A stretch of 39,224 nt of DNA, taken from the NCBI GenBank assembly GCA_947458835.1, contig CANHBC010000008.1, positions 1 through 39,224 of the forward strand, in the 5' to 3' direction. Positions 1 to 39,224 of this stretch are shown here, one piece after another. The stretch comes from Betaproteobacteria bacterium (lineage in GTDB: Bacteria; Pseudomonadota; Gammaproteobacteria; Burkholderiales; CAIKXV01). The notes under the pieces are model-generated. The model ran no database searches and was not told the DNA's origin. It was given only the letters and a program-made list of their open reading frames with translations. Made by a program: the position numbers and the translations under genes. How positions within the stretch are numbered: position 1 is the stretch's first letter; every line of letters starts with the position of its first letter.

Positions 1-10
1 AGGCGGGCTG

Positions 11-1669
11 ATGGCCACGCGAGGGCCTGCGGCGGGCTCAACGGCCGCCGCCCCCCCTGTCCGCGCGACGGCGTTCACCGTGCCGCCACTGCCGACGCAG
101 CGCCCGTCGTCGTCAGTGCGCCGGCTGGTCTTCGTGCTCGGCGACCAGCTCGACCGACGATCGGCCGCGTTCGACGGTTTCGACCCGGCCTGCGATGCCG
201 TGTTCATGGCCGAGGCGATCGACGAGTCGACCGAGGCGTGGAGCTCCCGGCCGCGCAGCGCCATGTTCCTGGCGTCGATGCGCCACTTCGCGCAGCAGGC
301 CGCCGACGATGGCCTGCGCGTCTGGTACCAGCGGCTGGACGACCCCGACGCCGCCAGTTCCCTGGCTGCGGCGCTGGCGCAGGCGGTCGCGGTGCTCCGG
401 CCCGCCTCGGTGGCGATGGTCACTCCGGGCGAGTGGCGGCTGCGCGAGGCCTTCGCAGCGCATCCGGCTGCGCCCGAGCTGCGCGAGGACCGTCACTTCC
501 TGTGCACCACCGAGGCATTCGAGCAGCATGCGAAGGGACGCAAGCAGCTGCGGATGGAGTTCTTCTACCGTGAGATGCGCAAGCGCCATGCGGTGCTGAT
601 GGAGGGCGACGAACCCGCGGGTGGCCAGTGGAACTACGATGCCGAGAACCGCAAGTCGTTCCCGGCCGCCGGGCCGCGCGGCGTGCCGCCGCCGCGGCTG
701 TTCCCGCCCGATGCGATCACCCGCGAAGTGCTCGACCTGCTCGACCGCCGGCTCGACGGCCATCCCGGCTCGCTCGATGCATTCGCCTGGCCGGTGACCC
801 GGGCCGATGCGCTGGCCGCGCTCGATGCCTTCGTCAGGCAGCGCCTGCCGCTGTTCGGCGACCACCAGGACGCGATGTGGACCGGCCAGCCGTGGCTGTA
901 CCACGCCCACCTCTCGGCAGCGATGAACCTGAAGCTGCTCGACCCGCGCGAGGTGATCGCCGCCGCGGAGCAGGCCTGGCGCGACGGGCGCGTGCCGCTG
1001 GCCGCCGCCGAAGGCTTCATCCGCCAGGTGCTGGGCTGGCGTGAATACGTGCGCGGCATCTACTGGCGCTCGATGCCCGGCTACCTCGAGCTCAACGCCC
1101 TGGACGCACGGCAGCCGCTGCCGGCCTTCTACTGGACCGGCGACACGCCGATGGCCTGCCTGCGCGAATCGATCGGGCAGACGCTGGAACTCGGCTATGC
1201 ACACCACATCCAGCGGCTGATGGTGACCGGCCTGTACGCGCTGCTGCTGGGCGTAGAGCCCGTGGCGGCGCACCGCTGGTACCTCGCGGTGTATGTCGAC
1301 GCGGTCGAGTGGGTCGAACTGCCGAACACGCTCGGCATGGCCCTGTACGGCGACGGCGGGATCATGGCCTCCAAGCCTTACGCGGCGACCGGGCGCTACA
1401 TCGACCGCATGAGCAATTACTGCAAGGGCTGCCGCTTCGACCCCGGCGCATCCACCGGCCGCGAGGCCTGCCCGTTCACCACCCTCTACTGGGATTTCCT
1501 GCTGCGCCACCAGCCGCGCCTGTCGAAGAACACCCGCATGGCCCTGCAACTGAAGAACCTCGCCCGGCTCGACGACCCGGCACGCGCCGCGATCGCCGCC
1601 CACGCCGACGCGATCCGCAGCAACGACGGCATCCCTCCCGAAAGCCCACCGAAGGACCTCCTGCAATGA
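11..1669 (+). CDS. Fe-S cluster photolyase/cryptochrome (PhrB-like, FeS-BCP)
   Basis: Light-driven repair of UV photoproducts (the characterised members repair (6-4) lesions) or photoreception; cytoplasmic, binding FAD and a 4Fe-4S cluster. The 552-residue product starts its Rossmann-like domain at LVFVLGDQL (residues 39-47). Four cysteines at 383, 471, 474 and 487 (the last three in NYCKGC and EACPFT) have exactly the spacing of the cluster ligands I recall for Agrobacterium PhrB (350, 438, 441, 454). The N-terminus is about 33 residues longer than that homologue and Ala/Pro-rich, so a GTG start at 116 is an alternative. The ATG at 11 has only a weak AGG upstream, and the window edge is close. 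The stop overlaps the next ATG (ATGA), so translation is probably coupled to the SDR gene. Family identity is secure; the exact lesion repaired is inference. Confidence 0.93.
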   Translation: MATRGPAAGSTAAAPPVRATAFTVPPLPTQRPSSSVRRLVFVLGDQLDRRSAAFDGFDPACDAVFMAEAIDESTEAWSSRPRSAMFLASMRHFAQQAADDGLRVWYQRLDDPDAASSLAAALAQAVAVLRPASVAMVTPGEWRLREAFAAHPAAPELREDRHFLCTTEAFEQHAKGRKQLRMEFFYREMRKRHAVLMEGDEPAGGQWNYDAENRKSFPAAGPRGVPPPRLFPPDAITREVLDLLDRRLDGHPGSLDAFAWPVTRADALAALDAFVRQRLPLFGDHQDAMWTGQPWLYHAHLSAAMNLKLLDPREVIAAAEQAWRDGRVPLAAAEGFIRQVLGWREYVRGIYWRSMPGYLELNALDARQPLPAFYWTGDTPMACLRESIGQTLELGYAHHIQRLMVTGLYALLLGVEPVAAHRWYLAVYVDAVEWVELPNTLGMALYGDGGIMASKPYAATGRYIDRMSNYCKGCRFDPGASTGREACPFTTLYWDFLLRHQPRLSKNTRMALQLKNLARLDDPARAAIAAHADAIRSNDGIPPESPPKDLLQ

Positions 1670-2415
1670 ACCGACCCTTACTGATCACCGGCGGCTCCGG
1701 CGGCCTCGCCCGCGCGCTGGCCTCCTCCCTCGACCCCGCCGCGTGGACGCCCGTGCTGGTGACGCGGTCGGCGTCGAAGCTGGCCGCGACCGACTGGAGC
1801 GGCGCGTCGATCGAGGCGGACGTCTCCGCCGAGGCCGGTGCCGCCGCGGCGGTCGCGGCGTGCGTCGAGCGCTTCGGCCTGCCCGGCGCGCTGGTCAACG
1901 CCGCAGGAAGCACACTGATCCAGCCACTGCACCGCACCGGCGAGGCGCAGTACCGCTCGGTGCTGTCGGCCAACCTCGACACCGCCTTCTTCTCGCTGCG
2001 TGCGTTCGTCGACGCGCATCGCGCCGCGGGTACGGCGGGCGGCGGCGGCTCGGTCGTGCTGTTCTCGACCATCGTCGCGCGTATCGGCGTGGTCAACCAC
2101 GAGGCCGTGGCGGCTGCCAAGGGCGCGGTCGAGGCGCTGGTCCGTTCGGCCGCCGCGACCTATGCCGCCAACGACATCCGCGTCAACGCGATCGCACCGG
2201 GCCTGATGGAGACGCCAATGGCCGCACCGCTGCTCGCCAACGAGGCCATCCGCCAGGCCGCCGCGCGCCAGTATCCCGTGGGCGGCATCGGCCACCCCGA
2301 GGAAGTCGCTTCGCTGGTCGGATGGCTGCTGTCGCCACCGGCGCGCCGGGTGACCGGCCAGGTCATCGCCGTCGATGGCGGGTTCAGCACGATCCGGCCG
2401 CTGATCAAGGGCTAG
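1666..2415 (+). CDS. SDR-family oxidoreductase, atypical active site
   Basis: The 249-residue product has a short-chain dehydrogenase/reductase fold: glycine-rich TGGSGGLA (residues 8-15), NAAG (78-81) and a C-terminal GQVIAVDGGFS. The Ser of the catalytic set is at 134 (VVLFST). The YxxxK motif reads VAAAK (148-152), so the catalytic Tyr is replaced by Val while Lys152 is kept. Such a protein should still bind NAD(P) but may not do ordinary SDR redox chemistry. The start ATG overlaps the photolyase stop by ATGA. The DUF2256 gene follows 6 nt after its stop, so the three form one transcription unit. Its job next to a photolyase is unknown; a light- or damage-linked cofactor role is only a guess. 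Confidence 0.88.
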   Translation: MNRPLLITGGSGGLARALASSLDPAAWTPVLVTRSASKLAATDWSGASIEADVSAEAGAAAAVAACVERFGLPGALVNAAGSTLIQPLHRTGEAQYRSVLSANLDTAFFSLRAFVDAHRAAGTAGGGGSVVLFSTIVARIGVVNHEAVAAAKGAVEALVRSAAATYAANDIRVNAIAPGLMETPMAAPLLANEAIRQAAARQYPVGGIGHPEEVASLVGWLLSPPARRVTGQVIAVDGGFSTIRPLIKG

Positions 2416-2421
2416 CGCGGC

Positions 2422-2592
2422 ATGGCAGCCAGACCCGCAGCGGCCAAGGCCGGTGCCTTCCGCGGCAACAAACAGTCGCTGCCGCAGAAACCCTGCTCGG
2501 CCTGTGGCCGGCCGATGACCTGGCGCAAGCGCTGGCGCAACACCTGGGACGCAGTGAAGTACTGCTCGGACGCCTGCCGTCAGCGCGGCTGA
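2422..2592 (+). CDS. DUF2256 zinc-ribbon-like small protein
   Basis: A 56-residue basic protein too short for most ORF callers. After a positively charged Ala/Lys-rich start it shows [14 protein letters not shown] (from residue 25) and KYCSDACR (from residue 46). The two CxxC/CxxxC-type cysteine pairs, with the conserved PMTWRKRW between them, define DUF2256. The arrangement suggests one bound zinc. DUF2256 proteins are often encoded beside cryptochrome/photolyase genes, which fits the position 6 nt after the SDR stop. Its last 13 nt overlap, in the opposite direction, the 3' end of pdeM. Function is unknown; nucleic-acid or protein binding is inference. Confidence 0.85.
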
Positions 2593-3239
2593 GGCAGTTC
2601 CAGCACCCGCTCGCCGGCCACCACGAACACCCGGCCGGCACCGGCCCGCTCGACGACGAACCCACCGGTGAACGCACCGAACGCCGGCAGCACGCCAACC
2701 GCCTCGCCGAACAGGAAGCATGGGGTGCGCAGCCGATCGCGGGCACGCCCGTGCAGCGTCACCACCGGGTGCACGTGCCCTGCCAGCACGTAGCGGCCGG
2801 GCAAGGGTTCGGGATGGTGGCGCAGCGCGAACGGTCCGATATCGAACGGATCGGCGTGCACCTCGATGCCCAGCGCCGGCGGCAGGTCTCCGGCGTGCCG
2901 GTCATGGTTGCCGGGTACCAGTTCCAGCGACAGGCCGGGCCGGCGCCGACGCCACTCGACGAGCGCATGGAAGGTCGCCGATCCCGGCAGCAGCCGGCCG
3001 TGCATCAGGTCGCCGAGGAACAGGATGCGCGCGACCCCGTGCCGCTCCACCAGTCCCTCGAGCACCTGCAGGTTGGCCGCGGTGGTGCCAGCCGGCACCG
3101 GCACCCCGAGCGTGCGGAAACGCGCCGCCTTGCCGAAGTGCGCGTCGGCCACCAGCAGCAGGCTGCGCGCGGACCACAGCAGCGCCCGCTCGGGCAGCAG
3201 TTCCAGCACTTCCCCAGCCACCGTGGTGGTCGCGCTCAC
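2580..3239 (-). CDS. pdeM: Ligase-associated DNA damage response endonuclease PdeM
   Basis: A 219-residue calcineurin-like metallophosphoesterase. The metal motifs are visible in order: DAH (residues 32-34), GDLMH (76-80), GNHD (110-113) and GHVH (154-157). PdeM is the phosphodiesterase/endonuclease member of the bacterial ligase-associated repair set and acts on DNA with Mn2+-type chemistry. The start is a GTG that overlaps the helicase stop (GTGA), so it is translationally coupled and is the last gene of the leftward operon. Its 3' end overlaps the convergent DUF2256 gene by 13 nt. Identification rests on the motifs plus the neighbouring exonuclease, ligase and helicase. Confidence 0.93.
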
Positions 3240-5695
3240 CGAGCCTCCGCCGCGCGTTCGAGGTCCGCCACCATCCGGGCGATGCGGTCGCCGACCTTCT
3301 CGGTGGACACCTTCTCGCGGATGCGCGCGGCCATCAGCGGGAAGGCGAACGGCGTCGGGTGCTCGACCTCGACCATCCGCAGCGCCTTCGAACGCATCCG
3401 CTCCAGCGTGGCCGCCAGGCGCACCAGATCCAGTTCTTCCCGCATCACCTCCTCGCGCGCCTGCGCCAGCAGCAGGTTGCCTGGGTCGTGCTTCTCGAAC
3501 ACGTCGTGCAGCAGCCCGGCGCTCGCCTGCAGCTCGCGCGCGCGCTTGGGCTGGCCGGGGAACCCGGTGAACACCAGCCCGGACACGCGGGCGATCTCGC
3601 GAAACTGCCGCCGCGCGAGTTCGCCCGCGTTCAGGCTCTCCAGCAGGTGCTGCTGCAGGTCCCCGCCATCGAGCAGGTCGCCAGCGAAGGCCGCCCGCCA
3701 GTCCACCGGCAGCGGCGACAGCAGCTCGAATCCGTAGTCGCTGACCGCCACGCTGAACGTGTTCGGCGCCCCGCGCGAGGCACGCCAGCCGAACAGCGAG
3801 GCGAGTCCGGTGTGCACCAGACGGCCGGCGAACGGAAAGCAGAACAGGTGGTGCCCTTCGCGGGTGCGCACCGTCTCGATCAGCAGTTCATCGGCGCCGG
3901 GCACCACCGACCAGCGCTGCTGCAGTTCCACCAGCCGCGCCACTGCCCGCAGCTCCGGCAGGCTGCGGTCGCCGCGCGCGGCCCGGCCGATCATCTCGAC
4001 CACCGCGTCGGCGAGTTCGGTCGACAGCGGGCTGCGCCCGCCCATCCAGCGCGGCACCGAGGCCGTGCCCGGCTTCGCGCGCTGCACGTAGGCGGTCATC
4101 TCGCGGATGCGCACCAGGGACAGCAGGCGTCCGCCGAGCAGGAAGGCCTGACCGGGCTTGAGGCGGGTGACGAACGACTCCTCGACGGTACCGATGCGCC
4201 CGCCGCCAAGGAAGCGCACGTCCATCGCGCTATCGGCGGTGATCGTGCCGATCGACATCCGGTGCCGGCGCGCGATCGCGCGGTCGACCACGCGATGGCG
4301 CCCGTCCTCGCCACGCTCGACCTTGCGGTACTCGGGGTAGGCATGCAGGGAGCCGCCGCGGGTGACGAAGTCGAGCGCCCAGTCGAAGTCCACGCGCGGC
4401 AGACTGCGGTAGGCCCAGGTGGTGCACACCTCCTCGTAGAGCGCGTCCGGCTCGAAACCGCCGCCCAGCGCCATCGTCACCAGGTGCTGCACCAGCACGT
4501 CGATCGGCGCCCGTGGCGGCAGGCGGGTCTCCACCCGGCGGTCTGCGGCGGCCACGCGCGCGGCAGCCGCCTCGATCAGCTCGAAGCTGTGCGTGGGCAC
4601 GCACGAGATGCGCGAGACGCGCCCGGGTGCATGGCCGGACCGGCCGGCCCGCTGCAGCAGCCGGGCGATGCCCTTCGGGCTGCCTACCTGGATCACCCGC
4701 TCGACCGGCAGGAAGTCCACGCCGAGGTCGAGCGACGAGGTGCAAACCACCGCCTTGAGCCGTCCCTCCTTCAGCCCGAGCTCGACCCAGTCGCGCAGCT
4801 GCCGGTCGAGCGAGCCATGGTGGAGGGCGATCAGGCCAGCCCAGTCCGGTCGCGCCTCGAGCAGCGCCTGATACCACTGCTCCGCCTGCGAGCGCACGTT
4901 GGTGAACACCAGCGTGGTCGCCGCCGCCTCGATCTCGCGCGCGACCGGCTCGACCATGCGCATGCCCAGGTGGCCTGCCCACGGGAATCGGTCGGGCACG
5001 TCGGGAATCACGGTGTCGACCACCACCTGCCTGGGGACCTTGCCCTGGACCAGCACGCCCGGTCCCGCGATCGAACCCAGGAGGGCCTCGCGGGCCTGGT
5101 CGAGGTTGCCGATGGTCGCGGACAGGCCCCAGATGCGCACGCCCGGACTGAGGCGGGCGATGCGCGCAAGCGCGAGCTGCGCCTGCACCCCACGCTTGCT
5201 GCCGAGCAGTTCGTGCCACTCGTCGACCACCACCAGCCGCACGTTGCCCAGCACGCTCGCAGCGTCGGCCTGGGCCAGCATCACCGACAGGCTCTCCGGC
5301 GTGGTCACCAGCGCAGTCGGCGGCCGGCGCTGCTGACGCGCACGCTCGGCGCTGGCGGTATCCCCGGTGCGCTGGCCGACGGTCCAGTCCAGCCCGAGCT
5401 CGGCCAGCGGCTCGGCCAGCGCGCGCGCGGTGTCCGCGGCCAGCGCGCGCATCGGCGTGAGCCAGAGCACAGTATGGGGCCGCGCCGGCGCCCGTCGCGC
5501 GCCGCCGCGCAGCGCCTCGATCAGTGCGGCAAACCAGACGGCGTAGGTCTTCCCCGAACCGGTGGTCGCGTGCAGCAGGCCGCTCTGGCCGCGGGCATGG
5601 GCCGTCCAGACTTCACGCTGGAACGGGAACGGGCGCCAGCCACGGCGTTCGAACCAGCCCGCCAGGACCGGCGGCAGGCGCACCGTGCCACTCAT
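3236..5695 (-). CDS. Ligase-associated DNA damage response DEXH-box helicase (Lhr family)
   Basis: An 819-residue superfamily 2 helicase of the Lhr-core type, probably a 3'-5' DNA translocase that prepares ends for the ligase and nucleases. Visible motifs are TGSGKT (residues 45-50, Walker A), DEWH (158-161, Walker B) and SAT (192-194). The second RecA domain contains CTSSLDLGVDF and QRAGRSGH. A long C-terminal Lhr region follows. The ATG at 5695 was chosen because homology begins there and because it overlaps the DUF429 stop by ATGA; the reading frame stays open to 5914 without homology. The stop overlaps the GTG of pdeM. Length is normal for this subfamily, which is shorter than full-length Lhr. 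Confidence 0.95.
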   Translation of the reverse strand: MSGTVRLPPVLAGWFERRGWRPFPFQREVWTAHARGQSGLLHATTGSGKTYAVWFAALIEALRGGARRAPARPHTVLWLTPMRALAADTARALAEPLAELGLDWTVGQRTGDTASAERARQQRRPPTALVTTPESLSVMLAQADAASVLGNVRLVVVDEWHELLGSKRGVQAQLALARIARLSPGVRIWGLSATIGNLDQAREALLGSIAGPGVLVQGKVPRQVVVDTVIPDVPDRFPWAGHLGMRMVEPVAREIEAAATTLVFTNVRSQAEQWYQALLEARPDWAGLIALHHGSLDRQLRDWVELGLKEGRLKAVVCTSSLDLGVDFLPVERVIQVGSPKGIARLLQRAGRSGHAPGRVSRISCVPTHSFELIEAAAARVAAADRRVETRLPPRAPIDVLVQHLVTMALGGGFEPDALYEEVCTTWAYRSLPRVDFDWALDFVTRGGSLHAYPEYRKVERGEDGRHRVVDRAIARRHRMSIGTITADSAMDVRFLGGGRIGTVEESFVTRLKPGQAFLLGGRLLSLVRIREMTAYVQRAKPGTASVPRWMGGRSPLSTELADAVVEMIGRAARGDRSLPELRAVARLVELQQRWSVVPGADELLIETVRTREGHHLFCFPFAGRLVHTGLASLFGWRASRGAPNTFSVAVSDYGFELLSPLPVDWRAAFAGDLLDGGDLQQHLLESLNAGELARRQFREIARVSGLVFTGFPGQPKRARELQASAGLLHDVFEKHDPGNLLLAQAREEVMREELDLVRLAATLERMRSKALRMVEVEHPTPFAFPLMAARIREKVSTEKVGDRIARMVADLERAAEAR

Positions 5696-6534
5696 GGGCG
5701 ACCACCGGCCAGCGGCGCAGGCACACCGACGATCCAGCCCTCGATCGGGTCCACGCCCTCCGGGATGCCGTGGCGCGGCTGCCCGAGCGCCCAGCCGGCC
5801 TGGATTGCGCAGACCACTGCGTCCAGCGTATCGCCGCTGCCGTCCACGATTGCACGGTCGAGCAGCCGGGCATCGCCGGCCAGTCGCAGCCCGAGCGGAT
5901 GCTCGCCGGCACACAGGGCAGCGAGGATGCGCTCGCGCTCGGCCTGCCGCGGCGCGGTCTGCTTCGCGCGGGTGTCGCTCTTGTACGACGCGCGGGTGAT
6001 CGCGCGCACCAGGTACCCGGGGTACGCCTCGACCGCGATGCGCAGCGGGTCACCCTCGACATGGCCGGCGACGGTGACACCGGCACGGGCGAGCCGGGCT
6101 GCTCCCTCGAGGAACATCAGTGCCACCGGCGGATTGACCAGCTTCAGCGGACTGTGCGAGGCGGCCGGCCGATCGACCGCGCGATGCGCATAGCGGTCCC
6201 CGAACGCACGAGCCTCGCGGTGCGCGTCGAGGCAGGCGCGGAACGACGGCCGGGGCATCGCCGCGCAGGCGAGCACCAGGCGGCGCCAGTCGGCTGGCCA
6301 GCCCAGCTCGGACACCGCGCTGCGCGGCAGTCCGAACGGGAAATCGAACCCGCCGATCCACGGGCCGGGTTCGGCCAGCAGGCGCTCGAAGGCGTCGAAG
6401 CCATCGAGCGCATCGAGTGCGGCGAGCTGCACGACGCGGCCCTCCCCGATCACCGTCGCACGGGCCACGGTGATCGGTTTGGCGCGCCGTGGCGCGCTGG
6501 TGAAGTCGACACCCAGCAGGCGGAACGTGCTCAC
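5692..6534 (-). CDS. DUF429 protein, probable RNase H-fold, inside the ligase repair operon
   Basis: The 280-residue product matches my recollection of DUF429: LLGVDFTSAP at residues 6-15, GGFDFPFGLPR at 61-71, IAVEAYPG at 167-173, SYKSDTRAKQT at 183-193 and GDTLDAVVCA at 234-243. The acidic residues D10, D64, E169 and D238 lie in the segments one expects of an RNase H-like nuclease, but catalysis is unproven. The GTG at 6534 lies 10 nt after the ligase stop and gives the homologous start VSTFRLLGVDF; no better start is seen. Its stop overlaps the helicase ATG (ATGA), so it is made in step with the helicase. DUF429 is not one of the four named members of the ligase-associated set. Confidence 0.85.
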   Translation of the reverse strand: MSTFRLLGVDFTSAPRRAKPITVARATVIGEGRVVQLAALDALDGFDAFERLLAEPGPWIGGFDFPFGLPRSAVSELGWPADWRRLVLACAAMPRPSFRACLDAHREARAFGDRYAHRAVDRPAASHSPLKLVNPPVALMFLEGAARLARAGVTVAGHVEGDPLRIAVEAYPGYLVRAITRASYKSDTRAKQTAPRQAERERILAALCAGEHPLGLRLAGDARLLDRAIVDGSGDTLDAVVCAIQAGWALGQPRHGIPEGVDPIEGWIVGVPAPLAGGRP

Positions 6535-6544
6535 TGCGGAAAGC

Positions 6545-8152
6545 TCACGACAGGTCCTCCGCGAGCGCCTGCAACTGCGCGAGCGTGTCCGCGTCCTCGA
6601 TACGCTTGTCGTCGCGCAGCCGCAGGATGCGCGGGAACCGCACTGCGATGCCCGACTTGTGCCGGCTGCTGCGCGAGATGCCCTCGAAGCCGATCTCGCA
6701 CACGAGCTTGGGGGCCACGCTGCGCACCGGGCCGAACTTCTCGCGGGTGTTCTGCCGGATGTACGCATCGACCCGGGCAATCTCGGCATCGGTCAGCCCG
6801 GAGTATGCCTTGGCGAACGGCACCAGCGCACCCTCATGCCAGAGCGCGAAAGTGTAGTCGGTGTACAGGCTGGCGCGCCGGCCATGGCCGCGCTGTGCGT
6901 AGACCAGTACCGCGTCGATCGACAGCGGATCGATCTTCCACTTCCACCATTCGCCCGCCGGGCCGGACCGCGTGCGGCCGATCCCGTAGGCGGAGTCGAT
7001 CCGCTTGAGCATCAGGCCCTCGACGCCGCGGGTGCGCGCCTCCAGGCGCAGCGCGGCCAGCGTCGGCCACGATCCGGCCTCGACCAGCGGCGACACCGAC
7101 AACACCGGGTCGCCGAGGCCAGCCACCAGGTGCTCCAGCCGAGCCCTGCGCTCGCCGAACGGACGGCTGCGCAGGTCGAGGCCATCGTGTTCCAGCAGGT
7201 CGTAGGCGATGCAGGCCACCGGTGCCGCGGCGAGCACCGAGGCCGACAGCTTCGTGCGGCCGATGCGCTGCTGCAGCAGCGCGAAGGGCGCGACGCGGCC
7301 GTCCCGCCAGGCGACCAGTTCACCATCGACCACGCAGCCGTCGGGCAGGCGCGCCGCCGCTGCCGCGACTTCGGGGAATCGGGGCGTGACCAGTTCCTCG
7401 CCCCGGGACCAGATCCAGGTCCCGCCGTCGCGGCGCACGATCTGGGCGCGGATGCCGTCCCACTTCCACTCGGCGGCCCAGTACCCGCGTTCGCCCAGCG
7501 TCTCGACCGGCCCAGCCAGCGGATGCGCGAGGAAGAAGGGATAGGGACGCCCGGGCGGCACCGACGCCTCCGCCGGATCGACCAGCCGCAGCCAGGCCCC
7601 GGCGTCCGGCGTCCAGTTGCCGGTCAGCCGCTCGGCGAGGACCTGGGTCGTCAGGCCGGTCGCCTCGGCCAGCCCCTGCACCACGAGCTGGCGCGAGACG
7701 CCGACGCGCAGGCCGCCGGTGATCAGCTTGTTCCACACGAAGCGCTCGTGCGCATCGAGTTCGTCCCACCAGCCGTTGAGCAGCGGAGCGAGGGCATCCG
7801 GGGCGGTGCCGCGCAGCTTGAGCAGGCGCTGCTCCACCCATTCATGCAGGGGCACCCGGGCTGCGCTCGCCAGCGCCGCCGGCAGCAGCAGCGCGATCGT
7901 CTCCGCGAGGTCGCCGACGGCCTGGTAGCTCTCCTCGAACAACCAGTCGGGCACCTGGGCGCGCTCGACGACGATCGCGCGCAACAGCTTGACCGGCACC
8001 GCCTGGCGGGGCTTGCCACCGCACAGGAAGTAGACCGCCCACGCGGCATCGGCCGGCGGTGCGGCACGGAAGTAGGCGGCCAGCGCGGCCCTCTTGGCGC
8101 GGGTCGAGGTGGTGGCGTCGAGCGCGCGGTAGAGCGCGGCGAACTCACGCAT
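6545..8152 (-). CDS. ATP-dependent DNA ligase (ligase-associated repair type)
   Basis: A 535-residue ATP-dependent DNA ligase that seals nicks via a ligase-AMP intermediate. The N-terminal about 200 residues form the helical DNA-binding domain. The nucleotidyltransferase domain carries EWKWDG, with the adenylated lysine at K230 (motif I). VVDGELVAW is motif III, and EGLMLKR with WWKWK are motifs IV/V; an OB-fold C-terminus follows. The ATG at 8152 is used because it lies just inside the exonuclease 3' end (8-nt overlap), as usual in this operon. It differs from the NAD-dependent replicative LigA, which must lie elsewhere. Together with the exonuclease, helicase and PdeM it defines the ligase-associated DNA damage response set. 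Confidence 0.95.
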   Translation of the reverse strand: MREFAALYRALDATTSTRAKRAALAAYFRAAPPADAAWAVYFLCGGKPRQAVPVKLLRAIVVERAQVPDWLFEESYQAVGDLAETIALLLPAALASAARVPLHEWVEQRLLKLRGTAPDALAPLLNGWWDELDAHERFVWNKLITGGLRVGVSRQLVVQGLAEATGLTTQVLAERLTGNWTPDAGAWLRLVDPAEASVPPGRPYPFFLAHPLAGPVETLGERGYWAAEWKWDGIRAQIVRRDGGTWIWSRGEELVTPRFPEVAAAAARLPDGCVVDGELVAWRDGRVAPFALLQQRIGRTKLSASVLAAAPVACIAYDLLEHDGLDLRSRPFGERRARLEHLVAGLGDPVLSVSPLVEAGSWPTLAALRLEARTRGVEGLMLKRIDSAYGIGRTRSGPAGEWWKWKIDPLSIDAVLVYAQRGHGRRASLYTDYTFALWHEGALVPFAKAYSGLTDAEIARVDAYIRQNTREKFGPVRSVAPKLVCEIGFEGISRSSRHKSGIAVRFPRILRLRDDKRIEDADTLAQLQALAEDLS

Positions 8153-9239
8153 CGGCGGACGGCCCGTCCAGCCCGGCGGTGGCTGCCGCCGGGCCTGCCG
8201 CGGCGAGCGCGTCCTGGGGCAGCGCGGGCTCCTCCTGTTCGCCGCCATACTGCGCATCGAACTCGCCGGTATCGAAGGTACGCGCATCCAGCCCGCGCCC
8301 GCAGAGGTAGCGGGCCAGCGCCGCAGCGTAGCCGTGGGTGGCATAGACGCGGCTCGCGCCGCTGGCCTCGATCGCGCGCAGCAGCCCCGGCCAGTCGGCG
8401 TGGTCCGACATCACGAAGCCGCGGTCGACCGAGCGCCGACGGCGAGCACCGCGCACCTGCATCCAGCCCGAGGCGAAGGCATCGCCCGCCTCCGGGAAGC
8501 GGCGCAGCCAGGGCGTGGACTGGGCCGACGGCGGCGCCACCACGAGCGCCTGGGCCAGCGCCGCGCGGTCTGCGTTGCGCGCCGGCCCGCCAGCCACCTG
8601 CGTCGGCGGCAGCGCGACCCCGGCGTCCCGGTAGCAACGATTGAGCAGTTCGACTGCACCGTGGCAGACGATCGGCCCGATCGACGCATCGACCCCGGCG
8701 AGGATGCGCTGTGCCTTGCCGAACGCATACGCGTACACGATGCTCGGCCGGCCAAGCGCGGCATTGCCGCGCCACCATTCATCGATCTCGGCGAACAGCC
8801 GCACCGGCGGTGCCCAGCGATAGATCGGCAGGCCGAACGTCGACTCGGTGATCAGCACGTGCGCACGCACCGGCTCGAACGGCGTGCAGGTCGGATCGGG
8901 ATCGAGCTTGTAGTCGCCCGTCACCACCCACACTTCGCCGCCGACCTCGACCCGCACCTGGGCCGATCCGAGCACATGGCCAGCCGGGTGCAGCGACACC
9001 CGCGCCTGGCCGACGACGGTAGCCTCTCCGTAGCCGACCGCATCGATCGCCACCGGCCCGAGGCGCGTGCGCAGCACGCCGAGCGCGTCGCGCTGGGCCA
9101 GGTAATGCCCATGTCCGCGACGGGCGTGGTCAGCATGGGCGTGGGTGAGCACCGCCCGGTCGACCGGGCGCCAGGGATCGATGTAGAAGTCGCCGGCCGG
9201 GCAGTAGAGTCCAGCCGGCCTCAGTTCGAGGACCGCCAT
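8145..9239 (-). CDS. Ligase-associated DNA damage response exonuclease (MBL / beta-CASP fold)
   Basis: A 364-residue metallo-beta-lactamase-fold nuclease related to mRNA 3'-processing and SNM1-type enzymes, expected to trim DNA ends with two zinc ions. The signature HAHADH is at residues 33-38 (THAHADHARRGH). Further motifs are HPAGHVLGSAQ, VVTGDYK and SDHADWPGLL, all typical of this class. The ATG at 9239 gives the conserved start MAVLELRPAGLYCPAGDF. The open frame runs on to 9944 but that extension is non-homologous. The 3' end overlaps the ligase start by 8 nt. The upstream hypothetical gene ends 32 nt before, so it may be the operon's first gene. Confidence 0.94.
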   Translation of the reverse strand: MAVLELRPAGLYCPAGDFYIDPWRPVDRAVLTHAHADHARRGHGHYLAQRDALGVLRTRLGPVAIDAVGYGEATVVGQARVSLHPAGHVLGSAQVRVEVGGEVWVVTGDYKLDPDPTCTPFEPVRAHVLITESTFGLPIYRWAPPVRLFAEIDEWWRGNAALGRPSIVYAYAFGKAQRILAGVDASIGPIVCHGAVELLNRCYRDAGVALPPTQVAGGPARNADRAALAQALVVAPPSAQSTPWLRRFPEAGDAFASGWMQVRGARRRRSVDRGFVMSDHADWPGLLRAIEASGASRVYATHGYAAALARYLCGRGLDARTFDTGEFDAQYGGEQEEPALPQDALAAAGPAAATAGLDGPSADA

Positions 9240-9271
9240 CGGCCTTCCGGTGCCGCGACCGCGTCCCCCGG

Positions 9272-9739
9272 CTACGCGGCCGGCTGGCCCTGGGCCGGCG
9301 CCGGCGCCGGCGGCTTGAGGGTGTTCGAGCCATCGGCCGGTCCCGCCGATGCCGCTGGAGACTCCGGCGCCGCAGGGACCTCGGTCGGGAGGGCCAGAGG
9401 CAGCGGCGCGGGGGCCGCCGCCACGGCAGGCGGGACGCGCTGGGCGAAGCTGGCGCACGACAAGGCCGTGTCGAGCAGGTCGCGAGCGAGCGGTTCGGTG
9501 ACGGTGCGCGGGGCCGGGATCATCGCCACCCGCAGGGCCATCGCCATTGCGAGCGCCTGCAGCACGTCGCCGTTGCTGACGCCTTCCCGCTCGGCGACCC
9601 GAGCATCGATCGAGCCGAGCAGCGCGGTCAGGAGCGCGCTGACGTCGACCTCGTGGCGCGTCTCGGCGTGCAGGTCGAAGGTAACGTCGATCGTCTCGCC
9701 GTTCGCGGTGGTGGCACGGTAGGGCAGGTGGCGGTTCAT
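9272..9739 (-). CDS. Hypothetical protein with Pro/Ala-rich tail, heading the repair operon
   Basis: A 155-residue product that I do not recognise. Residues 1-100 look folded: a short beta segment (ETIDVTFDLH) and amphipathic helices (DVSALLTALLGSIDARV, LQALAMAMALRVAMI). From about residue 103 to the end the sequence is low-complexity Ala/Pro, probably disordered. There is no signal peptide or metal motif. It lies 32 nt upstream of the exonuclease on the same strand and is divergent from the kinase gene, so it is likely the promoter-proximal gene of the repair operon. A functional link is inference from position only. The ATG at 9739 is the only reasonable start. Confidence 0.65.
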   Translation of the reverse strand: MNRHLPYRATTANGETIDVTFDLHAETRHEVDVSALLTALLGSIDARVAEREGVSNGDVLQALAMAMALRVAMIPAPRTVTEPLARDLLDTALSCASFAQRVPPAVAAAPAPLPLALPTEVPAAPESPAASAGPADGSNTLKPPAPAPAQGQPAA

Positions 9740-9842
9740 GGTCGCGTACGGATCCCGGATGAATGGCCCGATGGTAGCCGACGCGCCGCCCCCTCCGATG
9801 CCGGCCCGGCGGTGCCCATGGCCGGGCCGGTGCGCGACGGCG

Positions 9843-9860
9843 GGGCGGTATACTCCGCCC
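9843..9860 (+). promoter_or_regulatory. -10 element TATACT framed by a perfect inverted repeat
   Basis: GGGCGG-TATACT-CCGCCC: a good sigma70 -10 hexamer (9849-9854) sits exactly between perfect 6-bp inverted arms. No clear -35 is seen 17 nt upstream. It lies about 95 nt before the PfkB kinase start in the divergent gap with the repair operon, so the arms could be an operator that covers the promoter. They could equally be chance in GC-rich DNA. Confidence 0.4.
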
Positions 9861-9949
9861 GCTTCGAACAGCCGTGCGCAGAGGCGCGTGCGGTGCCTCC
9901 CAACCGGCGGCGGCTGAACTGCCGCACGCACCTTCCGGACCCACGCCAC

Positions 9950-10882
9950 ATGTCCACGCTCATCTGCGGCTCGATCGCCTTCGACACGATCATGGTGTTC
10001 CATGACCGTTTCAAGAACCACATCCTGCCCGAGAAGATCCACCTGCTGAACGTGGCCTTCCTGGTGCCGGACATGCGGCGCGAGTTCGGCGGCTGCGCTG
10101 GCAACATCGCCTACACGCTGAAGATGCTCGGCGGCGAGCCCACGATCATGGCCACCGTCGGCGACGACGCCGCACCCTACCTTGCACGCCTGGACGGCCT
10201 CGGGCTGTCGCGCGCGCACGTGCGCGAAGTGCCGGGCAGCTTCACCGCCCAGGCGTTCATCACGACTGACCTGGACGACAACCAGATCACCGCCTTCCAT
10301 CCGGGCGCGATGAACCACTCGCACCTGAACAAGGTATCCGACGCCATCGGCACCCGGCTCGGCATCGTGTCCCCGGACGGCCGCGACGGCATGATCGAGC
10401 ACGCCCGGCAATTCGCCGAGGCGGGCATTCCGTTCATCTTCGACCCGGGCCAGGGGCTGCCGATGTTCGATGGCACCGACCTGATGCGGTTCATCGACGC
10501 GGCGACCTACGTGACCGTCAACGACTACGAGGCGCAGCTGCTGCAGGACCGCACCGGCCAGTCCCTCGAGGCACTGGCCACGCGGGTGAAGGCGCTGATC
10601 GTCACCCTCGGGGGCAATGGTTCGCACATTTATGCCGGGGGGCAACGCATCGAGATCCCGGGCGTCAAGGCCGATGTGGTCGACCCGACCGGCTGCGGCG
10701 ATGCCTACCGGGCAGGCCTGTTGCACGGCATCTCGTCAGGAATGGACTGGCCGACCACCGGCCGGCTCGCCTCGCTGATCGGCGGCATCAAGATCAGCCA
10801 GCGGGGTGGACAGAACCATCGCTTCACCCGCGAAGAGATCGCGGTGCGGTACCGTGAAGCTTTTGGCTCGAGCCTCGACTGA
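9950..10882 (+). CDS. PfkB-family carbohydrate/nucleoside kinase (adenosine kinase-like)
   Basis: A 310-residue ribokinase-fold kinase. The N-terminal part has CGSIAFDTI and the GGCAGNIAYTLKMLGG motif (PfkB signature 1). The C-terminal anion-hole motif reads DPTGCGD at residues 245-251, with Asp251 as the catalytic base; the usual Ala of TGAGD is Cys here. The long N-terminal lid with HxNILPEKIHLLN-type sequence resembles bacterial adenosine kinase-like members, but substrate assignment (adenosine, ribose or another sugar) is not safe. It is a single gene, divergent from the repair operon, with a stem-loop 20 nt after the stop. Confidence 0.88.
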   Translation: MSTLICGSIAFDTIMVFHDRFKNHILPEKIHLLNVAFLVPDMRREFGGCAGNIAYTLKMLGGEPTIMATVGDDAAPYLARLDGLGLSRAHVREVPGSFTAQAFITTDLDDNQITAFHPGAMNHSHLNKVSDAIGTRLGIVSPDGRDGMIEHARQFAEAGIPFIFDPGQGLPMFDGTDLMRFIDAATYVTVNDYEAQLLQDRTGQSLEALATRVKALIVTLGGNGSHIYAGGQRIEIPGVKADVVDPTGCGDAYRAGLLHGISSGMDWPTTGRLASLIGGIKISQRGGQNHRFTREEIAVRYREAFGSSLD

Positions 10883-10902
10883 ACCCGTCCGGACAGCCAA
10901 CG

Positions 10903-10919
10903 GGGCGGATCTTCCGCCC
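10903..10919 (+). terminator. Short stem-loop after the PfkB kinase
   Basis: GGGCGGA-TCT-TCCGCCC forms a perfect 7-bp GC-rich stem with a 3-nt loop between the kinase stop and the lipoprotein start. No T-tract follows, so it is at best a weak intrinsic terminator or a transcript-end stabiliser. Confidence 0.35.
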
Positions 10920-10961
10920 GGGCTACGCCGACGGGGCCGGACCCACGCAGGAGTTGACGAC

Positions 10962-11417
10962 ATGAAGAAGCACCACGCGCTTGCCCTTGCCCTCGCCTCC
11001 ACGCTGGTCCTTTCGGCCTGCGCACCGGGCCAGGGCGCAAACTCCTACTCGCGCAGCCAGGCGCGCACCGAACAGAGCGTGCGCATGGGCACGGTCGAGG
11101 GCGTACGCAGCGTCCGCCTCGAGGGCACGCGCACGCCGATCGGCACCATCGCCGGTGGCGTGGTCGGTGGCGTCGCCGGCAGCACCGTCGGCGGCGGCCG
11201 CGGCAGCACGATCGCCGCGGTGATCGGCGCGGTGGCCGGGGGTCTCGCCGGCTCGGCGATCGAGGAAGGCGTCACCCGCAAGGAAGGCGTCGAGATCACC
11301 GTGCGGCTCGACAACGGCAACATCATCGCGATCACTCAGGAAGCCGACGAGCAGTTCAAGCCCGGCGAGCGGGTGCGCGTGCTATCAGGCGGAGGCGTGT
11401 CGCGCGTCACCCGCTGA
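10962..11417 (+). CDS. Glycine-zipper (2TM) outer-membrane lipoprotein, SlyB/Pcp-like
   Basis: The 151-residue product begins with a lipoprotein signal MKKHHALALALASTLVLSAC: lipobox LSAC with Cys20 as the lipidated residue and Ala at +2, which predicts outer-membrane sorting. Residues about 62-103 are a glycine zipper (repeated GGVVGGVAG and GAVAGGLAG spacing), the mark of the 2TM glycine-zipper family that includes SlyB. A beta-rich C-terminal segment with VEITVRLDNGN and GERVRVL follows, common in this family. GGAG lies 9 nt before the ATG. Such proteins are tied to envelope stability and stress; the exact role here is unknown. Confidence 0.88.
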   Translation: MKKHHALALALASTLVLSACAPGQGANSYSRSQARTEQSVRMGTVEGVRSVRLEGTRTPIGTIAGGVVGGVAGSTVGGGRGSTIAAVIGAVAGGLAGSAIEEGVTRKEGVEITVRLDNGNIIAITQEADEQFKPGERVRVLSGGGVSRVTR

Positions 11418-11456
11418 CGCGGGCAGCTGACCGGGCCCAGCCCCTGCCAGGTCAGG

Positions 11457-12281
11457 TCAGTCCGGTTCCATCTCAGACTGCACCGGGCAGTCGATCGAGA
11501 AGCGCCTGCCGTCCTCGAGCCGGCAGGCGGTGAGCTGTCGCCCCCACACGCAGCCGGTGTCGATGCCAAGCACCCCCTTCCGGTCGACCAGGCCGAGCGC
11601 CGACCAGTGTCCGAACACGATGGTCGGCCCGCCAGCGGCACGCAGCGGCGAATCGAACCAGGGCACATACCCGGCCGGCGCACGGTCGAGCGAGCCCTTG
11701 TGCGAGAAGTCGAGGTTTCCCGCCGGGTCGACCAGCCGCATGCGGGTGAACGCGTTGACGATGAAGCGGGCCCGGGCATGCCCGACCAGCGCGCGATCCC
11801 AGCACACCGGGTCGTTGCCGTAGAGCTCAGCGAAGAAGTCGAGGTAGGCGGCACCGGCAATCCGCGCCTCCGCCTCGCGGGCGAGCACTGCCGCCTGTCC
11901 GACCGTCCACTGCGGCAGGATGCCCGCATGCACCATCACGTGACTGCCCTCGGCGTACAGCAGGGGCTGGCGGCGCAGCCAGCCGATCAGTTCGTCGCGG
12001 TCGGGCGCCTCGAGCACGTCGTCGAAGGTATCGCCGCCGCGCTTGCGGGTCATGCCCGAAGCGACCATCAGCAGGTGGATGTCATGGTTGCCGAGCACGG
12101 TGACGGCCCGCCGCCCCAGCCCCGACACGTAGCGCAGTACCGCGAGTGACTGGCGCCCCCGGTTCACGAGGTCGCCGACCAGCCAGAGGCGGTCGCGCGC
12201 CGCGTCGAAGCGGACCGCGTCGAGCAACGCCATCAGCGAGTCGTGGCAGCCCTGGATGTCGCCGATCGCGTAAGTAGCCAT
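11457..12281 (-). CDS. apaH: Symmetrical bis(5'-nucleosyl)-tetraphosphatase ApaH
   Basis: Hydrolyses Ap4A to two ADP and also removes Np4-type RNA caps; cytosolic metallophosphatase. The 274-residue product has GDIQGCHD (residues 7-14), GDLVNRG (36-42) and GNHD (64-67), the PPP-family metal and phosphate motifs with the ApaH-type spacing. The C-terminal FGHWSALGL and GIDTGCVWG motifs are also ApaH-specific. Length matches the E. coli protein (about 280). It is monocistronic here, not in the ksgA-apaG-apaH context of enterobacteria, and divergent from the VOC gene. Confidence 0.96.
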   Translation of the reverse strand: MATYAIGDIQGCHDSLMALLDAVRFDAARDRLWLVGDLVNRGRQSLAVLRYVSGLGRRAVTVLGNHDIHLLMVASGMTRKRGGDTFDDVLEAPDRDELIGWLRRQPLLYAEGSHVMVHAGILPQWTVGQAAVLAREAEARIAGAAYLDFFAELYGNDPVCWDRALVGHARARFIVNAFTRMRLVDPAGNLDFSHKGSLDRAPAGYVPWFDSPLRAAGGPTIVFGHWSALGLVDRKGVLGIDTGCVWGRQLTACRLEDGRRFSIDCPVQSEMEPD

Positions 12282-12369
12282 GGAGCGCGGAATCTAGCAT
12301 GCAGGTGCACGGCTGGCAGGCGGCCCCTGCCCGTCCGGACGGCGGAGGCCGCCCCGCATCCGTGCGGGC

Positions 12370-12399
12370 ATGACAAGCCGCCGGGACGGGGTGTAGACT
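12370..12399 (+). promoter_or_regulatory. Probable sigma70 promoter of the VOC gene
   Basis: ATGACA (12370-12375) and TAGACT (12394-12399) are separated by 18 nt, in the apaH/VOC divergent gap. Five and four of six bases match consensus. The start codon lies 41 nt after the -10, leaving room for a short leader with AGGAA. Confidence 0.5.
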
Positions 12400-12440
12400 T
12401 GTTCGCAATAACGGAACGTCAACCGACTGAGGAACCTGCC

Positions 12441-12848
12441 ATGTCCATGAAGCTCCGCCACATCGCGCTGTCCGTACCGGACGTCGCCGCAGCCCAGAAG
12501 TTCTTCGAGGAAGCGTTCGGCATGACCAAGGCCGGTGACGCACAGAACGGCGTCTACGTGTCCGACGGCGTGATCAACGTCGCGCTGCTCAACAAGCAGG
12601 GCAAGGCCGAAGGCATCGACTCCAACGGTCCGTTCTATGGCGTGATGCATTTCGGCATGTGGGTCGACGACCTCGAGCAGGCAGAGCAGCAGGTCGCCGC
12701 GGCCGGTGGCACCTACCTCTACGGCCGTCCGACCGCCGCCAAGAAGAGCTTCTACGAGGTCAAGTACAAGGACCCGAACGGAATCGTCTTCGACGTCACC
12801 GCCAGCGGCTGGAAGGGCGCGGTAAAGGAAGTCAAGCCGGTCGAGTGA
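12441..12848 (+). CDS. VOC-superfamily (glyoxalase/dioxygenase fold) protein
   Basis: A 135-residue single vicinal-oxygen-chelate unit: KLRHIALSVPDVAAAQKFF at the N-terminus and KYKDPNGIVFDVTASGW at the C-terminus give the paired beta-alpha-beta-beta-beta modules. Putative metal ligands are His7 (RHIAL), His in MHFGMWVDD and an Asp/Glu near the end; the usual final Glu (DPxGNxxEL) is replaced by FDV. It could bind metal, a small molecule or an antibiotic-like ligand; the reaction cannot be assigned. The gene is 85 nt upstream of the FAD monooxygenase on the same strand and may share its transcript. Confidence 0.85.
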   Translation: MSMKLRHIALSVPDVAAAQKFFEEAFGMTKAGDAQNGVYVSDGVINVALLNKQGKAEGIDSNGPFYGVMHFGMWVDDLEQAEQQVAAAGGTYLYGRPTAAKKSFYEVKYKDPNGIVFDVTASGWKGAVKEVKPVE

Positions 12849-12933
12849 TCCGGCGCCAGCGCGCCGCCAGCAGTTCCCACGGCCAGGCACGCTCGTGCCG
12901 GCCCTCCCCCGTGCCCTCTCGCAGGACTTGCCC

Positions 12934-14154
12934 ATGCTCTCGAAGAACGCGCCGGTGATCGTCGTCGGCGCCGGCCCCGCCGGTGTCTCGATCGCGCTCT
13001 ACCTCGCCCAGCACGATGTCAACACGCTGCTGATCGAAACCTTCACCGAGGCCAACTTCCTCGACCAGGCACCGCGCACCGGCAGCATCCACCCGTCGAC
13101 GCTGGAGATGTTCGCCGACCTCGGGCTTTACGAGAAGATCGAGCCGCGCGGGCTGATCGCGCCGACGTTCCAGTTCTGGGACCGGCTGACCGACAGCATG
13201 ATCGCCGAGTTCGACCATGCGGTGCTCAAGGATGACACCCGCTTCCCGTTCGTCCTTCAGTGCGAGCGCATCAAGGTCGCCGAAGAGGCGATGAAGATGC
13301 TGCGCACGTATCCGAACGTGAAGATCCGCATGGGCACCACGCTCGAGGACATGGAGCAGGACGCCGACGGCGTCACCGCCATCGTCACCAACGAGGGCGG
13401 CGAGACCGAGCGCATCCGCGGCTCGTTCATCGTCAGCGGAGAGGGCGCGCGCAGCGTGGTGCGCAAGGTCTCGGGCATCGCCTTCGAGGGCTACACCTAC
13501 CCCGACCAGGTGCTGACCGTGTCGGTGGTGCACGACTTCGACAAGCTGCACGGCTACTCCTACCGCAACTACCTGTCCGACCCGGATCAGTGGGCGAACC
13601 TGTTCAAGTGGGGCCAGCCGGAGCGCTGGAGGGTGCACTTCCCGACCAGCCTCGACGACGACCCCGAGATGCTGTTGTCCGACGAGTACTGCCAGGCGCA
13701 GTTGCAGAAGTTCCTGCCGAACTCGAAGCCTTACGATATCGTCTATCGCAAGCTGTACTCGAGCCACCAGCTGGTTGCCGACACCTTCAACGTCGGTCGG
13801 GCACTGCTTGCCGGCGACTCCGCCCACGTGAACAGCCCGATCGGCGGCGTGGGCATGAACAGCGGCGTGCATGACTCGATCAACCTCGGCAAGAAGCTGG
13901 TCGGCATCCTCGACGGCAGCCTGGACATGTCGGTGCTCGACCGCTACACGCGCCAGCGCAAGCACGTGGCGGTCAACCACGTGAAGACGATCACCGAGCG
14001 CAACAAGAAGCTGATCAACGAGCGCGACCCGGAAGTGCGCAAGCGCAACCACGACATGCTGCACGAGACCGCTGCCGACCCGAAGCGCGCGCGCGAGTAC
14101 ATCCTGCGAACGTCACTGATGAAGAGCCTCGAGGAAGTGGCTGCGATTCAGTGA
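12934..14154 (+). CDS. FAD-dependent monooxygenase (aromatic hydroxylase family)
   Basis: A 406-residue group A flavin monooxygenase of the PheA/TfdB/MhpA type, which hydroxylates phenolic or related aromatic substrates using NAD(P)H and O2. The dinucleotide fold has GAGPAG (residues 12-17). The second FAD motif reads RALLAGDSAHVNSP, with Gly-Asp contacting the ribityl chain, followed by GGVGMNSGVHDSINL. TGSIHPSTLEMF near residue 50 is the typical substrate/FAD loop. The ATG at 12934 was preferred to an upstream ATG at 12895 because homology starts at once and AGGAC precedes it. The 3' end overlaps the convergent IclR gene by 7 nt. The specific substrate is unknown. Confidence 0.88.
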   Translation: MLSKNAPVIVVGAGPAGVSIALYLAQHDVNTLLIETFTEANFLDQAPRTGSIHPSTLEMFADLGLYEKIEPRGLIAPTFQFWDRLTDSMIAEFDHAVLKDDTRFPFVLQCERIKVAEEAMKMLRTYPNVKIRMGTTLEDMEQDADGVTAIVTNEGGETERIRGSFIVSGEGARSVVRKVSGIAFEGYTYPDQVLTVSVVHDFDKLHGYSYRNYLSDPDQWANLFKWGQPERWRVHFPTSLDDDPEMLLSDEYCQAQLQKFLPNSKPYDIVYRKLYSSHQLVADTFNVGRALLAGDSAHVNSPIGGVGMNSGVHDSINLGKKLVGILDGSLDMSVLDRYTRQRKHVAVNHVKTITERNKKLINERDPEVRKRNHDMLHETAADPKRAREYILRTSLMKSLEEVAAIQ

Positions 14155-14969
14155 TCGTCCCCGGGCGGTGGCGACGCCGCCTGCCCGGGCGAGCGCGCCG
14201 AGATCAGGTCGGCAGCCTGCACGGCCGCGCGCGCGAACTCGAGGATGCGCGGCCGGGTGAAGCCGAGCTTGCGGCGCGAACCGACCAGCACGGCGGTCAA
14301 CGCGCCGGAACGGTCGACGATCGGCGCGGCGACGCTGAACGAACCCGGTACCGTCTCGCCCTCGCTCACCGCGTAGCCACGTTCGCGCGTGGCATGCACC
14401 GCCTTCAGGAACTCCGCCTCGGTGGTGATCGAACGCAGCGTGTAGCGCGGCAGACCGTGCCGCGCGATCAGGTCGCAGATGCGCTCGTCGGGCAGGAAGG
14501 CGGCGCGCACCTGCCCGCCCGCACCGTAGTTGAGCGGGATGCGCGCGCCTGTGGGCACGTGCAGCTCCGGATCATCCACCGTCTCGACGGTGTCGACGAT
14601 CAGCAGGTCGGTGTCGTCGACCAGCCGGAGCGAGACGCTCGCCTCGAAGCGGGCCGCCAGCTCGCGCAGCTGCGCGCGCGCCCAGCTCAGGGTGTTCGAG
14701 TGGCGCCCGGCGAGCGCACCGATCTCGAACGCCTTGTAGCCGAGGCAATAGCGCCGCGTGCGCGGGTCGCGCCGCAGGTAGCACATGTCCTCGAGCGTCT
14801 TGATCGCGCGATGCACCCGGCTCTTGTGCACGCCGAGCTCTCGCGCCACCTCGCTCACGCCCAGCTCGGGGCGGCTTTCCGAGAACAGGCTGAGGATCTG
14901 CAGGCCGCGCCGCAGGCCGGCAGACCGGTCGGCCGCGCGTGGCGCCCGTGGAGTTGGTGTCCGATCCAT
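14148..14969 (-). CDS. IclR-family transcriptional regulator
   Basis: A 273-residue regulator. The N-terminal winged helix-turn-helix (about residues 18-80; GLQILSLFSE, VSEVARELGVHKSRVHRAI) is followed by the IclR effector domain (VDTVETVDDPELHVPTGAR, YAVSEGETVPGSFSVAAPI). IclR proteins sense small organic acids or aromatics and usually control neighbouring catabolic and uptake genes. It overlaps the FAD monooxygenase 3' end by 7 nt and is divergent from a Bug receptor gene 101 nt away, so the Bug gene, and perhaps the monooxygenase, are the likely targets. Confidence 0.93.
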   Translation of the reverse strand: MDRTPTPRAPRAADRSAGLRRGLQILSLFSESRPELGVSEVARELGVHKSRVHRAIKTLEDMCYLRRDPRTRRYCLGYKAFEIGALAGRHSNTLSWARAQLRELAARFEASVSLRLVDDTDLLIVDTVETVDDPELHVPTGARIPLNYGAGGQVRAAFLPDERICDLIARHGLPRYTLRSITTEAEFLKAVHATRERGYAVSEGETVPGSFSVAAPIVDRSGALTAVLVGSRRKLGFTRPRILEFARAAVQAADLISARSPGQAASPPPGDDH

Positions 14970-15037
14970 GGCCCGATTGTCCCACTACCGGCTTCGCGCG
15001 GCAGCACGCCGTCGCGCGTTGGGCCGTTTCTTGCTTT

Positions 15038-15052
15038 TTGAAGCCCGTTCAA
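15038..15052 (+). promoter_or_regulatory. Candidate operator TTGAA-N5-TTCAA
   Basis: A perfect inverted repeat TTGAA-GCCCG-TTCAA lies in the IclR/Bug divergent gap, just before the strong AAGGAGAG ribosome site (15056-15063) of the Bug gene. Arms, length and position suit a dimeric regulator such as the adjacent IclR protein; binding is inference. Confidence 0.4.
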
Positions 15053-15070
15053 CGCAAGGAGAGAGCATCA

Positions 15071-16156
15071 ATGCTTCAGCCCGTGACCTGCGACCGGCGT
15101 CAGCCGAGCCCCGAAGCCTTCATCGCGCCGGGCAGGCGAAGTGCCCCGGCCTGCGATCGCCGCTGTGCCGGTTGCATCACCCTCAGGCGCGCCGCGGTCG
15201 GGGCCGCCTGCGTGGTCGCCGCCGTCGGGCTGGTGGGCCTCCAGCCGGCCTCCGCGCAGGGCTTCCCGAACAAGCCGGTGCGCATCATCTCTCCGTTCGA
15301 GTCCGGTGGCAGCAACGACGGCGTGATCCGCCCGGTGGCGCCCCGCATGGGCGAACTGCTCGGGCAACTGGTGCTCGTCGAGAACCGCCCCGGCGCCGGC
15401 GGGGTGGTCGGCAGCGAGGTCGTCGCGCGGGCGAACGCGGACGGCTACACGCTGCTGGTCGGAACGACCTCGACCCATGCGATCAACCCCAGCCTGCGCA
15501 AGCTGCCCTACGACGCGGAACGGGACTTCTCGCCGGTGGGCCTGATCGGCGTCTCGCCCTACGTGATGCTGGTCAACCCGTCGCTGCCGGTAAAGACGGT
15601 GAAGGAGATGATCGCGCTCGCACGGAAGAAGCCGGGTGCGATCGACTACGGATCGGGCGGCATCGGCACCCCCGGGCACCTCGCAGGCGCCGTGTTCTCC
15701 CGGATGACCGGCACCGAACTCACCCATATCCCGTACAAGTCGGGGGCATCGTCCATCACCGACGCGGTGGCCGGGCGCATCGCGATGGTGTTCACCACGA
15801 TGCTGGTGGCCGATTCGCTGATCGAGTCGGGCAGGGTGCGGGCGCTGGGCGTGACCACGCTCAACCGGCTGCCGCGCTTTCCGAATCTCCCCACCGTGGA
15901 CGAGTCCGGCCTGCCCGGTTACGAGTTCACCCTCTGGCTCGGACTGCTCGCACCCGCGAAGACCCCTGAACAGGTCCTGGGCCGGCTGAGCGATGCGCTC
16001 GCCGGCTCGCTGCGGGACAAGCAGACGCAGGCACTGCTCGCCGCGCAGTCGGTCGAGGTGCAGTACGAGCCGCCGAAGGCGTTCGGCGAACGCATCCGGC
16101 GCGACCTGGCGGCCTACTCGAAGGTGATCAAGGAGACCGGGCTGAAGGTGGAGTGA
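15071..16156 (+). CDS. Tripartite tricarboxylate transporter substrate-binding protein (Bug receptor) 1
   Basis: Periplasmic solute receptor of the Bug/TctC family, binding carboxylates or similar small acids. In the 361-residue product an unusually long, Cys/Arg-rich lead (about 38 residues) precedes a hydrophobic signal segment ending in PASAQG. The mature family start FPNKPVRIISPF follows. Other Bug marks are VENRPGAGGVVGSE, GYTLLVGTTSTHAINP, LPYDAERDFSPV and the C-terminal GLPGYEFTLWLGLLAP. The start at 15071 is supported by AAGGAGAG seven nt upstream. There are no TctA or TctB genes nearby. Probably regulated by the divergent IclR gene. Ligand unknown. Confidence 0.93.
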   Translation: MLQPVTCDRRQPSPEAFIAPGRRSAPACDRRCAGCITLRRAAVGAACVVAAVGLVGLQPASAQGFPNKPVRIISPFESGGSNDGVIRPVAPRMGELLGQLVLVENRPGAGGVVGSEVVARANADGYTLLVGTTSTHAINPSLRKLPYDAERDFSPVGLIGVSPYVMLVNPSLPVKTVKEMIALARKKPGAIDYGSGGIGTPGHLAGAVFSRMTGTELTHIPYKSGASSITDAVAGRIAMVFTTMLVADSLIESGRVRALGVTTLNRLPRFPNLPTVDESGLPGYEFTLWLGLLAPAKTPEQVLGRLSDALAGSLRDKQTQALLAAQSVEVQYEPPKAFGERIRRDLAAYSKVIKETGLKVE

Positions 16157-16177
16157 CCGGGCAGCGGGGCAGCAGCT

Positions 16178-17056
16178 TCAGCGCGGCTGCAGCCCCAGCA
16201 TCGCCAGCATCGCGCGGCCGGCTGCCCCGAACGGATTGGCCGCCGTCTCGGCGATCTCGAAGTGGTTGTAGCCCTCGACCACCTCGAAGGTGACCTGCTT
16301 GCCGGCGTCCTTCAGCGCCTGCGCGAAGTCACGCGACTGGCGCTGGAACTCGGGCGACTCGAAGGTCCCGACCAGCAGCGACACCGGCACCGTGATCCGG
16401 TCGAGGTGGCGCATGGGCGAGAGTTGGTGCTCCATCTCGTCGGTGAACTTCACGTAAGCGCCGCGCTTGGACAGCCGCGGCCCGCGCAGTTCGTACATGC
16501 CGCTCTGTAGCACGTAGCCCTTGACGATGTCCGCCGGCACGCCGAACAGCCCGGTCCAGTCGGTGATCATCGCGCAGCTGGACAGGTGGGCACCGGAGGA
16601 GCGGCCGCAGACGTAGATGCGGTCGGGGTTGCCGCCGAACTCGCGCGCATGCTGCCAGGTCCACTGAATGGCCCGGCGCACCTGGTCGACCATCGGGAAC
16701 AGGCTGCCATCGACGTCCTGCACCGGCGCGAAGTCCGGCACCACCATGTGCGCGCCGGCGCGCACCAGCATCTCGCCCGGGTAGGCATGATCGCGCGCGA
16801 GATGACCCTTCCAGGCGCCGCCGTGCACGTAAACCATCACCGGCGCGTCCGGCTCCTTCGTGCGGTAGACGTCGAGCTGCTCGACCGCGGTCGGACCGTA
16901 GGCCGCCCGCATCGGCGCCCCGATGCGCTGGCGTACCTGCTCGCTCAGCACAGCCAGGCGGCCGTTCACCTGCTTCGAGTTCGGGGCCCACACCTGCTGG
17001 TCGTAGGCGTCGTCCAGTGCCTTCTGGTCGAGGTCGAGGAACACTTTGTCGCTCAT
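16178..17056 (-). CDS. Alpha/beta hydrolase (arylformamidase/BD-FAE-like)
   Basis: The 292-residue product has an oxyanion-hole HGGAW (residues 78-82), the nucleophile elbow GRSSGAH with Ser153 and the catalytic His265 in GYNHFE. The ESPEFQRQ segment near 233 is typical of esterases and kynurenine-formamidase-like enzymes, where an acidic residue completes the triad. Likely substrates are esters, amides or lactone-like compounds. It lies 37 nt downstream of the CoA-transferase beta gene on the same strand and probably ends that operon. Its 3' end is 21 nt from the convergent Bug gene. There is no signal peptide, so it is cytosolic. Confidence 0.88.
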   Translation of the reverse strand: MSDKVFLDLDQKALDDAYDQQVWAPNSKQVNGRLAVLSEQVRQRIGAPMRAAYGPTAVEQLDVYRTKEPDAPVMVYVHGGAWKGHLARDHAYPGEMLVRAGAHMVVPDFAPVQDVDGSLFPMVDQVRRAIQWTWQHAREFGGNPDRIYVCGRSSGAHLSSCAMITDWTGLFGVPADIVKGYVLQSGMYELRGPRLSKRGAYVKFTDEMEHQLSPMRHLDRITVPVSLLVGTFESPEFQRQSRDFAQALKDAGKQVTFEVVEGYNHFEIAETAANPFGAAGRAMLAMLGLQPR

Positions 17057-17093
17057 CGCGGCACTCCGGGCGAAAGGTCAGCCGGGGATGCTA

Positions 17094-17834
17094 TCACCCG
17101 GGCGCGATGGCACGCTCCACCCAGCGGGCATAGGTGCCGGTCTCGAGCATCAACGGCCGCACGACGGTGCGCAGCACGTGCAGCTCATGCGCGGTAGGCG
17201 CTTCGGTGGCCGGCACCGCAGAAGTGTCGCCGAGGTCGAACCCCGTGTTGGCCTGCACGTCGTCGATGCCGTGCCCGGGATGCACCGATTCGAGCCGCAG
17301 TTCGCCCGGGCCCGACTCGAAACGCAGCGTCGCCTTCGGCGTCACCACCTTGCTCGGGCCGCCCAGCCGCAGCACGTCCGGCGCCGTGTGGCCCGCGGCA
17401 GAAACGAAATCGACCTTCTCGACCAGCGAGCGGCGGGTGTGTTCGGTGCGGAACACCACCGTACGGTGGGCACAGTAGTAGATCATCCCGCCGCCGTAGC
17501 CACCCGGGAAGCGCAGGGTCGGATGGTCGGGGTCACCGAGCTGGTGCAGGTTGTAGTTGCCGCGGCGGTCGATCTGCACGCCGCTCACGAAGAACAGCCC
17601 GAGCTCGCCGCGCTGCGCGAGGAAGTGGAACTGGCGCGAAGTGTGGAACGGCCTGAACACCGTGTTCAGGATGATCAGCTCGGCCTCGGGCGCGTGGGTA
17701 TGCTTCGCCAGCAGCAGCCCGGTGGCCGGGATCTGCGACAGCGCCCCGCAGGCGGACACCTCGCCGTCGCGCACCTCGCGCGACAGCAGTACCGCCATCA
17801 GCTCGTCGTCGTTGTAGCCGCGCGGGTCGCTCAT
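17094..17834 (-). CDS. CoA-transferase subunit beta (class I, glutaconate/IpdB-like)
   Basis: A 246-residue beta subunit of the class I CoA-transferase fold (PF01144-type). DELMAVLLSREVRDGEV opens the sequence. GVQIDRRGNYNLHQLGD and FPGGYGGGMIYY form the glycine-rich CoA loop, and HPGHGIDDVQANTGFDL matches the C-terminus of glutaconate CoA-transferase/IpdB-like proteins. The catalytic Glu of true transferases cannot be placed with confidence, so a CoA hydrolase (IpdAB-like) is possible. The start overlaps the alpha stop by ATGA. The alpha partner carries an in-frame TGA, so complex formation is in question. Confidence 0.87.
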   Translation of the reverse strand: MSDPRGYNDDELMAVLLSREVRDGEVSACGALSQIPATGLLLAKHTHAPEAELIILNTVFRPFHTSRQFHFLAQRGELGLFFVSGVQIDRRGNYNLHQLGDPDHPTLRFPGGYGGGMIYYCAHRTVVFRTEHTRRSLVEKVDFVSAAGHTAPDVLRLGGPSKVVTPKATLRFESGPGELRLESVHPGHGIDDVQANTGFDLGDTSAVPATEAPTAHELHVLRTVVRPLMLETGTYARWVERAIAPG

Positions 17835-18697
17835 TGCACCGCTCCGCGGATCGATGCCGGGACGAAGCGCTCGACATAGTCGTCATGATCATCGACACCG
17901 AACACGCATTCGTCCAGCCAGGCGGCGAAGGTCTCGTCCGACTGCGCGGCCGCCGCATAGGCACGCATCGCCTCACGGTCGACCGGGTAGCGGCCGGTGA
18001 GCCCGCCCGGATGCGCGCCGAACGGCGCATGGACCACCGCATCGACCAGGATAGACGGCAGGAACGCGCCGTCGGCGGTCTTCTCGGTCACCCGGTCAAC
18101 GATCTCTTCGACGGTGACCACCACCTGCGCGGCGGCCTCGGCGAGCATCACCGCCTCCACGTGGTAGCCGAACGACACGTTGCCGCTGCGGTCGGCCTGC
18201 CGTGCATGGAACACCGCTACATCGGGCCGCATCGCACGCGCGACCACGCTCTTGACGCCGCTGCCGAACGGATCGGTCGCGACCACCATGTCGTCGCGGC
18301 GGGCGAGCAGGTCGGTGCCGACCAGCCCGATCACCGGAACGTATGGAACCCCCATGGACCCAGCCTGGGCCTGCGAGAAGAGCACCCCTCACGTGTTGTC
18401 GAGGGCCCTCACGCGTGCGCCGATCACGTGGCGCGCGAAGTTCGGGCCGGTGCGCGCGAACTCGCCCATCGTCACGCTGCACGTGTCGACGACCGAAACC
18501 GCGCCGGCACCGACCAGGAAGTCGATGTTCAGGTCGCCGCCAACCACGCCGATCACGCGCAGGTCGCGTACCTTGCGCCGGACCAGTTCGCGCAGGAAAG
18601 CCATCGGCGGGCGCTCGAGGTTGGCGCTCATCACCAGGCTCGCACCGGACTTCACCCGGGCCGCGGCCACCTGCAGGGATTCGAGTTTTTCGCGCAT
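17831..18697 (-). pseudogene. CoA-transferase subunit alpha interrupted by one in-frame TGA
   Basis: The full reading would be 288 sense and stop-containing codons, normal for class I alpha subunits. Residues 1-102 (ATG at 18697, GGAGGAG eight nt upstream) contain SGASLVMSANLERPPMAF, VGGDLNIDFLVGAGAV and GPNFARHVIGARVRALDNT. Then comes TGA at 18391-18389. The same frame continues with GVLFSQAQAGSMGVPYVPV, DPFGSGVKSVV, HARQADRSGNVSFG and FGAHPGGLTGRYPVD to the true stop, which overlaps the beta ATG. There is no frameshift: a single codon breaks the gene. A GTG at 18385, 3 nt after the TGA, could allow reinitiation and yield a split subunit. Nonsense mutation, read error, readthrough or a recoded codon are the options; the first two are most likely. 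Confidence 0.8.
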
Positions 18698-18799
18698 TCG
18701 TGAGTCTCCTCCGGCGACAACGATAGCGCGATTCAGCCCCTGGCGGGTGCAGGCGTCCGGGGCCGGCGTTGCCCCTGGGGCCTCGCCGCAGGGCCTCGG

Positions 18800-18829
18800 T
18801 TGGACCGGGCCACCGAAAAAGGCTATCCT
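18800..18829 (+). promoter_or_regulatory. Promoter of tRNA-Arg
   Basis: TTGGAC (18800-18805) and TATCCT (18824-18829) with an 18-nt spacer stand 12 nt before the tRNA 5' end. The GC-rich stretch after the -10 is of the type seen at stringently controlled stable-RNA promoters. Confidence 0.55.
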
Positions 18830-18841
18830 TCGCGCAGCTTG

Positions 18842-18918
18842 GCGCCCGTAGCTCAGCTGGATAGAGTACAGGCCTCCGAAGCCTGGGGTCGTGGGTTCGA
18901 ATCCCGCCGGGCGCGCCA
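18842..18918 (+). tRNA. tRNA-Arg (anticodon CCG)
   Basis: A 77-nt tRNA with encoded CCA. The acceptor stem GCGCCCG (18842-18848) pairs with CGGGCGC (18908-18914). The anticodon arm is CAGGC-CTCCGAA-GCCTG with CCG at 18876-18878, reading the CGG codon. The T-arm holds GGTTCGAATCCC-type sequence. It is a single gene with its own promoter, divergent from the CoA-transferase operon. Confidence 0.97.
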
Positions 18919-18952
18919 GCCTCCCTTCCAGTCCCGCCGCGCCAGACTCGCC

Positions 18953-18966
18953 CGGTGAGCTCACCG
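18953..18966. repeat. 14-bp perfect palindrome after tRNA-Arg
   Basis: CGGTGAGCTCACCG is fully self-complementary. As RNA it would give a 5-bp stem with an AGCT loop; as DNA it could be a protein site. It is 35 nt past the tRNA and 152 nt before the FAH-family gene. No T-tract follows. Confidence 0.4.
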
Positions 18967-19026
18967 CGCCCGCTCCAGCCCGCAGCGACCGTGCTGTCGA
19001 CGACTCTGCCGTGGAACTCCGCCGTG

Positions 19027-19055
19027 GCGCCCCGGCCCTCCACCGCCCGGGGCGC
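19027..19055 (+). terminator. Stem-loop between tRNA-Arg and the FAH-family gene
   Basis: GCGCCCCGG (19027-19035) and CCGGGGCGC (19047-19055) are perfect 9-bp inverted arms around an 11-nt loop. It could end the tRNA transcript or act as a leader structure of the FAH gene. There is no T-run, so this is a tentative call. Confidence 0.35.
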
Positions 19056-19118
19056 GCTCCGAACACGCGCGACTCTGGCAGAATGCCGGGTTCAGTCCAG
19101 TCACCCGTCGAGGAACGC

Positions 19119-19808
19119 ATGAGCTACGTGATCGAAGCCCCGAAAGCCGTCTCGCTGCCGGTCGAGGGCGAATCCGCCACCTTCCCGGTACGTCGAATCT
19201 ACTGCGTCGGCCGCAACTATGCCGACCACGCGCGCGAGATGGGCCACGATCCTGACCGCGAGCCGCCGTTCTTCTTCCAGAAGCCCACCGATGCGATCGT
19301 CCCGAACAACCAGACGATCCCGTTCCCGGTCGGCACCAAGGACCTGCACCACGAGATCGAACTGGTGGTCGCGATCGGCACCGGCGGCAAGAACATCACG
19401 GTCGACAAGGCGCTCGACCATGTCTACGGCTACGGCGTGGGCCTCGACATGACCCGCCGCGACCTGCAGGGCGAGGCCAAGAAGATGGGCCGTCCGTGGG
19501 AGATGGGCAAGGGCTTCGACCAGTCGGCGCCGTGTACCGGCCTGAAGAAGGCGTCGAAGATCGGCCATCCGGCCAGCGGCGCGATCTGGCTGAAAGTCAA
19601 TGGCGAGGTCAAGCAGAAGGGTGACCTGAACCAGCACATCTGGAACACCCAGGAGACCATCTCCTATCTGTCGCACCTGGTCGAGCTGTTCCCCGGCGAC
19701 ATCATCATGATGGGCACTCCGGCCGGCGTCGGTCCGTGCTTCCCCGGCGACCAGCTGCACGGCCACGTGGACGGCTTCGACGACCTGTTCGTCACCTACG
19801 CGAAGTAG
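19119..19808 (+). CDS. Fumarylacetoacetate hydrolase (FAH) family protein
   Basis: A 229-residue FAH-fold enzyme that cleaves or decarboxylates C-C bonds in acyl-pyruvate or dioxo-acid compounds with Mg2+ or Mn2+. IYCVGRNYADHAREMGHD opens the domain and PPFFFQKPTDAI follows. The metal ligands lie in LHHEIELVVAIG (two Glu) and GYGVGLDMTRRDLQ (Asp). GDIIMMGTPAGVGP is the conserved C-terminal loop. It resembles acylpyruvase/fumarylpyruvate-hydrolase-type members by length and sequence. GAGGAA precedes the ATG; the longer open frame upstream crosses the tRNA and is rejected. The aldo/keto reductase follows 51 nt later. Confidence 0.93.
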   Translation: MSYVIEAPKAVSLPVEGESATFPVRRIYCVGRNYADHAREMGHDPDREPPFFFQKPTDAIVPNNQTIPFPVGTKDLHHEIELVVAIGTGGKNITVDKALDHVYGYGVGLDMTRRDLQGEAKKMGRPWEMGKGFDQSAPCTGLKKASKIGHPASGAIWLKVNGEVKQKGDLNQHIWNTQETISYLSHLVELFPGDIIMMGTPAGVGPCFPGDQLHGHVDGFDDLFVTYAK

Positions 19809-19859
19809 GCTGTCCGCCAGGGCATCCGCCGCCTGATCACCACTCCGGGAGCTGGACAC

Positions 19860-20834
19860 ATGAAGCAACGCAAACTCGGCGCAAACGGCCCGATGGTCTC
19901 GGCCATCGGCCTGGGCTGCATGGGCATGTCGATCTCCTACGGCACGCCTGACGACGAGGAGTCGATCGCGACGATGCACCGCGCGCTCGATCTCGGCTGC
20001 AACCTGCTGGTCACCTCCGATGCCTACGGCAATGGCGTGAACGAGGAACTGGTCGCGAAGGCGATCAAGGGCCGCCGACGGGAAGCCATCGTCTGCACCA
20101 AGTTCGGCAACCTGATGGGTGGTGGCGGCGTGAACGGCCGGCCGGAGTACGCGGTCGAAGCCTGCGAGAAGAGCCTCAAGCGGCTGGGCGTGGAAGAGAT
20201 CGACATCTACGGCCTGCACCGGGTCGACCCGAACGTGCCGATCGAGGAGACGGTCGGCGCGATGAAGCGCCTGCAGGAGCAGGGCAAGGTTCGCTACCTG
20301 GTGCTGTCCGAGGCCGGTCCCGAGACCCTGCGCCGTGCGATGACGGCGGCCACGATCGACATGGTCGAGACCGAGTACTCACTCTGGTCGCGCGATGCCG
20401 AGAACGGCCTGATCGCCGCCTGCAAGGAACTGGGCGTCGGCTACATGGCCTACGCACCGCTGGGTCGCGGCTTCCTGTCGGCGAAGATCAAGTCGCTCGA
20501 TGCGCTGATCGAGAAGGACCGTCGCCGCCAGCATCCGCGCTACCTGCCCGAGAACGTGGCGAAGAACGTGGCGCTGCTCGCGCCGCTGGAGCGTATCGCG
20601 GCCGAGCGCAAGGCAACGCCGTCGCAGGTCGCGCTGGCCTGGGTGATGGCGCAGGGCGAGTTCATCGTGCCGATCCCGGGCACCAAGCGGCGCAGCTACC
20701 TCGAGGAGAACCTCGGCGCGGCCGAGATCACCCTCACCGCGGGCGAGATCGCGACGCTGTCGGACACGTTCACGCCGGCAGCGGTGGCCGGCACCCGCTA
20801 CCCGGAAGCGCAGCTCAAGGGCGTGCTGGTCTGA
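19860..20834 (+). CDS. Aldo/keto reductase with the catalytic Asp replaced
   Basis: A 324-residue AKR of the class that has LGLGCMGMS near the start (residues about 18-24). Catalytic Tyr56 (DAYGNG), Lys81 (TKFG) and His120 (YGLHRVDPNVPIEE) are all visible. The motif that normally reads FDTADxYG reads LVTSDAYG, so the Asp that tunes the Lys is Val51 (GTC, one base from GAC). The NADP site PIPGTKRRSYLEENLGA is intact. Activity may be reduced or altered. It follows the FAH gene by 51 nt and is followed by an 11-bp stem-loop, so the two probably form one transcript. Confidence 0.92.
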   Translation: MKQRKLGANGPMVSAIGLGCMGMSISYGTPDDEESIATMHRALDLGCNLLVTSDAYGNGVNEELVAKAIKGRRREAIVCTKFGNLMGGGGVNGRPEYAVEACEKSLKRLGVEEIDIYGLHRVDPNVPIEETVGAMKRLQEQGKVRYLVLSEAGPETLRRAMTAATIDMVETEYSLWSRDAENGLIAACKELGVGYMAYAPLGRGFLSAKIKSLDALIEKDRRRQHPRYLPENVAKNVALLAPLERIAAERKATPSQVALAWVMAQGEFIVPIPGTKRRSYLEENLGAAEITLTAGEIATLSDTFTPAAVAGTRYPEAQLKGVLV

Positions 20835-20867
20835 CCGACCGTCGGTAGCGGTTGCATCGACCGTGCA

Positions 20868-20892
20868 GACGGCGGCCCGGCGGGCCGCCGTC
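20868..20892 (+). terminator. Strong stem-loop after the aldo/keto reductase
   Basis: GACGGCGGCCC (20868-20878) and GGGCCGCCGTC (20882-20892) form a perfect 11-bp stem with a GGC loop, 33 nt after the stop. The following GTGCTTC is T-poor, so termination may need Rho; the structure would at least protect the 3' end. Confidence 0.6.
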
Positions 20893-20933
20893 GTGCTTCA
20901 GGGGTTGCTTCACCACTGACCAACGAGGACGCC

Positions 20934-21329
20934 ATGACCCGACTCGCGGCAGGACTGAAGGGATCGCTGACCTGGGAAGTGACCGAGGATCTCTGCATGA
21001 AGCGCGGCGTGGTCCCGGTGTTCTCGACACCGTCGATGGTGCTGCTGGTCGAGCGGGCGGCGATCCACGCGATCGAGCCCTGCCTCTCGGCCGACCAGCG
21101 CACGCTGGGCACCTCGATCGAACTGCGCCACCTGGCACCGTCCTTCCCGGCCCAGCGCGTCCGGGCAGAGGTCGAACTGCTCGAGGTCGACCGGCGCCGC
21201 CTGTCGTTCCGGGTCGAGGTGTTCGACGAGGTCGAGAAGGTCGGCGAAGGCACGCACGAGCGCTTCATCGTGGACCCGGCGAAGTACGACGTCCGGGTCC
21301 GCGCGAAGCTGGATGCCCTGAAGCGGTGA
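20934..21329 (+). CDS. FlK-like hotdog thioesterase
   Basis: A 131-residue single hotdog-fold protein. VFSTPSMVLLVERAA (residues 29-43) and GTSIELRHLAPSFPAQ (59-74) match fluoroacetyl-CoA thioesterase-like proteins. Thr32, Glu40 and His66 have the same spacing (8 and 26) as the Thr42-Glu50-His76 triad that I recall for Streptomyces FlK. The family hydrolyses short or unusual acyl-CoAs; few members act on fluoroacetyl-CoA, so the substrate remains open. CAACGAGGAC precedes the ATG. It lies convergent to the enoyl-CoA hydratase gene, among CoA-using catabolic genes. Confidence 0.87.
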   Translation: MTRLAAGLKGSLTWEVTEDLCMKRGVVPVFSTPSMVLLVERAAIHAIEPCLSADQRTLGTSIELRHLAPSFPAQRVRAEVELLEVDRRRLSFRVEVFDEVEKVGEGTHERFIVDPAKYDVRVRAKLDALKR

Positions 21330-21335
21330 GGGTCG

Positions 21336-21355
21336 GGACCGCCTCTCGGCGGTCC
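21336..21355. terminator. Bidirectional stem-loop between convergent genes
   Basis: GGACCGCC-TCTC-GGCGGTCC forms a perfect 8-bp stem with a tetraloop. It occupies most of the 28-nt gap between the thioesterase and enoyl-CoA hydratase 3' ends. It has no T-tract on either side. Confidence 0.5.
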
Positions 21356-21357
21356 GC

Positions 21358-22131
21358 TCAGCGGCCCTCGAAGCCGGGCTTGCGCTTCTCCAGGAAGGCT
21401 GCCATGCCTTCCTTCTGGTCGTGGCTGGCGAACGACAGCTGGATCGACTTTGCCTCGAGCATCAGCGCCGAATGCAGCGACATGTCCTGCCCGGCGAGCA
21501 CGCACTCCTTGATCTGGCGCGCGGCGATCGGCGGCATCTGAGCGATCTGAGTGGCCAGCGCCAGTGCGCGCGCCTCGACCTCGGCATCGGGCACCACCTC
21601 GCTGACCAGCCCCATCGCATCGGCGTCCTGCGCGCTGATGATGTCGCCGGTGAGCAGCATCTTCATCGCCTTGAACTTGCCGACCGCCCGCGGCAGCCGC
21701 TGCGTGCCGCCGCCGCCGGGGATGATGCCGATGCGGATCTCCGGCTGGCCGAAGCGGGCCCCGTCTCCCGCGACGATGATGTCGGCATGCATCGCCAGTT
21801 CGCAGCCGCCGCCCAGCGCGAAGCCACGCACCGCGGCGATCAGCGGCTTCGGGAAGATCGCGATCTGCTGCCACAGGCGGAAGGCGTTGCGCCGCATCAT
21901 CTCGATCGGATCGGCATCGGCCATCTCGCGGATGTCGGCGCCGGCCGCGAACGCCTTCTCGCCGCCGGCCAGGATCACGCAGCGCACCGAGGCGTCCTCG
22001 GTGAGCGCGGCGAGGTGGTCGGCGATCAGCCGGCGCACCTCCATGTTGAGTGCGTTGCGCGCATCGGGACGGTTGATGCGGACCACCGCCACATGGTCGG
22101 CGGGGCGTTCGAGCAGTACCGGGTCGGACAT
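21358..22131 (-). CDS. Enoyl-CoA hydratase/isomerase family protein
   Basis: A 257-residue crotonase-fold enzyme. The oxyanion-hole motif AFAAGADIREM (residues 60-70), GGGCELAMHADI with Glu111 and GQPEIRIGIIPGGGG with Glu131 supply both catalytic glutamates of true hydratases. It hydrates trans-2-enoyl-CoAs in beta-oxidation-like routes. It is the last gene of a leftward group: hydrolase, TauD-type dioxygenase, Bug receptor, this gene (31 nt after the Bug stop). Co-transcription of an importer receptor with a CoA-pathway enzyme suggests the imported acid is degraded as a CoA thioester. Confidence 0.95.
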   Translation of the reverse strand: MSDPVLLERPADHVAVVRINRPDARNALNMEVRRLIADHLAALTEDASVRCVILAGGEKAFAAGADIREMADADPIEMMRRNAFRLWQQIAIFPKPLIAAVRGFALGGGCELAMHADIIVAGDGARFGQPEIRIGIIPGGGGTQRLPRAVGKFKAMKMLLTGDIISAQDADAMGLVSEVVPDAEVEARALALATQIAQMPPIAARQIKECVLAGQDMSLHSALMLEAKSIQLSFASHDQKEGMAAFLEKRKPGFEGR

Positions 22132-22162
22132 CGGGTTCCTCCTTGGATCGGGCGGGCGCGGC

Positions 22163-23176
22163 TCAGCCGTCGACCTTCACGCCCGCGGCCTTGATCACCT
22201 TCGCCCACCGCGCCAGCTCGCTGCGGATCAGCGCACCGAAGGCCTCGGGCGTGGTGTGCGCCGGTTCGGCACCCACGCCGAGGATACGCTCGCGCACCTC
22301 CGGGTGCTGGAGCGTCCGGCCCAGCTCCGTGTTCAGGCGGTCGATGATCGGACGCGGGGTCCCGGTCGGCGCCATCAGCCCCCACCAGGTCGCGAAGTCG
22401 AACCCGGGCAGGCCCGACTCGGCGACCGTCGGCACCTCGGGCAGCAGCGGCGAGCGCTTTGCGGTGGTGACCGCCAGCGCGCGCATGCGACCGGACTTGA
22501 TGAACGAGGTGATCGGTGGCGTCGAGTCGAACATGAACGAGACCTGCCCGGCCATCAGGTCCAGACCGGCCGGCGAACTGCCTTTGTATGGCACGTGCAC
22601 CGTCTTCACCCCTGCGAGCAGGTTGAACGATTCACCGGCCAGGTGCTGGATGCTGCCCGGCCCGACCGACGCATAGTTCATCTGGCCGGGCTGCTGGCGC
22701 GCCAGCGCGATGAGGTCCTTCACGTTCTTCACCGGCAGCGACGGATGCACGACCAGTACGTTCGGACCGGTGGCGATCAGCGAGATCGGCGCGAAGTCCT
22801 TCAGCGGGTCGTAGCCGAGCTTCGGGAACAGCGACGGCGAGATCGCGACCGCGGCGATCTGCGCCAGGTAGATCGTGTAGCCGTCGGCAGCGGACTTCGC
22901 GACCAGCTCGGCAGCGATGTTGCCCGACGCGCCCGGTCGGTTCTCGATCAGCACGGCCTGACCCATCTGTTCCTGCATGCGCGCCGCGACGATGCGACCC
23001 AGGATGTCCGACCCGCCGCCGGGCGGGAAGCCCAGGATGAAGCGCACCGGCTTGGCCGGCCAGGCTTGAGCCAGCGCCACGGCCGGCTGCGCCGCGCCCG
23101 CGGCAACAGCGCAGCCGATGGACGCGACCGCGATCGCGCGTTGCAGGCGCGCGGACTGCTTTCCCTTGTAGTGCAT
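22163..23176 (-). CDS. Tripartite tricarboxylate transporter substrate-binding protein (Bug receptor) 2
   Basis: A 337-residue periplasmic receptor. The signal peptide runs from a Lys/Arg-rich start through VASIGCAVAAGAA to AVALAQA, then AWPAKPVRFILGFPPGGGSD begins the mature domain. Bug marks include IENRPGASGNIAAELVA, HPSLPVKNVKDLIALA, VPYKGSSPAGLDLMAG and ESGLPGFDFATWWGLMAP. The ATG at 23176 is preceded by AAGGGGA; the open frame upstream to 23314 lacks homology. It sits between the dioxygenase gene (92-nt gap) and the enoyl-CoA hydratase gene. The ligand is not predictable. Confidence 0.95.
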   Translation of the reverse strand: MHYKGKQSARLQRAIAVASIGCAVAAGAAQPAVALAQAWPAKPVRFILGFPPGGGSDILGRIVAARMQEQMGQAVLIENRPGASGNIAAELVAKSAADGYTIYLAQIAAVAISPSLFPKLGYDPLKDFAPISLIATGPNVLVVHPSLPVKNVKDLIALARQQPGQMNYASVGPGSIQHLAGESFNLLAGVKTVHVPYKGSSPAGLDLMAGQVSFMFDSTPPITSFIKSGRMRALAVTTAKRSPLLPEVPTVAESGLPGFDFATWWGLMAPTGTPRPIIDRLNTELGRTLQHPEVRERILGVGAEPAHTTPEAFGALIRSELARWAKVIKAAGVKVDG

Positions 23177-23268
23177 GACGTCCCCTTGTCGTTGGATCCC
23201 TGTCCTTGCCGGCACGCGCCCCCGCGCGCACGGCACCGCAATGCCTTGCAGTTTCCGTGCCGGATCGC

Positions 23269-24285
23269 TCAGCCCGACTGGCGCGCGATGCCGCCGCGCG
23301 CCCGCCCGCCCCACTCGGGCGGCAGCGAACGCGCCCCCGGCAGCGTGAGCCAGACGCGGTAAAGCAGCCGGCCGCGTTCGCGATCTCCGTCGTCACTGAA
23401 CGCAGTCCGGTCATGCAGCACCCGGTAGTTGCTGATGAACTGCAGGTCACCCGGGCGAAAGGCCACCTGTATGCAGAGTTCCTCGGCCAGTTCCTCGACG
23501 CGCTGCAGGGCCTCGCGCTGCACCGGTGTCAACGGCTCGCCGCTCACCCGCTGGGCGCTCTCGATCAGCGTCGCCGAGAACCGGCACGACAGATTTCCTT
23601 CGTGCCAGGCATACACCGGCTCGCTGTACCAGCCCTGCTCGCCCGGCGGCTGTTCCCCGCGCCAGTCGAGATTGAACCGGTCGTACAGCACGCCGACCAG
23701 GCAGGGGTATCGCTCGAGCATCGCGTTGTAGACCGCCGCCGAGCTGGCGACCAGGCTCAGCCCCCCCTCCCGCGCCGGTCGCACGCAGCACAGCCCGACC
23801 ACGTCGGCGCCGATGTCGGTATGGAAGCGCTGGCGCAGGCTGGTCTGGTAGAGCCGGGTGCGCCCGTCGGACATGTCGCGCCCCTCGTCGCGCACGTAGC
23901 CGAGCAGGTCACCACGCGCATTCTGCGAGATCGCCGTGCCCAGGTGCGCGGACACGCCCCAGAAGATGACCGCCAGATCGTCCGCGTCGTAGCGGGCCGG
24001 GTCGAGCCCACGGATCTGCACGAAGCCGCGCCCCTCCTCGAGCTCGGCTGCGATGCGCGAGAACTCGGCGGTCAGCGAAGGCAGCGCAAAGTCCGCTCGG
24101 GTCACCGACTCGAGCGGCCGGCCGGCGCGCCTGACCGAGGCGAGCGCACGGTCGACCTCGGCCAGCGTGGCGGGCGACAGATTCCAGACCCAGTCTTCCG
24201 GGCCCCGGCGCAACTGCTCGCCGGTCCAGGCGGAGGCGTCGCGCACCGGGGTGGTCAGCACCACCGACGACGCGGCGGGGGTCAT
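23269..24285 (-). CDS. TauD/TfdA-family Fe(II)/2-oxoglutarate dioxygenase
   Basis: A 338-residue jelly-roll dioxygenase. The iron facial triad is His155 and Asp157 (RFHTDIGAD) with His291 (YRVLHDR). Arg310 in LLYRVWLTLPG should bind 2-oxoglutarate. GFVQIRGLD near residue 88 is the typical strand before the core. The long N-terminus and the sequence NSNYRVLHDR-type region resemble uncharacterised TauD-like proteins found beside Bug genes rather than taurine dioxygenase itself. Its ATG overlaps the upstream hydrolase stop (ATGA), so the two proteins are coupled, perhaps acting on the same compound. There is no signal peptide. Confidence 0.9.
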   Translation of the reverse strand: MTPAASSVVLTTPVRDASAWTGEQLRRGPEDWVWNLSPATLAEVDRALASVRRAGRPLESVTRADFALPSLTAEFSRIAAELEEGRGFVQIRGLDPARYDADDLAVIFWGVSAHLGTAISQNARGDLLGYVRDEGRDMSDGRTRLYQTSLRQRFHTDIGADVVGLCCVRPAREGGLSLVASSAAVYNAMLERYPCLVGVLYDRFNLDWRGEQPPGEQGWYSEPVYAWHEGNLSCRFSATLIESAQRVSGEPLTPVQREALQRVEELAEELCIQVAFRPGDLQFISNYRVLHDRTAFSDDGDRERGRLLYRVWLTLPGARSLPPEWGGRARGGIARQSG

Positions 24286-25163
24286 GCCTTGTTGGCGAGC
24301 GTCGACTTACCGTAGGAGCGCGGGTCGCGCGGCTGCCAGCGGCCCCCGTCGACCAGCGTCAGGAAGTCGAGCACCAGCCGGTTGAAGTAATCGGGCTCCT
24401 CGAGGTTCACCGCATGGCCGGTGTTGCACATCACGGTCAGCCCGCAGCCCGGTATCACCCGCTTCATCCAGATACCGGGCTCGAGGCAGTTGTCGTCCTC
24501 GTCGCCGGTGATCACGTGCGTGGGAACCCGCATCTCGCGCAGGCCCGCCTCGAAGGCCTGGATCGGGTCGCGCCGACGCATGAAGCCGCGCAGCGTGTTG
24601 GCCGAGCCGGTCGCGTCGTGGGCCGCGAACTGGGCGTGCAATTCGGCGAAGCCCCGTGGGTCCTTGTTCAGGTGCTGCACGCGCGCCGGCCCGATCGCAT
24701 AGTCCCTGATGCCCTCGGCCATGCCGAGCGTCTCGAGGCGGGTTGCGAACGCATCGGTGTCGGCGTGGAACTGGGCGCGCTTGTCCGGATCGGAGCCGAA
24801 GCCGGCGCCGGCCACGGTCAGCGACAGCGCGTGCTTCGCGTGGCGCAGGCCGAAGTGGATCGCGGCATAGCCGCCCATCGACAGCCCGACGATGTGCGCA
24901 CGATCGATGCCGGCGGCCTTCATCACCACCAGGATGTCGTCGGCCGCCTGCTCCTGCGAATGCTGCTCGAAACTGGTCGACACGTCCGAGGGCGGGTAGC
25001 CTCGCGCGTTGTAGGTGATGCAGCGGAAACGACGGGAGAAGAAGCGGACCTGCGGCTCCCAGCTGCGCAGGTCACCGGCGAATTCGTGCACGAACACGAT
25101 CGGGGTACCGCTTCCGGTCTCTTCCCAGTACAGTTTCAATCCGTCGGCCGTGGCGAATGGCAT
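24282..25163 (-). CDS. Alpha/beta hydrolase
   Basis: A 293-residue alpha/beta-hydrolase of the haloperoxidase/3-oxoadipate enol-lactonase-like group. The nucleophile elbow is GLSMGG with Ser95, the acid lies in GDEDD (221 onward) and the catalytic His is His250 in NTGHAVNLEEP. The start ATG at 25163 was chosen over one at 25187 because the conserved MPFATADGLKLYWEETG begins there. It is the first gene of the leftward group with the dioxygenase (4-nt overlap), Bug receptor and enoyl-CoA hydratase. The divergent gap to the next Bug gene is only 56 nt. Substrate unknown; ester or lactone hydrolysis is likely. Confidence 0.9.
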   Translation of the reverse strand: MPFATADGLKLYWEETGSGTPIVFVHEFAGDLRSWEPQVRFFSRRFRCITYNARGYPPSDVSTSFEQHSQEQAADDILVVMKAAGIDRAHIVGLSMGGYAAIHFGLRHAKHALSLTVAGAGFGSDPDKRAQFHADTDAFATRLETLGMAEGIRDYAIGPARVQHLNKDPRGFAELHAQFAAHDATGSANTLRGFMRRRDPIQAFEAGLREMRVPTHVITGDEDDNCLEPGIWMKRVIPGCGLTVMCNTGHAVNLEEPDYFNRLVLDFLTLVDGGRWQPRDPRSYGKSTLANKA

Positions 25164-25180
25164 GGCTGCAGCTCCCTCCG

Positions 25181-25196
25181 TAAACAATGCAGTTTA
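25181..25196. promoter_or_regulatory. Candidate operator TAAAC-N6-GTTTA
   Basis: TAAACAATGCAGTTTA is an AT-rich inverted repeat with 5-bp arms in the 56-nt gap between divergent hydrolase and Bug genes, in otherwise GC-rich DNA. It could serve a shared regulator or contain the -10 regions of both genes. Confidence 0.4.
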
Positions 25197-25219
25197 TCGA
25201 ATCACAAGGAAATCAGGAC

Positions 25220-26206
25220 ATGCGAAAGACCGATCCGTCCCGTAGCCCCGGCGCTGCCCTGCTGGTCGCCGTGCTGCCGGTACTGGTCGCGGCACCCGTG
25301 CAGGCGGCCGAGAGCTTTCCGTCGCGGCCGATCCGGATGATCGTGCCGTTCTCGGCCGGCGGCGCCTCGGACGGCCCCGCGCGCATCTACGCCGCCGAGA
25401 TGAACAAGCTTTCGGGACAGCAGATGCTGGTCGAGAACCGGCCCGGGGCCGGTTCGGTCCTCGGTGCCGAGATCGCGGCCAAGGCGACGCCGGACGGCTA
25501 CACGGTGTTCATGATCAGCAACACGCACTACGTGTCGGCGGCGATCCACCGGAAGCTGCCGTACGACGCGCTCACCGACTTCACTGCCATCACCGGGCTG
25601 ACCGCGGCACAGAACATCCTGGTGGTGCACCCATCGCTCGGCGTGAGGACGGTCAAGGAACTGATCGCGCTGGCGAAGAAGCGGCCCGGGGCGATCAACT
25701 GGGCCTCCTCCGGCAACGGCGGCACCCAGCACCTGACCGGCTCGCTGTTCGCGTCGATGGCCGGGATCGACATGGTGCACGTACCCTACCGCGGCAGCGG
25801 CCCGGCCACCGCCGACCTGCTCGCCGGTCAGGTCGCCGTCGGCTTCCCCGGCATCGCCGGCATGGTCGCCTTCGTGCAATCGGGCAAGCTGCGCGCGCTG
25901 GGCGTGTCGGCGAGCCGCCGCTCACCCCTGATGCCCGAGGTACCGACGATCGCCGAGGCCGGCGTGCCCGGTTTCGAGCTGGTGCCTTGGTTCGGCCTGT
26001 CCGGCCCGCGCGGCATGCCGGAACCGATCGTCACCACGCTGCATCGACTGAGCGTGAAGGCGATCGCCAACACCACGCCTGCCATGGCGCAGATCGGCCA
26101 GGAACCGTTCACCCATGCATCGCCTGCCGACTTCGCCGCCTTCCAGCAGAAGGAAGCGCCGAAGTGGGCCAAGCTCGCGCGGGCGAGCGGCGCGACGATC
26201 GACTGA
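25220..26206 (+). CDS. Tripartite tricarboxylate transporter substrate-binding protein (Bug receptor) 3
   Basis: A 328-residue periplasmic receptor. The signal peptide contains ALLVAVLPVLVAAPVQA followed by the mature start ESFPSRPIRMIVPFSAGG. Bug marks are VENRPGAGSVLGAEIAAKA, DGYTVFMISNTHYVSA, LPYDALTDFTAITG, HVPYRGSGPATADLLAG and AGVPGFELVPWFGLSGP. The start at 25220 has AAGGAAATCAGG upstream; an ATG at 25187 would place non-signal residues in front. It is divergent from the hydrolase-dioxygenase-Bug-hydratase group and convergent to Bug 4, with the large hairpin between. Confidence 0.95.
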   Translation: MRKTDPSRSPGAALLVAVLPVLVAAPVQAAESFPSRPIRMIVPFSAGGASDGPARIYAAEMNKLSGQQMLVENRPGAGSVLGAEIAAKATPDGYTVFMISNTHYVSAAIHRKLPYDALTDFTAITGLTAAQNILVVHPSLGVRTVKELIALAKKRPGAINWASSGNGGTQHLTGSLFASMAGIDMVHVPYRGSGPATADLLAGQVAVGFPGIAGMVAFVQSGKLRALGVSASRRSPLMPEVPTIAEAGVPGFELVPWFGLSGPRGMPEPIVTTLHRLSVKAIANTTPAMAQIGQEPFTHASPADFAAFQQKEAPKWAKLARASGATID

Positions 26207-26209
26207 AAA

Positions 26210-26341
26210 AAGCTGGACAAACTGGGGACCAAGCTGGGGGTCAGGTCTTGCCTTTTGCCTCGTGAGGCAAAAGGCAAGACCTGACCCCCAGTTTTGCTGC
26301 TCCTCCGCTTGACCCCCAGTTTCTCCTCAGTTTCCCAGTTT
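26210..26341. repeat. Inward-pointing array of degenerate AAACTGGGG units
   Basis: The whole gap between two convergent Bug genes is built from one repeated word. On the left, reading rightward, are AAGCTGGAC (26210), AAACTGGGG (26219) and AAGCTGGGGGTC (26231). On the right, reading leftward, are the complements of CCCAGTTT (26334), CCTCAGTTT (26325), GACCCCCAGTTT (26311) and GACCCCCAGTTTT (26283). The innermost copy on each side forms the base of the large hairpin. The rightmost copy touches the stop codon of Bug 4. The organisation resembles REP/BIME-type repeats, but no RAYT transposase gene is in the window. Confidence 0.7.
26234..26291. repeat. 58-nt near-perfect hairpin (28-bp arms)
   Basis: The left arm at 26234-26261 and the right arm at 26264-26291 are exact reverse complements of 28 nt, separated only by GT. 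The stem begins CTGGGGGTCAGGTCTTGCC and continues through TTTTGCCTC. Such a length without mismatch is far beyond chance and beyond a normal terminator. It may end both convergent transcripts, but the perfect arms point to a mobile REP-like unit or recent inverted duplication. It would extrude as a cruciform or fold in single-stranded DNA. Confidence 0.9.
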
Positions 26342-27309
26342 CAGTTCGGCTGCATGCGCAGTTCGCGGGCGATCTTCGACCACTTGGCGAGGTCGCTGGC
26401 AAGCAGTGCGCGGAAGGCTTCGGGCGGGCCGGCGGCCGGCTCGCCGCCATCGAAGGTGATGCGCTCGCGCACGTCGGGCAGCGACATCATCTTCACCAGT
26501 TCCGCGTTGAGTCGCGACACCAGCGGCGCGGGCAGGCCCGCCGGCCCGAGTACGCCGAACCAGTTGTTGAACTCGAATCCGGGCAGGCCCGATTCAGCCA
26601 TCGTCGGCACCTCGGGCAGGGTCGATGCGCGCCGGGCGCTGGTGACCGCGACCATGCGCAGGCGGCCGGCCTTCACCAGCCCCTGTGTCGTGAGCTGCGC
26701 CCCGAACTGGAACTCGATCTGCCCGGCCGCGACGTCCGCCGATGCCGGCCCCGCGCCCTTGTATGGGATATGCACCGTACGGATGCCGGCCATCACGTTC
26801 AGCAGTTCCCCGCACACATGGCCCCCGCTGCCGATGCCTGCGCTGCCGTAGGACAGCGGCTTCGATTTCGCGAGCTGCACGAGGTCCTTCACCGTACGCA
26901 CCTGCGAGTTCGCGCCCACGACCAGCACCAGCGGCGAGGTGCTGATCAGCGAGATGGGCGTGAAGTCGCGCAGGGTGTCGTACGGCACCTTCTGCAGCAC
27001 GGCATTCACGGTCAGGGCGGTGTAGGCCACGCCGAGCGTGTAGCCGTCCGGCGCAGCACGCATCAGCGTCTCCGCCGCCACCGTCCCGCCAGCCCCCGAC
27101 CGGTTGTCGACCACGAAGGTCTGGCCGAGCGCATCGCCAAGCTTCTGTCCGGCGATGCGCGCGAGTGTGTCCGTACTGCCGCCCGGCTGCGCCGGGACCA
27201 GCAGGCGCACCGGCCGCGCCGGCCAGCCGGCCTGAGCCGCCGAAATCGAGGGCAGCGCCGCCGCCGCCGCGACCGCGGCCAGCGCGAGCATGGGTAACTG
27301 CCGCGCCAT
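26341..27309 (-). CDS. Tripartite tricarboxylate transporter substrate-binding protein (Bug receptor) 4
   Basis: A 322-residue periplasmic receptor. An Ala-rich signal (MLALAAVAAAAALPSISAAQ) precedes GWPARPVRLLVPAQPGGSTD. Bug marks are VDNRSGAGGTVAAETLM, GYTLGVAYTALTVNAV, VPYDTLRDFTPISLI, HIPYKGAGPASADVAAG and ESGLPGFEFNNWFGVLGP. The ATG at 27309 with GGAGG upstream is preferred to a GTG one codon earlier. It starts 11 nt after the stop of Bug 5, so the two receptors are co-transcribed. Convergent with Bug 3 across the hairpin array. Confidence 0.95.
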   Translation of the reverse strand: MARQLPMLALAAVAAAAALPSISAAQAGWPARPVRLLVPAQPGGSTDTLARIAGQKLGDALGQTFVVDNRSGAGGTVAAETLMRAAPDGYTLGVAYTALTVNAVLQKVPYDTLRDFTPISLISTSPLVLVVGANSQVRTVKDLVQLAKSKPLSYGSAGIGSGGHVCGELLNVMAGIRTVHIPYKGAGPASADVAAGQIEFQFGAQLTTQGLVKAGRLRMVAVTSARRASTLPEVPTMAESGLPGFEFNNWFGVLGPAGLPAPLVSRLNAELVKMMSLPDVRERITFDGGEPAAGPPEAFRALLASDLAKWSKIARELRMQPN

Positions 27310-27320
27310 CACAGCCTCCG

Positions 27321-28385
27321 TCAGAACGCGACCTTCAGGTTGGCCTTCTTCGCCACCACCGACCAGCGGGCGTCCTCGTCGCGAAGCCAGTTGCCGAACT
27401 CGGCCGGCGTGTTGCCGACGATCTCGGTGCCCAGTCCAAAGAAGCGCTCACGCACGTCGGCCATGCCGAGCGCGCGCACCAGTTCGCGGTTCACCCGGGC
27501 GACCACCGCCGGCGCCACCTTGGCCGGCATCACCACGCCTTGCCAGGACCCGGTGCTGAAGCCGGCGATGCCGCTCGCCTCGGCCATCGTGGGCAGTTCG
27601 GGCCACTGCGGCACGCGCTTGGGGCTGGTCACGGCGAGGATGCGCAGCTTGCCCGCCTTGCCCTGCGGCATCATCGACACCATGCTGTTGAACACCAGGT
27701 CGGACTGGCCACCCATCACCTGGGTGATCGAGTCGGTGCCGCCCTTGGTCGGGATCTCGACCCACTGCAGCCCGAAATGCTGCGACAACAGCAGCCCCGC
27801 GAAATGCGTCGCGCCGCCCAGGCTGGTGGCGAAGTTGAGCTTGCCCGGGTGGGCCCGCGCATGCTTGACCAGATCGGCCACGCTCTGCACCGGCAGCCCG
27901 GGGAACACGCCCAGCAGGTGCGGCGTGAACGACACCAGCGTCACCGGCGCGAAGTCGCGCGCGACCACGTAAGGCGCGTTCGGATGCACGATGCCGGTCA
28001 TGATCAGGTTACCCACGTCGGTCATCAGCATCGTGTGCCCGTCGGGACTGGACCGCGCGACCATCTCGGCGCCCAGCATGCCAGAGGCTCCGGGGCGATT
28101 GTCGATCAGCACCGGCTGGCCGATCGCCTCGCTGATCTTCGGGCCGACGATGCGGATCTGCGCGTCGGAGGTTCCACCGGGCGGATACGGCACTACGACA
28201 CGCAGAGGCCGGCTCATCGGGGCGTCCGCGGCCAGTAGACTGCCGGAGGGCAACAGGCTGGCGATGCCAAACGTGGTTCCTGCGGCAACAGCCATGCAGG
28301 TGGCGCGGGTTGCAGCAGTAACCGTTGCAGGGCGAACGCAGTCATGCCGCCATCCTCGCCCCGATTCTGTTTTTTTCAGGCCCAT
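27321..28385 (-). CDS. Tripartite tricarboxylate transporter substrate-binding protein (Bug receptor) 5
   Basis: A 354-residue periplasmic receptor with a longer leader (about 50 residues), a signal segment around MAVAAGTTFGIASLLPSG and LLAADAP before the mature PLRVVVPYPPGGTSDAQ. Bug marks are IDNRPGASGMLGAEMVA, SPDGHTMLMTDVGNLIM, NAPYVVARDFAPVTLV and the GQSDLVFNSMVSMMPQGKAG region; the ligand loop differs from its neighbours. The ATG at 28385 follows GGAGGAGGGAAG, an excellent ribosome site. It is first in a two-receptor operon with Bug 4 and divergent from the SOUL protein gene. Two receptors in tandem without a membrane component suggest a shared transporter encoded elsewhere. Confidence 0.94.
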   Translation of the reverse strand: MGLKKTESGRGWRHDCVRPATVTAATRATCMAVAAGTTFGIASLLPSGSLLAADAPMSRPLRVVVPYPPGGTSDAQIRIVGPKISEAIGQPVLIDNRPGASGMLGAEMVARSSPDGHTMLMTDVGNLIMTGIVHPNAPYVVARDFAPVTLVSFTPHLLGVFPGLPVQSVADLVKHARAHPGKLNFATSLGGATHFAGLLLSQHFGLQWVEIPTKGGTDSITQVMGGQSDLVFNSMVSMMPQGKAGKLRILAVTSPKRVPQWPELPTMAEASGIAGFSTGSWQGVVMPAKVAPAVVARVNRELVRALGMADVRERFFGLGTEIVGNTPAEFGNWLRDEDARWSVVAKKANLKVAF

Positions 28386-28487
28386 CTTCCCTCCTCCAGG
28401 GTTTGGCGGAAGACTACCGCCGACCCGGCGATGCGTCCAGCCAGTGCCCCGGTCACCCGACGCGCGTTGACCATCCAACCACCCGTG

Positions 28488-29189
28488 ATGATTACCATGC
28501 TCGCCCGACCGCTCCACCCGGCACCTTTCGCGTCACCCCTGTCCACCCTGCTCGCTTTCTGGTGCATGCTGTTCGCAATGCTCCTTTCCCAGAATGCCAT
28601 GGCCACCGAAGAACCGAGATTCGAGAGCCTGGAACGCAGCGGTGCATTCGAACTGCGCCAGTACGCACCGATGATCGTCGCCGAGACCTGGGTCGAAGGC
28701 GCACTGGGCGAAGGCTCGAACGCCGGCTTCCGGAAGATCGCCGGCTACATCTTCGGCCGCAACCGGTCGCGCAACGCGGAAGGCAGCGAGCGGATTGCCA
28801 TGACGGTGCCGGTGACGATGCAACCCGGCACCTCGCAAAAGATCGCGATGACCGCCCCAGTGACGACCGAGGCGGCTCCCGCCCCCGGCGAGGCAGGCAG
28901 CCGCTGGCGCATGCACTTCGTGATGCCATCGAAGTACACGATGGCAACCCTGCCGGTACCCGAGGATCCCTCGGTGACCCTGCGCGAGATACCCGCCCAG
29001 CGGGTGGCGGTGCGCACATTCTCCGGCTTCGTCACCGAAGACCGGGTACGCGAGGAGACCGGACTGCTGCTGGGCTGGATGAAGGAGCGCGGCCTCGAGC
29101 CGTCCGCGCCGCCGCAGCTCGCCCGCTACAACCCGCCCTGGTCCATCCCCTTCATGCGCCGCAACGAGATCCTCGTGCCTTACCGCTGA
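28488..29189 (+). CDS. SOUL-family haem-binding protein
   Basis: A 233-residue product whose N-terminal hydrophobic segment (LLAFWCMLFAMLLSQNAMA, about residues 22-40) looks like a signal peptide or anchor, so the protein should be exported. The SOUL domain follows: FELRQYAPMIVAETWV, AGYIFGRNRSRN, IAMTVPVTMQPG and IAMTAPVTTEA, which are the doubled signature repeats, then YTMATLPVPEDPSVTLREIP and an RYNPPWSIPFMRRNE C-terminus. SOUL proteins bind haem or small hydrophobic ligands. The start is uncertain between ATG 28488 and ATG 28497; no clear ribosome site marks either. A single gene between the Bug operon and the exporter. Confidence 0.92.
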   Translation: MITMLARPLHPAPFASPLSTLLAFWCMLFAMLLSQNAMATEEPRFESLERSGAFELRQYAPMIVAETWVEGALGEGSNAGFRKIAGYIFGRNRSRNAEGSERIAMTVPVTMQPGTSQKIAMTAPVTTEAAPAPGEAGSRWRMHFVMPSKYTMATLPVPEDPSVTLREIPAQRVAVRTFSGFVTEDRVREETGLLLGWMKERGLEPSAPPQLARYNPPWSIPFMRRNEILVPYR

Positions 29190-29401
29190 AGCGGCGCCCT
29201 TGGCGGGCTGACGTACGTGCCGCGGCGGTACGACTCGCTGCAGGACTGCCGCATCGACAGGCCACAGCCAAGCAAGCGCCCGGTCATCGACGGGTAGCGC
29301 AGCCGGCGTCGATGCCAGGCCCACAGGCAGCGTTCAATGGGCAGCCGTAACATCCGCGCTCGCAGCCCGAATCCGCTCCCTCCGGACGCCCCCCGTACCC
29401 G

Positions 29402-30247
29402 ATGACCACCGATGTCGCCCTTGCCGTCCTGTTCGGCGCGCTGCTGCATGCGACCTGGAACACGCTGGTCAAGGCTTCGGCTGACAAGCTGACCCTGACC
29501 GTGCTGGTGTGCTGCGCGGCCGGGCTGTGGTCGATACCGGCGGTGCTGCTGCTGCCTGCGCCTGCGCCGGAAAGCTGGCGCTTCATCGCTCAGTCGACGT
29601 TGATCCACCTGTTCTATTTCTCCTTCGTCGGGCTCGCGTATGCCCGGGTCGACCTGTCGGTCGCCTATCCGTTGATGCGCGGCCTGCCGCCGCTGGCCAC
29701 CACCGCGATCGCGATCGTGTGGCTCGGCGAGACCGTGGGACCGCTGGCGCTGGCCGGCGTGGGGCTGGTCAGCGCAGGCGTGATGGCACTGCTGGCGGAA
29801 TCGTCGCGCAGCGGCGCGCTGGACCGGCGTGCACTGGCGGTCGTGACGGTGGTGGCCGCGACCGTCGTCGCCTACACGTTGAACGATGCGCTCGGCGCCC
29901 GCGCATCGGGCCATGCGGGTTCGTACCTCGCCTGGCTGCTGCTGCTGATCGCGCCCGGCATGCTGGCCGTCGGCCTGGCCACCCGCGGGCCCGCCCTGCT
30001 CTGGGCGACCGCCCGCGCGACCTGGAAGATCGCGCTGATCGGCGGCGCCTGCACCGCGATCTCGTACGGCATCACACTCTGGGCGATGAAGCACGCACCG
30101 GTGTCGCTGGTGGCCGCGCTGCGCGAAGCATCAGTGATCCTCGCGCTGCTGATTGCCGCGCTGGCGCTGCGCGAGCACTTCGGCTGGGTGCGGATCGTTT
30201 CGGTGAGCGTGGTGTGCGCCGGCGCGGTGGCGATCAAGGCTGGCTAG
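29402..30247 (+). CDS. EamA-type (DMT superfamily) transporter
   Basis: The 281-residue polytopic membrane protein has about ten hydrophobic helices in two EamA halves: ALAVLFGALLHATWNTLVK first and ALIGGACTAISYGITLWAMK in the second half. AYARVDLSVAYPLMRGLPP and KHAPVSLVAALREASVILA are the paired internal-repeat motifs. It probably exports an amino acid, metabolite or drug; the substrate is not predictable. The 212-nt gap before it holds nothing I can recognise. Its stop is 12 nt from the convergent VPxPA-CTERM gene. Confidence 0.92.
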   Translation: MTTDVALAVLFGALLHATWNTLVKASADKLTLTVLVCCAAGLWSIPAVLLLPAPAPESWRFIAQSTLIHLFYFSFVGLAYARVDLSVAYPLMRGLPPLATTAIAIVWLGETVGPLALAGVGLVSAGVMALLAESSRSGALDRRALAVVTVVAATVVAYTLNDALGARASGHAGSYLAWLLLLIAPGMLAVGLATRGPALLWATARATWKIALIGGACTAISYGITLWAMKHAPVSLVAALREASVILALLIAALALREHFGWVRIVSVSVVCAGAVAIKAG

Positions 30248-30259
30248 CGGGGCGCCACT

Positions 30260-30877
30260 TCACCGCGCGCCCCGATCCTCACGCATCGGTCGGCGCCGCC
30301 GGCCCGCCACGCCAGACAGCACGGCCAGCCCCGAGGCGGCGAGCAGCGCCCCGGCAGGCACCGGCACCACGGTCTGGAACACGAGGTTGTCGAAACCGGG
30401 ACCCAGGATGGGCACCGATCCGGACAGGATGATCCAGTCGAGATCACTCCAGAGCAGGCCCGAGAACGTCTCGGTGCCAGCAGAATCGAGGTATCGCTGC
30501 CCTCCCGCGGAGGACGCGATCTCCTGCCTGCCGAACCCCGGGCTGGTGGCATCGCTCACATCGAGTGACCGAAGATCGAACCGGCCACCGGTGAAGCTGA
30601 AGCGGACCGCGCTGACCGTCTCGCCCACCAGGGGCCGGATGTCCAGGCTGAGGTAGCGCGTGGTGAACGCGTTGAGGCCAGGCGGCAGGATGTCGTAATG
30701 ACCGGAGAGGCTTTGCATCAGGAATCCGTCTTCCCGATAGTCCGCGGTGGACAGGTTGGTCGATGGAGCCGAATCGAAATCGACCGTGACCGTCGCCGCG
30801 CGGGCCTCGGCACCCGCCATCGAGCCGAGCAGCACGGCTGAAACAACGAAAAGCCTCGCGTACCGCTTACCGTTCAT
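30260..30877 (-). CDS. VPxPA-CTERM sorting-domain protein
   Basis: The 205-residue exported protein begins with a signal peptide (LFVVSAVLLGSMAGAEARA). The middle is a beta-rich domain of about 140 residues without cysteines. The C-terminus reads VPVPAGALLAASGLAVLSG then AGRRRR. This is the VPxPA motif, a transmembrane helix and an Arg cluster, i.e. the PEP-CTERM-related signal processed by exosortase in exopolysaccharide-producing bacteria. No exosortase is present in the window. No operon partner: it is convergent with the exporter and 56 nt after the hydroxyacid dehydrogenase stop on the same strand. Biological role unknown; probably a surface or biofilm protein. Confidence 0.85.
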   Translation of the reverse strand: MNGKRYARLFVVSAVLLGSMAGAEARAATVTVDFDSAPSTNLSTADYREDGFLMQSLSGHYDILPPGLNAFTTRYLSLDIRPLVGETVSAVRFSFTGGRFDLRSLDVSDATSPGFGRQEIASSAGGQRYLDSAGTETFSGLLWSDLDWIILSGSVPILGPGFDNLVFQTVVPVPAGALLAASGLAVLSGVAGRRRRPMREDRGAR

Positions 30878-30933
30878 GGTCGCTGCTGGTCGACAGTCGG
30901 ATGTACCCAGGCTGCGCGCATGAACCATGCCTT

Positions 30934-31923
30934 TCAGTCGCGTACCTCGTTTTCCAGCACCTGCCCCGCGTGCCATCGGCAAAGGTTCCTGCAGAACAGC
31001 TCGAACACCCGCCGGTCGTTGCCTGCCGCACTCGCTGCATCGTGCGGCGACACGATCACGTTGGGCATGTCCCACAGCGGCGACTCGGGCGGCAGCGGCT
31101 CCGGATCGAACACGTCGAGGTAGGCACCAGCCAGGCGCCCGGACGACAGCGCATCGATCATCGCCGGCTGGTCGACGACCTCGCCGCGACCGATGTTGAC
31201 CAGGCACGCGCCGGCCGGGAGGCTCGCCAGGGCGCCAGCGTCGATCATGCCCCGCGTCTCGGGGGTGAGCGGACAGGCGATCACCAGCCAGTCGGCGCGC
31301 GGCAGCAGCGCTGCCAGCGCCTGCGGCGGATGCGTCTCGTGCGCCGGATCGCCATCGCGCGCGGCGCTACGCCGGACCGCCACCACATGGAGGCCGATCG
31401 CCCGCGCCACCGTGGCAATGTGGCCGCCGATCGCGCCCGTACCGACCAGCAGCATCGTCTGGCCGCGCAGGTCCGGCGGCGCTTCGCTGCGGGTGCGCTT
31501 GCGCCAGCGCCGCTCACGCTGCAACTGCATCCAGCCGGGCAGGCCGCGCGACAGCGCGAGCAGGCCGGCCAGCGCCGAGTTGGCAACCGCCTCGGCATTG
31601 GTACCCGAGGACGTCGACAGGCGTACGCCACGCTGCATCAGTTCGGTGAAGATCGGCGCATCGACGCCGGCGTTGAACACATGCAGCCACTTCAGCCCCG
31701 CGGCCTTGCGCAGCGTCGAATAGAACGATCGCGACCATCCAGGATGGATGTCGCCTGAGAACAGCGCGGCATCGAGGCGCGTGGTGTCCGCTGCATCGAC
31801 GCGCGCGTCGACGTCTTCCGGCAGCAACACCAGTTCCAGCGCAATCCCCTGCGCATGGGCGAGCGCGCGCAGTTCCCCGCCGAACTCGCGCTCGAACGGC
31901 ATCGATACCAGCAGCGTCGGCAT
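30934..31923 (-). CDS. D-2-hydroxyacid dehydrogenase (glyoxylate/hydroxypyruvate reductase-like)
   Basis: A 329-residue NAD(P)-dependent reductase of 2-oxoacids. The cofactor fold has GTGAIG (residues 161-166) and an Arg-rich VAVRRSA after the second strand, which suggests NADPH. The catalytic set is Arg246 (NIGRGEVVD), Glu275 (DPEPLP) and His294 (SPHDAAS). SSGTNAEAVANSALAGLLALSR is the usual substrate-domain hinge. It starts 12 nt after the leuD stop, in the position often held by leuB, yet it is an unrelated dehydrogenase family. Co-transcription with leuCD is very likely. Confidence 0.92.
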   Translation of the reverse strand: MPTLLVSMPFEREFGGELRALAHAQGIALELVLLPEDVDARVDAADTTRLDAALFSGDIHPGWSRSFYSTLRKAAGLKWLHVFNAGVDAPIFTELMQRGVRLSTSSGTNAEAVANSALAGLLALSRGLPGWMQLQRERRWRKRTRSEAPPDLRGQTMLLVGTGAIGGHIATVARAIGLHVVAVRRSAARDGDPAHETHPPQALAALLPRADWLVIACPLTPETRGMIDAGALASLPAGACLVNIGRGEVVDQPAMIDALSSGRLAGAYLDVFDPEPLPPESPLWDMPNVIVSPHDAASAAGNDRRVFELFCRNLCRWHAGQVLENEVRD

Positions 31924-31935
31924 CGCGTCCCTCGC

Positions 31936-32547
31936 TCAGCGATCCAGCCACGGCCGCTCGGCCGCGTAGCGCTGCTCGAACGATTCGATCGCCGGCAGCC
32001 GGGTGAGCGTGAGCCCGATCTCGTCCAGCCCGGTGAGCAGCCGCTCGCGGCGCAGCGGGTCGAGCGCGAAGCGGCGCACCTTGCCGTCGCCGGCGGTGAC
32101 CGTCTGCGACTGCAGGTCGGCCGTGATCGTCGCGCCCGGGTTCGCGTCAAGGTGCGCGCGCAGCTCGATGCATTCGGCCTCGGGAAGCACGATCGGCAGC
32201 ACGCCGTTCTGCAGCGCGTTACCGAAGAAGATATCGCCGAAGGACGGGGCGATGATGCAGCGGAAACCCGAGTCGAGCAGCACGTAGACCGCACTCTCGC
32301 GCGAGGAGCCACAACCGAAGTTGGCGCCCGCGACCAGGATCTTCGCATCCCGGTACGCCTCCTCGTTCAGCACGAAGCTGTCGCGAAGCCGGCCGTCCTC
32401 GTCGTGGCGCAGGTCGTGGAACAGGTAGGAGCCGTAGCGCTCGTCGCGCGGCTTGCGCAGGAAGCGCGCCGGGATGAGCATGTCGGTGTTGACGTTGGTG
32501 ATGTCCAGCGGCGCGGCGACCGCGGTGAAGGTCGTGAACGGTTGCAT
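31936..32547 (-). CDS. leuD: 3-isopropylmalate dehydratase small subunit LeuD
   Basis: With LeuC it interconverts 2- and 3-isopropylmalate in leucine synthesis. The 203-residue product has ITNVNTDMLIPARFLRK, a proteobacterial LeuD start, then GANFGCGSSRESAVYVLLD with the swivel-domain motif and APSFGDIFFGNALQNGVLP. Length is typical. It starts 10 nt after the leuC stop. A distant paralogue acting on methylmalate-type acids cannot be excluded, given the absence of leuA and leuB here. Confidence 0.95.
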   Translation of the reverse strand: MQPFTTFTAVAAPLDITNVNTDMLIPARFLRKPRDERYGSYLFHDLRHDEDGRLRDSFVLNEEAYRDAKILVAGANFGCGSSRESAVYVLLDSGFRCIIAPSFGDIFFGNALQNGVLPIVLPEAECIELRAHLDANPGATITADLQSQTVTAGDGKVRRFALDPLRRERLLTGLDEIGLTLTRLPAIESFEQRYAAERPWLDR

Positions 32548-32557
32548 GTCTCGCTCC

Positions 32558-34006
32558 TCAGGCCGCGGCGCCGGCGAGCAGCCGGCGCACGTCGGTCAGC
32601 GTACCGGTGACCGCCGCCGCTGCGGCCATCGCCGGGCTCACCAGGTGGGTACGTGCACCACGCCCCTGGCGCCCCTCGAAGTTACGATTGGAGGTCGATG
32701 CCGAACGCTCCCCGGGCTTGAGCAGGTCGCCGTTGGTACCGACGCACATCGAACAGCCGGACGCGCGCCACTCGATGCCGGCCTCGGTGAACACCCGGTC
32801 GAGCCCCTCGGCCTCGGCCTGGCGCTTGATCTGCGTGGAGCCGGGCGACACGAAGGCCGGAATCTTCGCCTTGCGGCCGCGCACGACGGCAGCCGCGGCC
32901 CGGATGTCGTCGATCCGGCTGTTGGTGCAGGAACCGATGAACACCCGGTCCACCGGCAGTCCGTCCATCGCCTGCCCGGGCTTGAGCCCCATGTAGGCGA
33001 GCGCCGACTCGACGGCGCGCCGGGCATCGCCGGAGAGCGTCGCCGGGTCGGGCACGCGGCCGGTGATCGGCAGCCCCTGTCCCGGGCTGGTGCCCCAGGT
33101 CACCATCGGCACCAGCGCCCCGGCGTCGACCTTCACCTCCCGGTCGAAGGTCGCGCCGTCGTCGGTCTTGAGCGTGCGCCAGTAGGCCACCGCCGCATCC
33201 CAGTGCTGCTGCTTCGGCGCGAACGGACGGCCGTGCAGGTACTCGAACGTGGTGTCGTCTGGGCAGATCATGCCGGCGCGCCCGCCGGCCTCGATCGACA
33301 TGTTGCAGACGGTCAGCCGGTTCTCCATCGACATCGACCGGATGGTGCTGCCCGCATACTCGATCACGTGGCCAGTGGCACCGGCTGCGCCAATCTGCGC
33401 GATCACCGCGAGGATCACGTCCTTGCCCGACAGGCCGGGCGCGAGCGTGCCATCGATCGTGATGCGCAGCAGTTTCGGCCTGCGCTGCCACAGGCACTGC
33501 GTCGCCAGCACCTGCTTGACCTGGGAGGCGCCCATGCCGAACGCGAATGCGCCGAACGCCCCGTGCGTCGAAGTGTGCGAATCGCCGCAGGTGATCACCA
33601 TGCCCGGATGGGTCAGCCCCAGTTCGGGCCCGATCACGTGCACGATGCCCTGGCGCGGATCGTCGATACCAGCGTAGTCGATGCCACCCCAGGCCGCGTT
33701 CTGCTCGAGCAGGTCGATCAGGCCGCGCACCTCGGGATCGGTGATTCCGGCGATGCCAGCCTCACGGCCGAGCGTCGGCACATAATGGTCGGCGACCGCA
33801 AAATGCTGCTTCGGCCGGCGCACGCTGCGCCCTTCCTTGCGAAGCGCGGCGAAGGCAAGGAACGCGCCCTCGTGCAGGAAGTTCTGGTCGACATGCAGCA
33901 GGGCATCGTCGGCGCTGCCCTGTTCGATCACGTGCGCGTTCCAGATCTTCTCGAACAGCGTCGACGGCTTGGCGGAGGCAGAGTCGGGCGGCATTTCGGC
34001 AGGCAT
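32558..34006 (-). CDS. leuC: 3-isopropylmalate dehydratase large subunit LeuC
   Basis: The 482-residue aconitase-family subunit carries the 4Fe-4S cluster. TLFEKIWNAHVI opens the homologous part, and VITCGDSHTSTHGAFG and FIGSCTNSR are the substrate and first cluster-Cys motifs. SGCSMCVGTNGD supplies the two remaining cluster cysteines. HLVSPAMAAAAAVTG is the C-terminal motif. The ATG at 34006 adds a short Ser/Pro-rich N-terminus; ATG 33994 is an alternative. First gene of leuC-leuD-hydroxyacid dehydrogenase, divergent from the acyl-CoA synthetase. Confidence 0.96.
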   Translation of the reverse strand: MPAEMPPDSASAKPSTLFEKIWNAHVIEQGSADDALLHVDQNFLHEGAFLAFAALRKEGRSVRRPKQHFAVADHYVPTLGREAGIAGITDPEVRGLIDLLEQNAAWGGIDYAGIDDPRQGIVHVIGPELGLTHPGMVITCGDSHTSTHGAFGAFAFGMGASQVKQVLATQCLWQRRPKLLRITIDGTLAPGLSGKDVILAVIAQIGAAGATGHVIEYAGSTIRSMSMENRLTVCNMSIEAGGRAGMICPDDTTFEYLHGRPFAPKQQHWDAAVAYWRTLKTDDGATFDREVKVDAGALVPMVTWGTSPGQGLPITGRVPDPATLSGDARRAVESALAYMGLKPGQAMDGLPVDRVFIGSCTNSRIDDIRAAAAVVRGRKAKIPAFVSPGSTQIKRQAEAEGLDRVFTEAGIEWRASGCSMCVGTNGDLLKPGERSASTSNRNFEGRQGRGARTHLVSPAMAAAAAVTGTLTDVRRLLAGAAA

Positions 34007-34153
34007 GGGTGCTCGCGGAGAGGTGTGGCGGGGAGGCAAGGCAGCGACCCTGTGATTCTCTCCGAATTCGCCCATGCGGCACAGTGCACACCGCAGGCGG
34101 CATCGAGCGCAGCCCCCTCTCGGGCGGCCGGCACCGGCGGGAACCACGGCGGT

Positions 34154-34159
34154 TAGAAT
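34154..34159 (+). promoter_or_regulatory. -10 element giving a leaderless acyl-CoA synthetase mRNA
   Basis: TAGAAT lies 7 nt before the ATG at 34167, exactly where transcription should begin at or next to the start codon. No ribosome site separates them (CCGCCC only). No good -35 is visible, so the call rests on the hexamer and spacing. Confidence 0.4.
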
Positions 34160-34166
34160 GCCGCCC

Positions 34167-36266
34167 ATGAACCCTGCCATCCGTGCCCTGATCGCCCCGC
34201 GCTCGATCGCCATCCTCGGCGCATCGAACGACCTGCAGAAACTCAACGGCCGCACGCTCAAGTTCCTCATGGACAAGGGTTATGCCGGGAAGATCTACCC
34301 GGTGAACCCCAAGTACGAGCACATCAGCCACCCGGGCGGGGAACTGCGCTGCTACCCGACAGTCGGCGACATCCCCGATGCAGTCGACATGGCGATCATC
34401 ACCGTGCCGGCGCGCTTCGTGATCGACCAGGTACGTGCGCTCGGCCGCAAGGGCGTGCCGGCGGCGATCATCTACAGCTCCGGCTTCGGCGAGATGGGCG
34501 CGCAGGGCCATGCGCTCGAGGACGAACTGGTCGCCGCCGCGCGCGAGGGCGGCGTGCGCCTGTGCGGGCCGAACTGCCTCGGCCTGGTCAATTCCTTCGA
34601 TCGCGTGATCGCGACCTTCAGCCAGTACGGCAGCGGCGAGGTGCTCGAGGGGCCGGTCGGCTTCGTCACCCAGTCGGGCGCCTTCGGCTCGGCGATCGCG
34701 ACGCTCGCGCGCCGCCGCCACCTCGGCCTGGGCTATTTCGTGAACACCGGCAACGAGTGCGACGCGACGCTGGTCGAGATCATGGACGAGGTGCTCGCCG
34801 ACCCACGCATCCGCGTCGGCTGCGGCTACATCGAAGGCTTCAAGGACGGCGCCGGCCTGCTGGCGCTGGCCGAGCGCGCGCTCGAGGCCGGCAAGCCGAT
34901 CGTGGTCACCAAGGTCGGCCGCAGCCAGGCCGGTGCGCGCGCGGCCGCGTCGCACACCGGCTCGCTGGCGGGCGAGGATCGCGTGTTCGACGGGCTCGCG
35001 CGCCAGTTCGGCATCATCCGGGCACGCAACGAAGAGCACATGCTCGACATGGTCGACGTGCTCGCGCATTGCGAACTGCCGGAGGGCAACGGTATCGGGC
35101 TGGTCACCCAGTCCGGTGGTGCCGGCGTGCTGATCGCCGACCGCGCCGAGGAACTCGGCCTGTCGCTGCCGACGCTGTCGGACGAGACACAGGCGAAGCT
35201 GCGCGAGGTGCTGCCGGCCTTCGGCTCGGGCGCGAACCCGGTCGACGTCACCGCGCAGTTCATCGCCGAGCCGGAGATCCTGCTCAACGGACTGCGGCTG
35301 ACGCTGGCCGACCCGGCGGTACACGTGGGCATCGTGTGGATCCTCTCGATGGACGCCTACGCCGGGATGCTGGTCGACCTGTTCCGCACGGTGAAGTCCG
35401 AGACCCGCAAGCCGTTCGTGCTGTGCTGGGTGGCCGCCTCCGAACAGGCACTGAAACTGTGCCGCGAGGCCGGCATCCCGGTACTGCGCGGCGCCGAGCC
35501 GGCGGTGGATGCGGTGGCCGGACTGATCGGCTACGCCCAGGCGCGGCGGACCTGGCTCGCTGACCGCACGGCACGCGCATCGGTGGCCCTGCCGGAGCTG
35601 TCCCTGCCAGCCCCGGGCGTGGTCGGAACGGTCGAGGCCGCGCGGCTGCTCGCCAGTTGCGGCGTCGCGTCAGCCCCGGTCGCACTGGCGGGCGATGCCG
35701 ACGCTGCCGTCGAGGCGGCCACCGGCCTGGGCTGGCCGGTCGCGGTGAAGATCGAATCGCCCGACATCCTGCACAAGACCGAGGCCGACGGCGTACGGCT
35801 GGGCCTGGCGGATGCGGCGGCGGTGCGCGCGGCAGCGGAGGCGGTGCTGGCGGCGGCGAAGGCATTCGACGCCGACGCCCGGATCGATGGCGTGGTGGTG
35901 CAGAAGATGGCCGGAGGCCACGTCGAGTTCGTGATTGGCCTCAAGAACGACCCGTCGTTCGGGCCGGTGCTGATGGCCGGGCTCGGGGGCATCCTGGTCG
36001 AGGTGATGAAGGACGTTGCCTTCCGGCGCTGCCCGGTCACCCCGTCCGAGGCCGGCGCGATGCTCGACGAGCTGCGCGGTCGCGCGATCCTGTCCGGCGC
36101 ACGCGGCAAGCCGCCGGTGGATCGAGCGGCCCTGGTCGAGCTGCTGTGCGCGGTCTCTCGCTTCGGGGCCGCAGCGGGCCCCAGGCTGGAGGAACTCGAC
36201 CTGAACCCGGTGCTGCTGTCGACCGATGGCGCGGTCGCGGTCGACTGCGTGATGGTGCTGCGCTGA
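34167..36266 (+). CDS. ADP-forming acyl-CoA synthetase (acetate-CoA ligase family)
   Basis: A single 699-residue chain fusing the alpha and beta parts of NDP-forming acyl-CoA synthetases. In order: CoA-binding Rossmann domain (SIAILGASNDLQKLNG, GKIYPVNPKY, VDMAIITVPA), succinyl-CoA-ligase-like domain with the phospho-acceptor His263 in AASHTGSLAGED, flavodoxin-like middle, and a C-terminal ATP-grasp (VAVKIESPDILHKTEADGV, VEFVIGLKNDPSFGPV). It activates acyl acids to CoA thioesters or runs in reverse for ATP. Which acid is unknown; aromatic or branched acids are common for this group. The ATG at 34167 follows a -10 element by 7 nt, and the upstream ATG codons lack homology. Divergent from leuC. 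Confidence 0.93.
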   Translation: MNPAIRALIAPRSIAILGASNDLQKLNGRTLKFLMDKGYAGKIYPVNPKYEHISHPGGELRCYPTVGDIPDAVDMAIITVPARFVIDQVRALGRKGVPAAIIYSSGFGEMGAQGHALEDELVAAAREGGVRLCGPNCLGLVNSFDRVIATFSQYGSGEVLEGPVGFVTQSGAFGSAIATLARRRHLGLGYFVNTGNECDATLVEIMDEVLADPRIRVGCGYIEGFKDGAGLLALAERALEAGKPIVVTKVGRSQAGARAAASHTGSLAGEDRVFDGLARQFGIIRARNEEHMLDMVDVLAHCELPEGNGIGLVTQSGGAGVLIADRAEELGLSLPTLSDETQAKLREVLPAFGSGANPVDVTAQFIAEPEILLNGLRLTLADPAVHVGIVWILSMDAYAGMLVDLFRTVKSETRKPFVLCWVAASEQALKLCREAGIPVLRGAEPAVDAVAGLIGYAQARRTWLADRTARASVALPELSLPAPGVVGTVEAARLLASCGVASAPVALAGDADAAVEAATGLGWPVAVKIESPDILHKTEADGVRLGLADAAAVRAAAEAVLAAAKAFDADARIDGVVVQKMAGGHVEFVIGLKNDPSFGPVLMAGLGGILVEVMKDVAFRRCPVTPSEAGAMLDELRGRAILSGARGKPPVDRAALVELLCAVSRFGAAAGPRLEELDLNPVLLSTDGAVAVDCVMVLR

Positions 36267-36550
36267 CCCCGGCGCCCGGCAGCCGGACGCTCTACGCCGC
36301 CCTGCTGGCGCTGCTGTTCGCCATTGCCACCGCGCTGGTGGTGCTCATCTCCTACATGCTCGCCGAGCTGTACCTCGCGGCAAAGGGCTGGCTGGTCGTG
36401 CTGCCCGATGGCCAGGAACTGGCCCACCTGCGGATGCGCAACCTGCTGCTCTGGATCGCCGTGCCGGTGATGGCCGTACTCGGATTCGCAGTGGGCTGGT
36501 TCAGCCACTCAACGGCCGGGGGCGATGGCCGCACGCCCGTGGGCCGTTGA
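36263..36550 (+). CDS. Small two-helix membrane protein, non-ATG start
   Basis: About 95 residues with two strong hydrophobic helices (LYAALLALLFAIATALVVLI and LLLWIAVPVMAVLGFAVGW) joined by a polar loop ending in RMRNLLL. The pattern is protein-like and unlike the antisense shadows around it. No ATG or GTG precedes the first helix. A CTG at 36263 overlaps the synthetase stop (CTGA), mimicking the ATGA coupling seen elsewhere. An ATG at 36356 would lose helix one. Not recognised as a known family. It may be a genuine coupled gene; the start is doubtful. Confidence 0.45.
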   Translation: MTPAPGSRTLYAALLALLFAIATALVVLISYMLAELYLAAKGWLVVLPDGQELAHLRMRNLLLWIAVPVMAVLGFAVGWFSHSTAGGDGRTPVGR

Positions 36551-36642
36551 CCCGGCCTGCCTCCACGGCGGACCGGATGGCCTGCCAACGCCGGGATATC
36601 GCTAAACTCGCGGCTCCCTGAAGCCAAGCAGGTCCTGAGCGC

Positions 36643-37485
36643 ATGATCCCGCACTGCCTCGGCATCGACCATGCCGTGATCAACACCGCCGGGCGCATCG
36701 ACGATGCGGTGGATCAGTTCGCGCGGCTGGGCTTCCGGCTCACCCCGCGTGGATTTCACAGCACCGGCTCGGTGAACCACCTGATGATGTTCGGGCCGGA
36801 CTACCTCGAACTGATCGGCGTGCCGGCGGAGCATGCCGCGTTGCGCCCGGAACTCGCCAACAGCCCGCGCGGGCTCAACGCGATCGCCTTCGCCACCGAC
36901 ACCGCCTCGGGTGCCCATACCGCGCTTGAGCGGGCGAAGTTCATGCCTCAACCGGTGAAGTCGCTGTCGCGGCCGGTCGACCTCGACGATGGCACGCACG
37001 AGGCACGCTTCGCGCTGGTCGCGCTGCCGCCGGAGACGGTCGGCTGGGGCCGCCTGTTCGCCTGCGAGCACCTGACGCGCGAGCTGGTCTGGCGCGACAG
37101 CCTGCGCAACCATCCGAACGGCGCACGCGAGATCACCCGCCTGACCATCGTCGTGCCTGACCCGCATGCCGAGGCGACGCGGCTGGCCCCGCTGTTTGCC
37201 GAGGCGTCGATGCGGCCAGGCACCGAGCGGGCCGAACTCACCCTCGGCCACCTGCGCGTGGAACTGGTCACCGCCGCGCTGCTGCAGCACCGGCTGGGCG
37301 GCTCGGCCTGCGAAGCCGGCGGGCGCGCGACGTACATGGCGGCGATCGAACTGCGCTGCTCCAGCCTCGACGCGGTGCGCCGCTCACTGCGCACGCTGCC
37401 GGCACGGCACGTGCATGACCAGGGCTCGCGCGTGATCGTCGCGGCCAGCCTCGCCTGCAACACCACGATCGAATTCATCGAATAG
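36643..37485 (+). CDS. VOC-family protein (glyoxalase-like domain)
   Basis: A 280-residue double-unit VOC protein. GIDHAVINTAGRIDDAVDQFARLGF opens the first half with the metal-type His at 9. FHSTGSVNHLMMFGPDYLELIGVP and the mid-chain FACEHLTRELVWR match glyoxalase-like domain proteins (PF13468 type). The second half ends in NTTIEFIE with a possible ligand Glu. Its enzyme activity is unknown. TAAACT at 36603-36608 may be its -10 element. It is 27 nt upstream of the acyl-CoA ligase, so the two are co-transcribed. Confidence 0.85.
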   Translation: MIPHCLGIDHAVINTAGRIDDAVDQFARLGFRLTPRGFHSTGSVNHLMMFGPDYLELIGVPAEHAALRPELANSPRGLNAIAFATDTASGAHTALERAKFMPQPVKSLSRPVDLDDGTHEARFALVALPPETVGWGRLFACEHLTRELVWRDSLRNHPNGAREITRLTIVVPDPHAEATRLAPLFAEASMRPGTERAELTLGHLRVELVTAALLQHRLGGSACEAGGRATYMAAIELRCSSLDAVRRSLRTLPARHVHDQGSRVIVAASLACNTTIEFIE

Positions 37486-37512
37486 GCCTTACCGAACCGC
37501 CGGAGCTTCCCC

Positions 37513-39063
37513 ATGCACCACCCGTACAACCTCGGCGCGCTGATGGATCCCGCGCTGGTCGCCGCCGGCGATGCGCGCCTCGCGCTGATCGAACCCGCCA
37601 CCTCGCCGGTGCGCGAATGGACCTACGCCCGGCTGGACGCCCTGTTCAACGGCGTCGCCCGCGGCCTGCTCAAGCGTGCGGAAGCACTGGGCCTCGCCCG
37701 CGGCGACCGCATCGCCATCCTGGCCGCCAACAGCGCCGAGTTCATGGGCGCGGCTTTCGGCGCGATGCGTGCCGGCTTCGTCTGCGTGCCGGTCAACTAC
37801 AAGTTCCCCCAGGAGACGATCGACTACATCGCAGCCAACTGCGGCGCGAAGCTGGTGTTCTGCGACGCCGAACGGCGCGTCCAGGTGCCGGCCGGCCTGC
37901 CGGTGGTGCAGTTCGGCGACCCGGGTCCCGACGGCTTCGACGCACTGCTCGACCCCGGCCCGTTCACGCCGGTCGAGCCGACGGTGGTCGACGACGTGCG
38001 CGAACCGGCGATCTTCCTCTACACCTCGGGTTCCACCGGTCGGCCGAAGGGCGTGGTGCTGTCGCACGAGAGCCACATCTGGGTCACCGGCAAGCGCACG
38101 GAGGGGCAGGACTATTCGAAGCACCGGCTGCTGGTGGCAGCGCCGCTCTACCACATGAACGGGCTGGCGATGGCCCAGCTCTCGATGCGCGCGGGCGCCA
38201 CGCTGGTGCTGCTGCCCCAGTTCAACACGCTCGAGTACATCGGCGCGATCGAGCAGTACCGCTGCACCTGGCTCACCGCGGTGCCACCGATGCTCGCGAT
38301 GATGCTGCAAGAGGGCGAGGCGATGGCGCGCACCGACCTGTCGTCGGTGAAGTTCATCCGGATGGGCTCGGCACCGGTGAGCGAGGCCCTGATGGCACGC
38401 ATCCATGCCGCGATCCCGCAGGCGGTGGTGGCCAACGGCTACGGCACGACCGAGGCGGCGATGGTGGTGTTCGGCCCGCACCCGAAGGGCCTGCCACAGC
38501 CGGAGATGTCGGTCGGCTATCCGCACCCGGCGGTACAGCTGCGGCTGGCCGCCGGCGATGACCTCGACGCCGCGGAGGGCGTGCTGCAGATGAAGAGCCC
38601 GGCGGTGATGAACGGCTACTTCGGCCTGCCCGAGGCAACGCGCAAGGCGTTCACCGCCGACGGCTTCTACGTCACCGGCGACATCTTCCGGCGCGACGCC
38701 GACGGCTTCCACTACTTCGTCGGGCGTGCCGACGACATGTTCGTGTCCGGTGGCGAGAACATCTATCCCGGGCAGGTCGAGAAACTGCTGGAGCGGCATG
38801 CCGCAGTCGAGCAGGCCTGCTGTATCCCGGTCGAGGACGAGATCAAGGGCATGAAGCCGGTCGCCTTCGTCGTGCTGAAGGCCGGCCAGTCGGCGACGGA
38901 GGACGAACTCAAGCGGCACTGCCTCGCCCATGCGCCGGCGTACATGCATCCGCGACGGGTCTGGATCGTCGATTCGTTCCCGCTGGCCGGCACCAACAAG
39001 ATCGACCGCAAGGTGGTGACGGCAATGGCGTTGTCGGAACTCGAGGGCGCGCCGGCGTCCTGA
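37513..39063 (+). CDS. Acyl-CoA ligase (class I adenylate-forming enzyme)
   Basis: A 516-residue ANL-family ligase that makes acyl-AMP then acyl-CoA. The P-loop is YTSGSTGRPKGVV with Lys179. NGYGTTEAAMVVFG is the A5 motif, TGDIFRRDADGFHYFVGRADD spans A7/A8 with the hinge Asp, and GTNKIDRK places the catalytic Lys at 496. Length and motifs suit medium-chain or aromatic acid CoA ligases such as 4-chlorobenzoate or cyclohexanecarboxylate types; the substrate is not assigned. It follows the VOC gene, and a hairpin with T-rich tail follows its stop before tRNA-Phe. Confidence 0.93.
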   Translation: MHHPYNLGALMDPALVAAGDARLALIEPATSPVREWTYARLDALFNGVARGLLKRAEALGLARGDRIAILAANSAEFMGAAFGAMRAGFVCVPVNYKFPQETIDYIAANCGAKLVFCDAERRVQVPAGLPVVQFGDPGPDGFDALLDPGPFTPVEPTVVDDVREPAIFLYTSGSTGRPKGVVLSHESHIWVTGKRTEGQDYSKHRLLVAAPLYHMNGLAMAQLSMRAGATLVLLPQFNTLEYIGAIEQYRCTWLTAVPPMLAMMLQEGEAMARTDLSSVKFIRMGSAPVSEALMARIHAAIPQAVVANGYGTTEAAMVVFGPHPKGLPQPEMSVGYPHPAVQLRLAAGDDLDAAEGVLQMKSPAVMNGYFGLPEATRKAFTADGFYVTGDIFRRDADGFHYFVGRADDMFVSGGENIYPGQVEKLLERHAAVEQACCIPVEDEIKGMKPVAFVVLKAGQSATEDELKRHCLAHAPAYMHPRRVWIVDSFPLAGTNKIDRKVVTAMALSELEGAPAS

Positions 39064-39072
39064 CGCGGCCGA

Positions 39073-39090
39073 CGGCCCCGACCGGGGCCG
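39073..39090 (+). terminator. Intrinsic terminator after the acyl-CoA ligase
   Basis: CGGCCCCG (39073-39080) and CGGGGCCG (39083-39090) form a GC-rich stem closed by AC, followed by ATTTCGTT. The T-rich tail is short but present, making this the most terminator-like hairpin in the window. Confidence 0.6.
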
Positions 39091-39097
39091 ATTTCGT

Positions 39098-39103
39098 TAT
39101 ACT
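39098..39103 (+). promoter_or_regulatory. -10 element of tRNA-Phe
   Basis: TATACT lies 45 nt before the tRNA 5' end. A C-rich discriminator follows, as expected at stringently controlled stable-RNA promoters. The -35 would overlap the terminator stem and is weak. Confidence 0.5.
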
Positions 39104-39148
39104 TCGCCTCCCCTCGCCCTTCCGGGTGACGGGAGCCGTTGGAACAGT

Positions 39149-39224
<76 letters not shown>

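Follow-up and report, generated by a model that had tools for sequence, protein, structure and literature searches.

A hairpin between two convergent Bug genes is probably a non-autonomous TIR dimer of a TIRYT-type transposase, bordered by duplicated host/element junctions

Introduction

In a betaproteobacterial genome two convergent TctC/Bug genes are separated, from stop codon to stop codon, by a long hairpin, around which short words resembling AAACTGGGG are arranged. What kind of element is this hairpin, which enzyme could have moved it, and how did the words beside it arise? The window, i.e. the whole stretch of DNA that was analysed (39,224 nucleotides), is contig C8 of a draft genome of 3.76 Mb in 257 contigs (G000; the genomes compared are drafts too, and other genomes and contigs are likewise denoted by G and C numbers). 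An earlier note on this DNA had found the hairpin too long for a terminator and likened it to REP/BIME elements, with insertion or growth suggested up to the edge of a gene.

The hairpin and the words around it

An inverted-pair scan of the window (seed 12, arms of at least 16 nt, spacing of at most 200 nt) returned four pairs, the hairpin being the only one with non-overlapping arms. Its arms (26231-26261 and 26264-26294) are 31 nt each, 97% complementary and separated by a 2-nt spacer, with exact pairing over the inner 28 nt (26234-26261 and 26264-26291). Folded as single-stranded DNA it reaches -36.7 kcal/mol (z -11.4), which was equalled by none of 200 shuffles. The hairpin matches no described RNA family; Rfam families in the window are limited to two tRNA genes, at 18842-18915 and 39149-39221 (RF00005). 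The features are listed in Table 1.

Table 1 Features of the hairpin, its neighbours and the related transposase gene
Feature	Position	Strand	Remark
TctC/Bug solute-binding protein gene	25187..26206	+	TGA stop adjoins the element
Degraded left junction copies, AAGCTGG and AAACTGGGG	26210..26227	+	host word plus start of foot
Hairpin of two inverted TIR/REP-like units (REPIN-like dimer)	26231..26294	.	64 nt, near-perfect
Left TIR unit, 23-mer starting GGGGTCAGGTCTTG	26237..26259	+	first 22 nt recur on either side of the C20 transposase gene
Foot GGGGTCA of left unit	26237..26243	+	predicted cut on the opposite strand, C|T at the 26243/26244 step
Right TIR unit, identical 23-mer	26266..26288	-	same sequence as the left unit
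Foot GGGGTCA of right unit	26282..26288	-	predicted cut at the 26282/26281 step
Right junction copy, AAACTG+GGGGTCA	26310..26322	-	no continuation beyond the foot
Two shorter junction copies (AAACTGGG, AAACTG)	26328..26341	-	reach the stop codon of the right gene
Convergent TctC/Bug gene	26341..27312	-	TGA stop codon 26341-26343
C20 transposase gene P0001 (contig C20)	21174-22064		copies of the repeat at 20952, 20991 (+) and 22068 (-)

Seven AA(A/G)CTG words, all pointing inward as the earlier note had described, start at 26210, 26219 and 26231 on the plus strand and at 26294, 26322, 26333 and 26341 on the minus strand. The longer form AARCTGGG occurs five times in the 39-kb window, in each case within 26219-26341 and inward, against an expectation of 1.01; none of 100 shuffles reached five.

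A dispersed repeat family

A 17-mer arm word had 77 matches in G000 with at most 2 mismatches, while the reversed control had none. The exact 15-mer GGGGTCAGGTCTTGC was counted 73 times in G000 and was present in 21 of 100 related genomes. The search for further copies that had been proposed was thus answered positively, and the alternative outcome, a single copy that would leave only a local terminator, did not hold. The 39 clusters inspected include 28 with units in both orientations, 20 of them simple plus-minus pairs; in most clusters the arm is a constant 23-mer and the centre is variable. Among the loci examined, 38 clusters hold one to five units each, as singles, dimers and groups. A C164 match with 2 mismatches, in which a single arm stands in an unlike context, was dropped from the 38 clusters and the counts made on them, from the looser junction count and from the comparison with distant GGGG words; its locus was included in the strict junction test and the unit-length analysis described below. 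The 38 clusters lie between convergent genes (19), tandem genes (8) or divergent genes (2), apparently inside an open frame (5) or in a setting left unresolved (4), as called crudely by codon GC bias; some of the five in-frame cases are surely false calls.

Y1 transposases bordered by the same repeat

The Pfam family Y1_Tnp was found in two genes of G000, P0001 (296 aa, contig C20) and P0002 (contig C140). The statement in the earlier note that no RAYT is present is therefore correct for the window and incorrect for the genome. The C20 gene is preceded by three arm words (two full, one with 2 mismatches) and followed by one, and its TGA stop codon lies inside the downstream copy (GACC-TGA-CCCC). 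In the C20 TIRs as well as in the window hairpin, GGGGTCAG satisfies the motif GGGGWSAS. The C140 gene is bordered by another word, GGGTCAGACACGG. Together with the 77 copies, the C20 gene supports the earlier proposal of a non-autonomous, REP-like and probably mobile unit carrying GGGGTCAG and tied to a Y1 tyrosine transposase.

The residues H60, H62, Y119, N123 and P124 are invariant across 19 aligned sequences (HUH motif, Y---NP). The C-terminus of P0001 shows an HTH-like stretch by eye in the alignment, and besides Y1_Tnp no Pfam match was obtained. Against the NCBIfam model REP_Tyr_transpos (NF047646) P0001 scored 73.6 bits and P0002 71.3 bits, below the cut-off of 80 bits. A sequence search of the PDB with P0001 gave no match. 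A peculiarity was seen in P0002 (locus L034, C140 2003-2785 and downstream): its own TIR word seems to run in frame through the C-terminus (KPVSDPG), followed by a GPGPGP run, and repeat growth may lengthen this protein. The end of a transposase on G003:C106 (L111) resembles it.

With P0001 as query (E 0.001), matches, including P0002-like genes, were obtained in 51 of 100 related genomes. A scan of the collection with the 19 aligned relatives was reduced to the best 80 named loci, titled Beta-, Gamma-, Alpha- and Deltaproteobacteria, Nitrospira and others; 70 of these have full flanks. Of these 70 genes, 52 have an inward GGGG[TA][CG]A word upstream, 35 downstream and 34 on both sides (8, 6 and 0, respectively, for the opposite orientation), leaving 36 without the two-sided arrangement. 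An inverted repeat of at least 12 nt flanks 44 of the 70 genes, 38 of them with GGG, and is missing in 26; direct repeats, taken as the control, numbered 2. The stop codon is TGA followed by CC in 19 of the 70.

Beside some transposase genes the duplicated units are longer (L118, L126 and L120, in the context of G003:C282, G025:C8 and G007:C86), and they take in the 3' end (G003, G007) or the 5' end (G025) of the gene plus the TIR, as if the junction process had acted on the gene. Two loci titled Rhodospirillales and Kiloniellaceae (L179, L196) carry the 25-mer GGGGTCAGGTCTTGCCTTTTGCCTC as TIR; their transposases are 54% and 47% identical to P0001, yet congeners at 66-67% have a different inner arm.

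Filled and empty sites

For seven further sites of G000 the syntenic places in congeners were examined and scored where a contig spans them. Site C104b is filled in G000, G005 and G009 and empty in G002 and G010; the clean pair G005/G010 shows no visible target duplication. Site C45a is filled in G000, G003 and G005 and empty in G002, G009 and G010, of which G010 keeps a lone TGACCCC. These two are the cleanest cases; gaps in which a neighbour gene is missing are not strict empty and filled states of one address. This applies to C45b (filled in G000, G005 and G007; absent in G001, G002, G008, G009 and G010; neighbour gene missing in G001 and G007), to C20a (filled in G000, G005 and G007, degenerate in G010, empty in G003 and G009; neighbour gene missing in G005 and G007) and to C104a (one unit in G000 and none in G002-G008 and G010; in six of these eight genomes the neighbour gene is missing). 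At C20b G000 has a single unit and G009 is empty. Site C17 is filled in G000, G005 and G009, holds a single unit in G006 and lacks the element in G001, G004, G008 and G010, the last having by eye an ordinary terminator-like hairpin instead. Judged from these alignments, the pattern resembles insertion and fits movement of the units as a pair.

At the Bug address itself, the comparison with relatives suggested in the earlier note yielded no empty site. The Bug pair is syntenic in G003, G005, G006, G007 and G010, rearranged in G009 and G002, and not on one contig in G001, G004 and G008. None of the six genomes with the intact gene pair, G000 included, has an empty Bug address; in this it stands alone among the eight sites. 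The gap contains GGGGTCAGGTCTTG in G000, GGGGTCAGACCCC in G005, a short GGGGTCAGATTC remnant in G007, CCGGGTCAGAGACGATTTTCC in G006, CCGGGTCAGATCTGACCCGG plus CGTCTCTGACCCGG (a rearranged form of the G006 word) in G010 and CCCGGGTCAGACACGGTTTTCC in G003, i.e. hairpins or remnants of at least four families in six genomes. In G003, G005, G006 and G010 the gap word (at least 12 nt) is the word of the local P0002-type transposase. G000, with the P0001 family, is the exception, and no enzyme was found for the gap word of G007. The counts of GGGTCAGASACGRTTT (45 in G006, 49 in G009, 48 in G010, 24 in G003, 18 in G000, 5 in G002, 2 in G005 and 0 in G001, G004, G007 and G008) agree with the match between gap words and P0002-type transposases. 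The Bug address may be a favoured target, may hold a hairpin kept by selection or may be rewritten in place. As a separate observation, a second TIR family is present in G006, G009 and G010; the GGGTCAGASACGRTTT matches in G006 and G009 are nearly all GGGTCAGAGACGATTT.

Arm variants and the resident enzyme

Within GGGGTCAGGTCTTGNNTTTTGC, the dinucleotide NN that follows GGGGTCAGGTCTTG and precedes TTTTGC varies between genomes. It is CC in 63 of 68 copies in G000 and in 9 of 11 in G009, and AG in 41 of 60 in G005, 20 of 28 in G007 and 17 of 24 in G003; the counts for G003, G005, G007 and G009 were made by hand, and the comparison as a whole includes the TIRs of the genes themselves and sees only variants standing before TTTTGC. 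The downstream TIR of the P0001-type gene carries CC in G000 and AG in G003, G005 and G007, and its upstream TIR carries CC and CG in G000 and AT in G003, G005 and G007. The G009 gene has an upstream TIR only, with CC. By these counts the commonest arm variant is that of one TIR copy of the resident transposase in all five congeneric genomes, a match that concerns the downstream TIR only in G003, G005 and G007 and comes from five related genomes, which are not independent events. Both arms often change together and single hairpins stay near-perfect; some pairs combine different variants, such as AA and AG in G005.

Duplicated junctions at the ends of the element

The words around the hairpin had been taken for copies of a repeat unit. 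Each is instead a locus-specific host word X, here the 6-mer AAACTG or AAGCTG, followed by the hairpin foot GGGG(TCA). The AAACTGGGG words are tandem duplications of the locus's own host/element junction and not copies of a mobile unit; at other loci different host words precede the same foot. Across the duplications the host word is mostly 5-12 nt, followed by GGGGTCA, in tandem outside the hairpin. In the window the copy at 26322-26310 on the minus strand follows this general pattern in stopping after the foot, the remaining copies being shorter. The stop codon context of the right gene, AACTGA, is present in six of six congeneric genomes having the gene pair, and the AACTG word is therefore probably the host's. 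The earlier note saw insertion or growth that had reached the gene edge here; the conserved context suggests instead that a host word was probably the seed of the copies.

Of 81 ends in G000, 38 are accompanied within 80 nt by another GGGGTCA-like word, the X of which agrees with the end's own X in at least 4 of 6 positions; with X swapped between ends the mean was 6.9 and the maximum 13 (200 runs). A stricter test, applied to G000, to the best 80 named loci and to 20 stretches from related genomes, asked for an exact outer copy of X5+GGGG within 60 nt. Such a copy is present at 70 of 221 distinct ends, against a mean of 0.2 and a maximum of 1 of 225 with swapped X. The 70 outer copies continue into the element for 4 nt (5 copies), 6 nt (3), 7 nt (32), 8 nt (6), 9-10 nt (0) or 11-30 nt (24). 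The commonest stop, in 32 of 70, is thus exactly after GGGGTCA, which in the window is likewise the foot of both units. This 7-nt stop is a peak and not a rule: 24 of the 70 run for at least 11 nt and 8 fall short of 7. GGGG words more than 200 nt away gave a 7-nt match in 1 of 319. Of the 77 outer words beside the transposase genes of the best 80 loci, 42 agree over exactly 7 nt, one over 9 nt and none over 10 nt. The unit length of 54 adjacent GGGGTCA pairs is 12-17 nt in 42 and 12-19 nt in 50; these pairs require GGGGTCA in the outer copy by construction, unlike the strict X5+GGGG test.

The stop GGGGTCA|GG corresponds to a C|T step on the other strand. A second consensus cut was looked for at the outer breakpoint and was not found. 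Nor was there microhomology with the TCA that ends the foot: the outermost X is preceded by A in 8 of 42 cases and by CA in 2 of 42. On C45 of G000 (L035:2050-2440) a TIR hairpin is accompanied by an array of several TGACCCCATCCGAC units, which looks like a secondary tandem expansion of a junction copy.

Proposed mechanism and alternative explanations

Taken together, the hairpin is very probably a non-autonomous dimer of the TIRs of the TIRYT-type (RAYT-like) Y1/HUH transposase encoded on C20, and the words beside it may be junction scars made by this enzyme; the assignment is drawn from comparison of sequences. At replication forks the enzyme would recognise the TIR pair where it folds in single-stranded DNA and would cut at C|TGACCCC (complement GGGGTCA|GG), and the ends would be joined elsewhere without target duplication. 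A released TGACCCC+X end may sometimes be rejoined to a free 3' end some 12-19 nt further, on the sister strand, which would give a tandem junction. The AAACTGGGG words of the window would be such scars, partly decayed. As a side effect the hairpin may terminate transcription between the convergent genes. A more general proposal is put forward tentatively: that TIRYT enzymes leave a readable scar, since any of their actions at a resident TIR hairpin can duplicate the junction by cutting at C|TGACCCC and rejoining a fairly constant distance away, and that hairpins at a fixed address are rewritten in the course of time to match the enzyme then resident.

Palindromes provoke slippage, and it is quite possible, though less likely than not, that the element is mobile while the junction copies arose by replication slippage at the base of the hairpin, with no role for a transposase. 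The copies of at least 11 nt, some reaching 30, would suit such an origin, as would the (TGACCCCATCCGAC)n arrays on C45. It does not readily account for the GGGGTCA stop, which recurs across taxa though the hairpin begins at the first G or earlier, nor for the other breakpoint, where microhomology is lacking.

That the hairpin is a bidirectional intrinsic terminator of the convergent genes, the other copies being unrelated terminators, is improbable. Its strong fold and convergent position would suit this function, some hairpin or remnant is kept in all six genomes with the gene pair as if it were useful, the terminator-like hairpin of G010 stands at C17 in place of the element, and half of the clusters (19 of 38, with crude gene calls) lie between convergent genes. 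However, no T-run follows the stem and no terminator-like site was found in 26100-26450, identical 14-22-mers occur at dozens of places with a reversed control of 0, clusters also lie in tandem and divergent gaps, and the repeat stands at a transposase gene. A lone terminator was rejected on the missing T-run and the dozens of identical copies.

The earlier note had pointed to REP/BIME elements. Their classical form, with a GTAG tag and mobilised by a RAYT of group 2 or 3, agrees with the inverted pairs, the largely extragenic location and the Y1 transposases in the genome, and is nevertheless very improbable. GTAG or GTGG is absent from the hairpin foot, which is GGGGTCAG or a near variant among the copies listed, and the constant end is likewise GGGGTCAG. 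Furthermore, the bordering transposase has the same GGGG TIR, as described for TIRYTs (Di Nocera et al. 2013, PMC3733652), and the TIR class of these enzymes fits instead; the absent tag contradicts the GTAG class. A MITE of a DDE transposase, suggested by the inverted, non-coding and dispersed nature of the repeats, can hardly be credited, as no target duplication is visible at C104b in G005/G010 and the repeat borders a Y1 gene.

Comparison with known systems

TIRYT genes encode a Y1 transposase and are flanked by inverted repeats, many with GGGGWSAS and some overlapping the gene end; TIR copies occur elsewhere as singles, dimers and groups, in moderately abundant families (Di Nocera et al. 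2013, PMC3733652). The repeat described here agrees with these TIRtrons in all three respects, the flanked Y1 gene, the GGGGWSAS TIR and the dispersed singles, dimers and groups. It differs from what is given in the available part of that paper in the junction duplications with their GGGGTCA break and in the match between the hairpin at an address and the enzyme. The TnpAREP subclass 2.1 has the Y---NP signature, an HTH-like C-terminus and GGGG[AT][CG]A[CG] repeats, and probably equals TIRYT, which was left to be confirmed (Quentin et al. 2018, PMC6006769). That study found no REP-like sequences near subclass 2.1 genes and left open whether these enzymes handle the repeats beside their genes. 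Here dispersed TIR dimers were found; P0001 was assigned to this subclass by its features and not by the classifier of Quentin et al.

In REPINs the inverted two-unit form is common, and ordered clusters take in flanking sequence (Bertels and Rainey 2011, PMC3116915). The inverted pair as usual unit is shared (28 of 39 clusters here have both orientations), whereas tag and enzyme subclass are different and the repeated flank consists of a few host nucleotides plus a mostly 7-nt foot rather than a whole REPIN with its flanks. The TnpAREP enzymes studied, of E. coli and related systems, cleave single-stranded DNA at C|T beside a hairpin, one of them also at CA (PMC8266576). Such C|T cleavage would fit the break seen here; the GTAG guide, characteristic of the REPs listed by Nunvar et al. 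(PMC2817692), is absent.

The element class, a TIR of TIRYT, is thus already known. Among the titles and opening lines of abstracts listed from the openly licensed literature, no report of the junction duplications was found. The present analysis joins a dispersed repeat family to its enzyme and adds sites found filled or empty, arm variants matched to the enzyme and a candidate position of the cut; from the junction scars the cleavage position can be predicted by computation in many genomes. If the general proposal of a readable scar is true, genomes record where and how TIRYT enzymes cut, and the presence of different hairpin families at one address in sister species would be explained.
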